The notes under the pieces: generated by a model | The model's input: the letters and a program-made list of their open reading frames with translations, nothing else | The model's database searches: none | Told to the model about the DNA's origin: nothing | Assembly: GCF_013623775.1 (NCBI RefSeq) | Contig: NZ_JABFAM010000001.1 | Location: 1-64,000, forward strand | Reading direction: 5' to 3' | Source of the DNA: Rufibacter sp. XAAS-G3-1 | GTDB taxonomy: Bacteria; Bacteroidota; Bacteroidia; Cytophagales; Hymenobacteraceae | DNA: 64,000 bases | Shown: in pieces, positions 1 to 64,000 of the stretch | How positions within the stretch are numbered: the stretch's first letter is position 1 | Layout of the letters: the number at the start of each line of letters is the position of its first letter | Made by a program: the position numbers and the translations under genes

Positions 1-178
1 TGTTAGCGAGTAGTTCACTGGCTGCTCTTCAGGTATGAGCAAAAGTTACTCCGATACCTGGTAATTGAAAAGTATAGTTGTTACAAAAATGATAGAGCCC
101 TAATCTAAAGGTTGGCACAAATAAGAATTAAACCAAATAGAATTTAGGTATCTTCGTATAATCTAAGAAAAAAGAGAT

Positions 179-418
179 ATGGCAGCTATAAGAGAAGACT
201 TACACAAACTCATAGATACGACAAACGATGAGAGGCTGTTGGAAGATATATTTATGATTCTCTCCAGCAGAAGGGACTATGAAGAGGGAAGCTTATGGAA
301 GGGGCTAACCGAAGAGCAAAAAAGGCAAGTTATTGATAGCGAGAGCGAAATCGGAGATGAATCTGCCTGGGTGTCTCACGATGAAATGAAAAGAAGGAAC
401 TCAATATGGCTCAAGTAA
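179..418 (+). CDS. Antitoxin-like small protein of a RelE/ParE pair
   Basis: This 79-residue acidic protein lies directly before a RelE/ParE-type toxin and overlaps it by 13 nt, the usual order for a type II toxin-antitoxin operon. The N-terminal part (residues about 1-30, ending DIFMILSSR) looks helical. The C-terminal part (LTEEQKRQVIDSESEI, then WVSHDEMKRRN) has the charged helix typical of short antitoxins that wrap around RelE-fold toxins. No clear ribbon-helix-helix or HTH motif is seen, so autoregulation by DNA binding cannot be claimed. The assignment rests mostly on context and on general resemblance to small Bacteroidota antitoxins. The ATG is preceded by an A-rich stretch rather than a strong ribosome-binding site. 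Confidence 0.7.
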   Translation: MAAIREDLHKLIDTTNDERLLEDIFMILSSRRDYEEGSLWKGLTEEQKRQVIDSESEIGDESAWVSHDEMKRRNSIWLK

Positions 419-699
419 TCTGGAACAAACGAGCCAGCAGACAATTAGCAGAGCTACAGAGTTACCTACATGAAGAATTTGGAGAAAATGCAGCGAGGAC
501 ATTCACAATTAGGATTTTCAATTTCTTAGAACTACTGGTCAAGTACCCGAAAATAGGGAGCTTGGAAAACCCAGAAAAGGATATACGTGGTTTTTTGCTA
601 CATCGACACACCACCATCCTGTATAAGCATGAACAGGACATTATCTACATTCTCTCCCTGTTCGACAACAGGCAAAACCAAGAGAAAAAGAAATTATAA
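406..699 (+). CDS. RelE/ParE family toxin
   Basis: A 97-residue basic protein of the RelE/ParE fold. Visible signs are the opening VIWNKRASRQLAELQSYL, the central FLELLVKYPKIGSLENP (family pattern of helix, L..fP..G....), IRGFLLHRHTTILYKH and the closing strand IIYILSLFDNRQN. RelE members cut mRNA on the ribosome and ParE members poison gyrase; the sequence alone does not settle which applies. It is translationally coupled to the upstream antitoxin by a 13 nt overlap and is the last intact gene before the IS1 element. A lysine-rich tail (QEKKKL) closes the protein. It appears full length for the family. Confidence 0.8.
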   Translation: MAQVIWNKRASRQLAELQSYLHEEFGENAARTFTIRIFNFLELLVKYPKIGSLENPEKDIRGFLLHRHTTILYKHEQDIIYILSLFDNRQNQEKKKL

Positions 700-748
700 A
701 AAAATACTTGTGCCAACATTGTGCATAAGCCATGCGGTAGAACTAAAG

Positions 749-1716
749 AAGTAATGCTGCTGTATTTTAACAATTATCAATTGGAAAAATTATGTCAGAG
801 CTTTTTTGTCCCCAATGTAGCTCTACCCAGATAAAATTGAATGGTTACATTATAATGGCAAGCAGAATCGTATGTGCAAAGACTGCGGCCATCAGTTTGT
901 GGTGGATAATACCAAAAAGGTGATCAACCAGGCTCAGAAAGGCATTAGTAATAAGCTTCTTTTGGAAAAAATATCCTTAGCGGGTATTTCCAGAGTTGTG
1001 GAAGTAAGCCAGGTTTGGCTTGGCGATTATATCAGCGATCTGTATGCCTCCCAGCCGGACGATCTTCATGCTCAAGTTCCGACCAAAGAGGCCATGCAGG
1101 CCCATCTGGAGGATAGGTTCGACGAACATATTTATAGAATAGAGGCTTTAAAAAAAACGCTTCACCGGTTGAGCCTGCGCTTGCACGGGAAGATTTTGCG
1201 TCATTTGACCACTTCCTGAGCCAGGAACCTGCCTTTAATGAGCTCTCAGAGCCTCTTTTAAGAGGGTTATATGAGAAAAAGGAAGGCGTACTCTTTGGGC
1301 TTTACCGGTGCGAGGCAGATGAAATGCGGAGCTTTGTAGGCGATAAAGCTAATAAGCAATGGTTGTGGCTGGTCATGAATACGGCAAGCCGGCAGATCAT
1401 CGCCTTTCATGTGGGCGGAAGGGGACAAGAAAATGCAGAACTGTTGTTTGAGAAGGTGCCAGCCGTTTTCAGACAGCAGGCTGTCTTTTTTACTGACTTC
1501 TGGAATGGCTATCATATTCTTGAGGAGGATAAAAGGCTGGCAGCAGGAAAAGAAAAGGGCTACACCAACCATATTGAAAGATTCAATAATACCCTCAGGC
1601 AGAGATGCAGCAGGCTGGTTAGGAAAGCCCTGGCCTTCTCAAAAAAGCTGGAAAACCACATTGGAGCTATCAAATATCTTATCTGCCACTATAATAAAAA
1701 CCTCGCAGCATTACTT
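749..1716 (+). mobile_element. IS1-family insertion sequence, about 0.97 kb
   Basis: Ends are marked by a perfect 12 bp inverted repeat: AAGTAATGCTGC at 749-760 and its complement at 1705-1716. The tip resembles the GGTAATG end of classic IS1. The transposase stop codon (1720-1722) falls just outside the right end. IS1 normally makes 8-9 bp target duplications; the flanks (AACTAAAG on the left, GTTTAATA on the right) do not match, so the element probably marks a deletion or recombination junction. Left of it is a toxin-antitoxin operon, right of it a beheaded ankyrin gene, and the two flanks do not rejoin into one gene. Confidence 0.8.
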
Positions 1717-1722
1717 GTTTAA
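792..1722 (+). pseudogene. IS1 transposase, -1 frameshift type, with a one-base deletion
   Basis: The first frame begins at ATG 792 with a zinc-ribbon start (CPQCSSTQIKLNGY). Near 849-851 one base seems missing: adding a T restores YNGKQNRMCKDCGHQFV, which continues in the next frame and completes the four-cysteine finger. This InsA-like frame stops at 1219. Before that, at 1147-1158, lies TTTAAAAAAAAC; a -1 slip there leads into an open frame running to 1722. That frame carries the IS1 DDE domain: DEMRSFVG, FFTDFWNGY and NHIERFNNTLRQR. IS1 uses the same A-run -1 frameshifting to make its fused transposase. The catalytic residues look intact; the usual W of DEMWS is R. The early deletion should abolish production unless translation restarts at ATG 872. 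Confidence 0.78.
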
Positions 1723-1894
1723 TACTACAGCCTTAATGTATGCGGCATCTAAGGGCAATAAAGAAATTGTAGAGCTGCTATTATCAAGTGGCGCAGATGT
1801 TAATGCTACTGATGGAGGAGGCAACACTGTTCTTACAGCGGCTAAGGAAAGTCAGAATTCTGAAATAATAATGCTCATAGAAAGCAACCGGTGA
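1716..1894 (+). pseudogene. C-terminal remnant of an ankyrin-repeat gene
   Basis: Right of the IS1 end the reading frame encodes about 57 residues containing one good ankyrin repeat (TALMYAASKGNKEIVELLL followed by SSGADVNATD) and part of a second (NTVLTAAKESQNSEIIMLI), then a stop. No start or N-terminal part remains; the open frame upstream runs only through IS1 sequence in a non-transposase frame. The missing part is not found on the left flank of the element. Confidence 0.75.
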
Positions 1895-2115
1895 AATGCC
1901 CCTGGAAAGGCTTCGGCAAGCCCGTGGAGGTGAATAGTTACCGAAGACCACTGGGCGCTTGCCTTGCTTCCTTGACCGACAATGGCTTTTACATTGCTAA
2001 ACTCATTGAGCCAACCCCAGTGGCCGAATTTGAAAAGCTAGACCCAAAGCACTTCAAAGAATTAAATGAATTTCCTGCCTTTATGTGCATCAGAGCGGTT
2101 CCCAAAAAGAGATAA
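1891..2115 (+). pseudogene. C-terminal remnant of a SAM-dependent methyltransferase
   Basis: About 74 residues in a frame that begins where the ankyrin remnant ends. The pattern SYRRPLGACLASLTDNGF, then IAKLIEPTPVAEFEKLD and FPAFMCIRAV, matches the C-terminal end of class I SAM methyltransferases of the YcgJ/UbiE-like group, in which a HRPL...GF..........EP segment precedes a final P.F...RA strand. The SAM-binding glycine motif and everything before it are absent. A GTG at 1891 could formally start it but there is no sign that a functional gene begins here. Its stop codon TAA (2113-2115) lies inside the first copy of the 160 bp hairpin element. Confidence 0.7.
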
Positions 2116-2272
2116 GTAATTGGACAGAAATAACTATATCTTCTTCTCTCTTTGTCATCTTGAAAGGATCTCGGTGGCGAACTAGAAAAGCTCTTATTGC
2201 AAACAATTGCCGTTCGTGACCAAGATCCTTTCAAGATGACAAAATAGATAGTTCAATTTGTCCTGCCACTTA
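2113..2272. repeat. 160 bp hairpin element, copy 1
   Basis: Ends are TAAGT and ACTTA. Outer arms (GGACAGAAATAACTAT and the complement of ATAGTTCAATTTGTCC) enclose a strong inner inverted repeat, TTGTCATCTTGAAAGGATC against GATCCTTTCAAGATGACAA, with about 50 nt of loop between. Same length and architecture as the elements at 3783, 11365, 39214 and 54555. With the sequence up to 2455 it fills a gene-free gap; the remainder (2273-2455) shows no other feature. Confidence 0.8.
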
Positions 2273-2455
2273 GGTTCACCTAGTTTGCAAACAAGTTTTT
2301 TTAGCAAGGAGAGGTTAAGCGTTTCTTTTGAAGCTTATTGCTAAATTCAAGCTTTGTGTTCTTCGTATCAACAGGAGTCATGAAGTACCGTCACTATGCC
2401 AAACCCTAACAGGTGTAGCGAATCATAGATGCTCCATAAATAACTAAAAATATAG

Positions 2456-3535
2456 ATGCCCCATTTGATAGATGCCTTTGATGATTACAATGATTTCGCC
2501 AGAACCCGCTATTATATCATCTGTTTTGATAAACTTCCTTCTACCCTAAGATTTGAAACCCCATTCAAGGAAAGCAAAGAATCTATGGAAGTAGTCATGG
2601 CTTCTTTTGACGCTGAGAAATTGGAACTAAGGGAGGTATTCAAAAATTGGAGTACCGAGGATGACAAGGATTCTGATTCGTCCCAAGACTACCCGTTCCA
2701 GTACCTATTGAAAAGCTCAGCCAAAGACCTGCTCCTCTGGGTTTCCTTGCTAAACAATGAGCTGTTTGTTGAATTTCTCTATGACGCCACAGATTCTGAT
2801 CTGGAGCAGGAAGTAGTTTCCCTGAACAAAACCTTGCGGGCAAAATTTGGCACCAACAAGTCCCCCACCTTCAAGGTGCTTACCCACAGTTCCAGCCATT
2901 TTGATACCGAGGATGTCAAAAGCGAGTTTCTGCAGGTCAACATTGAGGAACTGTACAATGATGACTTCCAGGAAATCAACGCCATCATTGAAAAGTCTTT
3001 GGGGCAGGAAAAATCTGGCCTGATTTTACTGCATGGCGTACCCGGCACCGGAAAAACTTCTTACATCAAAAACCTACTCTCGCGGTTCCATGAAAACAAC
3101 TTCATCTTTATCCAGAATGAATTTGTGCAGGATCTCTTAAAGCCTGACTTTATCTCTTTCTTATTGAAGAACCGAAATTCAATTCTGGTGATTGAGGACG
3201 CGGAGAAAGTGATTACCACTAGAGAAAGCAGCAGTGAGAACTCAGTGGTATCTACCATTCTGCAACTGACCGACGGGCTTTTCAGCGATTTCCTGAACAT
3301 CAAAATCATCTGCACCTTCAATACCAATATTGAAAGGGTAGACAAAGCGCTGCTCCGCAAAGGCCGGTTAATCGCGAACTATGAATTCAAGCCTCTTGCG
3401 GCAGAAAAAGCGAAAAGACTGCTGGAATCTCTGGGCCACACACCAACCAATACCGAAATGGCTCTAGCCGACATCTTCAATTTTGAGGAGAAAGCCTTTG
3501 ACACGGCTGGCAATAAAAAGAAAATAGGCTTTTAG
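2456..3535 (+). CDS. AAA+ family ATPase
   Basis: A 359-residue soluble protein. The C-terminal half is an AAA+ module: Walker A GVPGTGKTS (G194 to T201, K200 binding phosphate), Walker B ILVIEDAEKV with E247/D248, a sensor-1-like stretch IICTFNTN, and an arginine-finger-like LLRKGRL. Pattern and order are those of the classical AAA clade (FtsH/BCS1/proteasomal type), which unfold or remodel proteins. The N-terminal 170 residues are acidic and do not resemble a known adaptor domain. The C-terminal lid is short and ends in a lysine-rich KKKIGF. No partner gene is adjacent; both sides are repeat-rich spacers, so the substrate is unknown. The ATG at 2456 follows an AT-rich leader without a Shine-Dalgarno sequence. 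Confidence 0.8.
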   Translation: MPHLIDAFDDYNDFARTRYYIICFDKLPSTLRFETPFKESKESMEVVMASFDAEKLELREVFKNWSTEDDKDSDSSQDYPFQYLLKSSAKDLLLWVSLLNNELFVEFLYDATDSDLEQEVVSLNKTLRAKFGTNKSPTFKVLTHSSSHFDTEDVKSEFLQVNIEELYNDDFQEINAIIEKSLGQEKSGLILLHGVPGTGKTSYIKNLLSRFHENNFIFIQNEFVQDLLKPDFISFLLKNRNSILVIEDAEKVITTRESSSENSVVSTILQLTDGLFSDFLNIKIICTFNTNIERVDKALLRKGRLIANYEFKPLAAEKAKRLLESLGHTPTNTEMALADIFNFEEKAFDTAGNKKKIGF

Positions 3536-3610
3536 TTACTCCAAGCCTGAGCTACCATAGTCAGCGGAGACAAGCGTAGCAGAACAAATCTTAAGAAACG
3601 AAGGCGTTTA

Positions 3611-3785
3611 GAGTTTTATGCCTATTTTCATAAAATCAGCCCCAAAACGGGTTACAAGCAGAGGCTTACACCAGTGCACAAATACACCACTTGTTTTTAG
3701 GCTGTTTTCGTAAAATCAGCCTAAAAACGACGGCACCAGCCCACGCTTACCCCAAAGCAATTGCTTTGCTTTAAATACCGGTTAA
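3611..3785. repeat. 175 bp composite repeat with two GTTTTAGGC-type palindromes
   Basis: Contains palindromes at 3613-3650 and 3693-3729 (GTTTTTAGGCTG, loop, then CAGCCTAAAAAC with one mismatch), joined by a conserved linker (AGCAGAGGCTTACACCAGTG) and followed by CCCACGCTTACCCCAAAGCA. The whole arrangement recurs at 34779-34950, so it moved or was copied as a unit. Together with the next element it fills the gap 3536-3993. Confidence 0.75.
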
Positions 3786-3947
3786 GTACGCGGGCAAAGT
3801 TAGTTTGACTTACTTTTCTTGTTTTCCTCCTGGAAAGATCTTGGTCGCGAACGGCAATAACGCCCCATCAAAGCTGTTCCAGTTCGCCCACAAGATCCTT
3901 CCAGGAGGAAGACAAAATAGGATAACGGAATGCTGTCTCCGTACTTA
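3783..3947. repeat. 160 bp hairpin element, copy 2
   Basis: TAAGT at 3783, ACTTA at 3943-3947. Inner arms CCTCCTGGAAAGATCTTG and CAAGATCCTTCCAGGAGG; loop contains GCGAACGGCAATAACGCC and AGTTCGCCCA, nearly identical to copies 3 and 4. Confidence 0.8.
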
Positions 3948-3993
3948 CTGAAAAACTTTAAACAGGCTCAACCATAGAAATCAACTTATCAGC

Positions 3994-4410
3994 ATGGTAG
4001 AAAACAAAATAACCGTTCAGACCACTGTTTCAGCAGACATCAAAAAAGTTTGGGAGTATTGGACGTTACCCCAGCATATTGTGCATTGGAACTTCGCGTC
4101 TGATGACTGGCATTGCCCCCATGCCGAAAACGATTTGAGAACCGGCGGTAAATTCACCTCCACCATGGCTGCAAAATCTGGAGATATGAGCTTCGATTTT
4201 GAAGGTACGTATGAGGAAGTCATCGACCACCAAAATATAGCGTATTCCTTGGCTGACGGCAGACAAGTGACCGTTGAATTTGAAGGTCTTGACACTCAAA
4301 CGAAAGTGACTGAGAGGTTTGACCCCGACACCAGCCATTCAGCAGACATGCAAAGAGCCGGCTGGCAAGCTATTCTTGATAACTTCAGAAAGTACGTGGA
4401 GACAGCCTAA
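3994..4410 (+). CDS. SRPBCC/AHSA1-like domain protein
   Basis: A 138-residue protein of the START-like SRPBCC superfamily, AHSA1/polyketide-cyclase branch. It opens with the family pattern ITVQTTVSADIKKVWEYWT, continues with W..ASDDWHCPHAENDLR and GGKFTSTM, the F.GTY.EV strand (FDFEGTYEEVIDHQNI), and closes with the long helix AGWQAILDNFRKYVE. The fold forms a cavity for a hydrophobic ligand; in small stand-alone bacterial members the ligand is usually unknown. No signal peptide is present. It stands alone, 71 nt upstream of rlmF on the same strand, and could share a transcript with it. Confidence 0.85.
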   Translation: MVENKITVQTTVSADIKKVWEYWTLPQHIVHWNFASDDWHCPHAENDLRTGGKFTSTMAAKSGDMSFDFEGTYEEVIDHQNIAYSLADGRQVTVEFEGLDTQTKVTERFDPDTSHSADMQRAGWQAILDNFRKYVETA

Positions 4411-4481
4411 AAGCGACCTAATACCGCATAGCCAGAATTTACCCTCCAGACAAAAAAAGTTGTTTTGTTAACACCCCGTGA

Positions 4482-5504
4482 ATGCTTCCCAAAAAGAAAG
4501 AACATCCAAAAGAGAAAGCAGAGTTACACCCCCGCAACAAGCACCGGGAGCGCTATGACTTTAACCAGTTGATCAAGAGTAGCCCCGAGCTAGGCCGGTT
4601 TGTGCAGCTGAACGACTTCAAGGATCAATCCATTGATTTCTTCAACCCCGAGGCGGTGAAAACCCTGAACAAGGCGCTGCTGAAGTATTTTTACGGAATC
4701 AAGTACTGGGACATCCCCCCTAACTACCTTTGTCCGCCCATACCGGGGAGAGCAGACTACCTGCACCACCTCGCAGATTTGTTGGGCAGTGAGAACCCAA
4801 TAGGCAAAGGAAATAAAATACCCAAGGGAGCGCACATCAGGTGCCTGGACATTGGCGTGGGCGCCAACTGCGTGTATCCCATCATTGGGCATACAGAATA
4901 CGGGTGGTCTTTTGTGGGGGCAGACATTGACCCGGTTTCCATTGCCTCAGTGAGTAAAACAGTAGAGTTGAATCCCCTCTTGAAAGGGCGCATTGCCTGC
5001 AGGTTACAGCCCAACCCCAAAGACATTTTCAGGGGGATTATCCAAAAAGACGAGCGTTTTGACCTCACGCTGTGCAACCCTCCGTTTCATACCTCCTCGG
5101 CAGAAGCCCAGTCTGGCTCCATCCGTAAACTGCGGAACCTGAAGGGGCAAAAAATCACGAAACCAGTCCTGAACTTTGGGGGCCAGAGCAATGAATTATG
5201 GTGTGAAGGCGGCGAAGCGAAATTCATAGCTGATATGATAGAGGAGAGCAAGCAATTCTCCGCTTCCTGTTTCTGGTTTTCTACCCTGGTTTCCAAAAGC
5301 GCCAACCTCAAAAGTGCCTACAAAGCCCTGGAGCTAGCCGGCGCGGCCGAAGTGAAAACCATCCCCATGAGCCAGGGAAATAAAACCAGCCGCTTCATAG
5401 CCTGGACATTCCTTACCCCAGATCAGCGAAAAGCATGGGTGACTACCCGGTGGAATACTGGCAATAAACCACCTGGAAAAAAGGACACAAGTGACGGTAA
5501 TTAA
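4482..5504 (+). CDS. rlmF: 23S rRNA (adenine(1618)-N(6))-methyltransferase
   Basis: RlmF methylates N6 of A1618 in 23S rRNA using S-adenosylmethionine. The 340-residue length is near the family norm. Recognisable stretches: the basic N-terminus (HPRNKHRERYDF), the family core LNKALLKYFYGIKYWDIP, then CPPIPGRADYLHHLADLL; the SAM site CLDIGVGANCVYPIIG; an acidic strand ending GADIDPVSI; and the N6-adenine catalytic motif NPPF at N199-F202. The C-terminal part includes WCEGGEAKFIADMIEES and FSTLVSK, as in RlmF. The start is ATG 4482 after a GTG-AATG context; a K-rich tail (PPGKKD) closes it. Confidence 0.93.
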   Translation: MLPKKKEHPKEKAELHPRNKHRERYDFNQLIKSSPELGRFVQLNDFKDQSIDFFNPEAVKTLNKALLKYFYGIKYWDIPPNYLCPPIPGRADYLHHLADLLGSENPIGKGNKIPKGAHIRCLDIGVGANCVYPIIGHTEYGWSFVGADIDPVSIASVSKTVELNPLLKGRIACRLQPNPKDIFRGIIQKDERFDLTLCNPPFHTSSAEAQSGSIRKLRNLKGQKITKPVLNFGGQSNELWCEGGEAKFIADMIEESKQFSASCFWFSTLVSKSANLKSAYKALELAGAAEVKTIPMSQGNKTSRFIAWTFLTPDQRKAWVTTRWNTGNKPPGKKDTSDGN

Positions 5505-5533
5505 CCGCTATCCCTCCATTGTGGCGCAGATTT

Positions 5534-5607
5534 CCTTCCAAACCAGAATAGCCTTACCGGTGCGCTATTGCCGTTCCCCACCAAGCTCCCTTCAGGAGGA
5601 CAAAAAT
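5534..5607. repeat. Degenerate remnant of the 160 bp hairpin element
   Basis: ACCAGAATAGC, GCGCTATTGCCGTTCC and CTTCAGGAGGACAAA match the loop and right arm of the other copies in order (compare 39281-39338), but the left arm and terminal TAAGT/ACTTA are not recognisable. Confidence 0.5.
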
Positions 5608-5697
5608 GCAGATCGAATTAAGATTGGCCTAAAGGAAAGCATGTTGCGCTCCTTTTTGTTTATCCCGTGTTTTCCTGAAAGTAGCAGAGAAACAGCT

Positions 5698-6093
5698 TTA
5701 AGATGGCCCTTGCCCGTTGTCAATGTTCTTGGTGAGATACCGGGTGAGTAAACTTCCCACGGCCCCGGAACCGGCGTATTTCGCCAGATTGTCCAGCAGG
5801 TCTATTTGCTCGGGTTGTAGCCATTTATAATCCTCGGCGGCAATCAGGTGGAAACCCCTAACGGCCAGACAGATCCCAATGGTGATGCCGGCTACAATGA
5901 TGTTGCCCTGAATGGCCCAGTGAATGATGGTTCTGGCCCCCTGCTCCCGTTGGTGCTCCCTTTTGCGACGGTCGTTGGTAAACCATTCGTCTTCTTCTTT
6001 CGCTTTCCTTAAGCCAGCTTGCGGCGGCGGCGAGGCCTTTATGGCACTCAAATCAAGGCTGGCCGAAGGGGTGCTAGGCGGTGTGGGTTGCAT
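5698..6093 (-). CDS. Small membrane protein paired with a Panacea antitoxin (candidate toxin)
   Basis: A 131-residue protein. Residues 1-30 are proline- and alanine-rich and likely disordered; 31-55 are strongly charged (KAKEEDEWFTNDRRKREHQ); one clear transmembrane helix follows (IIHWAIQGNIIVAGITIGIC); a second weaker hydrophobic stretch lies near AKYAGSGAVGSLL. Its start overlaps the end of the DUF4065/Panacea gene by 20 nt, so the two are translationally coupled. I do not recognise the family. Published work on Panacea antitoxins describes very diverse partners, including membrane-acting ones, which makes a toxin role a reasonable inference but not more. An alternative is a holin-like or anchoring protein. 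Confidence 0.6.
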   Translation of the reverse strand: MQPTPPSTPSASLDLSAIKASPPPQAGLRKAKEEDEWFTNDRRKREHQREQGARTIIHWAIQGNIIVAGITIGICLAVRGFHLIAAEDYKWLQPEQIDLLDNLAKYAGSGAVGSLLTRYLTKNIDNGQGPS

Positions 6094-6571
6094 GGGGGGT
6101 ATCTACTAACTTCTGGTAGTACTCTTTGATAAGATCATTGGGGATGATCACGTTATTGCTGTGTTGGCCTTGGGTGTCCCAGATCATCTTCCAGGGCGTA
6201 TTGTCCTGGTGGGTCATGGCCGATAGGTCTATGCCCGAAAACTGCCCGTAGACTTCCCATATCTTTTCCAGAAACGGCACCAGCTCGGTGTTGGGTAAGG
6301 GAATGGGCGCGGAATCATGGGCATTGGAACCCGTAGCCATCTGCCGGATGGCATCTCCCCCAAAATCCTTGAAACTATAATACACCGACGGCACTACCGG
6401 GCCATATTTCCAAGCTTCTACCGGCTCGCTGAGCAGCGGTTGTCCAGACAAACCCAGGTACCACCCGTGGGCAATGTACACCAGTTTCACCAGTTTCATG
6501 TTAGTCACGGGTTCGCCGGTGTCAAAAGACTTCTTGATAAAGAAGTTGGCAATGGCGAGTGCATTTTCCAT
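6074..6571 (-). CDS. Panacea/DUF4065 (SocA-like) domain protein, candidate antitoxin
   Basis: A 165-residue protein with the hallmarks of the Panacea (formerly DUF4065, SocA-like) domain: ALAIANFFIKKS, the central KLVKLVYIAHGWYLGLSG, PLLSEPVEAWKYGPVVPSVY, and TPWKMIWD near the end. Panacea domains neutralise or deliver many unrelated toxins; Caulobacter SocA is a proteolytic adaptor for its toxin. This gene is first in a two-gene minus-strand operon and overlaps the downstream membrane-protein gene by 20 nt. A TTTG-N20-TATTTTTG promoter sits about 70-100 nt upstream. Absence of an extra N-terminal DNA-binding domain suggests it does not directly autoregulate, though this is uncertain. Confidence 0.85.
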   Translation of the reverse strand: MENALAIANFFIKKSFDTGEPVTNMKLVKLVYIAHGWYLGLSGQPLLSEPVEAWKYGPVVPSVYYSFKDFGGDAIRQMATGSNAHDSAPIPLPNTELVPFLEKIWEVYGQFSGIDLSAMTHQDNTPWKMIWDTQGQHSNNVIIPNDLIKEYYQKLVDTPHATHTA

Positions 6572-6638
6572 GACGGTACGTAATTAAAAACTTTAAACCC
6601 AGCGGTTCGCTTCCCAAACAGATTGGCAAACTTCTAAA

Positions 6639-6670
6639 CAAAAATATAACAATAATCCTGTTAAAACAAA
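6639..6670 (-). promoter_or_regulatory. Bacteroidota-type promoter of the Panacea operon
   Basis: On the minus strand TTTG (6670-6667), 20 nt spacer, then TATTTTTG (6646-6639), fitting the -33 TTTG / -7 TAnnTTTG pattern. Predicted leader to the ATG at 6571 is about 60 nt. Confidence 0.55.
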
Positions 6671-6788
6671 GATGCCCTTTGAGTTTATGAACTGAACGGC
6701 AGCAGGATATCCTGTTTTCAACGTATTTTCCTTAAAACACGGGATAAATGGAAAATGGCTACAAAGGAGTGACATCCCTATAAAAGGC

Positions 6789-7199
6789 TTGGTGCGCCTT
6801 GGAAGATGGTAGAGCGCCAGAACCCACCCCTATCCCTCCCAAGAGGGGAATACGCCTTTGCAGGAGATAGAAAAAAGGCATGCCTGGTCTCTACGGGTTC
6901 TATCATCGCCGCTGCTACTTACATTCCCCAATTCCAGTCTTCCCCGAGCGCGCCTCGCTTTTGGCCCTAGATGAACCCCCACTAAGAGAGACCGGCAGTA
7001 CAGACCGAAAGGGCAGTGCCAGAGGGGAAGACGGGGCCCCGCGGCCGTGAGCGCGTACCGCCGAAGATGAAACAATACAGCACTTGCACCCACGCAGGGA
7101 ACGGACAAGCCGAGGCAACAGCAAACTGCGTGCACAACAGTGACCAAGGGAAGACCTGCCAATTCCTCCTAAAGAAGCCAGTTCCAGGCAGAGGTTAAG
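6789..7199. repeat. GC-rich structured repeat, copy A
   Basis: Begins with a module shared with copy C (GGTG.GCCTTGGAAGATGGT, then ACCCACCCCTATCCCTCCC and GGGGAATACGCCTTTGCAGG). The core from about 6927 contains CAGTCTTCCCCGAGCGCG, CCTCGCTTTTGGCCCTAGA, GACCGAAAGGGCAG, AGAGGGGAAGACGGGGCCCC and GCGGCCGTGAGCGC. TCTTCCCC can pair with GGGGAAGA across about 90 nt. The tail has TGCACCCACGCA facing TGCGTGCAC and ends CCAGGCAGAGGTTAA. No conserved reading frame among copies. It fills most of the gene-free gap 6572-7291; 6671-6788 shows only a weak palindrome (about 6711-6743). Confidence 0.75.
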
Positions 7200-7210
7200 C
7201 CAAGAAGGGT

Positions 7211-7263
7211 ATAAAACGCCAAAAGCCCGAGTTCCTTATAAACTCAGGCTTTTGGCGTTTTAT
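7211..7263. terminator. Bidirectional intrinsic terminator
   Basis: ATAAAACGCCAAAAGCC and CGAGTT pair with AACTC and GGCTTTTGGCGTTTTAT; A/T runs on both sides. Serves the minus-strand GAF gene 29 nt away. Confidence 0.8.
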
Positions 7264-7291
7264 TTCAGAAAGAAGGCTCTTTTCAGACAAC

Positions 7292-7834
7292 TTAGTTCAT
7301 GCTATGCGTCTGCACGTAGAGACGGCACTTCCAGAGGTCAAGTTCATCCATCACCAGTTTGGCCATGTATTCCAGCGTGGTGCGGTCATCTTCGGTAAAG
7401 GGGCGGGGAGCTTTGTCTACAATACAGACAGACCCCAGATTGTAGCCGTCATGGGTGGTGATGGGCACCGCCGCATAAAACCGAAGCCCAAACTCACCCG
7501 CCACCAACGGATTGGCCAGCAGGCACGGCTCTTTGAGGGCATCTTCAAACACGGTGGCTTCTGAATGCAGAATAGACAAAGAGCACAGACTGATGCCCCT
7601 ATCCACTTCGGTCATTTCTTCTATGCCCACGTTCCCTTTAAAATAAACCCGTTCAGCGTCTACAAAGGAGACCAACGCAATAGGAACCTTAAAAACATGG
7701 GCGGCCAGGGAGGCGATATGCTTAAAAGGGCCTTCGGTTTCTATGCTTAAAATCTGATAATCGTGCAGTTTCTGTATCCGGTCTGCCTCATTCTCGGGTA
7801 TTATGTCAATACCAAACGTATTTTTTATTGCCAT
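7292..7834 (-). CDS. GAF domain protein
   Basis: A 180-residue soluble protein consisting essentially of one GAF sensor domain (about residues 20-165). The start NEADRIQKLHDYQIL is the typical N-cap of GAF proteins that often precede kinases or cyclases. Core signs are ASLAAHVFKVPIALVSFVD, the VYFKGNVGIEEM strand, the helix ending SLCSLSILHSE, FYAAVPITTHDGYNLGSVCI and the terminal helix. The SLC..SI region resembles bilin- or small-molecule-binding GAFs, but binding cannot be concluded. No output domain is attached, so it may act as a free sensor subunit. It stands alone on the minus strand and ends at a strong terminator. Confidence 0.85.
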   Translation of the reverse strand: MAIKNTFGIDIIPENEADRIQKLHDYQILSIETEGPFKHIASLAAHVFKVPIALVSFVDAERVYFKGNVGIEEMTEVDRGISLCSLSILHSEATVFEDALKEPCLLANPLVAGEFGLRFYAAVPITTHDGYNLGSVCIVDKAPRPFTEDDRTTLEYMAKLVMDELDLWKCRLYVQTHSMN

Positions 7835-8115
7835 GCACGCGAAGCTTTCAATGCTACCTGTTAACGGTAGCTTAACACAGTACGTGGGCTTTGGAGCAAG
7901 GTTAAAAGAAACTTTAAACTAACTATGAGAAAAATTACAACACATTCTTCCACAAGGATATGCTTAATATTAGATTGAATGTATATTTACTCATATTCCG
8001 CCTAAGAGAGTATCCTTCACTTAGAAAAGGGTGCACTGGCTAAGTAGCCCTGCCCTATGTTGGTACAGAAAAGAAAAGGAAGGCCAAGCCGAAAACTGGC
8101 GCCTTCATAAACCAC
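7835..8115. other. Gene-free spacer
   Basis: AT-rich near 7900-8010, presumably the promoter region of the minus-strand GAF gene. I see no repeat, RNA or small gene here. Confidence 0.4.
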
Positions 8116-8146
8116 AAAAGGAGCCGCACACGTACGGCTCCTTTTG
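8116..8146. terminator. Bidirectional terminator after the YceI gene
   Basis: AAAAGGAGCCG, loop CACACGTA, then CGGCTCCTTTTG: an 11 bp stem with flanking A and T runs, 26 nt downstream of the YceI stop on the minus strand. Confidence 0.75.
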
Positions 8147-8171
8147 CTATCTGAGAAGAAGACAGGGGAAA

Positions 8172-8708
8172 TTACGCCTGCTTTACTAATTGGATCTCGG
8201 CGTTCAGTCTTATGTCATCGCTCACCACCACACTTCCGGCCTCCGTGACAGCATTCCAGGTCAGGCCGAATTCTTTGCGGCTTATCTTTCCGGTGACGGT
8301 GAAACCAGCTTTGGTCTGCCCGTAAGGGTCTACCACAATACCGCCAAATTCTACGTCAACGGTAACGGGTTTGGTAGTGCCTTTGATGGTTAGGTCGCCG
8401 TGCAGCCTGGCAGAGCCACTCCCGTTCTGCTCGTAGCGGTTTCCCACAAACCGTATATCACCATGTGTCTCCGTGTCAAAGAAATCGGCCGATTTCAGGT
8501 GGGTGTCGCGCTGCTCGTTGTTGGTGTTGATGGAATTCACATCGGCGGTGAACACAATGCTGCCCGCCTTTGAGAAATCCTCGTCTTCGGTTTCCACCTC
8601 CACGTTAAACGTCTGGAAGTACCCGGTAACGGTGGTGATCATCAAATGCTTCACCTTGAACTGCACTTCGCTGTGCGTGGGGTCTAATGACCATTTAACA
8701 GTTGCCAT
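8172..8708 (-). CDS. YceI family lipocalin-like protein
   Basis: YceI proteins form a beta-barrel that binds long polyisoprenoid lipids. Seen here: WSLDPTHSEVQFKVKHLMI, TVTGYFQTFNVEVE, the FTADVNSINTNNEQRDTHL strand-helix, the SADFFDTETHGDI motif and GDLTIKGTTKPVTVDVEF, all in family order. I chose the ATG at 8708 (MATVKWSLDP) rather than an upstream in-frame ATG at 8765, because the family begins just before W.LD..HS and the extra 19 residues are not a signal peptide. The 178-residue form therefore appears cytoplasmic, unlike exported E. coli YceI. A single-gene transcript with its own terminator is likely. Confidence 0.9.
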   Translation of the reverse strand: MATVKWSLDPTHSEVQFKVKHLMITTVTGYFQTFNVEVETEDEDFSKAGSIVFTADVNSINTNNEQRDTHLKSADFFDTETHGDIRFVGNRYEQNGSGSARLHGDLTIKGTTKPVTVDVEFGGIVVDPYGQTKAGFTVTGKISRKEFGLTWNAVTEAGSVVVSDDIRLNAEIQLVKQA

Positions 8709-8822
8709 AGCTTTTATAGGTAGTTGATTTATTGGTTCTTGCCCTGGGTAAGTATACGTAAGCATTTGGTTGCAGTTGAAATTACATGCTTACATTAAAT
8801 GTAGGTACATAAGTACAGGAAT

Positions 8823-11033
8823 CTATCCTCCACCCCCAAGTTTCTTCCCGTTTTGGGGTTGTTTTTTCAAAAATAGGCGGGAAACCTGCCCCTGCAAGAC
8901 GGCAGACGCTTTAGAAATGTCGGCGGTTACTTTCCTGATGAACTCCAGCTGTTCTTTGAGCAGGAGTTCATCTGAAGAAAGCTGCTTTTTCTCCGGGGCT
9001 TCCGGCTCGGCGGGCAGGCAATTAGTTTCGGGCACTTGCCAGGTGGGGTCAAAGGCGTGGAGCGCATCTGTGAGGGACGAAATGGCGCGCCGCAACGTCC
9101 GGAGAAAACTCTTGGGATAGCTGCCCGATTCCTGCCGCAGCCTGGCAGAGACAATGGTGGCGATGTACGAGGACAGAATGTGGTTGAGCACCACAAACTG
9201 GTAAATCTCGCGGCTGCCGAGCCGTTTGCTTTTCGGTTCATCGGTCATGCGCTGAAACGCCGCCGACAGGTTAGCCGAGGTCACGTAGACTTCTTTGCGG
9301 GCCAGTTTGTACTCCACTTCCAGCACTTCTTTGCCCGCCAGCACGTCGGCCAATACCTGCAGGTACCGTAAATTGGCGTTCAGCACGGCCTGCATAAACC
9401 CGCCCACCTGCTTAGATTCCCAGTTAGGGAACACGAAATACGTGGCGGCAAACGCAATGGCGCAGCCCACCACGGTGTCTACCACCCGTTCCTGCACAAT
9501 GGCCAGGCTTCCGCCGCCCAGAAAGTTGAACAGAATGAGCATGAAAGGTGTCATGAGAATCACGCTCAAAACATAATTGATGCGCTGCACGCTGTAAAAC
9601 CCGGTCATGAAGAGCAGCAGAAACACAAACTGCAGCCGCTCATCGTGCACCAGAAACAGGATCAATAAACCGATGGCCCCGCCCACCACCGTGCCTATCA
9701 CCCGCTGGATGTTCCGCTGTTTGGTTAAACTGAAGGCGGGTTTCAGCAGGAAAATCACCGTGAGCAAGACCCAGTAACTGTGCTGCCCGTAGGGGAAAAT
9801 CTTGGTGAGGGCGTAGGCAAACAAGGCCACCAGCGCCACCCTGAACGAGAACCGGAACACCGAGGATTTAAACGTGAGATTGTTCCAGAACAGTTTGGGG
9901 TCAAAATTCTGGTGCGAGATAAACTGTGAGAACTCCAGTTCCCGGGCCCGGCGCTGCACCTGCTCAGAATGGGCGTTGAAGTACGAAAGGATATCAGACA
10001 GCCGCTGCGCGATGGTTCTGATGTTCACGAAGATCTTCTTGAGCACCAGGTTCCCGCTTTGGCCCTGCTGCTCCCCTACCGCGTCAATCCTGGCTTTGAG
10101 CTCCTCCAGTTTCTGGCTCATGTTCAGCAGGTTCTTGTGGCGCAGGTTCGCCTGAATGGCAAAACCGATGTTGTCCAGTTCATCGGCTAGGTGCTCAATA
10201 ACCTCTGCTATTTCCTGCAAAACCCCTGTGCCGCCAAACCGCTCTCTAATGGAGGTGTAGTCATAATGGATGGCGGTGACTTGCTCGTAAAGATCCACCA
10301 TGTCTACGAAGGTCATGACCAGCGTGCGCCCAGCTTCTGTGGATTCCTTCACCATCTGGCGGCTTTTGAACAGCAGTTCGCGCACGGCGCCCTGTTTCTC
10401 ACTCACCAGAACCTGCTGCGAGATCAGTTGCCGGTAAGACTCCTCCAGATGGGTGTGGGGCTGGTAAAAGTCGGCCTTCATGCGCAGGAACTTCGCCACT
10501 TCCCTAATGCACTCGCCCAGGGCCTGCTGCGCCGGCCGGTACGGCATAAACTGGTTGGTGACCAGGCTGAGCAACAGGTACCACACGCCACCCCCCATGA
10601 CCAGAGCACTGTTGAGGAGCACCTGCTGCGTTTCCAGGGGCCTGTCCATGGTCATGACTAGCACCAACAGTCCGCCCAGGCCAATGAACGAAGCCCGCAT
10701 GCCGTACACCAGCAGCATGGAGAACACAAAGCTGAACACCAGAATCTCCAGCCCCAGCGTGACCACGTGCATGCGCGCAAAACCGGTCACCAGTGCCACC
10801 AGGGTGCAGACGCCAATTCCCACCAGCATGCCGTTCCGCTTGTGGAGCATCGGCCCCGGCGAATCGGCCAGGCTCACCCCAATCGCACCCAGTGAGATCG
10901 CAATCCCCCACTCAAAGTGCCCCAGAAAAGACATCAGCAACGCCGGCAGCAGCGCCGCTATGGTGACCCGTATGCCATCATAGAAGTTCTGACTGTAGAA
11001 AAAGTACTGTAGCTCCCTGACTTTCCTGTTCAT
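8823..11033 (-). CDS. FUSC/YccS-type inner membrane protein
   Basis: A 736-residue membrane protein with two FUSC halves, each with about five to six transmembrane helices. The first half shows FYDGIRVTIAALLPALLMSF, GAIGVSLADSPGPMLHKRNG and the following hydrophobic helices to about residue 170. A cytoplasmic helical region of about 200 residues follows, and the second membrane block opens SSVFRFSFRVALVALFAYAL and HSYWVLLTVIFLLKPAFSLT. The layout fits the YccS/YhfK branch, related to AaeB efflux pumps; substrates are generally unknown. ATG 11033 (MNRKVRELQYFF) was chosen over an upstream start at 11129, whose extra residues come from a low-complexity TGATTGTATGATTGAGAGG-like stretch. Ends PQNGKKLGGGG. 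Confidence 0.88.
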   Translation of the reverse strand: MNRKVRELQYFFYSQNFYDGIRVTIAALLPALLMSFLGHFEWGIAISLGAIGVSLADSPGPMLHKRNGMLVGIGVCTLVALVTGFARMHVVTLGLEILVFSFVFSMLLVYGMRASFIGLGGLLVLVMTMDRPLETQQVLLNSALVMGGGVWYLLLSLVTNQFMPYRPAQQALGECIREVAKFLRMKADFYQPHTHLEESYRQLISQQVLVSEKQGAVRELLFKSRQMVKESTEAGRTLVMTFVDMVDLYEQVTAIHYDYTSIRERFGGTGVLQEIAEVIEHLADELDNIGFAIQANLRHKNLLNMSQKLEELKARIDAVGEQQGQSGNLVLKKIFVNIRTIAQRLSDILSYFNAHSEQVQRRARELEFSQFISHQNFDPKLFWNNLTFKSSVFRFSFRVALVALFAYALTKIFPYGQHSYWVLLTVIFLLKPAFSLTKQRNIQRVIGTVVGGAIGLLILFLVHDERLQFVFLLLFMTGFYSVQRINYVLSVILMTPFMLILFNFLGGGSLAIVQERVVDTVVGCAIAFAATYFVFPNWESKQVGGFMQAVLNANLRYLQVLADVLAGKEVLEVEYKLARKEVYVTSANLSAAFQRMTDEPKSKRLGSREIYQFVVLNHILSSYIATIVSARLRQESGSYPKSFLRTLRRAISSLTDALHAFDPTWQVPETNCLPAEPEAPEKKQLSSDELLLKEQLEFIRKVTADISKASAVLQGQVSRLFLKKQPQNGKKLGGGG

Positions 11034-11205
11034 TCTTTGATGATTGTATGATTGAGAGGTTGAATGGTTGAGTGAATGAAAAAAGTATAAGCTTAAGCAA
11101 TGACTGAGAGCTTCACACGTGGTACGCAAAAAAGCACTTTCTCTTGCCTGTACGAAGAAGCAAGTACCTGCGATATTTCAAATTGTGGTCTGTACGCAAG
11201 CTCCC

Positions 11206-11242
11206 CTTTTTGAGCCGATTTTCAAAAACTAGCCTAAAAACG
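11206..11242. repeat. GTTTTAGGC-type palindrome
   Basis: CTTTTTGAGCCGATTTTC facing AAAACTAGCCTAAAAACG; degenerate on the left arm. Confidence 0.5.
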
Positions 11243-11310
11243 CAAAGCTGCTGGATATTCTTCCAACTCCAAAGCGAGCCCTTTCCCCACCCTGGTAGTT
11301 AACCAGCACC

Positions 11311-11574
11311 CTCGCTCCCCTCCGGCGAGTGGGAGCTACTTTCGGCGTCCCGCCGAGTTGAGGATAAGTACGTGGACAAAACCTAGTTTGTCCTATTCTT
11401 TTTGTTTTCCTCCTGGAAAGATCTTGGTCGCGAACGGCAATAACGCCCTATCAAAGCTATTCTAGTTCGCCCACAGGATCCTTTCAGGAGGACAAATAGG
11501 ATAACGGAATGCTGTTTCCGTACTTAGCGGCGGAACGCCGCAGGTAACCCACACTCGCCGGAGGCGAGCGAGTG
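11311..11574. repeat. Nested palindrome enclosing a 160 bp element
   Basis: Outer arms: CTCGCTCCCCTCCGGCGAGT with GGCGTCCCGCCG on the left, and GGCGGAACGCCGC with ACTCGCCGGAGGCGAGCGAG on the right, which is the imperfect reverse complement. They bracket the TAAGT...ACTTA element, giving about 264 bp of two-level dyad symmetry in the gap between the FUSC gene and ypdA. Confidence 0.7.
11365..11526. repeat. 160 bp hairpin element, copy 3
   Basis: TAAGTACGTGGACAAAACC at the left, TTTCCGTACTTA at the right; inner arms CCTCCTGGAAAGATCTTG and AGGATCCTTTCAGGAGG. Closest in sequence to copy 2. Confidence 0.8.
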
Positions 11575-11674
11575 GAGAACTCCCCTCATTTGAATCTACG
11601 GGCGTCCTCACAGCAGCTTTTGGCACGTTTAGCCGTATGCTCTCACATTCCATCACTCATTCAAAATCACTCCT

Positions 11675-11682
11675 TACCTTTG
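11675..11682 (+). promoter_or_regulatory. -7 promoter element of ypdA
   Basis: TACCTTTG fits TAnnTTTG and lies only 4 nt before the ATG at 11687, implying a leaderless or nearly leaderless transcript. No good TTTG is seen at -33. Confidence 0.4.
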
Positions 11683-11686
11683 CCGC

Positions 11687-12670
11687 ATGCGTACACCTAC
11701 AGAACTGGACATTGTCATCATTGGGGCGGGGCCCATTGGGTTGACCTGCGGCATTGAGGCCCAGAAAGCCGGACTCTCTTACGTGATCCTGGACAAAGGC
11801 GCGCTGGTCAACTCGCTCTACAACTACCCGGCGACCATGACGTTTTTCTCTACTTCTGAGAAGTTGGAGATTGGCGGTGTGCCCTTCATCTCAGACAACC
11901 CCAAGCCCCGCCGCAACGAGGCCCTGGAGTATTACCGCCGGGTCACGGGTAAGTTTAACCTGCACGTGCGGTTGTTTGAAGAGGTGTTTTCGGTGCAAAA
12001 AGCTGAAAACAGGTTTGAGGTGCAAACGGCCAAAGGCACATATCATGCCCGTAAAGTCATCATCTCCACCGGCTTCTATGACCTGCCCGCGCTCATGGAC
12101 GTGCCCGGCGAGGAGTTGCCGCACGTGACGCACTACTACAAAGACCCGCATTATTACGCGCTGCAGAAAGTAGTGGTGGTGGGGGCCAGCAATTCCTCGG
12201 TAGATGCCGCGCTGGAAACGTACCGCAAAGGGGCCGAAGTGACCATGGTGGTGCGTGGTTCGGCCATTGGCCGACGAGTGAAATACTGGGTAAAACCAGA
12301 TATTGAAAACCGCATTGCGGAAGGGAGCATCAAAGCGCATTTCAATTCCTGCCTCACCGCCATCCGCCCCGGCGAGGTGGATATTCTTACCCCTGAAGGC
12401 CTTGTTACGCTTGAGAATGACTTTGTGCTGGCGCTCACCGGCTACAAACCCAATTTTGACCTGCTCCGCAAATTTGGCGTGCAACTCTCACCAGACGAGA
12501 AACTGTACCCGGCCTATAACAAAGAAACCATGGAAACAACCCAGGCAGGTCTGTACCTGGCGGGGGTAGTAGTAGGCGGCATGGACACCCACCTCTGGTT
12601 CATTGAAAACTCCCGCGACCACGCCGAGAAAATCATCCAGCACATTCAAGCGCAAGACCAAGCCCCTTAA
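11687..12670 (+). CDS. ypdA: YpdA family bacillithiol-disulfide reductase-like flavoprotein
   Basis: A 327-residue FAD/NADPH flavoprotein of the thioredoxin-reductase-like superfamily. The FAD site is DIVIIGAGPIGL (G13, G15, G18); a second Rossmann site KVVVVGASNSSVDAALE binds NADPH. YpdA-specific signs are LVNSLYNYPATMTFFSTSEKLEIGGV split as NSLYNYP...TFFST.E.LEIG, and YYKDPHYY. It lacks the CxxC of thioredoxin reductases. In Firmicutes and many Bacteroidota YpdA reduces bacillithiol disulfide, supporting thiol redox balance; whether this organism makes bacillithiol cannot be seen here. The C-terminal GLYLAGVVVGGMDTHLWFIE is family-typical. It is monocistronic, followed by a palindrome. Confidence 0.88.
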   Translation: MRTPTELDIVIIGAGPIGLTCGIEAQKAGLSYVILDKGALVNSLYNYPATMTFFSTSEKLEIGGVPFISDNPKPRRNEALEYYRRVTGKFNLHVRLFEEVFSVQKAENRFEVQTAKGTYHARKVIISTGFYDLPALMDVPGEELPHVTHYYKDPHYYALQKVVVVGASNSSVDAALETYRKGAEVTMVVRGSAIGRRVKYWVKPDIENRIAEGSIKAHFNSCLTAIRPGEVDILTPEGLVTLENDFVLALTGYKPNFDLLRKFGVQLSPDEKLYPAYNKETMETTQAGLYLAGVVVGGMDTHLWFIENSRDHAEKIIQHIQAQDQAP

Positions 12671-12724
12671 GAACCATCACGCAGGGACAATCCCTTCCTC
12701 CTCACCAGTTAGCTCTAAACAATC

Positions 12725-12764
12725 CTGTTTTAGGCCTGTTTTAAAGAAAACGCCCCTAAAACAG
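12725..12764. repeat. GTTTTAGGC-type palindrome
   Basis: CTGTTTTAGGCCTGTTTT facing AAAACGCCCCTAAAACAG; stem with one small mismatch block. The gap 12671-12948 otherwise shows only AT-rich promoter-like DNA. Confidence 0.65.
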
Positions 12765-12948
12765 ACTTCCTTCAGTTGTTTACTTTTGCCAGGTATCCAG
12801 AAAGAAACCTATTGAATCATTATTCAATACTTTGTTAAGTATAAGTCACTTACCACAAATTCAACTAGAATAAAAAGTTCTGAAATAGGAATTAAATGTT
12901 AAAACCTTTGCATACTCCCTGCTTTTGTCCGTTACTTTGCGCCCCGAA

Positions 12949-12958
12949 TGAACGTTCA
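12949..12958 (+). promoter_or_regulatory. Candidate TetR operator
   Basis: Perfect palindrome TGAACGTTCA, 20 nt before the TetR start and just after a near-consensus -7 box (TTACTTTG). Position fits autorepression of the regulator and its efflux operon. Confidence 0.45.
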
Positions 12959-12977
12959 ATAGACATAAAAAGACGAG

Positions 12978-13550
12978 TTGGAGATACTGGCAGAGAAGAA
13001 AAAGGCGATTCTGGAAAGTACCCTGAAGTTGATCAAGGAAAATGGTTTTCATGGTACGCCCATGAGCCTGGTGGCCAAAAAAGCCGGGGTAGCGGCGGGT
13101 ACTATCTACCATTATTTCGATAGCAAAGACACCCTCATCATGGAGTTGTTTGCCTATACCCAACACCGCATCCAGGAAGCCTTGCAGGGAAACCTGCAGG
13201 AGGGCATGGATCTACAGGAGAACTTTTTCCTGCGCTGGATCAGCCGCTGCCAGTTCTACATCCAGAACCCCGATGTGCTGTTTTTCCTGGAGCAGTTTAT
13301 GATTTCGCCGTATTACGCGCGTTGTTCCCAGGTAACAAATGAGCGCTTCCGGAGCGAGATCATGCAGTTCATTGAAATGGGGCACCGCCACGGAATTCTC
13401 CGGGACATAGACCAGAAACTTATGTCCATTATGGTGCACAGTAGCATTATCACGGCTGCCAAAGTACACCTGGACGGAAAAGTGACGCTGGGCGACAAAG
13501 AATTCCGCCAGTTGGCACAGATGATTTGGGATAGCATCCGTAAGCTATAA
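12978..13550 (+). CDS. TetR/AcrR family transcriptional regulator
   Basis: A 190-residue regulator. N-terminal HTH: KKKAILESTLKLIKENGFHG, then TPMSLVAKKAGVAAGTIYHY and FDSKDTLIMEL, the classic TetR DNA-binding signature. The remaining helices form the ligand and dimer domain. No ATG or GTG is available at the right place: an in-frame TAA lies at 12966 and the first suitable start is TTG 12978 (MEILAEKK), so I use it. The gene is 45 nt upstream of a TolC/adaptor/RND operon and is probably its repressor; a palindrome TGAACGTTCA lies just upstream. Confidence 0.85.
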   Translation: MEILAEKKKAILESTLKLIKENGFHGTPMSLVAKKAGVAAGTIYHYFDSKDTLIMELFAYTQHRIQEALQGNLQEGMDLQENFFLRWISRCQFYIQNPDVLFFLEQFMISPYYARCSQVTNERFRSEIMQFIEMGHRHGILRDIDQKLMSIMVHSSIITAAKVHLDGKVTLGDKEFRQLAQMIWDSIRKL

Positions 13551-13595
13551 ACTCCTACTAGCAACCTCCTTACCGATTTATTATTTACAGTTCTT

Positions 13596-14927
13596 ATGAA
13601 GAAAACAAGGATTCTGATGTCTGTGCTGCTGAGTTGCCTGTGGGCACCTTTCGCGCTTCGGGCACAGGTGGCCCCAGATAGCACCGCCGGGCGGTTATCC
13701 CTGGAGCAGTGCGTGGCGTATGCGTTAAAAAACCAGGCCCAAGTGCAGCAGGCTCAGATAGACGAGGAAATCGGCGAGCGTCAGATCAGGGCGCAACTAT
13801 CGGGGTGGTTGCCGCAGGTGGCCGCTAACTACGCGTTCAACTACAACATAAAACGGCCCCAGAGTGTGTTCGGCGACCAGGTGATTACCATTGGGCAGAA
13901 ATACACGTCCAACATCAACTTCCAAGCGAACCAGACGCTGTACAGCAATGACCTGCTGCTGGCCTCCAGAGCCGCCCGTTTCACCAGAACCGCGCTGGAT
14001 CTGAACACCCAATCCACCAAAATCAACACAGTGGTAGACGTGAGCAAGGCGTTTTACAACATTCTGCTAAGCCAGGAGCAGCTGCGTATTCTGGACGAGA
14101 ACATCGCCCGGCAGGAAAAACAGTACCGTGATGCCCGCGCCCAGTACGAGCAAGGCCTGGTTGACAAAACCGATTACCAACGGGCCAGCATCACCCTCAA
14201 CAGCATCCGGGCCGACCGCAAAAGAACGCAGGAGGCCGTGAAAGCCAGCACTGCTTTGTTGCAGGAGTTGATGGGTTTGCCGGTGGGCTCCCCGCTCACG
14301 CTGGCCTATGACTACAACCAGATGCAGCAGAACATTGCCATTGATACCACCCAAACCATCGCGTTTGCCAACCGGGTGGAGTTCCAGCAGATCCAGACGC
14401 AGCGCCAGATCCAGGGCTTGAACACCCGCTATTACCAGTGGGGCTTTTTGCCCACCGCTTCGGCCTTCGTCAACTACAACCCTACCTATTTCAGCTCCTC
14501 CTTCGGAGATGTCTACAGCCAGTCCTACCCTACTTCGGTTCTGGGTTTGCAGGTGGGCATTCCTATTTTCCAGGGGGGCCGAAGACTGCAGAACGTGCGT
14601 ATTTCTGAGCTGCAGGAAGAAAGCCTGAACGTGGAACTGCAGGGTCTCCAGCGCCGCATCAACACCGAGTACCAGACGGCCCTGGCCAATTACAAGAGCG
14701 ATTACAATGACTGGCTCACCCTGCAAAGCAACGTGCAGCTGGCCGAGGAGGTCTACAACGTGATCAAGCTCCAGTACAACGAGGGCATCAAAACCTACCT
14801 GGATCTGATTGTGGCCGAGACTGACCTCAGAACCGCCCAACTCAATTATTACAACGCCCTCTACAACGTACTTTCCAGCAAGCTGGATGTGCAGCGCGCC
14901 CTGGGTACCATTGCCGTCAACTACTAA
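13596..14927 (+). CDS. TolC family outer membrane efflux protein (first RND operon)
   Basis: A 443-residue outer-membrane channel. The signal peptide is KKTRILMSVLLSCLWAPFALRA with cleavage near ALRAQ. The mature protein has two OEP repeats: LSLEQCVAYALKNQAQVQQA opens the first, with long helices around LDENIARQEKQYRDARAQYEQG; the second repeat ends with YNVIKLQYNEGIKTYLDLI and ETDLRTAQLNYYNALYNVLS, the standard TolC closing pattern. It forms the trimeric exit duct for the adaptor and permease encoded next, 23 nt downstream. Together with TetR it forms one plus-strand operon ending at 19349. Confidence 0.9.
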   Translation: MKKTRILMSVLLSCLWAPFALRAQVAPDSTAGRLSLEQCVAYALKNQAQVQQAQIDEEIGERQIRAQLSGWLPQVAANYAFNYNIKRPQSVFGDQVITIGQKYTSNINFQANQTLYSNDLLLASRAARFTRTALDLNTQSTKINTVVDVSKAFYNILLSQEQLRILDENIARQEKQYRDARAQYEQGLVDKTDYQRASITLNSIRADRKRTQEAVKASTALLQELMGLPVGSPLTLAYDYNQMQQNIAIDTTQTIAFANRVEFQQIQTQRQIQGLNTRYYQWGFLPTASAFVNYNPTYFSSSFGDVYSQSYPTSVLGLQVGIPIFQGGRRLQNVRISELQEESLNVELQGLQRRINTEYQTALANYKSDYNDWLTLQSNVQLAEEVYNVIKLQYNEGIKTYLDLIVAETDLRTAQLNYYNALYNVLSSKLDVQRALGTIAVNY

Positions 14928-14950
14928 TCAGAGAGAAAAATCCTAGCAAC

Positions 14951-16093
14951 ATGAAGTTAAATCTATCCTTTGTAGCGGCGCTTGCCTTGTCTGGCGCCCT
15001 GTTGGTTTCTTGCGGTAAGAGCGAGGCCCCACAGCAAAACCCCATGGCCGCTGCGGTTCCCGTGAACGTCTACACCGTTACCCAAGAACATGTCACCGGT
15101 ACAGACACGTACCCGGGCACCGTGGTACCGCTCAATGAAGTGGAACTGCGCCCTCAGGTGAGTGGCTACATTACCCAGATTTTCGTGAAAGACGGGCAGC
15201 GCGTGACCAAAGGCCAACGGCTCTACGAGATTGACCGCACCAAATACCAGGCCGCCTACCGTCAGGCCCAAGCCAATGTACGCAGCGCCCAGGCCAACCT
15301 GAACCGCGTACAGAAAGACCTGGAACGCTATGAGAACCTAGCCAAACAGGACGCCATCGCCCGTCAGCGCGTAGATTACGCCCGCGCCGATGTGGAGACG
15401 GCCCGCGCCAACGTGGCGGTGGCCCGTGCCCAAGTGGCCAGCGCCTCCACAGATTTGGGGTATTCCATCATCAATGCGCCTTTCAGCGGTACCATTGGGA
15501 TCTCGCAGGTGCGCGTGGGTTCCCAGGTAAGCCCGGGGCAGACCTTGCTGAACACCATTTCCTCAGACGGGCCTACCGGGGTGGACTTCGTGATCAATGA
15601 GCAGGAACTTCCCCGCTTCAACCGCCTGCAACAGGGCAAACAGCCAGACTCTACGTTCACCCTTTCCTTATCTGATGGCTCCACCTATCCGCACACCGGC
15701 AAGCTGACCGCCATTGACCGCGCCGTGGGTTTACAGACGGGTACCATCACCGTACGCGTGAGCTTCCCCAACCCAGACCGCCAATTGGTGGCCGGTATGA
15801 CCGTGAGCGTGAACGTGCTGAACCAGGACATAGGGCAGCAGGTCACCCTTCCGTACAAAGCCGTGACCGAGCAATTGGGCGAGTACTTCGTGTACGTGGT
15901 GCAGGGCGACTCTGTGCAGCAGCAGAACATCCAATTGGGCACCCGCTTCCAAGACAAGATTGTGGCCCGCGAAGGGCTGGAAGCCGGGCAGGTGATTGTG
16001 GTGGAAGGCATCCAGAAACTGCGCCAGGGCGCGAAAGTACAGGTAGGCGCACCGCAGGCCGCCGGTAGTGCCCCCGCAGCCGGAGCCAGATAA
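14951..16093 (+). CDS. RND efflux periplasmic adaptor, lipoprotein
   Basis: A 380-residue membrane-fusion protein. Residues 1-22 are a lipoprotein signal with lipobox LLVSC (Cys22), so it is lipid-anchored. Then the biotinyl-lipoyl half motif VVPLNEVELRPQVSGYITQI, a long hairpin (RQAQANVRSAQANLNRVQKD and onward), the second half motif (IINAPFSGTIGISQVRVGS), a beta-barrel (GKLTAIDRAVGLQTGTITVR) and a membrane-proximal domain. This is the MexA/AcrA pattern. It links the RND permease to TolC. The extreme C-terminus is Ala/Gly/Pro rich. Spacing to the permease is 31 nt. Confidence 0.92.
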   Translation: MKLNLSFVAALALSGALLVSCGKSEAPQQNPMAAAVPVNVYTVTQEHVTGTDTYPGTVVPLNEVELRPQVSGYITQIFVKDGQRVTKGQRLYEIDRTKYQAAYRQAQANVRSAQANLNRVQKDLERYENLAKQDAIARQRVDYARADVETARANVAVARAQVASASTDLGYSIINAPFSGTIGISQVRVGSQVSPGQTLLNTISSDGPTGVDFVINEQELPRFNRLQQGKQPDSTFTLSLSDGSTYPHTGKLTAIDRAVGLQTGTITVRVSFPNPDRQLVAGMTVSVNVLNQDIGQQVTLPYKAVTEQLGEYFVYVVQGDSVQQQNIQLGTRFQDKIVAREGLEAGQVIVVEGIQKLRQGAKVQVGAPQAAGSAPAAGAR

Positions 16094-16124
16094 TAACGTT
16101 TAAAGCAGCTTTTTCAGAAACCCT

Positions 16125-19100
16125 ATGATATCTGATATATTTATAAGACGGCCCGTCACCTCCATCGTCATCTCGCTCGTGATTGTGCTGGTAGGAACGC
16201 TGGCCATGATGAACTTGCCCATCACCCAGTACCCAGACATTTCGCCGCCCACGGTATCAGTGTCGGCGAACTACACGGGGGCCGATGCGCAGACGGTGGA
16301 GCAGACCGTGGCCACGCCCATTGAGACGCAGATCAACGGTACGCCGGGCATGGCCTATCTCACCTCCACCAACACCAGTACCGGCCAGATGAACATGACC
16401 GTGACCTTTGAGGTGGGCACGGACATTGACATCGCCACTTTGGACGTGCAGAACCGCGCCAGCGTGGCGGAGCCCAGCTTGCCCGAAGAGGTAAGACGCC
16501 TGGGTGTGACGGTACGGAAACGGAACCCCAGTATTTTGATGGTGATCGGGATTTACTCGCCTAAGAGAACCCACGACATCCAGTACCTGGACAACTACTC
16601 CAACATCTACGTGAAAGACGCGTTGCTGCGGGTGCAAGGCGTGGGGGACGTAACGGCCATTGGTCAGGATTTCAGTATGCGTTTGTGGCTGCAGCCCGAT
16701 AAAATGGCGCAGTACAGCATGAACGCGAACCAAGTGGTGGCCGCCATCCAGGAGCAGAACATGCAGGTGGCCGCCGGTACGGTAGGTTCACGACCGCAGT
16801 ACAGCACGCAGGCGTTCCAATACCCCATTACGGTGAGTGGCCGTTTGGTCACCAAGGAACAGTTTGAGAACGTGATCATCCGCACCAACCCAGCAGACGG
16901 TTCGCTGGTGTATTTGAAAGATGTGGCGCGTGTGGAGTTTGGGCAGTTTGACTATGGCCGCCAAGCCACCATCAACGGGAACCCATCGGCCATGATGCTG
17001 ATTTACCAGGCACCGGGCTCTAACGCGGTAGCCACCGCAGACGGCATCTACGCCGCCTTGGAAGAACTGAAAGCCTCCTTCCCCGCCGATGTGGATTACA
17101 TTGTCTCCTTTGAGTCAGTGACGGTGGTGGAAGTGTCCATCAATGAGGTGATCGTTACCTTGTTAGAGGCCTTGGTTCTGGTGATCATCGTGGTGTTCCT
17201 GTTCCTGCAAAGCTGGCGGGCCACCTTGATCCCTATCCTGGCCATTCCGGTGTCCATCATAGGCACGTTCATCTTCTTCATTCCGCTGGGCTTTACCATC
17301 AACACCTTGACCTTGTTCGGGTTTGTGCTGGCCATCGGGATTGTGGTGGATGATGCCATTGTGGTGGTGGAAGCGGTGCAGCATTATATTGACCATGAGC
17401 GGCTCTCGGCTAGGGAGGCCACGCGCAAGGCCATGAAAGACATCACCGCCCCGGTCATCGCCATTGCCTTGATTCTGGCGGCGGTGTTTATTCCGGTGGG
17501 CTTTATTCCGGGCATCGTGGGCCGTCTGTACCAGCAGTTCGCCATCACCATCGCCATCTCGGTATTGATCTCGGCGTTTGTGGCCTTGACCTTGACGCCG
17601 GCGCTTTGCTCCATCATGCTGCGCCCCATGAACGTGAACCGCGAATCGCGGGGCTTGAACAAGTTCTTCTTCAAATTCAACAACTGGTTTGCCCGCACCA
17701 CGGAGTCTTACTCTACCGGTGTGCGCAAGAGCATCAAAGCCGCGCCGTTGGCCTTGATTCTATTGGTGTGTATCTATGTGGGCACGGTGGGCTTGTTCGC
17801 GACCAAACCAACCGGCTTTATCCCGACGGAGGATGAAGGCCGTCTGATGATCGCGGTGGAATTGCCCGAGGGTTCCTCGGCGAACAGAACCCAACTGATT
17901 CTGGAAAGAATGTCCAAGATTCTGGGCGAAGTTCCCGCCATCAGGAACTCGACTTCCATCTCTGGTTTGAACGTGCTTAACTTCTCCTTCAAATCAAACA
18001 GCGGCACCTTCTTCGTCCAGATGAAACCCTGGAGCGAACGGCAGGAGGAATCCATGCAGTTGCAGGGTGTGATGGCCACGTTGAACCAACGTTTTGCCGC
18101 CATCAAGGAAGCGAACATCATTGTGGTGGCGCCACCCGCCATCCCAGGTTTGGGCGCCTCCGGCGGATTCAGCTTTGTGTTGCAGCAGCGCAGCGCCGGT
18201 GACATCAAAGAAATGGAACAGGTGATGGGGCAGTTCCTGGCCGCGGCCAACCAGCGCCCCGAGATAGCCATGGCGTACAGCTTCTTCAACACCCGCACCC
18301 CCGGCTACCACGTGGACGTAGACCGCGAGAAGGTGAAGAAACTGGGCATTAACCTGACGGATGTTTTCTCTACCATGTCTTCTTACATGGGGAGCCGCTA
18401 CATCAACGACTTCACCCGCTACGGCCGCAATTACCGGGTGGTAGCCCAGGCTGATACCGCCTTCAGGATGGACATCAAAGACCTGAACCAATTTTACGTG
18501 CTCAACCGCCAGGGAGAATCTGTGCCGCTGAGTGCGCTGGTGACTACCCGAGTGATTGAGAACCCGGCGGTGATTTCCCACTACAACCTGTTCCGGTCTA
18601 TTGACATCACGGGTAGCGCCGCGCCGGGCTACAGTAGCGGACAGGCCTTGCAGGCGCTGGAGGAAGTGGCCACGCAGACGCTGCCGGCCGGCTACGGCTT
18701 TGACTTCTCCGGCATCAGCCGCGAGGAACTGTCGGCTGGGAACAGTACCATCTACATCTTCGCGCTGTCCATTGTGCTGGTGTCCTTGTTGCTGGCCGCG
18801 CTGTATGAAAGCTGGAGCGTACCGTTCTCCATCCTGTTCGCCATTCCGCTGGGCATGTTCGGGGCGATTCTGGCCTTGACTTTCCTGCCCAAACTGGACA
18901 ACAACGTGTACGCCCAGATCGGGATGATCACCCTCATCGGTCTGGCCGCCAAAAACGCCATCCTGATTGTGGAGTTCGCCAAAGAACGGGTAGACCGCGG
19001 CATGGAGTTGATTGAGGCCACCATTGAAGCCGTACGGCTGCGGCTGCGCCCGATTATCATGACCTCGCTGGCCTTTATCCTGGGGGTGGTGCCCTTGGCC

Positions 19101-19295
19101 ATGGCCTCCGGGGCAGGGGCCGTTTCCCGCCAAACCATTGGCTGGGTAGTGATCGGTGGGATGTTGGCCGCCACGTTCCTAGCCATCTTCTTCGTGCCGG
19201 TGCTGTACGTGGTGATTACCCGCCTGGCGTATGGCAAGAAAGGCCTCGCCGCGTTACGGGAACGGTACAAAGACTATGACAACGAACATTTATAG
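16125..19295 (+). CDS. RND efflux permease, HAE1 (AcrB/MexB) family
   Basis: A 1056-residue proton-driven multidrug exporter, full length for AcrB homologues. It opens MISDIFIRRPVTSIVISLVI with the FI.RP motif. The porter region has the duplicated GLxxxxI architecture; transmembrane helix 4 carries the proton-relay pair D409/D410 in GIVVDDAIVVVE; GFIPTEDEGRLMIAVELPEG follows the first half. The C-terminal half has ALYESWSVPFSILFAIPLGM and LIGLAAKNAILIVEFAKE, which holds the conserved Lys. Its partners are the preceding adaptor and TolC; a TetR gene lies at the front. Substrates of HAE1 pumps are usually antibiotics, dyes and detergents; this one is not determined. Confidence 0.95.
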   Translation: MISDIFIRRPVTSIVISLVIVLVGTLAMMNLPITQYPDISPPTVSVSANYTGADAQTVEQTVATPIETQINGTPGMAYLTSTNTSTGQMNMTVTFEVGTDIDIATLDVQNRASVAEPSLPEEVRRLGVTVRKRNPSILMVIGIYSPKRTHDIQYLDNYSNIYVKDALLRVQGVGDVTAIGQDFSMRLWLQPDKMAQYSMNANQVVAAIQEQNMQVAAGTVGSRPQYSTQAFQYPITVSGRLVTKEQFENVIIRTNPADGSLVYLKDVARVEFGQFDYGRQATINGNPSAMMLIYQAPGSNAVATADGIYAALEELKASFPADVDYIVSFESVTVVEVSINEVIVTLLEALVLVIIVVFLFLQSWRATLIPILAIPVSIIGTFIFFIPLGFTINTLTLFGFVLAIGIVVDDAIVVVEAVQHYIDHERLSAREATRKAMKDITAPVIAIALILAAVFIPVGFIPGIVGRLYQQFAITIAISVLISAFVALTLTPALCSIMLRPMNVNRESRGLNKFFFKFNNWFARTTESYSTGVRKSIKAAPLALILLVCIYVGTVGLFATKPTGFIPTEDEGRLMIAVELPEGSSANRTQLILERMSKILGEVPAIRNSTSISGLNVLNFSFKSNSGTFFVQMKPWSERQEESMQLQGVMATLNQRFAAIKEANIIVVAPPAIPGLGASGGFSFVLQQRSAGDIKEMEQVMGQFLAAANQRPEIAMAYSFFNTRTPGYHVDVDREKVKKLGINLTDVFSTMSSYMGSRYINDFTRYGRNYRVVAQADTAFRMDIKDLNQFYVLNRQGESVPLSALVTTRVIENPAVISHYNLFRSIDITGSAAPGYSSGQALQALEEVATQTLPAGYGFDFSGISREELSAGNSTIYIFALSIVLVSLLLAALYESWSVPFSILFAIPLGMFGAILALTFLPKLDNNVYAQIGMITLIGLAAKNAILIVEFAKERVDRGMELIEATIEAVRLRLRPIIMTSLAFILGVVPLAMASGAGAVSRQTIGWVVIGGMLAATFLAIFFVPVLYVVITRLAYGKKGLAALRERYKDYDNEHL

Positions 19296-19315
19296 CGTTT
19301 AAACACTAATTTTTC

Positions 19316-19349
19316 AAAAAGCCCCGGTCTCTGAAGCCGGGGCTTTTTA
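19316..19349. terminator. Intrinsic terminator of the first RND operon
   Basis: AAAAAGCCCCGG, loop, CCGGGGCTTTTT, 20 nt after the permease stop; symmetrical enough to work both ways. Confidence 0.85.
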
Positions 19350-19371
19350 CTGGTGATTTCTCAAAAACAGC

Positions 19372-19857
19372 ATGAAAACGCAACCTCTCTTCTCCCAGAA
19401 AAGGAATTTCTCCCTGGCCCGCTTCATCGGGGTATACCAACTAGCCGGTGGGCTGGTGGGCCTTTTCCTGTGCCTTAAAATGATCCCGGCGTTGCAGCAG
19501 CCTTCCACCTCTACCTGGGTGGGCCTCTTTCTGGCCGCGGTGCTCTATATTTTCTCCACCCTGTGCGGCTTCCTGCTTTTCAGGCAAACCAGAAAGGCCT
19601 TTAACTTATCTCTCGCCAACCAGGTGTTACAGGTGCTCAGTTTCGGGATCTCGGGGTTGGCGTATAACTATGTGGCGGGCATCAAACTGGGCGTGGGTGT
19701 TGACTTTCTGGAAAGCTGGCATTTCAAGGCCAAGCTTTCTCTGTCCTCCTTCAACTTCAGTTTCGGGGCCCACGCCGGTGCCTCGTTTGTCACCATCAAC
19801 CTGTTGGCCTTGGTGCTCATTTACCTGTTGGAAAGAGCTAGGGACGAAGTGAAATAG
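19372..19857 (+). CDS. Four-helix membrane protein of unknown function
   Basis: A 161-residue protein with about four hydrophobic helices: FIGVYQLAGGLVGLFLCL, WVGLFLAAVLYIFSTLCGFL, a middle region QVLSFGISGLAYNYVAGI, and FVTINLLALVLIYLLE near the C-terminus. A loop between helices 3 and 4 (FKAKLSLSSFNFSFG) may sit outside the membrane. I do not recognise the family. It has its own terminator and lies after the RND terminator, so it need not be part of that operon. Confidence 0.7.
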   Translation: MKTQPLFSQKRNFSLARFIGVYQLAGGLVGLFLCLKMIPALQQPSTSTWVGLFLAAVLYIFSTLCGFLLFRQTRKAFNLSLANQVLQVLSFGISGLAYNYVAGIKLGVGVDFLESWHFKAKLSLSSFNFSFGAHAGASFVTINLLALVLIYLLERARDEVK

Positions 19858-19876
19858 CAACTACAACTTTACACGG

Positions 19877-19925
19877 AAAAAGCCAGAAAGCACCTTCTTC
19901 GGGGACTTTCTGGCTTTTTTGTTTT
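19877..19925. terminator. Intrinsic terminator
   Basis: AAAAAGCCAGAAAG, loop CACCTTCTTCGGGGA, CTTTCTGGCTTTTTT; strong stem plus T-run just after the small membrane-protein gene. Confidence 0.85.
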
Positions 19926-19964
19926 ATGATGGTAGCAGGAATTGCGCCCATTTCGCCGAAGGCT

Positions 19965-20003
19965 TGTTTATGGCCTGTTTTCAGAAAAGGAAACCTAAAA
20001 CAG
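19965..20003. repeat. GTTTTAGGC-type palindrome
   Basis: TGTTTATGGCCTGTTTTC facing AAAAGGAAACCTAAAACAG. Confidence 0.55.
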
Positions 20004-20025
20004 AACTCATCTCTGCCCCTCCTAG

Positions 20026-20254
20026 GCTAATCTTGTAGGGAAAAAATCTTTTCTTGCTGTTCGGGAGTTCTACTCCCGAACCTGCCTGCTGCGGAGTTCC
20101 ACTCCGCCGGGAGCTACGGGCAAAAGAAGGGGAGTGGAACTCCCCGGCAGTACGCTTCCGGAGTGGAACTCCGAAAGAGCGGTACAGCGGTTTGATTCTC
20201 TGGAACCTTTTGGAACAATAATAAATAACCTTCATTTTTCCCTACAAGATTAGC
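20026..20254. mobile_element. MITE-like element, 229 bp, 20 bp terminal inverted repeats
   Basis: Ends are GCTAATCTTGTAGGGAAAAA and its exact reverse complement. The interior is a chain of short hairpins built from GGAGTTCCACTCC / GGAGTGGAACTCC words: GTTCGGGAGTTC-TACTCCCGAAC, GCGGAGTTCCACTCCGC, GGGGAGTGGAACTCCCC and CCGGAGTGGAACTCCG. No coding capacity is seen. A diverged copy in reverse orientation lies at 62451-62671, and an internal fragment at 35649-35745. Confidence 0.75.
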
Positions 20255-20608
20255 TCCGAGGAGGGGAATACGCCTTTGCAGGGGAAGGGAATGCGTGGCA
20301 GAGACAAGGCAGTGCCTGGTCTCTACAGGTACAATTATCACCTCTTTCTCTACTTTCCCCAGTTCCAGTCTTCCCCGAGCGCGCCTCGCTTTTGGCTATA
20401 GAAAGGCAGGAGCTAAGAGCAGAGGACTTCTCAGGCCGAAAGGGCAGCGCGAGAGGGGGAGACGGGGCCCCGCGGCCGTGAGCGCATACCGCCAAAGCTG
20501 AAACAATACTGCACGTGCACCCACGCAAAAGCGGACAAGCCAGGGGAACAGCAAACTGCGTGCACCTGCCACTCTCCCGGAAGAAACTATTTCTAAGCAG
20601 ATACTAAA
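20255..20608. repeat. GC-rich structured repeat, copy B
   Basis: Starts GAGGAGGGGAATACGCC, then a short palindrome (AGACAAGGCAGTGCCTGGTCT). Core from 20356 has the same blocks as copy A, with CCTCGC facing GCGAGAGG and CTTCCCC facing GGGGGAG; both differ slightly from A in ways that largely keep pairing. Ends near CTAAGCAGATACTAA. Confidence 0.75.
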
Positions 20609-20915
20609 ATGAAACCATCAAGGGTCTAAAGTGAGTTTTGAGCGAATTTCCTAAAACCACCTTCTAAACCCTTTTCCCCTTCAATTGACACTCAAGCAGT
20701 TGCATTTTATTTGCGTTCCACTATTATGAAATTTCTATTTCTTCTCATTCTTCAGAATACCTCTTTTAAATATTTTACATAATCTAACCTTGATATATAC
20801 GTAATTATTAAACCTAACGCTTGTTTTGTATAAATACCTCAAAATAAAGCTTGATTATTTGTTAAACATCTATTAACTTACTGATTCACCCTACCCTGAA
20901 CGAACAAACAAAGGA
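20609..20915 (+). other. AT-rich leader region of gltBD
   Basis: Very AT-rich, with several possible promoter-like words (TTTTATTTGCG near 20707, TTGTTTTGTATAAATACC near 20822) but none fits TAnnTTTG well. It presumably carries the gltBD promoter and nitrogen-responsive control. No gene or repeat seen. Confidence 0.4.
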
Positions 20916-23900
20916 ATGAATCAGGCCGACAAACACCCCAAAGGGTTGTACACCCCCGAATTAGAGCATGATGCCTGCGGCGTGGGCTGCGTGGTCAATC
21001 TGGATGGTCAGAAATCACACGCCACGGTCAAAGACGCGCTGACCATGCTCAAGAACATGGAGCACCGCGGGGCCACCGGCAGCGACCCCGAGACGGGCGA
21101 CGGTGCCGGTATCTTAGTGCAGTTGCCCCACGAGTTTTTCAGGAAAGAACTGGCCGAATTCGCGATTACGCTGCCGCCCCAGGGAAGCTATGGCGTAGGC
21201 ATGGTGTTTTTTCCGGCGGTCTACGAAGTGCGCGAGAAATCCCGCAAAGTCCTGAACAACTGCCTCCGCAAGTTAGGCCTTAGTCTGATTGGCTACCGTC
21301 TGGTTCCGGTGAACGGACAGGTGCCAGGCCACGGGGCCAAAGCGGTAGAACCCTACATTGAGCAGGTGTTTGTGCAACCGGTTGACCCCACCATCAAAGG
21401 TGAAGACCTGGAGCGCAAGTTGTTCGTGCTCCGCAACCTCATCAGCAATGAAACCCGCAAGAGTGTGCGCGGCGAGAATGGCACGTTCTACATCGCCAGT
21501 TTCTCTTCCCGCACTATTATTTATAAAGGTCAGCTCAAAACTGACCAACTGGAACGCTATTACCATGACCTGCGCCACCCTGAGTTTAAATCGGCGCTAG
21601 CCGTAGTCCACTCCCGTTTCTCTACCAACACGTTTCCTAATTGGCGGCTGGCCCAGCCGTTCCGGTTTATTGCCCATAACGGTGAAATCAACACCATCCG
21701 GGGGAACGTGAACAAGATGAAGTCCAAGGAAGCGCTCATGTCCTCGCCCTTGTTCACCGAGGAAGAGATGCAGTGGCTTATTCCTATCACCAACCCCGAT
21801 GATTCCGATTCGGCTAACCTGGATGCACTGGTGGAACTGCTGACGTTGTCGGGAAGGCCGTTGCCGCATGTGATGATGATGCTGGTGCCCGAGGCCTGGC
21901 AGAACAACTCCCACATGGACACCTACAAAAAGGCGTTCTATAAATTCCATGCGTCATTAATGGAGCCCTGGGACGGCCCCGCCGCCCTCTTCTTCACCGA
22001 CGGTACCCAGATTGGCGCTACCTTAGATAGAAACGGCCTGCGTCCCGTGCGCTACTGCCTGACTAAGCAGGGCCGTTTGATTATGGCCTCTGAAGCCGGT
22101 GCGCTGTGCGTAGACCCCAAAGATGTCATCAAGCGCGGTCGTCTGCAACCCGGCAAAATGCTGCTGGCCGATATTTCCCAGAACCGCATTTTTGAGGACG
22201 AGGAAATCAAGCAACTGGTCTGCCAGGACAAGCCGTATTTTGACTGGATTCAGAAAAACCGCATCAAACTGAGACTTCGGCCGGAGCCGAGCGTTTTGCT
22301 ACAGCCCTGCTCCCCCGAAGAACTGAGACAGCGCCAGAAAGCGTACGGCTACACCCGCGAAGATCTCAAAATGGTGGTAGAACCGATGGCCTCTACCGGC
22401 TACGAACCAGTGGGCAGCATGGGCTCCGATACGCCTTTGGCGGTTCTCTCGCAGCACAGCCAGCACGTAGCCAATTACTTCAAGCAGTTCTTCGCGCAGG
22501 TGAGTAACCCGCCTATTGACTCCATTAGAGAGCGGTTGGTGATGTCATTGTTCACGCGCGTGGGTGAGTCGTTGAACATTCTGGACGAGAGCGAACTGCA
22601 CACCCGCCAGATTCATATTTCGCAGCCGGTCATGGATCCGGTGGAGTTCCAGAAACTGGTGTTCCTGAAAGAGGAAGGATTTGAACACGAAAACATAGAC
22701 GCCACCTTCTCCACGCGTGAACCTGGTAACCTGCAACGCAACATTGACCGCATCTGCGCCGAAGCCGAGGCTGCCGTGCGCGCGGGCAAGAAAATATTGA
22801 TTATTTCTAACCGTAAGGTAGAGGCACAACGGGCGGCTATTCCGTCTTTGCTGGCGGTGGGGGCTGTGCACCACCACTTGATTGAGAAACGCCTGCGCAC
22901 CAAAGCCGGATTGGTGGTTGAGGCCGGTGATGCCTGGGAAACCCATCATTTCGCTACCATCATTGGGTACGGGGCCAGCGCCGTGTATCCGTTCCTCATC
23001 TATGACACCATCAAAAGCCTGCACGACCAGCAGAAACTGGACAATGCACACCCCTACACCCATTATTTCCAGAACTTCATTTACGCGGTTGACAATGGCT
23101 TGCTGAAAATTTTGTCTAAAATGGGCATCAGTACGCTACAGTCGTACCAAAGTTCGCAGATTTTTGAGATTCTGGGGCTTGGTCAGGAAGTCATTGAGAA
23201 ATGCTTCAAAGGCACTACCAACCGCCTGGAAGGTCTCAACTTTGAAGACCTGGAACGCGAAACCTTGACCAAGCACCAAAGCGCGTACCCAGATTTGGAG
23301 AACCTGTTGGAGTCCGGCGGTTATTACCAATGGCGGCGCGACGGCGAGGAGCACTTGCTCACGCCCAAGGTGATTCACCTGCTGCAGAAATCCACCCGAC
23401 TTAATGATTATCTTTTATATAAGGAGTATTCTAAATCCATTCGGGAACACCAGCAGGAAACGGCTATCACGCTCCGCAATTTGTTTGAGTTCCGGAAGCG
23501 CCAGTCGGTGCCATTAGACGAGGTAGAACCCGTTGCTTCCATCCTGACCCGCTTTGGGTCGGGGGCCATGTCCTTCGGGTCTATTTCCCATGAAGCGCAC
23601 AGCACGCTGGCCATCGCCATGAACCGCATCGGCGGCAAAAGCAACAGCGGCGAAGGCGGTGAAGACGAGGCCCGCTACATCAAGCACGCCAACGGAGATT
23701 CGGAGCGATCCCGCGTCAAGCAGGTAGCCTCCGGCCGATTTGGCGTGACCAGCCACTATTTGGCGAACGCCGATGAAATCCAGATTAAAATTGCCCAGGG
23801 TGCCAAACCCGGCGAGGGCGGACAGTTACCCGGCCATAAAGTTGACCATTGGATTGCCCGCGTGCGCTGTTCTACGCCGGGTGTGGGTCTCATTTCGCCG

Positions 23901-25421
23901 CCGCCGCACCATGACATCTACTCCATTGAAGACCTCAAGCAACTCATCTTCGACCTGAAGAACGCCAACCCCAAAGCCCGCATCAACGTGAAGTTGGTGG
24001 CCGAGGCTGGGGTGGGCACCATCGCCTCGGGCGTAGCCAAAGCCAAAGCAGATGCCATCATGATTTCCGGCGCCGACGGCGGAACCGGGGCCAGTCCGCT
24101 GAGTTCTATCCGGCACACCGGCTTGCCGTGGGAAATCGGCTTGGCCGAAGCGCACCAGACGCTTCTGAAAAACAACCTGCGCAGCCGCGTGGTGTTGCAA
24201 ACGGACGGTAAAATTCTGACGGGCTATGACCTGGCCGTGGCTACCTTGCTGGGCGCTGAGGAATACGGAGTGGCGACCGCTGCCCTCATCGCCGAAGGCT
24301 GTATCATGATGCGCAAGTGCCACTTGAATACGTGTCCGGTAGGCATCGCCACGCAGAACCCGGAGCTGCGCCAACTCTTCACCGGAAACCCAGACCACGT
24401 GGTGAACCTGTTCACGTTCCTGGCCATGGAGTTGCGGCAGATTATGGCCTCGCTGGGCTTCAGAACCATCAACGAGATGGTGGGTCAGTCGCAGATTCTG
24501 AAAATCAGAACTGACCTGAACCACTGGAAACTAAAGAACCTGGATCTCTCTCCTATTCTGCACCAGGAGTACGTGCCGCGCAATGTGGGTACTTACAAGC
24601 AGATTGAGCAAGACCATGAGATTGCCAAAGTGCTGGATAAAAAGCTCATCAGAGACCTGAAGAAAGGCAATACCGAGGTGGAGTACCGCATCAACAACGT
24701 GGATCGCGCCGTGGGCACCATGCTGTCGTATGAAATCTCCAGCACCTTCGGGAAGCACGGTTTGCCGGAAGATTCCTTTAAAACCACCTTCTACGGCTCG
24801 GCGGGACAGTCCTTTGGGGCGTTCCTGGCACCGGGTATCACGTTCCGGTTGATGGGCGAGGCGAACGATTATCTGGGCAAAGGTTTATCGGGTGGGAAAA
24901 TCATTCTTCAGCCTTTCAAAGAGAGTCAGTACCTGGCGCACGAAAACATCATTACGGGCAACGTGGCGCTGTACGGGGCAACGGGCGGCAAGGTGTATAT
25001 CAACGGCATGGCCGGGGAACGCTTCTGCGTGCGTAACTCGGGCGCCGAGGCGGTGGTGGAAGGCATAGGTGACCACGGCTGCGAGTACATGACGGGCGGC
25101 AAGGTGCTGGTGCTGGGCGAAATTGGGAAGAACTTCGCGGCCGGTATGAGTGGCGGAATCGCGTACCTCTACGCGTCAGACCCCAGCTACCTGGATCAGT
25201 GCAACCTGGACATGGTAGGCCTGGAAGTTCCGGAGGCCGATGACTTCCGCTGGATTGAACAAAAACTACAGGAGCACGTGGCCTACACCGGCAGTTTGCG
25301 GGCGCAGGAGCTACTGGCAAATTGGGAGCAAAACAGCCAGCAGTTTGTGAAAGTGATGCCGCATGACCTGAAGAAGGCTTTGCAAGTAAAAGAAGTGGAA
25401 ACCGAAAAAGCATTGGTGTAA
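20916..25421 (+). CDS. gltB: Glutamate synthase (NADPH) large subunit
   Basis: Makes two glutamates from glutamine and 2-oxoglutarate, completing GS-GOGAT ammonia assimilation. The 1501-residue length is standard. After a short propeptide, Cys21 in YTPELEHDACGVG is the glutaminase nucleophile. The amidotransferase domain extends to about residue 420 (FSTNTFPNWRLAQPFRFIAH, NGEINTIRGN). The FMN/synthase domain holds GSGAMSFGSISHEAH, NSGEGGED and GADGGTGASPLSS. The 3Fe-4S cysteines are in CIMMRKCHLNTCPVG. The C-terminal GXGXG helix domain has GSAGQSFGAFLAPGI. It starts at ATG 20916, preceded by AAAGG. Its stop overlaps the gltD start (TAATG). Confidence 0.97.
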   Translation: MNQADKHPKGLYTPELEHDACGVGCVVNLDGQKSHATVKDALTMLKNMEHRGATGSDPETGDGAGILVQLPHEFFRKELAEFAITLPPQGSYGVGMVFFPAVYEVREKSRKVLNNCLRKLGLSLIGYRLVPVNGQVPGHGAKAVEPYIEQVFVQPVDPTIKGEDLERKLFVLRNLISNETRKSVRGENGTFYIASFSSRTIIYKGQLKTDQLERYYHDLRHPEFKSALAVVHSRFSTNTFPNWRLAQPFRFIAHNGEINTIRGNVNKMKSKEALMSSPLFTEEEMQWLIPITNPDDSDSANLDALVELLTLSGRPLPHVMMMLVPEAWQNNSHMDTYKKAFYKFHASLMEPWDGPAALFFTDGTQIGATLDRNGLRPVRYCLTKQGRLIMASEAGALCVDPKDVIKRGRLQPGKMLLADISQNRIFEDEEIKQLVCQDKPYFDWIQKNRIKLRLRPEPSVLLQPCSPEELRQRQKAYGYTREDLKMVVEPMASTGYEPVGSMGSDTPLAVLSQHSQHVANYFKQFFAQVSNPPIDSIRERLVMSLFTRVGESLNILDESELHTRQIHISQPVMDPVEFQKLVFLKEEGFEHENIDATFSTREPGNLQRNIDRICAEAEAAVRAGKKILIISNRKVEAQRAAIPSLLAVGAVHHHLIEKRLRTKAGLVVEAGDAWETHHFATIIGYGASAVYPFLIYDTIKSLHDQQKLDNAHPYTHYFQNFIYAVDNGLLKILSKMGISTLQSYQSSQIFEILGLGQEVIEKCFKGTTNRLEGLNFEDLERETLTKHQSAYPDLENLLESGGYYQWRRDGEEHLLTPKVIHLLQKSTRLNDYLLYKEYSKSIREHQQETAITLRNLFEFRKRQSVPLDEVEPVASILTRFGSGAMSFGSISHEAHSTLAIAMNRIGGKSNSGEGGEDEARYIKHANGDSERSRVKQVASGRFGVTSHYLANADEIQIKIAQGAKPGEGGQLPGHKVDHWIARVRCSTPGVGLISPPPHHDIYSIEDLKQLIFDLKNANPKARINVKLVAEAGVGTIASGVAKAKADAIMISGADGGTGASPLSSIRHTGLPWEIGLAEAHQTLLKNNLRSRVVLQTDGKILTGYDLAVATLLGAEEYGVATAALIAEGCIMMRKCHLNTCPVGIATQNPELRQLFTGNPDHVVNLFTFLAMELRQIMASLGFRTINEMVGQSQILKIRTDLNHWKLKNLDLSPILHQEYVPRNVGTYKQIEQDHEIAKVLDKKLIRDLKKGNTEVEYRINNVDRAVGTMLSYEISSTFGKHGLPEDSFKTTFYGSAGQSFGAFLAPGITFRLMGEANDYLGKGLSGGKIILQPFKESQYLAHENIITGNVALYGATGGKVYINGMAGERFCVRNSGAEAVVEGIGDHGCEYMTGGKVLVLGEIGKNFAAGMSGGIAYLYASDPSYLDQCNLDMVGLEVPEADDFRWIEQKLQEHVAYTGSLRAQELLANWEQNSQQFVKVMPHDLKKALQVKEVETEKALV

Positions 25422-26875
25422 TGGGAAAAGCAGACGGATTTTTGAAATACAACCGGGAGGTACCCGCCACCCGTGACCCCAAAGTACGGGTAAACGACTC
25501 CAACGAGATTTACCTGCCTTTTCCGGAAGAGAAGACCAAAATACAGGCGACCCGCTGCATGGACTGCGGCATTCCGTTCTGTCACAACGGCTGCCCATTG
25601 GGCAACCTGATTCCTGACTTCAACGATGCGGTCTCAGAAGGCGATTGGGAACGGGCGGTACGCGTGCTCTACAGTACCAATAACTTCCCGGAGTTCACCG
25701 GCCGTATCTGCCCCGCGCCCTGCGAGAGCAGCTGCGTGTTGTCCATCAACAAACCGGCCGTAGCCATTGAGCACATTGAGAAGGCAATTGCCGAAAAATC
25801 GTTTGAACTGGGATTGGTGAAGCCAAACCCACCGGTGCAGCGCACTGGCAAGAAAGTAGCCGTGGTAGGCTCCGGCCCTGCCGGACTGGCCGCCGCCGCT
25901 CAGTTGAACCAGGCAGGCCACAAAGTAACCGTCTATGAAAAAGACGAAAAAGCCGGTGGTTTGCTCCGTTACGGAATCCCAGATTTCAAGCTGGAAAAGT
26001 GGACGATTGACCGCCGGCTTGCTATTCTGGAAGCCGAGGGCATCAAGTTCAAGTACAACCGTACCATTGGGCAAGATACCACCCTTAAAAAGCTGTACCG
26101 GAAGTTTGATGCGGTGTTGCTCGCCATCGGGTCATCCAAACCGCGCGCTATAGCCATTCCGGGCAACCACCTCAAAGGCATCCATTTCGCGATGGATTAC
26201 CTGGGCTTGCAGAACCGCCGGGTGGATGGTGCACAGATTGCGCCGGAGCAGGACATCAACGCCCAAGGCAAGCACGTGCTGGTGATTGGCGGCGGTGATA
26301 CCGGCTCCGATTGCGTGGGCACGGCCAACCGTCAGTTCGCCAAATCTGTGACCCAACTGCAATACCGCTACATGCCCAGCTCAGAACGCCATCCGCACAA
26401 TCCCTGGCCCGAGGAACCGGTGACCCTTTCGTCCTCTTCTTCGCACGAAGAGGGCTGCGAGCGGAGTTGGGGCTGGCTCAACAAGGAGTTCATCGCCGAT
26501 GAAAACGGCCACGTGAAAGGCCTCCGCGTGGTGGAACTGGAATGGAAAAACCAGAGCGAGTACACTGAGAAACCGAACAGCGAGCGCATCTTGCCCTGTG
26601 ATTTGGCTCTGATTGCCATCGGCTACGAGCGCCCGGAACATGATGCGTTCACCTCCAGCTTCAAGTTTGAACTAGACAGACGCGGCAACTTCAAACTCAA
26701 CGATTGGCAAACCAACGTGCCCGGCGTGTTCTCCGCCGGTGACGCCTGCCGCGGACAATCATTGGTAGTCTGGGCCATCTCAGATGGCCGCGAGGCCGCC
26801 CGCGCGATGGACGTTTATTTGATGGGAAGCTCAGAGTTGCCGTCTAAGGAATTATCTAAGTACCAGCTGTTTTAG
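25421..26875 (+). CDS. gltD: Glutamate synthase small subunit
   Basis: Passes electrons from NADPH through FAD and iron-sulfur clusters to GltB. The 484-residue protein begins with the cluster-binding domain (RCMDCGIPFCHNGCPLGN and RICPAPCESSC). The FAD site is VAVVGSGPAGLAAAAQL, and YEKDEKAGGLLRYGIPDFKL is the classic GltD stretch. The NADPH site is VLVIGGGDTGSDCVG, and FSAGDACRGQSLVVWAI closes the FAD domain. It is coupled to gltB through a one-base stop/start overlap, so subunits should be made in fixed ratio. A terminator-like hairpin follows. Confidence 0.96.
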   Translation: MGKADGFLKYNREVPATRDPKVRVNDSNEIYLPFPEEKTKIQATRCMDCGIPFCHNGCPLGNLIPDFNDAVSEGDWERAVRVLYSTNNFPEFTGRICPAPCESSCVLSINKPAVAIEHIEKAIAEKSFELGLVKPNPPVQRTGKKVAVVGSGPAGLAAAAQLNQAGHKVTVYEKDEKAGGLLRYGIPDFKLEKWTIDRRLAILEAEGIKFKYNRTIGQDTTLKKLYRKFDAVLLAIGSSKPRAIAIPGNHLKGIHFAMDYLGLQNRRVDGAQIAPEQDINAQGKHVLVIGGGDTGSDCVGTANRQFAKSVTQLQYRYMPSSERHPHNPWPEEPVTLSSSSSHEEGCERSWGWLNKEFIADENGHVKGLRVVELEWKNQSEYTEKPNSERILPCDLALIAIGYERPEHDAFTSSFKFELDRRGNFKLNDWQTNVPGVFSAGDACRGQSLVVWAISDGREAARAMDVYLMGSSELPSKELSKYQLF

Positions 26876-26908
26876 GTGTGTATCAAGTAGCACGACATCC
26901 ATTTTGAG

Positions 26909-26948
26909 AAGTCCCGTTCTTGCCTGTCTGGTGAGGCGGGGCTTTTTG
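26909..26948 (+). terminator. Probable terminator of gltBD
   Basis: AAGTCCCG pairs with CGGGGCTT (one G-U), followed by TTTTTG; imperfect but well placed 34 nt after gltD. Confidence 0.5.
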
Positions 26949-26954
26949 TTTGGG

Positions 26955-27095
26955 TTCTGTTTCGGGGCTGTTTTGGTGAAAGTAGGGCAGAAACGGCCTT
27001 GGCATAGACACTCGTAGGTCTGAAGACCCTACGAGTTTTTTTGAGTGGTGGTATTGATTGGTTTTAAGGCTGATTTTCTGAAAACGTGGCAAAAC
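26955..27095. repeat. Two GTTTTAGGC-type palindromes with a CTCGTAG hairpin between
   Basis: Palindromes at about 26955-26995 and 27061-27095 (GTTTTAAGGCTGATTTTC/GAAAACGTGGCAAAAC). Between them ACTCGTAGGTCTGAAGACC and CTACGAG make a short hairpin followed by TTTTTTT (about 27009-27041), which could be a second terminator. Confidence 0.55.
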
Positions 27096-27103
27096 ACAGG
27101 AGC

Positions 27104-27174
27104 TCTATGGCGCGGGTTTACTTCCGTGACTTTCAACAACCTTAATAGGCACGGAAGTAAATCCGCGCCATAGT
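27104..27174. repeat. Long inverted repeat, TATGGCGC/TTCCGTGAC family
   Basis: CTATGGCGCGGGTTTACTTC with CGTG faces CACG with GAAGTAAATCCGCGCCATAG: 24 bp arms with one mismatch and about 23 nt between. A relative lies at 62327-62393. Confidence 0.7.
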
Positions 27175-27227
27175 TGGGAAAGAACATATTTATTGATCTT
27201 TCGCCATTCAACCGGTGGCTCCCGGCG

Positions 27228-27357
27228 AGTCTGGAGACTCGCTTCATCCCAGTCACAAGACTGGAGTCTCGCGCCAGTTAATTTTAACAGCCTGGTTTCG
27301 CTGTACCGCTAGCTCCAAAGACCTCGTAGTGCGCGCAGCTCCTACGAGTGTCTATGC
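27228..27357. repeat. Two short dispersed repeats (GAGACTCGC and CCTCGTAG families)
   Basis: GTCTGGAGACTCGCTTCATC and GACTGGAGTCTCGCGCCAG (27228-27280) recur near 39131 (inverted) and 56612. GACCTCGTAGTGCGC with TCCTACGAGTGTCT (27317-27357) recurs at 39064 (inverted), 56474 and 62165. Confidence 0.65.
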
Positions 27358-27382
27358 CAAGGCCGTTTTCAGCCTGTTTTCT

Positions 27383-27441
27383 CTAAAACGGTTCTACACC
27401 TGTGAGGTCTTGGAGACCTCACAGGTGTAGAACCGTTTTAG
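27383..27441. repeat. Perfect 28 bp stem, 3 nt loop
   Basis: CTAAAACGGTTCTACACCTG plus TGAGGTCT, loop TGG, then the exact reverse complement. It is flanked on both sides by GTTTTAGGC-type palindromes (27363-27391 and 27432-27471) that share its ends. The core word CCTGTGAGG...CCTCACAGG recurs at 51208. Confidence 0.85.
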
Positions 27442-27520
27442 GCCCCTTTTCCCTAAAACAGACCAGAAACGGATAGATGTACGGGTTTCCACGTAAAAGC
27501 GAAAGAACAAGGAAACTAAC

Positions 27521-28372
27521 ATGGAAACCAGAGAGAATTACTACCAAACCAACGGTATTCAACTTCACACCGTGGAATTGGGCCCAGCGGGGGGCCAGGT
27601 CATTCTGTTTCTGCACGGCTTCCCAGAGCATTGGTACGGCTGGAAAAACCAGTTAAACTTTTTCTCCCAGAAAGGTTGGCACGCCGTGGCTCCAGATCAG
27701 CGCGGCTATAACCTTAGTAGCAAACCCGAGGCGGTAAAATCCTACACCATTGACGAACTTACGAAGGACATCGCGGAGCTCATTCCACAGCTCACTGCAA
27801 AGAAAGTGGTGTTGGTGGGGCATGACTGGGGTGGAGCCGTCGCCTGGAATGTAGCGTTACACTATCCGCAGTTGTTGGAAAAGCTGGTCATCCTGAACAT
27901 GCCCCATCCGGCAGTCATCCATGAGCACCTGAGGCATAACCCGAAACAGATGCTGAGGAGTTGGTACACCGGCTTTTTCCAGATTCCGTGGGTGCCGGAG
28001 GCGGTAAACAGCATTCTTGACTTTAGGGTGTTGGAGAAAACCATGACCGGCTCGGCGTTGCCAGATACCTTCCGCCCCGAGGAACTGGAAACCTACAAAA
28101 AGGCCTGGGCGCAACCGGGTGCCATGGAAGCCATGATTAATTGGTACCGGGCCTACAAATACAACCCCATAGAAACAGACCACCAGATAGACGTTCCCAC
28201 CCTTATCCTTTGGGGAAAGCAGGACAAATTTCTGGGAACGGAGTTAGCGCTGCCCAGTATGGAGCAATGTACCAACGGTCAGCTGTTCTTTCTGGAAAAC
28301 GCTACCCATTGGCTGCACCATGAACAGCCGGAGAAAGCAAATGCCTGGATAGAAAATTTTCTAAGGGCTTAA
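27521..28372 (+). CDS. Alpha/beta hydrolase, epoxide-hydrolase-like
   Basis: A 283-residue alpha/beta hydrolase. The oxyanion motif is HGFPEHWYGW; the nucleophile elbow GHDWGG places Asp102 in the nucleophile position, as in epoxide hydrolases and haloalkane dehalogenases. HGFPE together with GHDWGG and the DQRGYNLSSKP loop favours epoxide hydrolase. The charge-relay region is PTLILWGKQDKFLG and the catalytic His is in NATHWLHHEQP. No signal peptide, so it is cytosolic. It is monocistronic and follows the 59 nt perfect hairpin. Likely role: opening of epoxides to diols; substrate unknown. Confidence 0.87.
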   Translation: METRENYYQTNGIQLHTVELGPAGGQVILFLHGFPEHWYGWKNQLNFFSQKGWHAVAPDQRGYNLSSKPEAVKSYTIDELTKDIAELIPQLTAKKVVLVGHDWGGAVAWNVALHYPQLLEKLVILNMPHPAVIHEHLRHNPKQMLRSWYTGFFQIPWVPEAVNSILDFRVLEKTMTGSALPDTFRPEELETYKKAWAQPGAMEAMINWYRAYKYNPIETDHQIDVPTLILWGKQDKFLGTELALPSMEQCTNGQLFFLENATHWLHHEQPEKANAWIENFLRA

Positions 28373-28406
28373 ACCGCTTTCACGCAAATTCCCAATAAAA
28401 CAAAAA

Positions 28407-28432
28407 GCCGCACCTCAAAGAAGTGCGGCCTT
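28407..28432. terminator. Bidirectional terminator between convergent genes
   Basis: GCCGCAC, loop, GTGCGGC with an A-run before and a T-run after, between the hydrolase (plus) and the DUF6600-like gene (minus). Confidence 0.75.
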
Positions 28433-28458
28433 TCCAGCATTCATTAAATCAAAACAGG

Positions 28459-29787
28459 TTAGTTTCTGCCGCCTCGGCTGGTTTGTCTTCCCGAGGAAGG
28501 TTCCTGGCGGGGAGCAGCCTGGTGTTGTTGGGCCGGGGCTTGTGACGGAGCAACTTCCGGGCGGCTCCTTTGCGGGTACTGCCCTTGTCCGCTTGGTTCT
28601 GGCCGGGGGCGGGGCTGCGTTTGTACCTGCGCTGGAGAAGACTCGGTTCTGCGGGGAGAATAGCTTCCTTCTGGACGTTGGCCGTACGTTTCAGCAGATG
28701 AACGGGAACGGGTTCCGGTAGAGTTGGCTTCGCGGGTGCGTTGCGGGTACTCCATTCTGCTTGAACGGGTTTGCGCAGGGTTTTCGCCCGGGGCGGAAGT
28801 AGTTCCTCTCACCCCTGCCCTTGTCCGGACGCCTTCCCCTGTTACGCTACGCTGCTCAGAAGATGACTCCAGGCTTGGGCGTGAGATAGAAGAATTCACT
28901 TCTGCAGTGGAGCGGTTACGGGTAGTACTGCTTTGCACCCCAGAACGGCTTGTGTTGGTGCTACGGTCGCTTCGGCCTACGGTACCATTGTTGGTGTCCG
29001 TGAAGCGGGAACGGTTGGTGCTGTTATCTCTGGCAATGACGCGGGTTGGTGCCTCCTCGCGGCGCGAGTTCACGTCTGGGCGGTAAATCCGCACGGAGTT
29101 CTCAGCCACGGAGGTTCTGCCGGGCCGGTTGTCTCGGTCTACGCGGTACACATTGACTTTGCGGTTGGTGGCCCGCTCTATGTCATGGGTTCTGGGCCCG
29201 TACACGTACTTGCGGTTATCGCGCTCGTAATAATTGTTGATGATAGTGGTGCTGTGGTAAATGTTCACCACCCGGGTTCTGGGCACGCAGTAACTGTACA
29301 CGCGCGGGCTGGTGATGTACATGACGGGCACAAAAATCCAACGGGCAGGGGCCATTACGATGGTTACTCTTGGCCCCATAGGAGCCCACCCGTAGTAGCC
29401 GCCGCCGTTGCGCCAGTCTACCCAGGCAGGGCCCCACTCAGAACCCGGAATCCAAAGCCAGCCTTCGTAATCGTCATAGATCCAACGGCCGTAGTGGAAA
29501 GGGGCCCAGCCCCAATCATAGTCAGAAACCCAGGTGTTGCCGTACTCGGTCATGACCCAGTGGCCGCGCGTACCGTACGGCTGAAATTCCCGCTCTACGT
29601 TGGGCGACCAGACATACCCATACTCGGCATCCTTGATCCAGCGACCGTAGGGGTCTAGTTCATCATAAAAGGTCTGGAAAGACACGCGGTCTCCCGGACG
29701 GGCCTGGGCCTCTGGGGCACTGAGCAGGCTGAAGGCCAGGAGGGCAATTCCCCCCAACGCCCACATACGTTGTAAAAAGGTTTTCAT
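28459..29787 (-). CDS. DUF6600-like secreted protein with disordered Arg/Ser/Pro tail
   Basis: A 442-residue exported protein. The start at ATG 29787 gives a signal peptide (MWALGGIALLAFSLLSAPEA, cleaved near AQA). Residues about 30-170 are rich in W, Y and G: LDPYGRWIKDAEYGYVWSPN, WVMTEYGNTWVSDYDWGWAP, FHYGRWIYDDYEGWLWIPG. This tryptophan-rich repeated pattern is that of the DUF6600 domain of Bacteroidota. From about residue 220 the protein is low-complexity (R, S, T, E, P, then Q/P near the end) and finishes GGRN. Function unknown; cell-surface or periplasmic location is likely. An upstream in-frame start would add 38 residues before the signal peptide, so was rejected. Confidence 0.75.
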   Translation of the reverse strand: MKTFLQRMWALGGIALLAFSLLSAPEAQARPGDRVSFQTFYDELDPYGRWIKDAEYGYVWSPNVEREFQPYGTRGHWVMTEYGNTWVSDYDWGWAPFHYGRWIYDDYEGWLWIPGSEWGPAWVDWRNGGGYYGWAPMGPRVTIVMAPARWIFVPVMYITSPRVYSYCVPRTRVVNIYHSTTIINNYYERDNRKYVYGPRTHDIERATNRKVNVYRVDRDNRPGRTSVAENSVRIYRPDVNSRREEAPTRVIARDNSTNRSRFTDTNNGTVGRSDRSTNTSRSGVQSSTTRNRSTAEVNSSISRPSLESSSEQRSVTGEGVRTRAGVRGTTSAPGENPAQTRSSRMEYPQRTREANSTGTRSRSSAETYGQRPEGSYSPRRTESSPAQVQTQPRPRPEPSGQGQYPQRSRPEVAPSQAPAQQHQAAPRQEPSSGRQTSRGGRN

Positions 29788-30098
29788 AAGAACGATATTT
29801 AAATTGGGCAGCAGCACGCAATAGCAGCACGTTTCCTGATCAATTTGGTGAAAAACAAGAAGAAACTTCGCTTGTCTCTCATAACCCAAAGACCTTGCCA
29901 AAATCTACTTTTTTCTATGTTTTAATAATTTAAAATACTGGGTTTAACCCTCTCATTATCAAAGCATGACCTATACCTGCGGCAATTCTTACCGGCACCC
30001 GCAAAGGAAGGAACACAGCCTTTGGATTATTCCTCTTTGAAAGTTCTTCTGTTTAGAAAATCCACCTCAGTTTTCACGCAGGCAAAAGGACTATTTAG
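29788..30098. other. Divergent promoter spacer
   Basis: Separates the minus-strand DUF6600-like gene from a plus-strand histidine kinase. AT-rich around 29890-29960; no repeat or small gene recognised. Confidence 0.4.
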
Positions 30099-30106
30099 TA
30101 CCTTTG
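30099..30106 (+). promoter_or_regulatory. -7 element of the histidine kinase gene
   Basis: TACCTTTG fits TAnnTTTG. It overlaps the furthest upstream possible start codon (TTG 30104), which therefore cannot be used; this decides a later start. Confidence 0.45.
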
Positions 30107-30169
30107 TGCATTGCTTTTGCCCTTCTCCCCCTGGTAATCGCTAGATTTTTACCAACTCCAGAGATAACG

Positions 30170-31498
30170 TTGAAATTTTACTTTTTTGATGCTCCGGCGC
30201 GTCTATCACTACAGGCGTTTAGGCAGGAGTATGTCTTGCAAAACCTTAAGAAACTCCGGCTGGCCGCTTATTTGGCTATGTCGGTTTCTGGTGGCATTGT
30301 GCTATTACCGGTGCTGTTTCCGGTGCTCAACCAAACACCCCATGCTACTTTCTTCCAGGCCGTGAATATTTTCCTGGTTATCGCTTCGGCCTGTATCCTG
30401 AACCTGGAACACTTTTTCCTTCACAGGAAGAAGCTTAAAACCAGACGCTGGCTGGCTCAGTTGCTGTGCCTTGGCTTCGGGTTTGCGTTTATTTCCTGCT
30501 GTCTGGGCATCACGTTCATTACGCAGTCTAATCCCAAAAACACACTCACCATGTACCTGCTAGGGCTGGTAACCGTGGCTTTTCTGTGGGACTTTGAGTA
30601 CCTGGAAACCTTGCTTTTGGTAGCCCTTACCTCTCTGGCTTTCACGTTGGTCATTCACTTTTCCTTCCTGAGCCCAGAGCAGGCAATCCTGAACCAGTGT
30701 GTTTCTTTGGTGATTCTGGTTTGCTTCTATTTTCTCTCCCGCATCATGTACAGCTACCGGGCAACGCATTTCATACAACTGAAGGAGATTGAGGCGAAGA
30801 GCCAGGAGGTGCAGAAAATAAGCCTGGGCAAATCAGAGATTCTGGGCGTAGTGGCGCACGACCTGAGAAGCCCTTTCAACAATATTGAGATGCTTACCTC
30901 TCTGCTCCAGAAAAAGAACCTGTCCCCCGAGCAGCAGCAGCAATACCTAGACCTGATTCTAGCCAGTTGCCAATCTTCCAAGGCCATCATCAACGATTTG
31001 CTGGTGGTGGCCCGGGAAGAGCTGGTGAATGAAATCCCGCTGGAGAAACTGGATCTCTGCGCGGTACTGCAGCACGTACATTTAGAGTGGCAGTCTCAGC
31101 TACAGGGCTCAAGGAACCTGCACCTTCAGCACCCACCGGTTCCGGTATATGCCAACCTGAACAAAGAACGCTTCTACCGGATTATGACCAACCTGCTCTC
31201 CAACGCCGTAAAGTTCACGCCCACCCATGGCACCATCAGCATCAAGGTACGGGAAGGCAAAAAGAACCTACACGTAGAAGTCACCGACGAAGGCATTGGC
31301 ATCCCAGAGAAAATCAGGCCGATCCTGTTTGACCGCTTCTCCCAAGCCCGAAGAAAAGGACTGCAAGGCGAAAGATCTACGGGCCTGGGGTTAAGCATTT
31401 GCCGGCAATTGGTAGAGCAGCACGGCGGCTCCATCAACGTGGCAAGCGAGGAGCGCAAAGGCACCACCTTCCATATTAGGTTACCTGCCGCCAGATAG
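30170..31498 (+). CDS. Membrane-bound sensor histidine kinase
   Basis: The N-terminal region (to about residue 190) has about six hydrophobic helices, e.g. LAAYLAMSVSGGIVLLPVLF, AQLLCLGFGFAFISCCLGI, ETLLLVALTSLAFTLVIHF and VSLVILVCFYFLSRIM. A HisKA domain follows with the phospho-His in VVAHDLRSPFNNIEMLTS, then HATPase boxes: N-box NLLSNAVKFTP, G1 VTDEGIGIP, F-box LFDRFSQA and G2 STGLGLSICRQLVEQHGG. No receiver or partner regulator is adjacent, so the cognate regulator is elsewhere. The start is uncertain: no ATG precedes the first helix; TTG 30170 (MKFYFFDAP) is preferred because the upstream TTG lies inside the promoter. Confidence 0.85.
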   Translation: MKFYFFDAPARLSLQAFRQEYVLQNLKKLRLAAYLAMSVSGGIVLLPVLFPVLNQTPHATFFQAVNIFLVIASACILNLEHFFLHRKKLKTRRWLAQLLCLGFGFAFISCCLGITFITQSNPKNTLTMYLLGLVTVAFLWDFEYLETLLLVALTSLAFTLVIHFSFLSPEQAILNQCVSLVILVCFYFLSRIMYSYRATHFIQLKEIEAKSQEVQKISLGKSEILGVVAHDLRSPFNNIEMLTSLLQKKNLSPEQQQQYLDLILASCQSSKAIINDLLVVAREELVNEIPLEKLDLCAVLQHVHLEWQSQLQGSRNLHLQHPPVPVYANLNKERFYRIMTNLLSNAVKFTPTHGTISIKVREGKKNLHVEVTDEGIGIPEKIRPILFDRFSQARRKGLQGERSTGLGLSICRQLVEQHGGSINVASEERKGTTFHIRLPAAR

Positions 31499-31546
31499 CT
31501 TTCTTCTTCCGGTAGATTTCAGACCTTTTGCTGCCAGAGGAAGAAC

Positions 31547-31584
31547 GCCTTTTAAGCCTGTTTTTCCAAAAACACCCCTAAAAC
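31547..31584. repeat. GTTTTAGGC-type palindrome
   Basis: CGCCTTTTAAGCCTGTTTTT facing AAAAACACCCCTAAAACG. Confidence 0.55.
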
Positions 31585-31616
31585 GAGCTGACGAACCACT
31601 TCTGTATTGAACCAGC

Positions 31617-31680
31617 TACCCAGAAATCCATTAAAAAGAGCAAGCCATATGGCTTGCTCTTTTTAATGGATTTCTGGGTA
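31617..31680. repeat. 64 bp perfect palindrome (terminator-like)
   Basis: Left arm TACCCAGAAATCCATTAAAA then AGAGCAAGCCAT; the right arm is its exact reverse complement with no spacer. The centre AAAAAGAGCAAGCC/GGCTTGCTCTTTTT has the form of a bidirectional terminator between the convergent kinase and DUF4890-like genes; it ends one base before the latter's stop codon. Confidence 0.9.
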
Positions 31681-31681
31681 C

Positions 31682-32203
31682 TTAGCCGTTGTGTTGCCTT
31701 CTGGCACGGGTTTCTTTTCCTTCTTCTCTGCCTTTGCGGTTACCACGCTCGGCTTGCATTTGCTTGCGCTCTTCCTCGTATTGGGCGTATTGCTTTTTGC
31801 TTACGATGCTCTTGAATTCTTTCTCCCAGGAAGCCTGAAGCTGTTGCATCTGCTGGCGTTGCTGACCATTCCGCTCCCCCCCGTTGCGCTGGCCTTTTTG
31901 CGCGTATTGGCCTTTGAAGCTTTCCAGTTGCTGGGCATGTTTCAGGTTGAGGGCCTGTACTTTTCTTTTCTGCGAACTGCTCAAGTCCAGTTTCTGGCTC
32001 AGCATCTCAGTGCGCTTGGAGGCTCTTTCCTCAGGTGAGATTTGGGCACGCTTTTCACCGCCCCGGCGGGCATCCCCTTTGTCATTTCTGCGTTGCTCTG
32101 TTCTGTTCTCAGAGTTTCTGCCCCGTTCTTGCGAACCGGTTTGCGCATAAGAAGTTCCAGCTACTGCTAAACCTAAGGCCATCATCACAAAATACTTTTT
32201 CAT
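31682..32203 (-). CDS. DUF4890/Spy-like periplasmic protein
   Basis: A 173-residue protein with a clean signal peptide (KKYFVMMALGLAVAGTSYAQ). The mature part is highly charged and basic. The segment ISPEERASKRTEMLSQKLDL followed by SSSQKRKVQALNLKHAQQLE and later FKSIVSKKQYAQYEEERKQM matches the DUF4890 pattern and resembles the helical LTxxQ modules of Spy/CpxP-type periplasmic chaperones and metal sensors. Function is otherwise unknown. Many Gln/Arg/Gly residues give low complexity between the helices. Confidence 0.75.
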   Translation of the reverse strand: MKKYFVMMALGLAVAGTSYAQTGSQERGRNSENRTEQRRNDKGDARRGGEKRAQISPEERASKRTEMLSQKLDLSSSQKRKVQALNLKHAQQLESFKGQYAQKGQRNGGERNGQQRQQMQQLQASWEKEFKSIVSKKQYAQYEEERKQMQAERGNRKGREEGKETRARRQHNG

Positions 32204-32372
32204 TTTGGGTAAGAATAAGGGTTTATGTTTTCTAGTTTTTCAGGCTGCTTTGGCCTGCTTGCTCTTCCATTGCAAAGCAGGTGCCAGAAATAGGCCAAAA
32301 ACCCCTGAATTCAGCCAAACGGACAAAGCCCAAGGTGAAACGGACAGAACTGGCCAACCAAACGGTCAATTA

Positions 32373-32409
32373 CATTTTAGGCTCCTTTTCAGAAAAGGAG
32401 CCTAAAACG
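32373..32409. repeat. GTTTTAGGC-type palindrome, perfect stem
   Basis: TTTTAGGCTCCTTTT, loop CAG, AAAAGGAGCCTAAAA: 15 bp perfect stem. Best-preserved short copy in the window. Confidence 0.8.
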
Positions 32410-32498
32410 AAAACCGCTTCTACTCTATAGTAAAAGCGGCTTTCTAAGCAAGGGAATGCACACTCCTTTTAAGAACATGAGGCAAGCGGCTACTTACC

Positions 32499-33257
32499 CT
32501 AGCGTGCCAGCCAGTTCAAAAACAGCGGGCTCTTGGCTTTACTCACAATAATTTCTTCCTGGAACGGAATGGTCAACGTCACGGAGAGCTTGCGCCCCAA
32601 ATACTGCGAGGCTTCTTTGATGGCTTTGTGATGGAGCAGGAACTGCCGGTTGGCCCTGAAGAATTGGTTTCCGCAGAGGGCTTCCATCTCTTCCATGGTC
32701 TGGTGGAGGGTGAACTTTTTCTGGCCGAAGGTGATGACGTGCGTGACCAGATTCTGCGAGTAACACACCGCTATCTGGTCTATGGGCAGCGGGATGATTT
32801 TATCTCTTTGGAACACCAACACCGTGCTGGGTTTCTGCACCTGCCGGTTATCTAATAGCTGCAACAACGCCTGGTAGTCTGGGGTTGCCGGGGCGAGGCT
32901 CTGCTGCAGTTGTCTGTATTTCTGCAGCGTTTTCTCAATAGTAGCCTTGCTGAAGGGTTTTAGAACGTAGTCAATGCCATTGGCCTTGAAAGCCTCTAAG
33001 GCATACTCGTTATAAGCGGTACAGAAGACCACCGGTTTGGTAATCTGCACCGCCTGGAAAATCTCAAAGCTCAGCCCATCACCCAACTGAATATCAGAGA
33101 AGATGAGGTCTGGGGCCGGGTTCTGCTGAAAGTACGCGATGGCCGCTTTCACTGAGGCCAGCACCGCCACTATGCGGGTGGAGGGTTCTACTTCTACCAG
33201 CGTATCTTCCAGGTCTTCGGCCGTAAGGGGCTCATCTTCAATGATGACAATATTCAT
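32499..33257 (-). CDS. LytTR family response regulator
   Basis: A 252-residue two-domain regulator. The receiver domain begins MNIVIIEDEPLTAEDLEDTL (acidic pocket E7/D8), carries the phospho-Asp in DLIFSDIQLGDG, the Thr/Ser-type switch VVFCTAYNEYAL and the Lys in DYVLKPFSKATIEKTL. The C-terminal LytTR DNA-binding domain includes DKIIPLPIDQIAVCYSQNLV, KKFTLHQTMEEMEAL and FFRANRQFLLHHKAI. Its ATG lies within the last 20 nt of the upstream kinase gene, so the pair is coupled. Such pairs in Bacteroidota commonly regulate envelope functions, but the target is unknown. Confidence 0.93.
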   Translation of the reverse strand: MNIVIIEDEPLTAEDLEDTLVEVEPSTRIVAVLASVKAAIAYFQQNPAPDLIFSDIQLGDGLSFEIFQAVQITKPVVFCTAYNEYALEAFKANGIDYVLKPFSKATIEKTLQKYRQLQQSLAPATPDYQALLQLLDNRQVQKPSTVLVFQRDKIIPLPIDQIAVCYSQNLVTHVITFGQKKFTLHQTMEEMEALCGNQFFRANRQFLLHHKAIKEASQYLGRKLSVTLTIPFQEEIIVSKAKSPLFLNWLAR

Positions 33258-34329
33258 TCGTCAGCAGCTTAAGTTCAACAGAAAAAGATTGGTCAGATTC
33301 TACAACGTTAATCCCGTTTCCGCAGATGACCTGGTACCGCTCCGACAGGTTTTTCAGCCCGATGCCGGAGGAAGGCTCCAGGGACTGCTTCGGTTTTCTG
33401 TTGTTCCAGACCATGATGGAAGCTTCGCTGGTGCAGGAGATCTGGATGGTCAGGGGCTCTTCCACGGTAAAAGCGTTGTGCTTGATGGCATTCTCCACCA
33501 AGAGTTGCAGCGAGAAGATGGGCAGGCAACCGGAAGTGAGAATATGGGCCGGAATCTCAATTTTATAGGAAAAAGAGTCCTTGAACCTGACCTTCTGCAT
33601 CTCCAGATAATCTACGCACAGCTTCAGTTCCTCCTCTAAGAGGATGGTGGTTTTGTTTTCAGAAGCGATAGACGCCCTCAGCAAATCAGATAAACGCACC
33701 AGGTATTCCTCGGCCTCGGGCCGCTGCTTTTTGATGAGCGTTTTTAGGGTGTTGAGCGAATTGAACAGAAAGTGCGGTTGCAGTTGGTGCTTCAGCCGTT
33801 GGTGCTGCGCGATGGCGTGGTTCATCTTGAGCTGGCTGTTCTCTACGGCTATCTGGGCGCTTTTCCGTTGCAGAATCACCAGATCTGTGAGCACCAGAAC
33901 GATGGTATTGTTGGTGAGCGCCACAATCAAAGGAAAGACGCGGGGCGGATGACCATCTACCAGCAAGAAAATCAAGGTCAGAAGCCCGTAGTACACTACC
34001 ACGGTTAGTAAATAGCTGGTGGCATACCTGGTAAAATTCTTTGCCCTCTCACTCCAGTTTAACGTACTGAACCGGCCGTACAGGTACATGTTCATGAACC
34101 AAAGGCCCAGCATCAGCAGAAAAACCCAGCCCGCCGACAGGATAATGTCTTCCTGAGACGGGCCGAAAGGATTGCGTTCCATTCTTCTGGGCAGCCTATC
34201 TGCCCGATTACTCAAAAAGAAAGGCCTTCTTGCATTCACCACAGGAAAAAGGCTAATGAAACCCCATCCTACTGACGTAATCAGCGCTACTTTCCACAAG
34301 CCTTTCTTATAAGATTCTGATTGCAACAT
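33238..34329 (-). CDS. LytS-type (His_kinase family) sensor kinase
   Basis: A 363-residue kinase. About four N-terminal hydrophobic helices are seen (VALITSVGWGFISLFPVV, AGWVFLLMLGLWFMNMYLY, YLLTVVVYYGLLTLIFLLVD, VALTNNTIVLVLTDLVIL). The His_kinase box is QLQPHFLFNSLNTLKTLIKK (phospho-His in PHFLFN), followed by LLVENAIKHNAF (N-box) and GIGLKNLSERY (G box). The ATG at 34329 is preferred to a TTG six bases upstream. It shares an operon with the LytTR regulator that overlaps its 3' end; they form a complete two-component system. Confidence 0.92.
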   Translation of the reverse strand: MLQSESYKKGLWKVALITSVGWGFISLFPVVNARRPFFLSNRADRLPRRMERNPFGPSQEDIILSAGWVFLLMLGLWFMNMYLYGRFSTLNWSERAKNFTRYATSYLLTVVVYYGLLTLIFLLVDGHPPRVFPLIVALTNNTIVLVLTDLVILQRKSAQIAVENSQLKMNHAIAQHQRLKHQLQPHFLFNSLNTLKTLIKKQRPEAEEYLVRLSDLLRASIASENKTTILLEEELKLCVDYLEMQKVRFKDSFSYKIEIPAHILTSGCLPIFSLQLLVENAIKHNAFTVEEPLTIQISCTSEASIMVWNNRKPKQSLEPSSGIGLKNLSERYQVICGNGINVVESDQSFSVELKLLTNEYCHH

Positions 34330-34778
34330 CTCCAAATCTACTCTAATTGATGATGAAACTATTGATGAATGCTCCGCCCCCTCTTTTACGCTAGTTTACT
34401 CTTTTAGAAACGTAAGAGAAGAGCCTCTCTGAAACGGGCTCCTTAGTCTATAACACATCAAAAAAAACCGCATATAAACCGCTACAGGTATCTTCTATTT
34501 GCGAAGACAAAGGGAAGCCCCCTTTCCTGTTGTAGCCCACCCTTTCTGAAGGCGAACCCAACTGCCAGTGGTTATTTTTAGAGAGGCCACAATCAAGGGA
34601 GAAGCTTCCGTTTCACAAACGTTGCCATTTTGGCCGTTACAGCCAATCCAAAAAAGAATGAAGCGGACTAAAAACCACGTACTATTTTGGTAGTCCAGGA
34701 AAACGAATGCCAGAAGCTGTTTAGAGCTTGTTTGAATTTCATCTTTGCGCTGTAAACCTAGATTCAACCAAGCTCTAA
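34330..34778. other. Gene-free spacer upstream of the kinase operon
   Basis: Contains only weak open frames on either strand with no recognisable product. It holds the promoter of the minus-strand kinase operon, though no clear TAnnTTTG element was found. Confidence 0.4.
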
Positions 34779-34950
34779 GAGTTTTATGCCTGCGTTCCTA
34801 AAAACAGCCTGGAAACGGTGATTCAAGCAGATGCTTGCGGCAGTGTACAAATAAACCTCCTGTTTCTGGCTTGTTTCCATAAAAGTAGCCTAAAAACGAT
34901 GGCATAAGTTCACGCTTGCCCCAGAGAAATTGCTCTAAATACCGATTTAC
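34779..34950. repeat. Second copy of the 175 bp composite repeat
   Basis: Matches 3611-3785 along its length: palindromes at 34781-34817 and 34861-34897, linker AAGCAGATGCTTGCGGCAGT, end block GCCCCAGAGAAATTGCTC and CTAAATACCG. Divergence is roughly one base in five by eye. Confidence 0.7.
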
Positions 34951-35271
34951 GAAAACTCTAAGCAGGTTTATAGACTACAACAGAACCCTTGCCTTTCTTC
35001 GGCCCTACTACTTGCAAAGGCCTTATAATTCTACCAATCTATTGACCTGGAAGGAACACTGGGACTGGCACTATTGTTGTAGATACAAGAATCATGACAG
35101 GAAATCACCTTTGAACTTAGGCAGATTTATTTTATCATCGTAAAATCAATTGTGCTTTTTGGCGTTGGTAAAGGGGAACGGAGAGTTTAGGCTCTATGAA
35201 CTTCAATCAACCTTTACAAAGGGCCATTCCTGCATAAACCACACAAACGAGTACACTTGAATTCCAAACCC

Positions 35272-35385
35272 ATGAAAAATAGCACGCTTCCCTCAATTGC
35301 TGCGTTATTGAAAAATTTAATTTCCAGGTTAACCGGCCCCACCTTGCAACCCATCCCGGTTCCGGTTCGGCAGAGTAATCGCTAA
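35272..35385 (+). CDS. Possible 37-residue small protein
   Basis: ATG 35272 opens a 37-codon frame: N-terminal MKNSTLPSIAALLKNLISRL, C-terminal TGPTLQPIPVPVRQSNR. A possible amphipathic helix precedes a proline/basic tail. It is followed 69 nt later by a strong terminator on the same strand, and nothing else on that strand could use the terminator, which argues for a real transcript. I do not recognise a family; it could also be a small RNA with an accidental frame. Confidence 0.4.
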   Translation: MKNSTLPSIAALLKNLISRLTGPTLQPIPVPVRQSNR

Positions 35386-35453
35386 TAACGACATTCCTCT
35401 GGTAGCTTCGGCAGTAAAGAGAGCCCACAAACCTCAAAAAATAAAGAATCCTG

Positions 35454-35487
35454 AATCCCTGCTACCTTTAGTGGCAGGGATTTTTAT
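35454..35487 (+). terminator. Intrinsic terminator
   Basis: AATCCCTGC, loop TACCTTTAGTG, GCAGGGATTTTTATT. It terminates plus-strand transcription through the small ORF. Confidence 0.75.
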
Positions 35488-35522
35488 TGGTAAATCTGTG
35501 GGCATAACATCCCTGTTGCATG

Positions 35523-36100
35523 ATGGTGGGCCTTAGAAGGAGATGGTGACGCGCCGAAACCCACCCCTCCCCCCTGAGGAGGGGAATACGCCTTAGCAGG
35601 GGAAAGGAATGCAACGTGAACTCAGGAATTTTCCAAGTCCATCCCAACCTTGCTGTTCGGGAGTTCTACTCCCGAATTTGTCTGCTGCGGAGTTCCACTC
35701 CGCCGGGAACCACGGGCAAAAGAAGGGGAGTGGAACTCCGGAAGAGCGATTTAATGCAACCACTAATCAGTACATGCTATGGTCTTACTTACTTTCCCAG
35801 TTCCAGTCTTCCCCGAGCGCGCCTCGCTTTTGGCCCTAGATGAACATTAGCTAAGAGAAGAGAACTTCACAGGCCGAAAGGGCAGTGCGAGAGGGGAAGA
35901 CGGGGCCCCGCGGCCGTGAGCGCTTAGCGGAAGCTATGAAACAATACAGTACCTGCATCCACGCAAATAGCAGCCAAGCCGAGGGAACAGCAAACTGCAT
36001 GCACCTGCTAACCTCCATTTAACATGCGGATAAACCAAGGGAACACCGTAAGGCATGCACAAACTATCACTCTACAAAAGCCATTTCCAGGCAGAGGCTA
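35523..36100. repeat. GC-rich structured repeat, copy C, with an internal MITE fragment
   Basis: Opens like copy A (GGTGGGCCTTAGAAGGAGATG, ACCCACCCCTCCCCCCTGAG, GGGGAATACGCC). An internal fragment of the 229 bp MITE (35649-35745) is inserted or retained here. The core 35795-36004 has intact pairing segments TCTTCCCC/GGGGAAGA, CTCGC/GCGAG and GGCC/GGCC. The tail closes CCAGGCAGAGGCTAA. It fills most of the gap 35488-36161. Confidence 0.75.
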
Positions 36101-36161
36101 AAAAGGAACCAACAGTGGATATAAGTCCTTTAACATCGGTGACCCCTGCCTTCACATTCGT

Positions 36162-36283
36162 GTTTCAGCACTATTTTTTGGAAAAAAGGCCAAAAACCAG
36201 ATTTCGTAAGTGAAGGAAAATTCTTTGCGTTCTCTAAAGCAAATCTTGTTTTAAGGCTGATTTTGCTAAAACAGCACGAAAAC
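36162..36283. repeat. Two GTTTTAGGC-type palindromes
   Basis: 36162-36199 (GTTTCAGCACTATTTTTT/AAAAAAGGCCAAAAACC) and 36247-36283 (TGTTTTAAGGCTGATTTTG/CTAAAACAGCACGAAAACC). Confidence 0.5.
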
Positions 36284-36309
36284 CCCTTAGCACAGCCCCC
36301 GCTTTGTTC

Positions 36310-36323
36310 AGTAAGTTCTTACT
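36310..36323 (+). promoter_or_regulatory. Short palindrome upstream of the SGNH gene
   Basis: AGTAAG-TT-CTTACT, 37 nt before the ATG. It could be an operator; nothing identifies the regulator. Confidence 0.25.
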
Positions 36324-36359
36324 TATTTTAGTAATTTCCCTCCTTAATAAAACCCCTCC

Positions 36360-37127
36360 ATGGCATCTTCTCCAGAAAACACCCGCCGTAGCTTTATCAA
36401 GAAAGCCGCCTTAGGCGGTGTGGCTACCATTGGCATCCCGCAGATCATCACCCAGGCTTTTGCGGCCGAAAAACCAAAAGACATTTCCTTCAAGAAAGAC
36501 AGCGTCTTGCTCTTTCAGGGAGATTCCATCACCGATGCAGGCCGTAACCGCGACACGACCGAGTTCAACAGCGGCAAAGCGTTAGGCAGCGGCTATGCCA
36601 TGCTGGCCTCGGCCGAGTTGCTTCACGCCCACGCCGATAAAAACCTGAAGATCTACAACAAAGGCATCAGCGGTTTCAAGGTGTACCAGGTGGCGGGGCG
36701 GTGGGACACTGACGCGCTGGCCCTCAAACCAGACGTGCTCAGTATGTTGATTGGCGTGAACGATTTCTGGCATACCCTGTCCTCGGGCTACAAAGGCACC
36801 CTGCAAACCTATCGGCAGGATTACCGGGCGCTGCTGGATCGCACCAAACAACAGTTGCCCGAGGTACAGTTGATCATAGGAGAGCCCTTCGCGGTAAAAG
36901 GCATCAAGGCGGTGGACGAGAAATGGTTCCCGGCTTTTGATGAATACCGGCAGGCTGCCCGCGAGCTCGCCCACCAGTTCAATGCCACTTTTATTCCGTA
37001 CCAAAGCGTGTATGAAAAAGCGCAGAAGCAGGCACCGGGCGTGTATTGGACGTATGACGGCGTGCACCCTACCCTGGCCGGTGCCCAATTGATGGCCCAG
37101 GCCTGGTTGAAAGCGGTGAAAAGCTAA
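36360..37127 (+). CDS. Tat-exported SGNH/GDSL hydrolase
   Basis: A 255-residue secreted esterase-like protein. The N-terminus has a twin-arginine signal: NTRRSFIKKAALGG, hydrophobic core VATIGIPQIITQAFA, cleavage near AFAAE. The catalytic block I is LLFQGDSITDAGR with Ser56; block III is LIGVNDFW (G-x-N-D); block V is YDGVHPTLAGAQ with Asp and His. The family includes carbohydrate acetylesterases and lipases. Folding before export through Tat suggests a cofactor or rapid folding. It lies 42 nt upstream of an M28 peptidase and may share its transcript. Confidence 0.9.
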   Translation: MASSPENTRRSFIKKAALGGVATIGIPQIITQAFAAEKPKDISFKKDSVLLFQGDSITDAGRNRDTTEFNSGKALGSGYAMLASAELLHAHADKNLKIYNKGISGFKVYQVAGRWDTDALALKPDVLSMLIGVNDFWHTLSSGYKGTLQTYRQDYRALLDRTKQQLPEVQLIIGEPFAVKGIKAVDEKWFPAFDEYRQAARELAHQFNATFIPYQSVYEKAQKQAPGVYWTYDGVHPTLAGAQLMAQAWLKAVKS

Positions 37128-37169
37128 TTTCTACTTCTTCCATTTACCTGATATTCCCCTTCCCTAGAA

Positions 37170-38804
37170 ATGAAATTCAACTCCTTCCTGGTAAGTGCCC
37201 TGCTGGTCTCCGGTACTACGTTCGCCCAGTCCCTCACGCTGGAAAAAGAGGTAGCGCAACAACTTAGAACGGTAAAGCCCGAGGCCATCAAGGCACACAT
37301 CCGGTACTTAGCCGATGATAAATTATTGGGGCGCCTTCCCGGCACGCCCGGTTACCAGATGGCCGTGGATTACGTGGTGCAGCAGTTCAAGAAGATGGGC
37401 GTGCAGCCGGGCGGCGAAAACGGGACGTACCTGCAGACGGTGAGAATCAGGAAAGCGTTCACGGGCAAAGACGCCGCGCTCTCCCTCACCACTGCCCAGG
37501 GAACAAAGACCCTAGTACCGGGGACTGATTTCGCCATCTACCCAAACCCGCAGAACCCATCCGTTAGCCTAAACGCTCCCCTGGCCTTCGCCGGTTACGG
37601 CATCACCGCGCCGGAAGTGGGCTATGATGATTATGCGAACCTGGATGTGAAAGGAAAAGTAGTGGTGATCTTGCGCGGAGCGCCTAAGAACTTCCATTCA
37701 ACCATTGCGGCCGCCAGCATGCACTTTTCCACCATCTTGCAGAACGCCGTGAACCATGGTGCCGTGGGCGTCATCATTGGCACTAACAATCCACAGGCCC
37801 GGGTTCCCAACCTGAGCCGCGGCGCCAACAGCGTCATGACCGCCAACGGAAAAGTGGCCGCTTCGGGGAGTTATGTTTCTGATCAGTCCAGGCTGCTAGC
37901 CTCGGTGAACGCCGCCACCTTTCACGCGCTGCTGCAGGGAGCCGGTCTGGACACCGCCCAGGTAGTGGCCAACCTGCAGAAAGGAACCCCTGCCTCGGCC
38001 GCCTTACAAGCTAAACTACAGGCAAAATACACCTCTACCTACCAGGACTTTGACTCTTACAACGTAGCCGGTAAAATCACGGGTTCAGACGCTGCCTTGC
38101 GCGACGAATACGTGGTGCATAGCGCCCACTTGGATCACATGGGAATAAGCACTCCCGTAAAAGGCGACTCTATTTATAACGGGGCACATGACAATGCCTC
38201 TGGCGTGGCCAGCGTACTGGAGATTGCCAAGCTGTATTCTCAACTGAAGCAGAAGCCCAAGCGCTCCCTCCTGTTTTTGCTGGTTACCGCCGAAGAAATG
38301 GGCTTGCTGGGCTCCGCTTACTTTGCCAAGTACCCCACCGTTCCCAAGCAGCAGATTGTAGCCGGCATCAACACTGACATGCCTACCATTATTGCCCCCC
38401 TCCTGTCGGCGGTGGCGTTGGGGGCCGAGCATTCTTCCTTGAAACAACCGGTAGCCAACGCGGCGGGGTATTTGGGCATTTCGGTAGAAGCTGACCCAGA
38501 GCCAGACCAGAACCGGTTTATCCGGAGCGACCAGTTCAGTTTCGTGTCGCAGGGGATTCCGGCGCTGCATATCAAGTATGGCAACAAGACCAAAGACGGC
38601 CAGAACAACCTCAACAAACAGGTAGAGGTTTGGCGCGCCGGTTTCTACCACAAACCGCAGGATGAACTGAATGACTCCTTTGATTTTGAGGCCGGCAAAC
38701 ACTACGTGCAGTTGAACTTCCTGATCAGTTACCAGGTAGCCCAGGCAAAAGAGCGCCCCACCTGGAACCCCAATGACTTCTTCGGGGGCCGGTACAAGAA
38801 ATAA
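37170..38804 (+). CDS. Secreted M28 family aminopeptidase
   Basis: A 544-residue zinc exopeptidase with a signal peptide (KFNSFLVSALLVSGTTFAQ). Residues about 110-220 resemble a PA domain (YGITAPEVGYDDYANLDVKG, KVVVILRGAP, VNHGAVGVIIGTN). The metal site follows the M28 order: HSAHLDHMG (His, Asp), GAHDNASGVASVLEIA (bridging Asp), VTAEEMGLLGS (catalytic Glu and zinc Glu), NTDMP (Asp), and a late His near IPALHIKYG/FYHKPQDEL. It probably trims peptides in the periplasm or outside the cell. Confidence 0.9.
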   Translation: MKFNSFLVSALLVSGTTFAQSLTLEKEVAQQLRTVKPEAIKAHIRYLADDKLLGRLPGTPGYQMAVDYVVQQFKKMGVQPGGENGTYLQTVRIRKAFTGKDAALSLTTAQGTKTLVPGTDFAIYPNPQNPSVSLNAPLAFAGYGITAPEVGYDDYANLDVKGKVVVILRGAPKNFHSTIAAASMHFSTILQNAVNHGAVGVIIGTNNPQARVPNLSRGANSVMTANGKVAASGSYVSDQSRLLASVNAATFHALLQGAGLDTAQVVANLQKGTPASAALQAKLQAKYTSTYQDFDSYNVAGKITGSDAALRDEYVVHSAHLDHMGISTPVKGDSIYNGAHDNASGVASVLEIAKLYSQLKQKPKRSLLFLLVTAEEMGLLGSAYFAKYPTVPKQQIVAGINTDMPTIIAPLLSAVALGAEHSSLKQPVANAAGYLGISVEADPEPDQNRFIRSDQFSFVSQGIPALHIKYGNKTKDGQNNLNKQVEVWRAGFYHKPQDELNDSFDFEAGKHYVQLNFLISYQVAQAKERPTWNPNDFFGGRYKK

Positions 38805-38835
38805 CCGTTACTGTCATTTACTGACCTCACCCCCA

Positions 38836-38863
38836 GCCCCTCTCCCACGGAGAGGGGAGTTTT
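38836..38863. terminator. Terminator-like dispersed hairpin
   Basis: CCCCTCTCC, loop, GGAGAGGGG-type stem ending GTTTT. It belongs to the CACCCCTCCC...GGGAGGGG repeats seen at 6826, 35562 and 59165, and follows the peptidase stop by 32 nt. Confidence 0.45.
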
Positions 38864-38870
38864 GCTGATG

Positions 38871-39061
38871 CGTTTTGGGGCTGTTTTGCGGAAAACGGGC
38901 TTGAAACGCAGGAGCCGGAATTATTGGATACCTGTAGAGACCAGGCACTGCCTTGTCTCAGGTACGCATTGCTTTCTACAGCTGGTTTTCCTGCGGATGC
39001 AGACACCCTTCCCTTGCCTCAGCGTTTTAAGGCTGTTTTACGGAAAATAGGCCAGAAACGG
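38871..39061. repeat. Palindromes flanking a GTAGAGACCAGG hairpin
   Basis: GTTTTAGGC-type copies at 38871-38910 and 39022-39061. Between them CTGTAGAGACCAGGCACTGC with CTTGTCTCAGG (38931-38966) is the same word as in copy B of the GC-rich repeat (20287-20330), reversed. Confidence 0.55.
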
Positions 39062-39063
39062 CA

Positions 39064-39189
39064 TTGGCACAGACACTCGTAGGAGCTGCGCATACTACGA
39101 GGTCCTTGGAGCGGGCGATATCTTAGAACCAACTGGCGCGAGACTGAAGTCTCGTGCCATGGGATGAAGCGAGTCTTCAGACTTGCCAG
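39064..39189. repeat. Short dispersed repeats, inverted relative to 27.2-27.4 kb
   Basis: ACACTCGTAGGAGCTGCGC with ACTACGAGGTC, then GGCGCGAGACTGAAGTCTCG and GAAGCGAGTCTTCAGACTTG. The order of the two families is reversed along with their orientation, so the pair moved as a block. Confidence 0.65.
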
Positions 39190-39213
39190 GAACCACCGGC
39201 AGATAGGGCGAAC

Positions 39214-39373
39214 TAAGTCTGGAGACAGCATTACGTTATCCTATTCGCCCTCCTGGAAGGATCTTGTGGGCGAACCAGGATAGCTTTGATGGAGCGCTAG
39301 TGCCGTTCGCCCACAAGATCCTTCCAGGAGGACGACAAAAGAGTAGGACAAACTAATTTTGTCCGCGTGCTTA
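39214..39373. repeat. 160 bp hairpin element, copy 4 (reverse orientation)
   Basis: TAAGTCTGGAGACAGC at the left, GTCCGCGTGCTTA at the right; inner arms CCTCCTGGAAGGATCTTGTG and CACAAGATCCTTCCAGGAGG are a perfect 20 bp match, the best stem of the family. Confidence 0.85.
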
Positions 39374-39390
39374 GCTGTAATTTATTTGAT

Positions 39391-39434
39391 TCCCGTTTAG
39401 GGGCTGTTTTCTCATAAACAGCCCCTAAACGGGA
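39391..39434. repeat. GTTTTAGGC-type palindrome, perfect 19 bp stem
   Basis: TCCCGTTTAGGGGCTGTTT, loop TCTCAT, AAACAGCCCCTAAACGGGA. A second weaker copy lies at 39579-39615. Between 39434 and 39740 nothing else is seen. Confidence 0.8.
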
Positions 39435-39748
39435 ATTTTAGTTTTCGGCCGGAGGCTGAAAGAATATGATATCCGAGCATTCCCGTCTGAAAACTCAATT
39501 TAGAAGACTTTCCTTTCTTCTCTGGCTTCTAATGGTACCTCCCGCGTAAGGCCGCAAGTGAACTTGTCCAATCCTTTCGTTTCAGGTCTGAAATTGAAAA
39601 AACAGCCTGAAAACGCCTCGCCTTTCTCTTAGGAAGACCACATCACCTTCCTTTTAAACTATCCATCGCTTCAGCATACCACCATAAACATCTGGTTATC
39701 ATTGAACTATCTTTAACAAAAAGCAGGTAAAGAATTATTTTAAAATTT

Positions 39749-39770
39749 GGTTCTCAAAATTATGAACCAA
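39749..39770 (+). promoter_or_regulatory. Candidate GbsR/MarR operator 1 (GTTC-N10-GAAC)
   Basis: TGGTTC-TCAAAATTAT-GAACCA, just upstream of the -7 box TACCTTTG (39784-39791) of the regulator gene. It has the same half-sites and spacing as the site at 40303. Confidence 0.6.
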
Positions 39771-39783
39771 AGAAACTAACTTA

Positions 39784-39791
39784 TACCTTTG
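39784..39791 (+). promoter_or_regulatory. -7 promoter element of the regulator gene
   Basis: TACCTTTG fits TAnnTTTG; 31 nt before the GTG start. A good AAAGGAG ribosome-binding site at 39811-39817 supports that start. Confidence 0.5.
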
Positions 39792-39822
39792 TGCTGTTCT
39801 TAAACAAACGAAAGGAGCAGCA

Positions 39823-40287
39823 GTGGCACAGTTAACGCAAGAACAAAGACAATTGATTGAGAAAATGGGCATTTACCATGAGCAGCAGGGCTTTCCGCCC
39901 GTAACTGGCAGGATCATGGGCTTGCTCTACGTCTCTGACCGGCCGCACCTTAGCTTTGAGGAGATTGTGGAGACCCTGAACATCAGCAAAAGTGCCGCCA
40001 GTAATGCCCTCCAGTTACTACAACAGATGCACCTCATTGAGTACACCACGTATTCTGGCGACCGGAAACGGTACTTTGGGGCGTTGCTGGAAAACTGGCA
40101 CGAAGAGGTGGTGAATAAAATGGGATCTGTTCTGGGCTTCAGCAAGCTGCTCAGACAAGCCAATGAACTAAGGGGCGATGTGAACCCCGAAATGAACGAG
40201 AGGGTGCTGGAACGCATTGAGTTCATGGAGTTTCTTTCCAGAGAAGTCCCGGCCCTTTTGCAGAAGTGGCTTAAAGAGAGAAACTAA
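39823..40287 (+). CDS. GbsR/MarR family transcriptional regulator
   Basis: A 154-residue winged-helix regulator. It begins EQRQLIEKMGIYHEQQGFPP and VTGRIMGLLYVSDRPHLSFE, then EIVETLNISKSAASNALQLL, the HTH of GbsR-type proteins, with a wing at EYTTYSGDRKRYFGA. The C-terminal helices (VLERIEFMEFLSREVPALLQ) mediate dimerisation. The GTG start is supported by an AAAGGAG ribosome-binding site 6 nt upstream. It leads an RND efflux operon beginning 73 nt downstream; matching GTTC-N10-GAAC sites lie before this gene and before the operon, so it probably represses both. Confidence 0.87.
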   Translation: MAQLTQEQRQLIEKMGIYHEQQGFPPVTGRIMGLLYVSDRPHLSFEEIVETLNISKSAASNALQLLQQMHLIEYTTYSGDRKRYFGALLENWHEEVVNKMGSVLGFSKLLRQANELRGDVNPEMNERVLERIEFMEFLSREVPALLQKWLKERN

Positions 40288-40302
40288 TATTTTTTTACCC
40301 AA

Positions 40303-40326
40303 TTAGTTCTTCTAATTCAGAACTAA
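40303..40326 (+). promoter_or_regulatory. Candidate GbsR/MarR operator 2 (GTTC-N10-GAAC)
   Basis: TTAGTTCT-TCTAATTC-AGAACTAA, a perfect 8 bp dyad between the regulator and the TolC gene, 34 nt before the latter's GTG. Confidence 0.65.
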
Positions 40327-40360
40327 AAAATTTAAAAACCAATTAATACTAAGTAAAACC

Positions 40361-41725
40361 GTGAATAAGAAGCATTCCATACTGAGCCTGCTACTCACTT
40401 TAGTAGCCAGTTTCAGTTTCGCGCAGACCCAGCAAACCTTACCAACCGGCCCTACCACCTTGCAGCAGGCCTTGAGGTACGCGGTTGCCAACAACGAAGA
40501 CGTGAAAAAAGCGCTCCAAGACGAGCAAAGCGCAGAATACCGGATCAGGGAAACCAAAGGCTCCGGCCTTCCCCAGCTTTCCGCCAACGGCAGATTGACC
40601 GTAAACCCAGCCCTGGCGGTTCAGCTGCTGCCTGGTGAACTGGCGGGAGAACCTGCCGGCACCTTTATTCCGGTGCAGTTCGGCACGAAGTACGTGGCCC
40701 AGGGAGGTCTGGAGTTGCAGCAGCTTATCTTCAGAAAGTCGTTTTTTGTAGGACTGGAGGCCGCTAACACCACCCGTGATCTGTATGCCCTGCGCACCCG
40801 CATGAGCGAGGAGGAGGTGCTTTACAACGTAAGCTCCTCTTACCTGCAGCTGCTGCAAACCAAGGAGCAGTTCAACAACATAGAGGCCAATTTCAACCGC
40901 CTGGAGCAACTGGAGAAGATCCTGAATCTGCAGTACCAGAATGACGTGGCCACCAAAGTGGAACTGAACCGGGTAACGGTGAACAAGATCAACCTGGAGA
41001 ACCAGCGGAAGACGCTGGCGGCCACGTATGAGCAGCAACTGAACGGACTCAAATTCTTCATGGGGCTGCCCATAGACCAACCCCTTGAGATTTCAGATTC
41101 TACCGGTTTGCTGGGCTCTGCCATACCGCCTGTAGAGGACGCCAAAGCTATTCTGGCCCAGCGCGTAGACTACAAGCAACTGCTTACCCAAAGGAGACTG
41201 TACGAGTTGAACGTCAAGAATATCAGATCTGGGTACTATCCCAGCCTGAGCGGCTTTGGGCAGTTCAACTACAACGCGCAGCGCAATGAGTTTACGTTCT
41301 TTGACGGAAACCAGCCCTGGTTCAACTCTGTGGCCCTGGGTGTGCAACTGAACATCCCTATTTTTGACGGCTTCCAGCGCCGGAATCAGATCCGCCAGGC
41401 GCAGGTTGAGGTCAACAAAGTGGAGTATGACATCAGCAAGCTGACCCGTAACACCCAGATGACCTTAGACAACAGCATCCGTCAGATGGAAACCAGCCTG
41501 TCCTCCATCCAGGCGCAGGAGCGAAACGTTCAGCTTGCCCAGGAAGTCTACAACAACACCAATGCCCTCTACAAAGAAGGGCTGTCTCCTCTGACAGATG
41601 TTCTGGAGACCGAGGTAAGCCTGCGTGAGGCCCAAACCAACCTGAACAACGAAAGACTGAAGTACCAAATAGCCCAGCTGGACTACATCAGAGCCCGCGG
41701 CGAGATCAAAAACCTAATCCAATAA
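40361..41725 (+). CDS. TolC family outer membrane efflux protein (second RND operon)
   Basis: A 454-residue channel with a signal peptide (KKHSILSLLLTLVASFSFAQ). OEP repeats: LQQALRYAVANNEDVKKALQ begins the first; the second ends VYNNTNALYKEGLSPLTDVL and ETEVSLREAQTNLNNERLKY. The middle QLNIPIFDGFQRRNQIRQAQ is the standard TolC turn region. Start is GTG 40361; no ATG is nearby. Gene order regulator-TolC-adaptor-permease matches the first RND operon, but the sequences are clearly different, so this is not a recent duplication. The adaptor begins 25 nt downstream. Confidence 0.9.
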   Translation: MNKKHSILSLLLTLVASFSFAQTQQTLPTGPTTLQQALRYAVANNEDVKKALQDEQSAEYRIRETKGSGLPQLSANGRLTVNPALAVQLLPGELAGEPAGTFIPVQFGTKYVAQGGLELQQLIFRKSFFVGLEAANTTRDLYALRTRMSEEEVLYNVSSSYLQLLQTKEQFNNIEANFNRLEQLEKILNLQYQNDVATKVELNRVTVNKINLENQRKTLAATYEQQLNGLKFFMGLPIDQPLEISDSTGLLGSAIPPVEDAKAILAQRVDYKQLLTQRRLYELNVKNIRSGYYPSLSGFGQFNYNAQRNEFTFFDGNQPWFNSVALGVQLNIPIFDGFQRRNQIRQAQVEVNKVEYDISKLTRNTQMTLDNSIRQMETSLSSIQAQERNVQLAQEVYNNTNALYKEGLSPLTDVLETEVSLREAQTNLNNERLKYQIAQLDYIRARGEIKNLIQ

Positions 41726-41750
41726 CACCTTATCCGTACATCTTAAAAAA

Positions 41751-42806
41751 ATGAAAAAGCTAATTTATATCCTCGTTGTTGTTGTCTTGGTGGGCGCAGT
41801 AGCTTATACCCTTAACAAGAACAAAAAGGAAATGACCGAAGCCGCCGCTGTGGCCGAGATCAAAAGCGAGGCCATTCCAGTGGCGCTTACTGAGGCCAAA
41901 ACTGCCCAGTTAGACAAATCTTTCACCGTGCAGGGAAACTTTGAGCCGGTGCAGAGCCTTACGCTCATGTCTGAGACCTCTGGCCAGATCCAGCGCGTGC
42001 TCAAGAGAAAAGGAGACCGCGTGCGTACCGGTGACCTGTTAGTGCAAGTGGAAAGCAGCACCATGAACGCTGATCTGGCCACCGCCCAAGCCAACTATGA
42101 GAAAGCCAAACGTGACCTGGGTCGCTTTGAGAACCTGGCTGCGGGTGAGGCCATCACCAAGCGCCAACTGGAAGACGTCCGTCTGAATGTAAGTACTACC
42201 CGTGCCCAATTGGTGGCCGCCCGCCAGCGTCTGACCAAGACCCGCATCACGGCCCCTATTAGCGGCGAGATCAACGAGATGTACATAGAGGTAGGCTCTT
42301 ACCTGAACCCCGGAACCAAGTTGTATGACATCGTGAACGTGGATAGGTTGAAACTGAACGTGACGGTTTCTGAGGCAGAAGTACTTCTGGTGAAAGAAGG
42401 CCAGAAAGTGAAAGTGTCAGCCAACGCCGGAGGAACCCAGGAATATGATGGCACCGTGACCGCTATAGCGGCGCAGGCAGACGCCACCCTGAAGTATGAC
42501 GTGGAGATTGAGGTGAAGAACACCGCCAAAAACAACCTGCGTGCGGGTATGTACGGCACGGCGGCCTTCCAGGTAGCCGATCAGCGTGATGCCATGTTGT
42601 TAGCCCGCGAAGCCATTGTGGGGAGTATCCAGGATCCAAGCGTATGGGTGGTGAAGGACAACAAAGCCTCTCTCCGCAAAGTGAAAGTGGGGGTTGTAAC
42701 CCAAGACCAAGTGGAGATTCTGGACGGGGTACAACCCGGCGAGAAAGTAGTGCAGAGCGGGCAGATCAACCTGCGTGAAGGCATTCAGGTGACCCCACTT
42801 AAATAA
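41751..42806 (+). CDS. RND efflux periplasmic adaptor
   Basis: A 351-residue membrane-fusion protein. It is anchored by an N-terminal hydrophobic helix (LIYILVVVVLVGAVAYTLN) without a lipobox, unlike the lipoprotein adaptor of the first operon. Lipoyl half motifs are SLTLMSETSGQIQRVLKRKG and TRITAPISGEINEMYIEVGS; the hairpin between is short (ADLATAQANYEKAKRDLGRF). The beta-barrel includes KLNVTVSEAEVLLVKEGQKV, and the C-terminal region has EKVVQSGQINLREGIQV. Together with the neighbours it completes a tripartite pump. Confidence 0.92.
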   Translation: MKKLIYILVVVVLVGAVAYTLNKNKKEMTEAAAVAEIKSEAIPVALTEAKTAQLDKSFTVQGNFEPVQSLTLMSETSGQIQRVLKRKGDRVRTGDLLVQVESSTMNADLATAQANYEKAKRDLGRFENLAAGEAITKRQLEDVRLNVSTTRAQLVAARQRLTKTRITAPISGEINEMYIEVGSYLNPGTKLYDIVNVDRLKLNVTVSEAEVLLVKEGQKVKVSANAGGTQEYDGTVTAIAAQADATLKYDVEIEVKNTAKNNLRAGMYGTAAFQVADQRDAMLLAREAIVGSIQDPSVWVVKDNKASLRKVKVGVVTQDQVEILDGVQPGEKVVQSGQINLREGIQVTPLK

Positions 42807-42847
42807 TTTAAGACAAGTAGCTTTTCTTATTAAGAAGAAGTAAAAAA

Positions 42848-45800
42848 ATGAACATAACCAAATTATCCATACAGCGGTCAAGCTTGGTAGTGGTGGTCTT
42901 TACCGTCCTCACCCTACTGGGTATTGTCTCGTACCAATCCCTCAACTACGAGTTGCTGCCAAAGTTCAGCCCGCCGGTATTGACCATATCTACTCTTTAC
43001 CCTGGGGCTTCGCCGAACGAGGTGGAGAACTCCGTGACCAAAGAGATTGAAGATGTGCTTTCTTCGCTGGAGAACGTGAAAGAGATGAAAGGAACCTCTC
43101 TGGAGAGTTTCTCCATCATCACGGTACAATTGAACCAGGGCACCAACGTAGACTTGGCCTTGCAAGATGCCCAGCGGAAAGTAAACACCATTCTGGCCAA
43201 CCTGCCCGAAGACGCTGACGCCCCTACCCTGAACAAGTTTGACTTTGACGACCTGCCCATCATCAAGATGGGGGCTACGGCTAACATGCCCGCCACCGAG
43301 TTCTTCGACCTGATTGACAACAAGATCACGCCGGAACTTTCCCGCGTGCCGGGTATGGCCCAGATCAAAGTGCTGGGTGGTGCCGAGCGCGAAATCAAGG
43401 TGAACATCAAAGCCGATCAGCTGGAGGCCTATGGCATTTCCATTCTACAGGTTCAGCAGAAAATCAGAAACTCCAACCTAGACTTCCCTACCGGTAGAAT
43501 CAAGAACGAGAACGGCCAAACCCAGCTTCGTCTCTCCGGGAAATACCAGTCTTTGGATCAACTGCGGAACCTGGTCATCAGAGAAGACCAGAACGGAATT
43601 GTCCGCTTAAGCGACCTGGCAGAGGTTCAGGACACCCAGAAAGACGTGGAGGTGTTGAGCCGAATCAACTCCAAGGCCTCGGTGGGTATCACCATCCAGA
43701 AGCAGTCAGACGCCAATGCGGTGGAAGTAAGTGCCCAAACCAAAGCCGCCCTGGCTAAGCTGGAGCAAACCTATGCCGCCCAAGGCCTCAAGTTCAGCAT
43801 TGCCTCTGACAGCTCTGACTTTACGTTAGAAGCCGCTGACTCGGTGTTGCATGACTTGATGATTGCGGTAGTTCTGGTAGCGGTGGTGATGTTGCTGTTC
43901 CTGCACTCCATCCGGAACGCGATCATTGTGATGGTGTCTATTCCGGCCTCTTTGGTGGCTACCTTTATTGCCATGTATCTATTGGGTTACTCCTTGAACC
44001 TGATGTCTTTGCTGGCACTCTCCTTGGTGGTAGGTATTCTGGTAGATGACGCCATTGTGGTGATTGAGAACATTTACCGGCACATGGAAATGGGCAAGAA
44101 ACCGGCGCAGGCCGCTTATGACGGTATCAAAGAAATCATGGCTACGGTTACCTCCATTACCCTGGTAATTGTGGTAGTGTTTATTCCTATTGCCTTGTCA
44201 ACCGGTCTGGTATCTGACATTCTGCGGCAGTTTGCCGTGGTAGTAGCGGTAGCCACCCTGATCTCCTTGTTTGTGGCCTTTACCTTGATTCCGTTGTTGG
44301 CCAGCCGCTTCTCTAAACTGGAGCACGTGTCTGACAAGAATATGTTCGGCCGCTTTATCCTGTGGTTTGAGCGTTTGCTGGACAGAATCATTGAAGGTTT
44401 CACGGGTGCGCTTAAATGGGCGTTCAACCATAAGTTCATCACCTTGGCGGCCACCTTCCTGCTGCTGGTTGCTTCCTTCATGTTGGTGCCGTTTGGCTTC
44501 ATTGGGAATGAGTTTATTCCGGCCGGTGACCGTGGCGAGGTGAGCTTGCAGCTGGAGTTGCCCAAGAACGCGACGGTAGAGCAGACCAACTTTGCCACCA
44601 AACAGGTGGAAGAGTACCTGCGCGGCATACCGGAAGTATCCAGGGTCTTTACCACGGTAGGTACTACTTCTTCTTCCCAGGCGGGCCAGAACTCGGCGTA
44701 CCAGTCTGAGGTTTCTGTTACCCTGGTAGATGTGAAAGAGCGCGCGTTCAGTACCCAGCAGTTCAGCCGTCAGGCCAAAGCTGATATAGAGAGCAAACTG
44801 CCCAACGTGGAAGTGACCCCGGTACCGGTAGGGCTGGTGGGTAACTCCCAGGCTCCTATCCAGGTAGTATTGTCTGGCCCCAGCCTTGACTCCTTGATTA
44901 CGTTCTCCCAACAGGTGACCAAATTGGTGGAAAGCGTGGAAGGTACCGTTGACGTGGAAACCTCCGTGGAAGGTGGTAACCCTGAGATTGAGGTAGTGGT
45001 AGACCGCGACAAAATGGCGAGCGTGGGCCTGTCCCTGGAAAGCGTGGGGGCCGGTATGCAAATGGCTTTCTCTGGTAACACAGACGCTACTTTCCGCTCT
45101 GGCACCGAAGATTACGACATCAACATCCGGCTGGATGAGTTTGACCGCCGCAACGTGACCGACATAGGGAACCTGTCTTTCGTGAACAACTCAGGCCAAC
45201 TGGTGCGTCTGGCGCAGTTCGCAGATATCAGGCAGTCTACCGGGCCGTCTCAGTTGGAGCGTACCAACCGCGTCACTTCATTGAACGTGAACGCACAGGT
45301 AATCGGCCGCCCGGCTGGTTCTGTGGGGGCTGACATCCAGGCGAAGATGGCCGAGATCAGAATCCCGAACGGGGTAACCGTTGACTTTGCCGGTGACTTG
45401 AAAAACCAGAGTGAGGGTTTCGGTACGTTGGGGATCGCCTTGCTGGCTTCTATCATCTTCGTGTACCTGATCATGGTGGCCCTGTATGACTCTTACGTGT
45501 ACCCGCTGGTGGTACTGTTCTCCATTCCGCTCGCCATCATTGGGGCCTTGCTGGCCTTGGCCTTGGCCGCGCAGAGTTTGAGTATCTTCTCCATCTTGGG
45601 GATTATCATGATGATTGGTCTGGTAGCCAAGAACGCGATCATGGTGGTGGACTTCACCAACCAGATGAAGAAGGAAGGGCACCACGTGAAAGATGCATTG
45701 ATTGAAGCCGTGCGCATCCGTTTCCGGCCCATTTTGATGACAACCCTGGCCATGGTGATTGGTATGTTGCCTATCGCGTTGGCCGGTGGCTCCGTGGCCG

Positions 45801-46036
45801 CCACTAAAAATGGTTTGGCCTGGGCCTTGATTGGTGGTCTGAGCTCGTCCATGTTCCTGACCCTGATTGTGGTGCCTATCATCTACTACGGCTTTGACCG
45901 CATCCTGGCCAAGTTTGGCTGGGACAAGCAAACCGAGATTGTCTTGATTGACAAAACCGCCGAGGAGTTGGAGCGCGAAACCGCCGAACTGGAAGCGAAA
46001 AAAGAGCAGCACCACGGCCAACCGGCCCTGGTGTAA
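42848..46036 (+). CDS. RND efflux permease (second operon)
   Basis: A 1062-residue RND transporter of the HAE1/hydrophobe-exporter group. It opens MNITKLSIQRSSLVVVVFTV, with the FI.RP motif altered to SIQRSS. The proton relay is D400/D401 in GILVDDAIVVIENIYRHME; the second half has LIMVALYDSYVYPLVVLFSI and MIGLVAKNAIMVVDFTNQMK carrying the conserved Lys. GFIGNEFIPAGDRGEVSLQL precedes the first porter repeat of the second half. The C-terminus is charged (ELERETAELEAKKEQHHGQ). Ligand unknown; the regulator and operators suggest it is induced by a small molecule. Confidence 0.94.
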   Translation: MNITKLSIQRSSLVVVVFTVLTLLGIVSYQSLNYELLPKFSPPVLTISTLYPGASPNEVENSVTKEIEDVLSSLENVKEMKGTSLESFSIITVQLNQGTNVDLALQDAQRKVNTILANLPEDADAPTLNKFDFDDLPIIKMGATANMPATEFFDLIDNKITPELSRVPGMAQIKVLGGAEREIKVNIKADQLEAYGISILQVQQKIRNSNLDFPTGRIKNENGQTQLRLSGKYQSLDQLRNLVIREDQNGIVRLSDLAEVQDTQKDVEVLSRINSKASVGITIQKQSDANAVEVSAQTKAALAKLEQTYAAQGLKFSIASDSSDFTLEAADSVLHDLMIAVVLVAVVMLLFLHSIRNAIIVMVSIPASLVATFIAMYLLGYSLNLMSLLALSLVVGILVDDAIVVIENIYRHMEMGKKPAQAAYDGIKEIMATVTSITLVIVVVFIPIALSTGLVSDILRQFAVVVAVATLISLFVAFTLIPLLASRFSKLEHVSDKNMFGRFILWFERLLDRIIEGFTGALKWAFNHKFITLAATFLLLVASFMLVPFGFIGNEFIPAGDRGEVSLQLELPKNATVEQTNFATKQVEEYLRGIPEVSRVFTTVGTTSSSQAGQNSAYQSEVSVTLVDVKERAFSTQQFSRQAKADIESKLPNVEVTPVPVGLVGNSQAPIQVVLSGPSLDSLITFSQQVTKLVESVEGTVDVETSVEGGNPEIEVVVDRDKMASVGLSLESVGAGMQMAFSGNTDATFRSGTEDYDINIRLDEFDRRNVTDIGNLSFVNNSGQLVRLAQFADIRQSTGPSQLERTNRVTSLNVNAQVIGRPAGSVGADIQAKMAEIRIPNGVTVDFAGDLKNQSEGFGTLGIALLASIIFVYLIMVALYDSYVYPLVVLFSIPLAIIGALLALALAAQSLSIFSILGIIMMIGLVAKNAIMVVDFTNQMKKEGHHVKDALIEAVRIRFRPILMTTLAMVIGMLPIALAGGSVAATKNGLAWALIGGLSSSMFLTLIVVPIIYYGFDRILAKFGWDKQTEIVLIDKTAEELERETAELEAKKEQHHGQPALV

Positions 46037-46156
46037 CCAGAAACATACTACCTGAATTGAAGAATGAATGATGAAGAAAGGCGGGCGCATTTTGCACCCG
46101 TTTTTCACTTTCATAAAGGAAACTGGCCCAAGTAGCTGATAAACCAAAAGCCATCG

Positions 46157-46164
46157 TACTTTTG
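46157..46164 (+). promoter_or_regulatory. -7 promoter element
   Basis: TACTTTTG fits TAnnTTTG, upstream of the acyl-carrier-like gene. Just downstream lies a GTTTTAGGC-type palindrome (46190-46224), which would be in the leader. Confidence 0.4.
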
Positions 46165-46286
46165 CACCGCGTTTTTGCAAGCCCTCTGAAAAGAGGCTGT
46201 TTTCTGAAAAGAAGCCCAAAAACCAGCCTTCCTCTTTCTTCCGTAGTTAAAAAGAAAAACTATAGAACACGTTTACCCAACCTTAT

Positions 46287-46544
46287 ATGATAGCCGCAGC
46301 AGTTCCTCCTTCCGTTACCCAGAAGGTAGTTAAAATCATCAGTAAAGTAAAAAGCATCCAACCGTCCCGTCTCCGGATCTCCACTGACCTCAGCAAAGAA
46401 TTCGGCTTTGACACCGTTGACCTGGTCAGCACGATCTGGGAACTGGAGAAAAGCTTCAAGATTGAGATTCCAGATGAGGTGCCGCTGAACACGGTGGGCG
46501 ACTTTGTAGAATTTGTCTCTTACCAGACCAAAAAAGCTTCCTAG
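46287..46544 (+). CDS. Acyl-carrier-like protein lacking the phosphopantetheine serine
   Basis: An 85-residue acidic protein with the four-helix acyl carrier pattern: TQKVVKIISKVKSI, then LRISTDLSKEFGFDTVDLV, WELEKSFKIEIPDE and VPLNTVGDFVEFVSYQT. In ordinary ACPs the segment is G-A-D-S-L-D-T-V-E-L; here it is G40-F-D-T-V-D-L, with the A-D-S stretch missing and no serine available for the cofactor. The rest of the match (DTVDLV, EIPDE, NTVGDFV) is strong. It may be a regulatory or structural ACP homologue that never carries an acyl group. No fatty-acid or polyketide gene is adjacent. Confidence 0.8.
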   Translation: MIAAAVPPSVTQKVVKIISKVKSIQPSRLRISTDLSKEFGFDTVDLVSTIWELEKSFKIEIPDEVPLNTVGDFVEFVSYQTKKAS

Positions 46545-46587
46545 CTTTCTTTTACCGCAGGCCCTAAACAGGATCGCACGTCTTTCC

Positions 46588-46625
46588 GGTTTTGGGCCTG
46601 TTTTTCAAAAAACCAGCCTAAAACG
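46588..46625. repeat. GTTTTAGGC-type palindrome
   Basis: GGTTTTGGGCCTGTTTTTC facing AAAAACCAGCCTAAAACGC. Confidence 0.6.
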
Positions 46626-46749
46626 CCCGCCCTTTTTCGTCCTGCCGTCGTTCCCTCCCCCAGCTTTGCGGCAGTACTGAAAAACGCCTCTCAACCGCAC
46701 TTCTCCTGCCCTATTCTATTGCTTATCAGTATCCTAGAGGATACTGTAA

Positions 46750-46770
46750 TTAGTTGATAAAATCAACTAA
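46750..46770 (+). promoter_or_regulatory. MarR operator 1 (GTTGA-N5-TCAAC)
   Basis: TTAGTTGA-TAAAA-TCAACTAA, a perfect 8 bp dyad lying about 35 nt before the MarR ATG and next to a TCAACTTTGC promoter-like word. Confidence 0.65.
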
Positions 46771-46804
46771 TTTTCTCAACTTTGCAGCAGTTACACCGCA
46801 AGAA

Positions 46805-47227
46805 ATGAACGAAGCCGTACATCTGGGATTATTGATTGGGAGAACCGGTTTGGCGCTGGGAAAAGCCGTGGAGAAGGCATTTATGCAGGCCGGTATAGAC
46901 CTCACTTTCCAACATTTTATATTTCTTAACCTTTTATCTAAAAACAACACTCTGATCCAGCAGGAACTGGCCGACATTGTGGAGAAAGACAAATCTGCGG
47001 TGCTCAGAATTATAGCTGTCCTGGAAGGGAAAAAGCTGGTAGAACGAATGGGAGACACCTGTGACCGAAGAAAAAAATCGCTCTTCCTCACCCCGCTGGG
47101 AACAAGTCTGCTGAAGAAAGCCCAGAAGATTGAACACAGCGTGATCACTCATTTACAGGAAGGCCTAACCCAGGAAGAGATTAACACTTTTGTGAAAGTA
47201 GCCTTGCATCTAAAAAACAGGATTTAA
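46805..47227 (+). CDS. MarR family transcriptional regulator
   Basis: About 140 residues. I place the start at ATG 46805 (MNEAVHLGLLIGR); an upstream TTG at 46754 would put the operator inside the coding region. The winged helix is visible: LTFQHFIFLNLLSKNNTLIQ, QELADIVEKDKSAVLRIIAV (recognition helix), LEGKKLVERMGDTCDRRKKS and LFLTPLGTSLLKKA with the wing between. The DR.KK..LT.LG signature is typical of MarR. GTTGA-N5-TCAAC sites before the gene and two more after it suggest control of itself and of the downstream DUF5686 gene. Confidence 0.88.
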   Translation: MNEAVHLGLLIGRTGLALGKAVEKAFMQAGIDLTFQHFIFLNLLSKNNTLIQQELADIVEKDKSAVLRIIAVLEGKKLVERMGDTCDRRKKSLFLTPLGTSLLKKAQKIEHSVITHLQEGLTQEEINTFVKVALHLKNRI

Positions 47228-47245
47228 TATTTTTTTAAGCTATTG

Positions 47246-47295
47246 GTTGACAAAGTCAACTACCACCTACGCACCAGATAGTTGACTAGATCAAC
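47246..47295 (+). promoter_or_regulatory. MarR operators 2 and 3 (GTTGA-N5-TCAAC, tandem)
   Basis: GTTGA-CAAAG-TCAAC at 47246-47260 and GTTGA-CTAGA-TCAAC at 47281-47295; 35 bp between their starts. They lie upstream of the DUF5686 gene. Confidence 0.65.
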
Positions 47296-47385
47296 GGAAT
47301 AATCAAGCATATTTCCTCACAGCTTCAAACCACTCTTCTACTGAAGAATTTGCCTTGACGGCAATACTACTTTTTGTCATATACT

Positions 47386-50019
47386 ATGTTACCTCCTATT
47401 CCTCATACCCTGGCTATTCCCACTAAAAAAGGACGTGTCAGTTTTCTACGTTTCTTCTACTTCTGCTGCCTGTTTTTTGTAGTTGCGGGGGCACCCTTCA
47501 CTTCTGTGCAGGCCCAGACCGTGACCACCGTCAAAGGAACCATCAAAGATGCTCTCACCAAAGAGCCCTTGATTGGGGTCTCCATTTTCATACCGGGGAC
47601 TAACGTGGGGGCCAGTACTGATCTGGAGGGAAACTTCTCCTTGAAGACCACGCAGACCCAGACCAAAGTCCAGTTCACGTATCTGGGGTACAAACCAGTC
47701 ACGCGCGACATCGCCCTTGGGCAGGCCCAGGTGCTGAACATCCTGATGGAGAGCGACGCCCGCCAACTGAAGGAAGTAGTGATCAAAGGCCGGAGCCGCA
47801 ACTACAGCAACAAGAACAATCCGGCCGTAGACCTCATCCGGCTGGTGGTAGACAACAAAAACAAAAACCGCCTGGAGAGTTATGATTACGTGCAGTACCA
47901 CCAGTATGACAAGCTGCAACTTTCGCTGACCAACACGCCCGAGAACCTGCGCAACAACATCCTGCTCAGGAAGTACGACTTCGTCACCAAAAACATAGAC
48001 ACTACTATTTTGCCTGGTTTGGGGGTTCTGCCTTTGTACCTGCAGGAATCGCTTTCGCAGCACTATTACCGGAAAGACCCTGAAAAGAGAAAAACCATTG
48101 TAGAGGCCGATAAGCAGGTGAATTTTGGGGAATTCGTCAACGTCAAGAACTATGTGAAGCACATGTACCAAGACATTGACATCTACAAAAACAACATCAC
48201 TATCCTAACAAACCAGTTCTTGAGTCCTATTGCAGACCTGTCTCCTACTTTTTACCGGTTCTACATCACAGATACGGTAGTGGTAGACGGCCAGAAACTA
48301 ACAGAGCTTTCCTTCAGCCCTAAAAACGAAACCGACTTTCTGTTTACCGGCAAACTGTACGTGACCACAGACGGAAATTACGCGGTGCAGAAAGTAGACA
48401 TGGGCGTTGGCAAGAGTGTGAACATTAACTGGGTGCGGGATCTGCAGATAACCCTGGATTTTGAGCGACTCCCCAATGGCCGCTACAACCTGAGCAAAAG
48501 CGTACTGAAAACAGACTTTGCGGTGACCGGGAACAGTAAAGGCGGCGTATACGGAGAACGAACCCTTTCCTTCAAAGATTACCAGGTAAACCAGCCCCAG
48601 CCCGGTACCCTATACGAAGGCGAAGCCGAGGTGAAAGCACCGGTAGCCGAGGTGCGTGATGATAATTACTGGGCCGCTAACCGCCATGACAGTCTTTCCG
48701 TTACAGAGGCTAATACTTACACCAGCATTGACAGTCTTCAGAACACCCGCTCCTTTAAACGCACGGTAGACTATGCAACCCTGTTTATTGCCGGTTACAA
48801 GAAAGCGGGGCCTTATTTTGAGATAGGACCGGTGAACACCTTCTACAACTATAATCCGGTAGAAGGCTTCAGGTTACGGGCGGGCGGCAGAACCACCACC
48901 GCGTTCAGCAAGAAAGTCATGTTTGAAACCTATGCCGCCTATGGCTTCAAAGACGAGAAGTGGAAGTACAACCTGCTGGGTACCTACTCCTTTACAGACC
49001 GCTCCATCTTTGATTTCCCGGTACGGGCTATAAGGGCAAACTACCAGAAAGACACCAAGATTCCGGGGCAGGATTTGCAGTTCATTCAGGAGGGGAATAT
49101 TCTGCTGTCCCTTAACCGCGGTAACAATGACAAATGGCTCTACAATGAAACGTATTATGTAGACTACCTGCACGAGTTCAACAACCACTTCTCTTACCGC
49201 GTTGGGTTTAAGAACTGGAAACAGAGCCCGGCTGGCACCTTAGAGTACCTACCTGCCAACTATACCGCCCCGCCTACCGAAGGCACTGATAACGCAAAAC
49301 CCGCAGGCCTGCAAAGCATCACCACCTCACAGCTGCAGTTGGAGTTGCGGTGGGCACCCCATGAGGAGTTTGTGCAGGGGAAACTCTATCGTTTTCCCAT
49401 TGCAAGCCGCTACCCGGTTTTCACGTTGCGGGCCTCGGCCGGAGTGAAAGGCTTGTTTGGCGGCGATTACGACTTCCAAACCGTGGCCATGAACATATCT
49501 AAACGCTTCTACTGGTCGCAACTGGGGTATTCAGACGTGGCGGCGGAAGGTGGTTATATTTTTGGCAAAGTGCCCTTCCCCCTCCTGACCATCCATAGAG
49601 CCAACCAGTCGTATTTTTACCAGGTACAGTCGTACAACCTCATGAACTTCCTGGAGTTTGTGAGCGACCAATACGCCAGCATCAACATTGACCACAGTTT
49701 CAACGGGTTTATCTTCAACAAACTACCGTTGATTAAGAAAACCAAGTTGCGGGAATTGGCAACGCTCAAAGTGCTCTACGGGAAGGTACGGGAAGAGAAC
49801 AACCCTACCAAGAACCAAGACCTTCTTCGTTTCCCCACCTATGCCTCGGGCTTGCCCATTACCTATACCCTGGATAGAAAACCGTACGTAGAAGCCAGCC
49901 TGGGCGTGGGTAATATCTTCAAGGTATTCCGGGTAGATGTGGTGAAAAGATTGACATACCTTGACAATCCAGACGTTTCTGAACTGGGTATCAGAACCTT
50001 GTTTAAGTTTGATTTCTAA
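47386..50019 (+). CDS. DUF5686 outer membrane protein with carboxypeptidase-like N-domain
   Basis: About 877 residues from ATG 47386. A hydrophobic signal segment (FLRFFYFCCLFFVVAGAPFT) ends near VQAQ. Residues about 45-125 are a carboxypeptidase-regulatory-like beta domain: TVKGTIKDALTKEPLIGVSI, FIPGTNVGASTDLEGNFSLK, FTYLGYKPV, as in TonB-dependent receptors. The DUF5686 part begins KEVVIKGRSRNYSNKNNPAV and includes DFVTKNIDTTILPGLGVLPL. The C-terminal half is rich in alternating aromatic strands and ends RTLFKFDF, typical of an outer-membrane barrel. No plug is evident. Probably under MarR control through the two operators upstream. Confidence 0.87.
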   Translation: MLPPIPHTLAIPTKKGRVSFLRFFYFCCLFFVVAGAPFTSVQAQTVTTVKGTIKDALTKEPLIGVSIFIPGTNVGASTDLEGNFSLKTTQTQTKVQFTYLGYKPVTRDIALGQAQVLNILMESDARQLKEVVIKGRSRNYSNKNNPAVDLIRLVVDNKNKNRLESYDYVQYHQYDKLQLSLTNTPENLRNNILLRKYDFVTKNIDTTILPGLGVLPLYLQESLSQHYYRKDPEKRKTIVEADKQVNFGEFVNVKNYVKHMYQDIDIYKNNITILTNQFLSPIADLSPTFYRFYITDTVVVDGQKLTELSFSPKNETDFLFTGKLYVTTDGNYAVQKVDMGVGKSVNINWVRDLQITLDFERLPNGRYNLSKSVLKTDFAVTGNSKGGVYGERTLSFKDYQVNQPQPGTLYEGEAEVKAPVAEVRDDNYWAANRHDSLSVTEANTYTSIDSLQNTRSFKRTVDYATLFIAGYKKAGPYFEIGPVNTFYNYNPVEGFRLRAGGRTTTAFSKKVMFETYAAYGFKDEKWKYNLLGTYSFTDRSIFDFPVRAIRANYQKDTKIPGQDLQFIQEGNILLSLNRGNNDKWLYNETYYVDYLHEFNNHFSYRVGFKNWKQSPAGTLEYLPANYTAPPTEGTDNAKPAGLQSITTSQLQLELRWAPHEEFVQGKLYRFPIASRYPVFTLRASAGVKGLFGGDYDFQTVAMNISKRFYWSQLGYSDVAAEGGYIFGKVPFPLLTIHRANQSYFYQVQSYNLMNFLEFVSDQYASINIDHSFNGFIFNKLPLIKKTKLRELATLKVLYGKVREENNPTKNQDLLRFPTYASGLPITYTLDRKPYVEASLGVGNIFKVFRVDVVKRLTYLDNPDVSELGIRTLFKFDF

Positions 50020-50048
50020 AAACCAGCCCATAAACCTTCCCTAACAGC

Positions 50049-50080
50049 AAGGCCTTCCTGACGAAACGGGAAGGCCTTTT
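50049..50080. terminator. Intrinsic terminator between convergent genes
   Basis: AAGGCCTTCC, loop, GGAAGGCCTTTT. It is followed by a GTTTTAGGC-type palindrome (50081-50119). Confidence 0.75.
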
Positions 50081-50131
50081 GGTTTTAAGCCTGTTTTCCT
50101 GAAATCAACCCGAAAACGGCTGGCTGTTTGT

Positions 50132-50941
50132 TTAGATTTCTGAATAAGCGGTGGGGTGCAGCAGATAGACATCGGCGCGGAGGAAGTTGTTGGCGTACTG
50201 GGGCATGGCGCTCATTTTCTTCCAGGCCGGGTCTGCTCCAAACGCTTTCCACTTTTCATCCCTACTGGCCTTGCTCTCAAAGGACGTCATGTACATCAGG
50301 TTGGGCATTTTGCTTCCGGCTTTTACCTGGGCGTAGAACACGGGGTTGAACCCTAACCGGCTGAAGATCTCCATCTCGCCCTGGTTGAACATGGCGATTT
50401 TGTTTTCGTGCAGATCTTCGGTGGCCGCCTCGTAGCTTCGTAATTCATAGATTCGCTCTGCAGGCGCGGCTTTCAGGTTAGGGGCCGTGAACATGGGGTT
50501 GCCCTCAAAAGCTTCCATTAGCACCACTTCTATGCGCTGGTAAACCGGGTTGTTGAAGGCGGCATTAAAGTAGTCCTGACCGGCGGTGGCCAACTGTTTG
50601 TCTTTGGTGAGGTCTTCCTCTACTTTGAAAACCTGCGCCGCAGATTTGAACGGGATAAACACATACACCAGCTTTTCAGCAGAACCGGTTGCATTTGCCG
50701 CCGCATCCTGGGCGGGTTTGAACACCCCCACTTTGGCTACGCCGGCGCGGTGCAGGGCGGGCAAATAAGCGTCTTTCAGGAATCTGTCTAACCGGTTTTC
50801 CTGGGCCTGGTCTTTCAGGTGGTAAATTTTAAGCTGGTAGAACTCCCGTTTGGGCGCTGAAACCGCCTTGAAAGTAATGGCCAACCCTAAGAAGGCTGCC
50901 AACAGGAAAGCGATGCGTTTTTTTCGTTTGGCTAGGTGCAT
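50132..50941 (-). CDS. NIPSNAP family protein with signal anchor
   Basis: A 269-residue protein made of two ferredoxin-like NIPSNAP repeats: FYQLKIYHLKDQAQENRLDR, FLKDAYLPALHRAGVAKVGV in the first; RIYELRSYEAATEDLHENKI, MFNQGEMEIFSRLGFNPVFY in the second. The start at ATG 50941 (MHLAKRKKR) gives a basic N-terminus followed by FLLAAFLGLAITFKAVSA, a signal peptide or anchor. NIPSNAP-like proteins in Bacteroidota are usually exported and of unknown function. A longer start 14 residues upstream is less likely because it precedes the signal. Confidence 0.88.
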   Translation of the reverse strand: MHLAKRKKRIAFLLAAFLGLAITFKAVSAPKREFYQLKIYHLKDQAQENRLDRFLKDAYLPALHRAGVAKVGVFKPAQDAAANATGSAEKLVYVFIPFKSAAQVFKVEEDLTKDKQLATAGQDYFNAAFNNPVYQRIEVVLMEAFEGNPMFTAPNLKAAPAERIYELRSYEAATEDLHENKIAMFNQGEMEIFSRLGFNPVFYAQVKAGSKMPNLMYMTSFESKASRDEKWKAFGADPAWKKMSAMPQYANNFLRADVYLLHPTAYSEI

Positions 50942-51291
50942 AGAAGCAGTAGAGAATTTGTAAAACAGAGTTCTGGGGTACACAGAAAGGCTTATTGATA
51001 AAGCTGTTTAGGAAAGTCAAAGTAAAATTCGCCCTTGCTGCGTGTTTTCACCAGCAAGCGGAAAGGTGCCTGCGTCTGGCTCTTTGGTGAGAACACCAAA
51101 ACGGACGGCTGGGTTGTCTATGCGTGCTTTCCTAAACAGGTATATGCTTTGCGCAATAAGGCTCTAAATAAAGCCTTACGACAGACAACCACCCAGCAGC
51201 AGAATAAAAACCTGTGAGGTTTTGAAAGCCTCACAGGTTTGTCGTTTTCAGCCCGTTTTCCTTAAAACAAGCCCTAAACAGGATAGAATCT
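50942..51291. other. Spacer with a CCTGTGAGG hairpin and a palindrome
   Basis: 51208-51240 is AAACCTGTGAGG, loop, CCTCACAGGTTT, the same core as the 27383 hairpin. A GTTTTAGGC-type palindrome follows at 51243-51282. The rest (50942-51207) shows no feature. Confidence 0.55.
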
Positions 51292-52281
51292 TTATTTCAG
51301 GATAGCCTCAATCTGCGCCAGTTCGTCTGGGCTGAATTGCGTGTTTTGCATGCACTTGAGGGAGTCAGCGAGTTGGGCGGGGGTGCTGGCGCCAATGAGC
51401 ACCGAGGTCACGCGCGGGTCTTTCAGCAACCAGGCCAACGCCATTTGGGCCAGCGTCTGTCCGCGTCCTTCGGCCAGGTCGTTGAGTTGGCGGATCTGGC
51501 TGAGGCGCACTTCGGTGATGTCGCCTTCCTGCAGAAAGCCGTGCGGTTTGGCGGCGCGGGAGTTCTCTGGGATGCCTTTCAGGTATTTATTGGTGAGCAG
51601 GCCTTGGGCCAGCGGCGAAAACGGAATGCAGCCTACTCCCTCCTGCTCCAGCAGATCCAATAAACTTTCTTCTACCCAGCGCACCAACATAGAGTACTTG
51701 GGCTGATGGATCAGGCACGGCGTGCCCAATTCGTTCAGGATTTCAATGGCGCGGGTGGCTTCGGGGGTTTCGTAGTTGGAGATACCCACGTACAGCGCTT
51801 TGCCCTGGCGCACAATTGCATCAAGCGCACCCATGGTTTCTTCCAGCGGAGTATTGGGGTCTGGGCGGTGGCTGTAGAAAATGTCTACGTAGTTCAGCTT
51901 CATGCGCTTGAGGCTGGCGTCCAGGCTGGAGATTAGGTACTTTCTGGAGCCCCAATCGCCGTACGGGCCCTCCCACATCTTGTAACCGGCTTTGCTGGAA
52001 ATGATGAGTTCATCGCGGTAGCCCCTGAAATCCTCGTGCAGGATCTTCCCAAAGTTCTCTTCGGCCGAACCGGGCGGTGGGCCGTAGTTGTTGGCCAGGT
52101 CAAAGTGGGTCACGCCGGCATCAAAGGCATCATGCAGGATCTGGCGCGAGTTCTGCAATACATCTACGTGCCCGAAGTTGTGCCACAAGCCTAAGGAGAG
52201 CGCCGGTAATTTCAGTCCGCTTTTGCCGCAGCGCCGGTACTCCATAGAAGCGTAGCGGTGGGCCGAAGGTGTATAAGACAT
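51292..52281 (-). CDS. yghZ: Aldo/keto reductase, L-glyceraldehyde-3-phosphate reductase type
   Basis: A 329-residue NADPH-dependent reductase. The opening YASMEYRRCGKSGLKLPALS then LGLWHNFGHVD is characteristic of the YghZ branch, which reduces L-glyceraldehyde 3-phosphate and similar aldehydes. Catalytic residues: Asp in HFDLANNYG with Tyr, Lys in LIISSKAGYKMW, and His in DIFYSHRPDPNTP. The cofactor region is near CIPFSPLAQGLLT and SVLIGASTPAQL. It stands alone on the minus strand and is the standard length. Confidence 0.92.
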   Translation of the reverse strand: MSYTPSAHRYASMEYRRCGKSGLKLPALSLGLWHNFGHVDVLQNSRQILHDAFDAGVTHFDLANNYGPPPGSAEENFGKILHEDFRGYRDELIISSKAGYKMWEGPYGDWGSRKYLISSLDASLKRMKLNYVDIFYSHRPDPNTPLEETMGALDAIVRQGKALYVGISNYETPEATRAIEILNELGTPCLIHQPKYSMLVRWVEESLLDLLEQEGVGCIPFSPLAQGLLTNKYLKGIPENSRAAKPHGFLQEGDITEVRLSQIRQLNDLAEGRGQTLAQMALAWLLKDPRVTSVLIGASTPAQLADSLKCMQNTQFSPDELAQIEAILK

Positions 52282-52525
52282 AGTTTTATTTCATTGGTTA
52301 AGGCTGTAAAATACGGCTTCTGGCGGCTTCTGCCAAACCTCGTTTCAGGCACAACTTAAGACTGTCTATTCCCGTAAGTTAGTTTTCCCTTTCACTAAAA
52401 GAAGAAAACACTAGGAGAATACCTATATTCAGCATCTTTCTGCTTAGAATGGAAGATATTTGGATAACTTATCACGGCGCAAGAAGAAGACATACCCCCT
52501 ATCTTATTGGCTTTCAGTTAACAGC

Positions 52526-54460
52526 ATGAATACAGAAGATCCAGAGGCCGTTCTAACCCAATCAACCACCATCCAAACAGAAGACCGTTATAAATTACTC
52601 ATTGAGAACGTAACGGATTATGCCATCTTTTTACTTGAACCAACCGGCCACGTAGCCACCTGGAACGCCGGGGCCAGAAGGATCAAACAATACGAGGCAG
52701 CGGACATCATAGGCCAACACTTCTCGCAGTTTTATACCGCTCAGGCCCGTGATACCGGTTTCCCAGACTTTGAACTGAGGGAAGCCAAACGACTGGGCAG
52801 GTTTGAAGACGAAGGGTGGCGCGTACGCAAAGACGGTTCTGTCTTCTGGGCCAACGTCATTATTACGCCCGTCTATAACTCGCAAAAAGAACTGATAGGT
52901 TTCTCTAAGATTACCCGTGACCTCTCTGAGCGGAAAAAGGCCGAAGACGATCTGTTCAAAGCCTACGAGGAACTGAAGGAAAGTGAGGAGAAATTCAGGC
53001 TGCTGGTGGAAGGCGTCACCGACTACGCCATTTTCATGCTAGACCCCGTAGGGAATATTGCCACCTGGAACCAAGGCGCCAAAAACATAAAAGGGTATGA
53101 ACCCGGTGAAATCATTGGCAGATACTTCTCTAAATTCTATAGCCGCGAGGCCATTCAGGACGGTTACCCCGAGTATGAATTGAAAATGGCGCGGGAAGAA
53201 GGGCGCTTTGAAGACGAAGGCTGGCGATACCGCAAAGACGGATCGGCGTTCTGGGCCAACGTGGTCATTACGGCCATCTACAATAAAGAAAAAGAACTCA
53301 TCGGCTTCTCTAAAATCACCCGTGACCTCACAGAGAAGAAAAGACTGGAGCAACAGCTTTTTCAGGCCAATGAAGAGCTAAAAGAGAGCGAAGAAAAGAG
53401 CCGCCTACTCATTGACAGCGTAAAAGATTACGCTATACTCATGTTAAATACCGATGGCATCATTACCAGTTGGAACACGGGGGCTGAGCGCATTAAGGGG
53501 TATGCCGCCAAAGAAATCATAGGCAAGCATTTCTCTACCTTCTACTCCCGCGAATCCATTGAAAGGGGTTTCCCGCAGTTTGAGTTAAACAAAGCCTTGC
53601 AGGATGGCCGCTTTGAGGACGAAGGTTGGCGCATCAGAAAAGACGGCACCGCCTTCTGGGCCAATGTGGTGCTCACGCCCGTCTACAACTCAGAAAACCG
53701 CTTGCTGGGGTTCGCCAAAATAACCCGCGACCTCACAGAACGCCGCCGCAACGAAGAGCTGATGCAGAAAAACAAAGATCTGCTCCAGATCAACAATGAT
53801 CTGGACAACTTTGTGTACACCGCCTCGCACGATCTTAAATCGCCCATCACCAATTTAGAAGGCTTGCTCACCGCCTTGCAGGAAGATATGGGGCCTGCCT
53901 GTGAAGAACACGCGCATCTTCTATCTTTGATGCAAGGTTCCATTATGACCCTGAAGAAGGTTATCTCAGACCTCGCCGAGATCACCAGACTTCAGCCCGA
54001 AAAGCAGAATAATGAAAGCGTCCATATCCCAGACCTGCTGGAGGAAGTAAAGGAAAATCTCCGTAGCACCATCACCGCCACCAACGCCCACATCATAGCA
54101 GATGACCTGGCTTTCCACCAACTGCATTACTCGCGCAAAAACCTGCGCAGCATCTTGCATAACCTGGTCTCCAATGCCGTCAAATACGCAGCCCCTAACA
54201 GAACGCCTGAGGTAAAAATAGGCACCCGCATCTCTGAGAAGGGTGAGTACGTGCTGTCAGTGTCAGACAATGGTTTGGGCATTCCAGAAAACCAGTACGG
54301 CAAGATCTTCGGGATGTTCAAGCGCGTGCATGACCACGTGGAGGGTACCGGTGTAGGCTTGTACCTGGTTAAAAAGATACTGGACAACTCCAATGACAGA
54401 ATCACGGTTGAAAGCGAGGAAGGGAAAGGAACCGTGTTTACCGTCTATTTCAAGCAGTAA
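52526..54460 (+). CDS. Triple-PAS soluble sensor histidine kinase
   Basis: A 644-residue cytoplasmic kinase. Three PAS domains share nearly the same sequence: each has DYAIF.L, a W/N-G-A-xx-IKGY region, HFS.FYSRE-like text, GRFEDEGWR, RKDG.AFWANVV, GF.KITRDL.E. The GRFEDEGWR codons start at 52796, 53201 and 53606, exactly 405 nt (135 codons) apart. A short coiled coil joins the domains. The kinase part has ASHDLKSPITNLEGLL (phospho-His), N-box ILHNLVSNAVKY, SDNGLGIPENQYGKIFGMFK and EGTGVGLYLVKKIL. ATG 52526 was chosen over TTG 52460, whose extra residues are basic and unlike PAS. No regulator is adjacent. Confidence 0.93.
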   Translation: MNTEDPEAVLTQSTTIQTEDRYKLLIENVTDYAIFLLEPTGHVATWNAGARRIKQYEAADIIGQHFSQFYTAQARDTGFPDFELREAKRLGRFEDEGWRVRKDGSVFWANVIITPVYNSQKELIGFSKITRDLSERKKAEDDLFKAYEELKESEEKFRLLVEGVTDYAIFMLDPVGNIATWNQGAKNIKGYEPGEIIGRYFSKFYSREAIQDGYPEYELKMAREEGRFEDEGWRYRKDGSAFWANVVITAIYNKEKELIGFSKITRDLTEKKRLEQQLFQANEELKESEEKSRLLIDSVKDYAILMLNTDGIITSWNTGAERIKGYAAKEIIGKHFSTFYSRESIERGFPQFELNKALQDGRFEDEGWRIRKDGTAFWANVVLTPVYNSENRLLGFAKITRDLTERRRNEELMQKNKDLLQINNDLDNFVYTASHDLKSPITNLEGLLTALQEDMGPACEEHAHLLSLMQGSIMTLKKVISDLAEITRLQPEKQNNESVHIPDLLEEVKENLRSTITATNAHIIADDLAFHQLHYSRKNLRSILHNLVSNAVKYAAPNRTPEVKIGTRISEKGEYVLSVSDNGLGIPENQYGKIFGMFKRVHDHVEGTGVGLYLVKKILDNSNDRITVESEEGKGTVFTVYFKQ

Positions 54461-54554
54461 AAGCTTCCTATTTATTACAGCTTTGAGTTTTCAATGATCA
54501 GTCAATGGGTTAAAGGAAATTCCTAGCCCTGGCTTTTCCCGGGAAGGGAGGATG

Positions 54555-54714
54555 TAAGTGATTGGACAGAACTAACTAGCTCTTCTTCTCTTCTTGTCAT
54601 CCTGGAAGGATCTCGGTAGCGAACAGCAATGGCGTTTATTTACAGCTTTTCCTGTTCGCCCATAAGATCCTTGCAGGATGACAAACTAGATAGTTTAATT
54701 TATCCTGCTACTTA
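54555..54714. repeat. 160 bp hairpin element, copy 5
   Basis: TAAGTGATTGGACAGAACTA at the left, TATCCTGCTACTTA at the right; inner arms CTTGTCATCCTGGAAGGATC and ATCCTTGCAGGATGACAA. Closest to copy 1. Nothing else is seen in 54461-54554; 54715-54898 is plain spacer. Confidence 0.8.
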
Positions 54715-54898
54715 ATACCAAGTCACCTAAAGTATCTTCCGTCACTGGTGATTTACCTCCTGACGCTTGCGCCAGAAAACCAATGGAAGCAGGTAAATAC
54801 TGGTGGGTATAACCCCAAAGCTCCCCTTCCCGGGCTCATTGATTGAGTTCAGGAAGAGGAGCTTCTGTTTGATGCAGCAAGGCAAGTGTTCTGGTAGC

Positions 54899-54939
54899 CG
54901 TTTTACGGCCGATTTCTACAAAACACCCTCAAAATAGGT
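54899..54939. repeat. GTTTTAGGC-type palindrome overlapping a gene end
   Basis: CCGTTTTACGGCCGATTTC facing CAAAACACCCTCAAAATAGG. Its right side covers the last codons and stop of the monooxygenase gene; the only copy seen to enter a coding region. Confidence 0.5.
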
Positions 54940-55227
54940 TAGCTTCTTGGTGAGTTTCGGTCTCTCCTGGTCTTTGGTTTGGCGCTGCTCTTTGTGCCCC
55001 TGCACGTGGTCTGGTCGGGAAATCCAGGCCTTGAAATCATCTTTACCGCTCCACTTGGAAACCAGCACATACTCTACCCTGCCCGAATGTTCGCGCCGCC
55101 AGATGTCAAAGGAAATCAGCCCGGCGGCACCCCGGCTTTCTTCGTAATCATGCTGGCACTTCTTTGCCAGGTACGCTTCATGTTCTTTGTCTGCCTCAAA
55201 ACTGGCATTCACAACGTAGGTAGTCAT
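54916..55227 (-). CDS. Antibiotic biosynthesis monooxygenase-like protein
   Basis: A 103-residue protein of the ABM dimeric ferredoxin-like fold: VVNASFEADKEHEAYLAKKC, GLISFDIWRREHSGRVEYVL, SKWSGKDDFKAWISRPDHVQ and a closing KKLTYFEGV. The SKW..KDDF.AW pattern and final strand fit small heme-degrading or quinone-oxidising ABM proteins; which activity applies is not visible. No signal peptide. Its last residues overlap a dispersed palindrome. Confidence 0.82.
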   Translation of the reverse strand: MTTYVVNASFEADKEHEAYLAKKCQHDYEESRGAAGLISFDIWRREHSGRVEYVLVSKWSGKDDFKAWISRPDHVQGHKEQRQTKDQERPKLTKKLTYFEGVL

Positions 55228-55337
55228 GTTTCTTCTATTTAAAACGCATGGTGGGCAAAGATAAAAGAAGGTGTCTTACTACTTCTGCTCCACCCCATTT
55301 ACGAGCAAAAAATGCACTTCGCTGCCCTGTACCCTCT

Positions 55338-56192
55338 CTATTTCAATTTACGGCCGAACAAACCTAAGGTGCGCTGCCAGGCAAGGCTTGCGGCGGCCTC
55401 GTTGTAACGCGCCGGGGAAGTGTTGTTGCTGAAGGCATGGTTGGCACCTTCATACACGTAGAGGTGGTACTTCACCTTAGCCGCTTCCAAGGCCTGCTCA
55501 AACGCCGGAATGCCCGCGTTCACCCGCTCGTCCAGGCCACCGTAATGCAGCAGCATCTCGGCTTTGATTTTGGCTACATCTGCCGCTTCCGGCTGGCGGC
55601 CATAGTAGGCCACCGCCGCATCCAACTCCGGCGAATGCACCGCTAATTGCCCCACCAGCGCGCCGCCCCAACAGAACCCTACCGCGCCGGTTTTGCCGTT
55701 GCCGTTGGGGTGCTTCTGCAAATAGGCCAGCCCTTTCAAGAAGTTCTGTAGGTTTTTCTGGGCATCCAGCTTGGCAAACAACCCTCTGGCCTCATCTTCA
55801 TTGGCAGGGGTTCCGCCCATGGGCGACAACGCATCTGGCGCGATGGCCAAATACCCCGCCTGCGCCACCCGCATGGTCACGTCTCTGATGTGCGGGTTCA
55901 ATCCGCGGTTCTCATGGATCACCATCACGGTGCCCAGTTTCTTCCCTTTCTTAGGCTGCGCCTGAAATGCTTTCATGGTCACCCCCTCAGCTCCGGGATA
56001 CGTGATGTCTTCAGAGCTGATGTCTTTGCCTTCTACCGTAGCCGCCTGGGCATAATTGTTCTCCAGCATGGGCAGGAGTGACATGGCCAAGGTGAGGCTG
56101 CCCGTCAGTTTGGCTAATCTGGTGATAAACTCCTTTCGGCTGAGTGGAACGTGGGTGTACTCGTCAAACAAGTTGATGATGCGCTGATCCAT
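55338..56192 (-). CDS. Dienelactone hydrolase family protein, exported
   Basis: A 284-residue alpha/beta hydrolase. The N-terminus contains SRKEFITRLAKLTGSLTLAM, a hydrophobic segment ending in NNYAQAA after about 50 residues, unusual in length but consistent with export; RKEFI resembles a weak Tat-like motif with one Arg. Catalytic parts: GTVMVIHENRGLNPHIRDVT, nucleophile Cys in GAVGFCWGGAL, Asp in LLHYGGLDERVN and His in YEGANHAFSN. The Cys-Asp-His triad is that of dienelactone hydrolases. Substrate is unknown; activity on small esters or lactones is likely. Confidence 0.88.
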   Translation of the reverse strand: MDQRIINLFDEYTHVPLSRKEFITRLAKLTGSLTLAMSLLPMLENNYAQAATVEGKDISSEDITYPGAEGVTMKAFQAQPKKGKKLGTVMVIHENRGLNPHIRDVTMRVAQAGYLAIAPDALSPMGGTPANEDEARGLFAKLDAQKNLQNFLKGLAYLQKHPNGNGKTGAVGFCWGGALVGQLAVHSPELDAAVAYYGRQPEAADVAKIKAEMLLHYGGLDERVNAGIPAFEQALEAAKVKYHLYVYEGANHAFSNNTSPARYNEAAASLAWQRTLGLFGRKLK

Positions 56193-56758
56193 GGGTTTGG
56201 TTTGTTTGCAGTTGGCTTTTCAGAGGATAGAAGTTAGGAAAAATATCTTGTTTTAGACCACTTTTTCAAAAAACAGCCTTAAAACAGATTCTGCCGCACT
56301 GGCGCGCGTCTTAAGATAACGGGTACTCTCTGATTACCCTCGCTGCAAGAGCAGCGACATACACATTGCTGGTCATCAACGGCCTCTACTCCAACGATGG
56401 CCTTTCAACCACCTCGCCCTCCGGCACCCCTCCTGTTTTAGGAGTTTTTCTGCCTAGCGCCGCTATGCCGTTTGCCCCAAAGACCTCGTAGCGTCTGGAA
56501 GACCTGCGAGCGTCTGTGCCGGTTGCCTTCCCTTTTCGCCAATCAGGAGATTGGCTGTCCTTTGGTGCGTAGAGCGCGGCCGCTAACTCTACGCACAGCA
56601 ATAATTCATCTTGGCTCCCGGCGAGTCTGGAGACTCGCTTCATCCACAGTCACGAGTTTGAAAACTCGCGCCAGAGGTCTTAAATAAAGAAGCGTTTTAG
56701 GCCAGTTTTTGAGAAAACTGACCTAAAACGCTCCATAGAATTGTCTCTAAAATGCTTT
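56193..56758. repeat. Spacer filled with dispersed repeats
   Basis: Holds a palindrome at 56249-56287; a block 56412-56522 (GGCACCCCTCCTGTTTTAGG, then CCTCGTAGCGTCTGGAAGAC and GCGAGCGTCTGTGCC) that recurs at 62101-62212; GAGTCTGGAGACTCGCTTC with ACTCGCGCCAG (56612-56675); and a well-paired palindrome 56691-56732 (AGCGTTTTAGGCCAGTTTT/GAAAACTGACCTAAAACGCT). No gene seen. Confidence 0.65.
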
Positions 56759-59053
56759 CTACTTCTTCGGCTTGCTGCTCATATAGAATGTCAGCTTGCC
56801 GCCTTTTACCAGGTCAGAGTGGTTGAGGACAGGCTGGGTCAGGACTTTCCCGTTCAGCTCCACCTTCTGCACGTACACGTTTTTTTCGCTCTGGTTTTTG
56901 GCTTCAATAACAAAGGATTTTCCGTTCTCCAGCGCAATAGTCGCTTCTTTCACCGCCGGACTGCCCAAGGCATATTGCTCCGAGCCGGGTGCTACCGGAT
57001 AGAAACCGAGGGAACTGAACAGGTACCAGGCACTCATCTGGCCGCAGTCGTCGTTGCCACCCAGACCGTCTGGGGTGGCTTGGTACTGCTTTTTGAGAAT
57101 CATGCGCACGCGTTCCTGGGTTTTCCAGGGTTGGTCTGTCCAGTTGTAAAGGTAGGCCACGTGGTGGGCGGGCTCGTTGCCATGCACGTAGTTCCCGATG
57201 ATGCCTTCGCGGGTGATGTCCTCGGTGTCTTTGAAGAATTCATCGGGCAGGTGCATCGTGAAAAGCGAATCCAGGTGGGGCACAAACTTGGCGTTTCCGC
57301 CCATGGTCTGTATCATCTCCGCCGGAGCATGGGGCACGTAAAGGCTGTAGTTCCAGGCGTTGCCCTCAATGAAGCCCTGGTTGTGGGTGCTGAGCACATC
57401 AAACTCTTTTTTGAACGTGCCGTCACTCAACTTGGGCCGCATGTACCCGATGCTTTTATCATATACATTCTTCCAGTTCTGGGCCCGTTTGCTGAACTCC
57501 TGGTAAATGTCCTGGCGGTTCAGTTTCTGCGCTACCTGCGCGATGCACCAATCGTCATAGGCGTACTCCAGCGTTTTAGAAACCGAGGAACTGTTCTTGT
57601 CTTCGGGCACGTAGCCTAGTTGCATGTAGAAGTTGAGGCCATCATAATAGCCTTGCCGGGCGGTGGCCACGCAGGCATCCAGCGCGCGGTTGGCATTGCC
57701 GGGGTAGGTGCCTTTCATGATGGCATCTGCAATTACTGACACGCTGTGGTAGCCAATCATGCACCAGTTCTCGTTGGCGTGGTGCGACCAGACGGGCAGC
57801 ATGTGGTGCACGCTCTGGTCATAGTGCGCCAGCATGGACTCCACCATATCAGCATTGCGTTTGGGCTGCACCACGTTGAACCAAGGGTGCAGGGCGCGGT
57901 ACGTATCCCAGAGGGAGAAGGTGGTGTAATTAGTGAAGCCCTGCGCCTGGTGGTTGTTCTGGTCAAGGCCGCGGTACTGACCGGTCACGTCCATGTAAGT
58001 GGTGGGGCCCAGGAAAGTGTGGTACAGCGCGGTGTAGAAGTTGATGTAATCGTCTTTGGTGGGCAGGGTGGCGCGCACTTTGCCCAGTTCCTGGTTCCAT
58101 TGGGCCTGACTTTCGTCTTTCACGCGGTCAAAGTCCCAGTGCGGAATCTCGGCGCGCATGTTGGCCACCGCACCCTGGGTGCTCACCGGTGACAACGCGA
58201 ATTTCACCTTGATCTTCTCCCCTTCGGTGGTCTTGAAATCGAAATAAGCGCGCAGCTGTTTGCCGGCCATCTCAGGGAAGTTCTTGGTCTGGTCAAACTT
58301 GCGCCAGAAGCCGCGGTACACCTGCGCCTTGGAGTAGTCTTTGTTGCCGTATTGGGAAAAAGGCTTCGAAAACGACATGGCAAAGTACACGGTGCGGGTG
58401 CGGGCCCAGCCGTTGGTCTGGCGGTAACCGGTAACCAAGGTATCGTTCTCAATGCGCAGGAAGACCCAGGTGTTTTTGTCTTCGTAGTTGTAGATGCCGT
58501 GCATCAGGTCTAGGATGATGTGCGCCTCATCTGATTGGGGGAACGTGTACTGGTGCATGCCCACGCGGTTGGTGGCCGTGAGCTCCGCTTGAATATTGTG
58601 GTCGTCCAGTTGCACGCGGTAGTAGGCCGGCTCCGCGCGTTCGTTGGTATGCGAGAACTTGGACCGGTAGCCGCTTTCCGGCTTGGCCTCAGTGCCGGGG
58701 TTCAGTTGCAGTTTGCCGGTGGTGGGCATGAGCAGGAAATCGCCGAGATCTGAGTGGCCGGTGCCGCTGAAGTGCGTGTGGCTGAAGCCCACGATGGTAG
58801 GGTCATCGTACTGGTAGCCCGCACAGTATTTGTACACGTCTTTGTTGTAGCCGCCGTTCACCTCATAGGGAATGGTATCGGTATCGGGGGAGAGCTGCAC
58901 CATCCCGAAGGGGGCCGTGGCGCCGGGGTACGTGTGGCCCATCTTGTGCGTCCCGATCATCGGGTTTACCCAGCGGACTAAGTCATACTTCGGTTTTTGG
59001 GAGAAGGCGCTTAGCTGGCAGAAAAGAAATATGAGGAGCAAAAGATTTCTCAT
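56759..59053 (-). CDS. Secreted GH92 family glycoside hydrolase (alpha-mannosidase type)
   Basis: A 764-residue exo-acting mannosidase of family GH92. Signal peptide RNLLLLIFLFCQLSAFSQ. The N-terminal beta-sandwich opens VRWVNPMIGTHKMGHTYPGA and TAPFGMVQLSPDTDT, then GYQYDDPTIVGFSHTHFSGTG, all classic GH92. The catalytic (alpha/alpha)6 part includes TTFSLWDTYRALHPWFNVVQ and LPVWSHHANENWCMIGYHSV; YVHGNEPAHHVAYLY and GLGGNDDCGQMSAWYLFSSL (the calcium and Asp/Glu base region) follow. Members remove terminal alpha-linked mannose from N-glycans or mannans. The ATG at 59053 was taken; an upstream TTG adds only four residues. It stands alone, without a SusCD pair. Confidence 0.93.
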   Translation of the reverse strand: MRNLLLLIFLFCQLSAFSQKPKYDLVRWVNPMIGTHKMGHTYPGATAPFGMVQLSPDTDTIPYEVNGGYNKDVYKYCAGYQYDDPTIVGFSHTHFSGTGHSDLGDFLLMPTTGKLQLNPGTEAKPESGYRSKFSHTNERAEPAYYRVQLDDHNIQAELTATNRVGMHQYTFPQSDEAHIILDLMHGIYNYEDKNTWVFLRIENDTLVTGYRQTNGWARTRTVYFAMSFSKPFSQYGNKDYSKAQVYRGFWRKFDQTKNFPEMAGKQLRAYFDFKTTEGEKIKVKFALSPVSTQGAVANMRAEIPHWDFDRVKDESQAQWNQELGKVRATLPTKDDYINFYTALYHTFLGPTTYMDVTGQYRGLDQNNHQAQGFTNYTTFSLWDTYRALHPWFNVVQPKRNADMVESMLAHYDQSVHHMLPVWSHHANENWCMIGYHSVSVIADAIMKGTYPGNANRALDACVATARQGYYDGLNFYMQLGYVPEDKNSSSVSKTLEYAYDDWCIAQVAQKLNRQDIYQEFSKRAQNWKNVYDKSIGYMRPKLSDGTFKKEFDVLSTHNQGFIEGNAWNYSLYVPHAPAEMIQTMGGNAKFVPHLDSLFTMHLPDEFFKDTEDITREGIIGNYVHGNEPAHHVAYLYNWTDQPWKTQERVRMILKKQYQATPDGLGGNDDCGQMSAWYLFSSLGFYPVAPGSEQYALGSPAVKEATIALENGKSFVIEAKNQSEKNVYVQKVELNGKVLTQPVLNHSDLVKGGKLTFYMSSKPKK

Positions 59054-59379
59054 GGTGCTTGGCAAGGAAGGCAGTTAGCAAACTGAAAGATAAGGAACCG
59101 TCCCCTAAATCCGAAAGGCTCTATGAGTTACCGCATGTTGCGATGTACAGACTGGATAATTGTATCACTCCGGTTTAACCCACCCCTACCCCTCCCAGGA
59201 GGGGAATAAAACCAGATAATGTAGGGGCAACCCTGGTGGTTGCCCTTTTCCATTCCCCTGCTATTTTCCAGAAAATGTACGGATAGGTCGCGACCTGTCC
59301 TGGGATTGCAGATAACGTGACCGGGCAAAACGTGTAGGGCAACCACAAGGGATTGCCCCTACATTATTTATTCAATTCC
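59054..59379. repeat. Spacer with GGGGCAACC repeats
   Basis: ACCCACCCCTACCCCTCCCA with GGAGGGGAAT (about 59159-59209), then TGTAGGGGCAACCCTGGTGG and TTGCCC (59220-59247) and, inverted, GTAGGGCAACCACAAGGG and ATTGCCCCTACAT (59333-59364). Such words are common in intergenic DNA of related bacteria. No gene recognised. Confidence 0.5.
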
Positions 59380-60330
59380 TTACGGCACCACCACAATTTT
59401 GCCTTTGGTATGGTGGCTGGCAATCTGCGTCAGGGCTTCGGCGGCTTGGTCAAGGGAGTATTGCTCGCTCACGTGCACTTTCAAGATACCAGCCTCGGCT
59501 AGCTCCCGCAAGTGTTCCAGTTCAGTGGAGTTGGGCTCCACAAACACGTACTGGAAGTCAATGCTCTTGTCTACGTCCTCTCCGGTGTTCAGAATAGAAA
59601 CCAGTTTGCCACCCGGCTTCAGGGCCAATAGGCTTTGCTGCAGAGTTTCGCCGCTGGCGGCGTCAAAGATGAAGTCTACGCCGCCGGGAAAGAGGGCTTT
59701 CACGGCTTCGCCCACGTGGGTGCCGGTGTAATCAATCGTGTGGTCTGCCCCTAGCTCTTTCATGAACGCGTGGTTTCTCTGGCTGGCTACGCCGATGACC
59801 GTGGCCCCTTTCCACTTGGCCAACTGGATGCCTAAATTGCCTATTCCCCCCGAAGCGCCTAAAATCAGAACCGTCTGACCAGCTTGCAGCTGTCCGGCAT
59901 CAAACATGGCCTGGTACGCCGTGAGGCCCACCAACGGAATACCGGCAGTCTCTTCCCAAGACAGGTTTTTAGGCCGATGCGCCAGATAGCTTTCCGGAAT
60001 CACCAGGTACTCGGCGAAGGTGCCGTGTTGTACGGTGGGTCTGCGGGCATAGGCGTACACTTCGTCCCCCACGTTGAACCTACGGGCACTGAAGCCGCGG
60101 CCTTCCACCACCCCGGCCACGTCCCACCCTGGTATAGCCGGAAACTGAACCGGAATGTTCCCGCTTAACCAACCTGCCAGCACGGCATTATCTACGGGGT
60201 TTACGCCCGCCGCTTTCACGCGCACCAGCACCTCTCCTTCCTGTAGATCAGGGATGGGCAATTCACCAGTCTTTATTTTTTCTGGCCCGCCAAACTCGTC
60301 GTAAAAAGCCGCTTTCATCTGTTTTGCCAT
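59380..60330 (-). CDS. NADP-dependent quinone-oxidoreductase-like enzyme
   Basis: A 316-residue medium-chain dehydrogenase/reductase without structural zinc cysteines. The GroES-like part opens MKAAFYDEFGGPEKIKTGEL and contains VRVKAAGVNPVDNAVLAG and PAIPGWDVAGVVE. The NADPH site is VLILGASGGIGNLGIQLAKW; VDFIFDAASGETLQQSL and KGKIVVV at the end are typical of the zeta-crystallin/QOR group. It probably reduces quinones or alpha,beta-unsaturated carbonyls. A GTACACA...TGTGTAC dyad 19 nt before the start may be an operator. Confidence 0.9.
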   Translation of the reverse strand: MAKQMKAAFYDEFGGPEKIKTGELPIPDLQEGEVLVRVKAAGVNPVDNAVLAGWLSGNIPVQFPAIPGWDVAGVVEGRGFSARRFNVGDEVYAYARRPTVQHGTFAEYLVIPESYLAHRPKNLSWEETAGIPLVGLTAYQAMFDAGQLQAGQTVLILGASGGIGNLGIQLAKWKGATVIGVASQRNHAFMKELGADHTIDYTGTHVGEAVKALFPGGVDFIFDAASGETLQQSLLALKPGGKLVSILNTGEDVDKSIDFQYVFVEPNSTELEHLRELAEAGILKVHVSEQYSLDQAAEALTQIASHHTKGKIVVVP

Positions 60331-60348
60331 AAGACACTTCGTTTAAAT

Positions 60349-60373
60349 GTACACACAATGCTATCTTGTGTAC
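60349..60373 (-). promoter_or_regulatory. Candidate operator of the oxidoreductase gene
   Basis: GTACACA-CAATGCTATCT-style spacer of 11 nt-TGTGTAC, a perfect 7 bp dyad immediately upstream of the gene. GTAC-ended dyads are seen with HxlR-type regulators, which often control such oxidoreductases; that link is inference. Confidence 0.45.
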
Positions 60374-60440
60374 TTATAAACCAGAAACTTGTTTAGCCAG
60401 AAGCGCCATGGGTCAGCAAGCGTCTGTCTACTTTCAAAGC

Positions 60441-60480
60441 TTGTTTTGGGCCTGATTTTAAGAAAACGAGCCTAAAACCC
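60441..60480. repeat. GTTTTAGGC-type palindrome
   Basis: TTGTTTTGGGCCTGATTTT facing AAAACGAGCCTAAAACCC. Confidence 0.6.
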
Positions 60481-60612
60481 GTTTCAGTTTTCCTGAACCT
60501 ACACACCGGTAGTCCGTTCAGTTTACTACCTTTACCTTAGCAATAAGTACTCCCAACCGCCCGGCAGGAAAGCCTTTGGTTTTTTCCTGGGGGCAAACCC
60601 CAACGAGTTATT

Positions 60613-62076
60613 ATGAGCACTCAGATAGAATCTTTAGAACCGAAAGCCCTGTGGCAGAATTTCGCGGCGCTGAACTCCGTGCCCCGTCCGTCCAAAAAAG
60701 AAGAACGCGTGATCAAGTTCATCCAGGACTTCGGCAACAGCCAGGGCTTTGACACCATCACCGACGAGATGGGCAACGTCATCATCCGGAAAGCCGCCTC
60801 ACCGGGCATGGAAGACCGCCAGACCGTCATCCTGCAAAGCCACCTGGACATGGTGCACCAGAAAAACGCCGACACAGAGTTCGATTTCAACAGCCAGGGC
60901 ATTGACATGTACGTGGACGGCGATTTTGTCAAAGCGAAAGGCACTACCCTGGGCGCCGACAACGGCATTGGCGTAGCCACCATGATGGCCCTGCTTGTTT
61001 CCCGTGACATTGCGCACCCGCCGCTGGAACTGCTGTTCACCATTGACGAGGAAACCGGCATGACCGGGGCCATGGGCCTGAAAGGTGGCCTGCTCAAAGG
61101 CAGCATTCTGCTGAATTTGGATACCGAGGATGACCGCGAACTCACCATTGGCTGCGCGGGCGGCGTGGACGTGACCGCCGCCGGTTCTTACAGCGAAGAG
61201 AACATCCCGTTTGACTTTGCCGCCTACCGCTTAAGCATTACGGGCCTCACCGGCGGACACTCGGGTATGGACATTCACCGGGGCCGGGCCAACGCGAATA
61301 AACTCATGAACCGCATCCTGTACCAGGCCGCCGATAAATTCAACGCCCGGGTGCACAGCATAGACGGGGGCAGCCTGCGCAACGCCATCCCCCGCGAGTC
61401 GTTTGCCGAGATTGCCGTCCCGGAAGCCAGAGCCGACGTTTTTGAGCAGTTTTTGCTAAAACAGGCCGAAATCCTGCAAAGCGAATACGCCCAGACAGAT
61501 CCCAACCTGCAACTGCTGGCCGAGCCTGCTGATTTACCGGAGGCCGCCATCTCCTATGATTTCCAGAACCAGTTGTTGCGCGCGCTCTATGCCTGCCCCA
61601 ACGGCATTTACCGCATGAGCCCGGCCATAGCGGGGCTGGTGCAGACGTCAAACAACCTGGCCCGGGTGCAGGTGAAAGACGGCACCTACAGCATTCAGTG
61701 CCTCACCCGCTCTTCGGTAGATACCGAAAAGTCTGATCTGGCCCAGGCTATCCAGAGCACCTTTGAACTGGTGGGTGCCAGCGTCACCCAGAAAGGCGCC
61801 TACCCCGGCTGGACACCCAACCCAGATGCCACCATTGTCAAAACCATGACCAACCTCTACCGTGAGCTGTTCCAGGAAACGCCCCACGTGAACGCCTGCC
61901 ACGCCGGCTTGGAATGCGGAATTCTGGGCACCCACTACCCCCAACTGGAAATGATCTCCTTCGGCCCAAACATTACCGGAGCGCACTCGCCAGATGAGAA
62001 AGTACAGATCAGTTCCGTACAGAAGTTCTGGGGTTTCCTGCTGGAGACGCTGAAGCAGATTCCGGTAAAGGCTTAA
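60613..62076 (+). CDS. pepD: Aminoacyl-histidine dipeptidase (M20 family)
   Basis: A 487-residue cytosolic di-zinc dipeptidase (PepD), standard length. N-terminal PKALWQNFAALNSVPRPSKK and EERVIKFIQDF are typical. Metal ligands: ILQSHLDMVHQK (His, Asp), TLGADNGIGVATMMALL (bridging Asp), FTIDEETGMTGAMGL (catalytic Glu-Glu), LLNLDTEDDRELTIGCAGG (Asp) and a late His in GPNITGAHSPDEKV. The lid domain includes LTGGHSGMDIHRGRANANKL. It hydrolyses Xaa-His and other dipeptides, recycling peptides for nutrition. Monocistronic. Confidence 0.95.
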   Translation: MSTQIESLEPKALWQNFAALNSVPRPSKKEERVIKFIQDFGNSQGFDTITDEMGNVIIRKAASPGMEDRQTVILQSHLDMVHQKNADTEFDFNSQGIDMYVDGDFVKAKGTTLGADNGIGVATMMALLVSRDIAHPPLELLFTIDEETGMTGAMGLKGGLLKGSILLNLDTEDDRELTIGCAGGVDVTAAGSYSEENIPFDFAAYRLSITGLTGGHSGMDIHRGRANANKLMNRILYQAADKFNARVHSIDGGSLRNAIPRESFAEIAVPEARADVFEQFLLKQAEILQSEYAQTDPNLQLLAEPADLPEAAISYDFQNQLLRALYACPNGIYRMSPAIAGLVQTSNNLARVQVKDGTYSIQCLTRSSVDTEKSDLAQAIQSTFELVGASVTQKGAYPGWTPNPDATIVKTMTNLYRELFQETPHVNACHAGLECGILGTHYPQLEMISFGPNITGAHSPDEKVQISSVQKFWGFLLETLKQIPVKA

Positions 62077-62450
62077 GCGGGAACGCACCAGTAACCACCC
62101 CGCCCTTTGGGCACCCGTCCTAAATTAGGAGGGGAGTTTTTGCCTGCCGCTTTACGGCGGCCCCAATGACCTCGTAGCGTCTGGTAGACCGGCGGGCGTC
62201 TGTGCCTGTAGTCTTGAAATGCGTGGCCCTGCTGGTGTGAACATCCCCTTCGCCCCCTTCAAAGGGAAAGTCTCTGCTTGGCAGACGCTATTGGGAGATT
62301 AAATGGAGAGCAGGTAACAGGGTTTGTATGGCGCAGATGTACTTCCGTGACTTACACAAAAGAACAAGTCACGGAAGTACATCCGGGCCATAGGGCAGCA
62401 GTACGCCAAAAGCAGTACGCCTTGGGCAGGCTTCTCTCCTTGGCTAAGGC
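62077..62450. repeat. Dispersed short repeats after pepD
   Basis: 62101-62212 is the second copy of the block at 56412. 62327-62393 is the TATGGCGC/ACTTCCGTGACT inverted repeat (partner of 27104), with AGTCACGGAAGTACATCC on the right arm. No gene seen. Confidence 0.65.
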
Positions 62451-62671
62451 TCATCTTGTATGGAAAAATGAACGGTTATTTATTTCTATTTCCAAAAGAT
62501 TTCAGAGAGTCAAACCGCTCTTTCGGAGTTCCACTCCGGAAGCTTGCTGCCGGGGAGTTCCACTCCCCTTCTTTTGCCCGTGGCTCCCGGCGGAGGGGAA
62601 CTCCACAGCAGGCAGGTTCGGGGGGTAGAACTCCCGAACAGGAAGGAAAGAGATTTTCCCTATAAGTTTAG
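62451..62671. mobile_element. Diverged inverted copy of the 229 bp MITE
   Basis: Left end GCTCATCTTGTATGGAAAAA, right end ATTTTCCCTATAAGTTTAGG: both are altered forms of the 20 bp terminal repeats at 20026/20254. The interior follows the reverse complement of that element in order (CTCCGG..., GGGGAGTTCCACTCCCC, TTGCCCGTGGCTCCCGGCGG, GTTCGGGGGGTAGAACTCCC). Confidence 0.65.
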
Positions 62672-62730
62672 GTGGGAAGAGGGGCAGGGGTGGTTCGCTA
62701 GCTCAAGCCGTAATAGCTCTTCCTAAACGC

Positions 62731-62862
62731 ACCAGTTCCAGCCTTTTGCTTGAGGGCGGAAGGCGGGGCCCCGCGGCCGTGAGCGCACGGAGAGAAAAAA
62801 TGAAACAGCACAGCGCATAACTAACGCAAAAGACCGCTCCTCCAAAGCATCAGCAAAAGCCA
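62731..62862. repeat. GC-rich structured repeat, copy D (short form)
   Basis: CCAGTTCCAGCCTTTTGCTT, then GAGGGCGGAAGGCGGGGCCC and CGCGGCCGTGAGCGC. The CGGGGCCCCGCGGCCGTGAG block is identical to copies A-C, while the upstream hairpin is about 80 nt shorter; GCCTT/AAGGC replaces the TCTTCCCC/GGGGAAGA stem, so a base-paired stem is kept with different bases. Confidence 0.7.
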
Positions 62863-62903
62863 TTCCCACCAACCACCAATCAAAAAGCATCTACTTAAGT
62901 CCT

Positions 62904-63980
62904 ATGTCACCAACCGGAAACCCTGAGTTCAACCATCTCCCCCAATTCACCCCGCAGGCCAAAGTCTCTCTGTCACAGCTACAGCAACAGTTCAATGCCA
63001 GCATCCAGACCATTGACCAACTCAAGTCGCAACTGGCGGAGCGGGCGCGTATCATAGAAGTGGCGCGGGCGCGGGTGCAGAAGGAAATTCAGCCCTTGGT
63101 GCGGGAAATGGTGAAACGGCGGGTGGCCTTGGTGCAACTCTTAGACCAAGCTTACCTACAGGAGAACGTTCAGAAACTGGAGAAGGAAAAACTGGCCTCT
63201 TTTATAAAAGAACAGGCGACATCCCTTGTACATCACTATGGCGCGGAGGAACTGACCGAACTTTGGCAACGGTACACACCCCCTGCGCCAATAGCAGAAA
63301 ATACGGCAACTGCTACCAAGGCCGAAACCCGAAACCTGCTCAAAAACGTGCTGGGGCTAGACGTAAACCTGGAAGACCTTTCTAATCTGGAGGCGTTTCA
63401 GGCCAGGCTGGAACAGCAGATGCAGGCAGAACAAGAGAGACGGGAAGCCCAACGGGCGCATCGGCAGAAATCAAAGGCGCAGCAGGCCAAAGAAGCCAAA
63501 CTGAAGGCCCAACTCCAGAACATCAGCAAGGCCAGCCGCCGTTTGTATACCACCCTGGCCAAACTCCTGCACCCCGACAGGGAAAGGGACGCCACTGCCC
63601 GTATCTGGAAGGAAGAGGCCATGAAGAAGGTGACCATCGCCTACCACCAGGACGATTTCTTTGAATTACTGCGCCTCCAGATGGAGTTCATGCACGAACA
63701 GGAGCAGTTGTTGCAGCAAGTGCCCGAAGACCAACTAACCTATTACGTGCACCTGTTGCAGGAACAGATCCAGGAAATGGAAGACGAGCACAGCAGCTAC
63801 TACATGGGCCCAGATGCGCAGCTTTACAGTGAATTCGGCGGCACGTCTAAGCAGATGGAAACCAAGTTCAGGAGCGCCAAAAAAGGACTCCGCGAGGAAA
63901 TACAGCACCTGGACTACGCCTTAACTGATTTCAAAGACCCCGCTGCCCTGCGGGAATTCCTAAAAAACTTAAAAAGTTAG
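62904..63980 (+). CDS. Coiled-coil protein with a J-like HPD segment
   Basis: A 358-residue soluble protein, strongly helical and Gln/Glu/Lys rich. Coiled coil is likely at residues 18-110 (LSQLQQQFNASIQTIDQLKS and on) and 160-215 (FQARLEQQMQAEQERREAQR). Residues 213-260 read RRLYTTLAKLLHPDRERDAT and MKKVTIAYHQDDFFELLRLQ: a J-domain core with the HPD triad at H223-D225, followed by helix III. J domains stimulate DnaK ATPase. Unlike DnaJ, there is no G/F or zinc region and the J segment is internal. A co-chaperone-like role is inferred. The stop at 63978-63980 is in the window. Confidence 0.7.
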   Translation: MSPTGNPEFNHLPQFTPQAKVSLSQLQQQFNASIQTIDQLKSQLAERARIIEVARARVQKEIQPLVREMVKRRVALVQLLDQAYLQENVQKLEKEKLASFIKEQATSLVHHYGAEELTELWQRYTPPAPIAENTATATKAETRNLLKNVLGLDVNLEDLSNLEAFQARLEQQMQAEQERREAQRAHRQKSKAQQAKEAKLKAQLQNISKASRRLYTTLAKLLHPDRERDATARIWKEEAMKKVTIAYHQDDFFELLRLQMEFMHEQEQLLQQVPEDQLTYYVHLLQEQIQEMEDEHSSYYMGPDAQLYSEFGGTSKQMETKFRSAKKGLREEIQHLDYALTDFKDPAALREFLKNLKS

Positions 63981-64000
63981 TGCCCCTGAAAAAAATGCAA

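What the first reader, a model, noticed from the sequence alone, without database searches (positions are those of the whole stretch)
20255..20608. Four-copy GC-rich repeat with conserved pairing: candidate structured RNA or new mobile element
The core occurs at about 6927-7136, 20356-20567, 35795-36004 and, shortened, 62731-62862. The block CGGGGCCCCGCGGCCGTGAG is identical in all four although the surroundings differ. In A-C TCTTCCCC faces GGGGAAGA (B: GGGGGAGA) about 90 nt away, with CCTCGC facing GCGAG and GGCC facing GGCC inside. In D the outer stem has different bases (GCCTT/AAGGC) but still pairs. Reading frames are not conserved: D has a stop after six codons and B is shifted against A and C. 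Changed bases with kept pairing is the mark of selection on RNA or single-stranded DNA structure. I know no named family that fits.
Basis: partly seen in the sequence, partly recalled or inferred. Interest (0 to 1): 0.75.

Follow-up and report, generated by a model that had tools for sequence, protein, structure and literature searches.

The report
Many-copy folded RNA element in bacteria
About 150 scattered copies of one folded RNA-like element sit mostly behind genes in this bacterium, keep the same fold across genera while their letters change, and seem to be rewritten together within a genome; it matches no catalogued RNA family and its job is unknown.

Summary
The genome holds 133 copies of the block at up to one mismatch and at least 150 covariance-model hits, the scoring cap. 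Homologs occur in 64 of 200 same-family genomes, thinly in other families of the order, and in one sampled genome of another order. The fold is an outer stem, GA-rich internal loop, inner stem, variable apical domain, then a GGCC hairpin whose loop can pair with downstream GAGCG as a pseudoknot. It covaries; stem cells are G-T 140 times and A-C 4 times, which points to RNA of this strand. No Rfam match.

New: 20 of 76 copies sampled in other Rufibacter/Sabulibacter genomes lie between the same genes as an own copy, 19 of 20 in the same orientation (12 own loci), yet such pairs are no more alike than random cross-species pairs (0.714 vs 0.721; within own genome 0.867). Within the genome, sites over 50 nt apart are unlinked. 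This suggests concerted evolution, or repeated replacement, of a dispersed 3'-UTR-like element. Y1 transposase, reverse transcriptase and TnpB were not supported as partners. Function is inferred.

The parts
20366..20485 (+). Copy B, structured core (120 nt)
   Evidence: R1 match E 3.6e-24; block exact
20368..20376 (+). Copy B: outer stem P1, 5' arm (pairs with 20455-20463)
   Evidence: 6 of 9 P1 pairs have two-sided compensatory changes across 64 cores
20455..20463 (+). Copy B: outer stem P1, 3' arm
20381..20384 (+). Copy B: stem P1b 5' arm (pairs with 20447-20450), next to a GA-rich internal loop (GA/GA in several subtypes)
   Evidence: G-U/G-C exchange at one pair, no two-sided change within A2; GCGC/GCGC replaced by GGGC/GCCC in genus g4
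20447..20450 (+). Copy B: stem P1b 3' arm
20390..20397 (+). Copy B: inner stem P2, 5' arm (pairs with 20434-20441)
   Evidence: own-copy consensus fold; in A2 columns 22-28 with 90-96, 5 of 6 pairs have two-sided changes
20398..20433 (+). Copy B: apical domain, hypervariable mosaic loop here; two hairpins in other subtypes
   Evidence: folds of L033 and L034
20434..20441 (+). Copy B: inner stem P2, 3' arm
20466..20477 (+). Copy B: hairpin P3, GGCC-CCGC-GGCC
   Evidence: invariant within A2, but in wider homologs the loop varies and the arms change GGCC/GGCC to GTCC/GGAC in L206 and L222
20482..20484 (+). Copy B: GCG that can pair with the P3 loop CGC (20471-20473), pseudoknot
   Evidence: 85 of 107 homologs have a perfect 3-bp partner; 31 of 52 distinct combinations vs 17.8 shuffled, maximum 26
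20486..20570 (+). Copy B: 3' tail with a unit of the GCCAAGGGAACAGC repeat type
   Evidence: repeat family D9; own copies compared
6935..7054 (+). Copy A, structured core
   Evidence: R1 match E 5.1e-23
35804..35923 (+). Copy C, structured core
   Evidence: R1 match E 7.4e-25
35924..36075 (+). Copy C, 3' tail with two tandem repeat units
   Evidence: D9 copies at 35966 and 36022
62739..62786 (+). Copy D: internally deleted core, P1 plus P3/pseudoknot only
   Evidence: R1 match E 1.9e-9; the same intergenic region holds a full copy in R. sediminis (L098)

Best explanation
This is a non-coding, structured RNA-type element of Bacteroidota, absent from Rfam, that exists as a dispersed multi-copy family, mainly in the own family. 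Inferred: the element is transcribed as part of the 3' untranslated region of the upstream gene and the folded RNA is what is selected, most likely as an RNA-end or RNA-protein element recognised in trans; new copies arise occasionally by an unidentified route; copies overwrite each other by ectopic gene conversion or template switching seeded by the near-identical stems, which keeps stems uniform and shuffles the loop.
For: Copy number 133 and at least 150; 52 in G012; 44, 52, 22, 23, 25, 45, 3 in g4. Covariation. Strand asymmetry: 140 G-T vs 4 A-C stem cells over 64 cores, in 10 vs 3 of 23 pair columns (three columns with a common G-U pair supply most of the 140); in own copies single transitions giving G-T 47 vs A-C 13, and 26 vs 10 without pair 8-93, p 0.011; lower free energy than the complement in 7 of 7 cores. 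Pseudoknot 85 of 107. Stem letters deviate 1.7% vs 13.3% unpaired within one genome. Linkage: mean r2 0.28 at 1-2 nt, 0.008 at 50-89 nt (unlinked 0.009), four gametes in 180 of 207 site pairs at 50-89 nt. Shared sites 20 of 76, at 12 own loci, orientation equal in 19 of 20 comparisons and at 11 of 12 loci, p 0.006; 19 core pairs 0.714 vs 0.721 vs 0.867 within. Sense bias in co-directional gene pairs: own 36:14 (p 0.0026), other Rufibacter/Sabulibacter 19:14, Pontibacter 5:1, g4 14:4; convergent vs divergent own 63:9.
Against: No transcript was seen. No Bacteroidota-type promoter motif stands upstream (TAnnTTTG in 4 of 150, shuffled 3.7). The sense bias is weak in the second genome set (19:14), and a cruder gene call over 127 copies gave 14:11. 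Two covariation measures do not beat shuffles clearly. Single-sequence z-scores are modest for B (-2.0) and absent for L036 (-0.61); by z-score the complement of L034 is even more extreme (-7.35 vs -5.97). 22 of 107 homologs lack a perfect 3-bp pseudoknot partner. In 3 of 19 matched pairs (L118, L099, L113) the matched copy is closer than at least 92% of sampled own copies, so some trace of common descent remains. Subtypes are shared between several species. Junctions of shared sites could not be aligned base by base, so re-insertion into the same gap is not excluded. None of the 15 Pontibacter copies tested shared a site with the own genome. No protein partner was found.
Confidence: 0.6

Rival explanations
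1. A REP/BIME/REPIN-like palindromic DNA repeat moved by a REP-associated Y1 tyrosine transposase.
For: High copy number, intergenic position behind genes, and head-to-head inverted pairs in genus g4 (arms 71-92% complementary in the four regions measured), as described for REP dimers in the passages I read of PMC3733652. Y1_Tnp matches in 20 of the 21 carrier genomes tested, many of them weak.
Against: G017, with at least 18 copies, has no Y1_Tnp match. None of 30 fetched Y1_Tnp loci (26 from carriers) carries the core; the remaining Y1_Tnp matches were not fetched. The core is about 120 nt with multiple helices, not a 20-40 bp palindrome, and stem wobbles are strand-specific. The letters at the foot of the hairpin are not constant.
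Confidence: 0.1
2. A non-autonomous MITE of an ordinary DNA transposon; the fold is only its long subterminal palindrome.
For: In G815 one copy (L351) lies inside a 17-bp terminal inverted repeat with a 7-bp flanking duplication. In G019 an IS4-family transposase (NCBIfam NF033590, each half below its cut-off) sits between paired elements. Copies B and C are insertion/absence polymorphisms.
Against: The G815 inverted repeat also bounds inserts without the core. In G019 the IS ends are nearly identical while the elements beside them differ, and they abut a near-palindromic CCCTAAATTAGGG, which reads as a target-specific insertion into the pair. I saw no terminal inverted repeats in the own-genus copies I printed, but made no systematic search. 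Dead MITEs would not be expected to keep stems at 1.7% with loops far more diverged.
Confidence: 0.15
3. The covariation is made by DNA template switching in quasi-palindromes, not by selection for structure.
For: Such events change both arms at once; the copies clearly exchange sequence.
Against: It predicts no G-T over A-C bias, yet 140 vs 4 cells are seen, and no pairing between the P3 loop and a segment outside the hairpin, yet five recurring loop/partner spellings match.
Confidence: 0.08
4. A guide-RNA scaffold of a TnpB, IscB or similar RNA-guided nuclease.
For: A scaffold with a terminal pseudoknot and variable flanks resembles omega RNAs in general layout (recalled).
Against: TnpB zinc-ribbon (PF07282) in 0 of 26 genomes with the element; the 3' flank is semi-conserved, not copy-specific. 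IscB was not tested.
Confidence: 0.04
5. Shared positions are insertion hot spots filled independently in each species, so there is no concerted evolution, only subtype turnover.
For: Subtypes look like bursts and are shared between some species; the junctions are not alignable; B and C show gain or loss.
Against: 19 of 20 comparisons, 11 of 12 own loci, agree in orientation; mosaic loops and near-zero linkage within one genome show exchange among resident copies.
Confidence: 0.22

Closest known systems
REP/BIME/REPIN repeats (GTAG and CGTC families)
   Same: Many dispersed copies, intergenic position at gene ends, heterogeneous loops, head-to-head pairs in genus g4
   Different: Core about 120 nt with several helices, a junction in some subtypes and a likely pseudoknot; strand-specific wobble pairs; not linked to a Y1 transposase in the loci examined
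Structured noncoding RNA motifs found by comparative genomics (Rfam classes)
   Same: Covarying stems, conserved unpaired letters, no coding
   Different: No Rfam release 15 match at gathering in the window and none overlapping a core by E-value up to 5 in seven family loci; very high copy number
Integron attC sites (recalled)
   Same: Folded, about 120 nt, species-biased spelling with a variable apical part, sited behind genes
   Different: Dispersed genome-wide rather than in a cassette array; RNA-type wobble asymmetry; integrase link not tested

Membership tests
REP (GTAG/CGTC) | 20-40 bp simple palindrome | tested here: not met
   113 of 150 own cores are 120 nt; multi-helix fold
REP (GTAG/CGTC) | GTAG or CGTC tag at one foot of the hairpin | tested here: not met
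   The reverse complement reads CGTC in subtypes ending GACGGGG, CGCC in those ending GGCGGGG and CGTT in the g4 copies
REP (GTAG) | Cognate RAYT (Y1) gene flanked by the repeat | tested here: not met
   0 cores in 30 Y1_Tnp loci (not all Y1_Tnp matches were fetched); G017 lacks Y1_Tnp
MITE | Terminal inverted repeats and target duplication | tested here: inconclusive
   Seen around one G815 copy, and that repeat also bounds other inserts; no systematic search in other genomes
TnpB omega RNA | TnpB present in the genome | tested here: not met
   0 of 26 carriers
Reverse-transcriptase-dependent element (retron, group II) | RVT_1 present in carrier genomes | tested here: not met
   16 of 26 carriers have no RVT_1 match; the own genome has two
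Kink-turn | Tandem sheared GA pairs beside a 3-nt bulge | tested here: inconclusive
   GA/GA letters at the P1/P1b junction in several subtypes and g4, replaced by Watson-Crick letters in type 3, L066 and L098
Known Rfam family | Score above gathering | tested here: not met
   0 matches in the window; the five weak matches in seven family loci do not overlap a core

The most novel reading that the evidence does not exclude
A genome-wide population of about 150 folded RNA elements in one bacterium behaves like a freely recombining gene pool, kept uniform by a dedicated homing-like process in which the folded RNA, or its single-stranded DNA, guides replacement of diverged copies at fixed chromosomal positions, with the variable apical domain as the part that is allowed to differ.
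Probability: 0.12. Interest if true: 0.92.

Novelty: new variant of a known kind. Interest (0 to 1): 0.73.

Why it matters
Dispersed bacterial repeats are usually read as simple palindromes or dead mobile DNA. Here an RNA-type fold with a likely pseudoknot is conserved across genera, and thinly across an order, in up to 150 or more copies per genome, and copies at matching chromosomal positions follow their own genome's spelling. That makes it a natural system for measuring ectopic gene conversion of short dispersed repeats in bacteria, and a candidate new structured RNA class whose binding partner can be fished for. Seven searches of the held library of open papers showed, in the 10-15 rows listed by each, no description of such an element in Rufibacter, Pontibacter or relatives; I saw only those listings, some searches matched far more papers than were listed, and subscription papers are not in that library.

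Tried and rejected
Rejected or weakened: protein coding (35 of 150 core lengths not multiples of three); Rfam relatives; phage or plasmid origin (0 exact block matches in viral contigs; copy C has no match in plasmids or phages); RAYT, reverse transcriptase and TnpB partners; a shared mobile gene next to copies (clustering of 597 neighbouring ORFs, judged by eye, showed ordinary genes and repeat-derived frames); a strong replichore strand bias (52 copies of G012 split 24 + and 28 -, judged by eye); a promoter of its own. Base-pairing between the two variable loop modules was looked for by mutual information: the strongest pairs are neighbours and no distant pair is consistently complementary. 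Empty-site comparison gave absence of copies B and C but no exact boundary, because the intergenic DNA is too diverged. The G308 hit (E 5.6e-4) is weak and is not used in the argument.

Rows dropped: 76 diversity-filtered cores were cut to 64 for A2 (nine own copies close to others kept, three with a wrongly set start; L110 re-bounded). One own copy (L242) was left out of the 112-copy wobble count. The L098/D pair was left out of the identity pairs because D is 48 nt, leaving 19 of 20. Linkage used the 113 copies of exactly 120 nt of 150. L235 was fetched but not used for a site comparison.

Full report
Observation. The 20-base block is exact at four places in the window, where shuffled sequence gives 0.02 matches on average. 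In the window's own genome (5.30 Mb, 73 contigs) the block occurs 133 times at up to one mismatch, 63 forward and 70 reverse, and the reversed control never.

Distribution. R1 hits 64 of 200 same-family genomes, in 3 of 6 genera (at most 18 candidates scored per genome; several genomes of group g3 have only 1-9 hits). A wider model R2 hits 18 of 291 genomes of the order, including 1-5 copies in eight genomes of other families (G209, G355, G362, G217, G408, G430, G251; the eighth, G308, is weak), and 4 of 395 genomes of the phylum sample, one of them, G815, outside the order. There are no exact block matches in viral contigs and no matches of copy C in plasmids or phages. Rfam has no match.

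Structure. RNAalifold on the 64-core alignment gives 23 pairs, 11 of them with a change on both sides in at least one sequence. For the structure as I named it (also 23 pairs), 96.0% of cells are paired against 84.2% shuffled and 148 cells changed on both sides against 44.2 (0 of 500 shuffles for both); sliding one arm by 1-3 columns drops pairing to 45-55%. Two other measures are not impressive: pairs with a two-sided change, 11 vs 9.0 (24 of 500), and further pair types, 28 vs 27.7 (270 of 500). Subtypes spell P1 quite differently, for example TCTTCCCC/GGGGAAGA, GCCTTTCGG/CCGGAAGGC and GTCCTGGGGGTGAGC/GCTCACCCCCAGGAC. The junction between P1 and P1b is GA/GA in several subtypes and Watson-Crick in others. 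The apical part is a loop in the own genome and two hairpins in other subtypes (folds of L033 and L034). The 3' hairpin P3 (GGCC-NNNN-GGCC, GTCC/GGAC in L206 and L222) has a loop complementary to the GAG-N-G segment just downstream: CGC/GCG 36, GCC/GGC 34, CCC/GGG 9, CTC/GAG 3, CAC/GTG 2, TGC/GCA 1, none in 22 of 107; of 52 distinct combinations 31 pair, against 17.8 (maximum 26) after shuffling.

RNA rather than double-stranded DNA. In the stems of the 64 cores there are 140 G-T cells and 4 A-C cells; G-T occurs in 10 of 23 pair columns and A-C in 3, and three columns with a common G-U pair supply most of the 140. A DNA palindrome with no favoured strand should show both alike. In the own genome, single transitions giving G-T number 47 against 13 for A-C; without the one common polymorphism at pair 8-93 it is 26 against 10, p 0.011 (these copies exchange sequence, so the p value is only a guide). 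The element strand has a lower folding energy than its complement in 7 of 7 cores tested; its z-scores run from -0.6 to -6.9, and for L034 the complement has the more extreme z-score. Single-stranded DNA of this polarity is not excluded by these data.

Setting. With a codon-usage gene call, own copies lie between convergent genes 63 times and divergent genes 9 times; between co-directional genes the element points with the genes 36 times and against them 14 times (p 0.0026); 28 further copies had a callable neighbour on one side only. In other sets the same comparison is 19:14, 5:1 and 14:4. A cruder gene call earlier gave 14:11 over 127 copies. So the element sits behind genes, with a sense bias that is clear in this genome and in g4 but weak in the other Rufibacter set. 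No promoter motif precedes it. A 3'-UTR position is therefore inferred, not shown.

Population behaviour within one genome. In the 113 copies of exactly 120 nt, stem letters deviate from the majority by 1.7% and unpaired letters by 13.3%. The variable loop is a mosaic of short modules recombined in many ways around a mostly constant CTAAGAG. Over core plus 28 nt, mean r2 between common two-letter sites falls from 0.28 (1-2 nt) through 0.17, 0.15 and 0.033 to 0.008 (50-89 nt) and 0.013 (90-147 nt), near the unlinked expectation of 0.009; four gametes, each seen at least three times, occur in 180 of 207 site pairs at 50-89 nt. Clonal descent from a few master copies would keep the ends linked.

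Comparison between species. Of 91 copies sampled in other genomes, 20 lie between the same two flanking genes as an own copy: 20 of 76 in Rufibacter and Sabulibacter, 0 of 15 in Pontibacter. The 20 comparisons involve 12 own loci. With about 2,800 intergenic regions expected from window gene density (34 genes in 64 kb), 150 copies would match by chance about 5% of the time, or about 8% if only gaps over 150 nt count (my arithmetic); 26% was seen, and the 1.5-kb own flanks make that a lower bound. Orientation agrees in 19 of 20 comparisons and at 11 of 12 own loci (p 0.006; L084/L246 differs). Yet in the 19 pairs that could be compared, core identity is 0.714 against 0.721 for unmatched own copies and 0.867 within the own genome. 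In 3 of 19 (L118, L099, L113) the matched copy is closer than at least 92% of the sampled own copies, so some signal of common descent survives. Across 12 groups within-species identity is 0.85 and between-species 0.71; subtypes are not strictly species-specific, since type 2a leads in several of the groups. One site, before an M16-type peptidase gene (my reading of the protein sequence, from no call), carries type 2 in R. hautae and in Rufibacter sp. SYSU D00344, type 3 in R. ruber and two variants of type 1 in R. immobilis and the own genome. The simplest reading is concerted evolution at fixed positions. The alternative, repeated independent insertion into the same gap in the same orientation, is less likely but not excluded, because flanking intergenic DNA cannot be aligned to the junction.

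Movement. Of 15 genus mates searched, 7 with both flanks visible were fetched for copy B: the gap is 309-480 nt against about 950-1040 nt in the own genome, and neither blastn nor R1 finds the core there. Copy C is likewise absent in 3 of 3 (G057, G006, G063). In g4 genomes copies often form head-to-head inverted pairs. In G019, 10 contig starts chosen because a copy lay near them all show an end of an IS4-family element (NF033590, each half below cut-off) beside a near-palindromic sequence and then a copy; IS ends are nearly identical while the copies differ, so I read the IS as inserted into pairs. Insertion sequences are reported to target REPs (title and start of abstract of PMC1525189 in the listing). 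In G815 one copy sits in a 17-bp inverted repeat with a 7-bp duplication, but the same repeat bounds inserts without the core.

Partner. Y1_Tnp matches in 23 of 26 genomes tested, 20 of 21 carriers, but not in G017, which has at least 18 copies; none of 30 fetched Y1_Tnp loci, 26 of them from carriers, holds the core. RVT_1 is found in 10 of 26 carriers and TnpB zinc ribbon in 0 of 26. IscB, integrases and other nucleases were not tested.

Judgement. That this is a structured element of this strand: about 0.9. That copies of one genome exchange sequence: about 0.85. That matching sites show concerted evolution rather than re-insertion: about 0.7 (lowered slightly on recheck, because the 20 comparisons rest on 12 own loci). 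That it acts as a transcribed 3'-UTR RNA bound by a host factor: about 0.35, inferred only.

Noticed in passing
window 27312-27367, 56474-56529, 62160-62215; L383: A CTCGTAG...CTACGAG-type repeat also lies beside the one Y1_Tnp (RAYT) match of the own genome (G000:C3:108149-108373), so it may be that enzyme's REP family.
   Followed up: partly
window, 24 places from 3613 to 61474: GTTTTAGGCCTGTTTTC...AAAACAGGCCTAAAACG palindromes, a second abundant intergenic repeat family with diverse arms.
   Followed up: no
window 31617-31680 and 27383-27441: Perfect inverted repeats of 32 bp with no spacer and 28 bp with a 3-bp spacer.
   Followed up: no
window 2158, 3828, 5519, 11411, 39251, 54600: TCCTGGAAGGATCTTG...CAAGATCCTTCCAGGA family with about 30-bp arms around a variable middle.
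   Followed up: no
L351, L357, L358 (G815): 17-bp inverted repeats like AACGTGTTGTGCTATTA bound several small inserts with different contents, one with a 7-bp flanking duplication; looks like a cargo-swapping MITE family.
   Followed up: partly
L179-L188 (G019): Ends of an IS4-family element next to the near-palindrome CCCTAAATTAGGG at ten contig starts, each beside a copy of the element.
   Followed up: partly
G000:C7:79894-80604 and G000:C8:27951-28382: Two reverse-transcriptase (RVT_1) matches in open frames of 638 and 1041 aa in the own genome.
   Followed up: no
own copies, downstream of the core (for example window 35966-36072): The 3' tail holds one or more tandem units of about 55 nt that vary by discrete alternative modules, like the loop.
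   Followed up: partly
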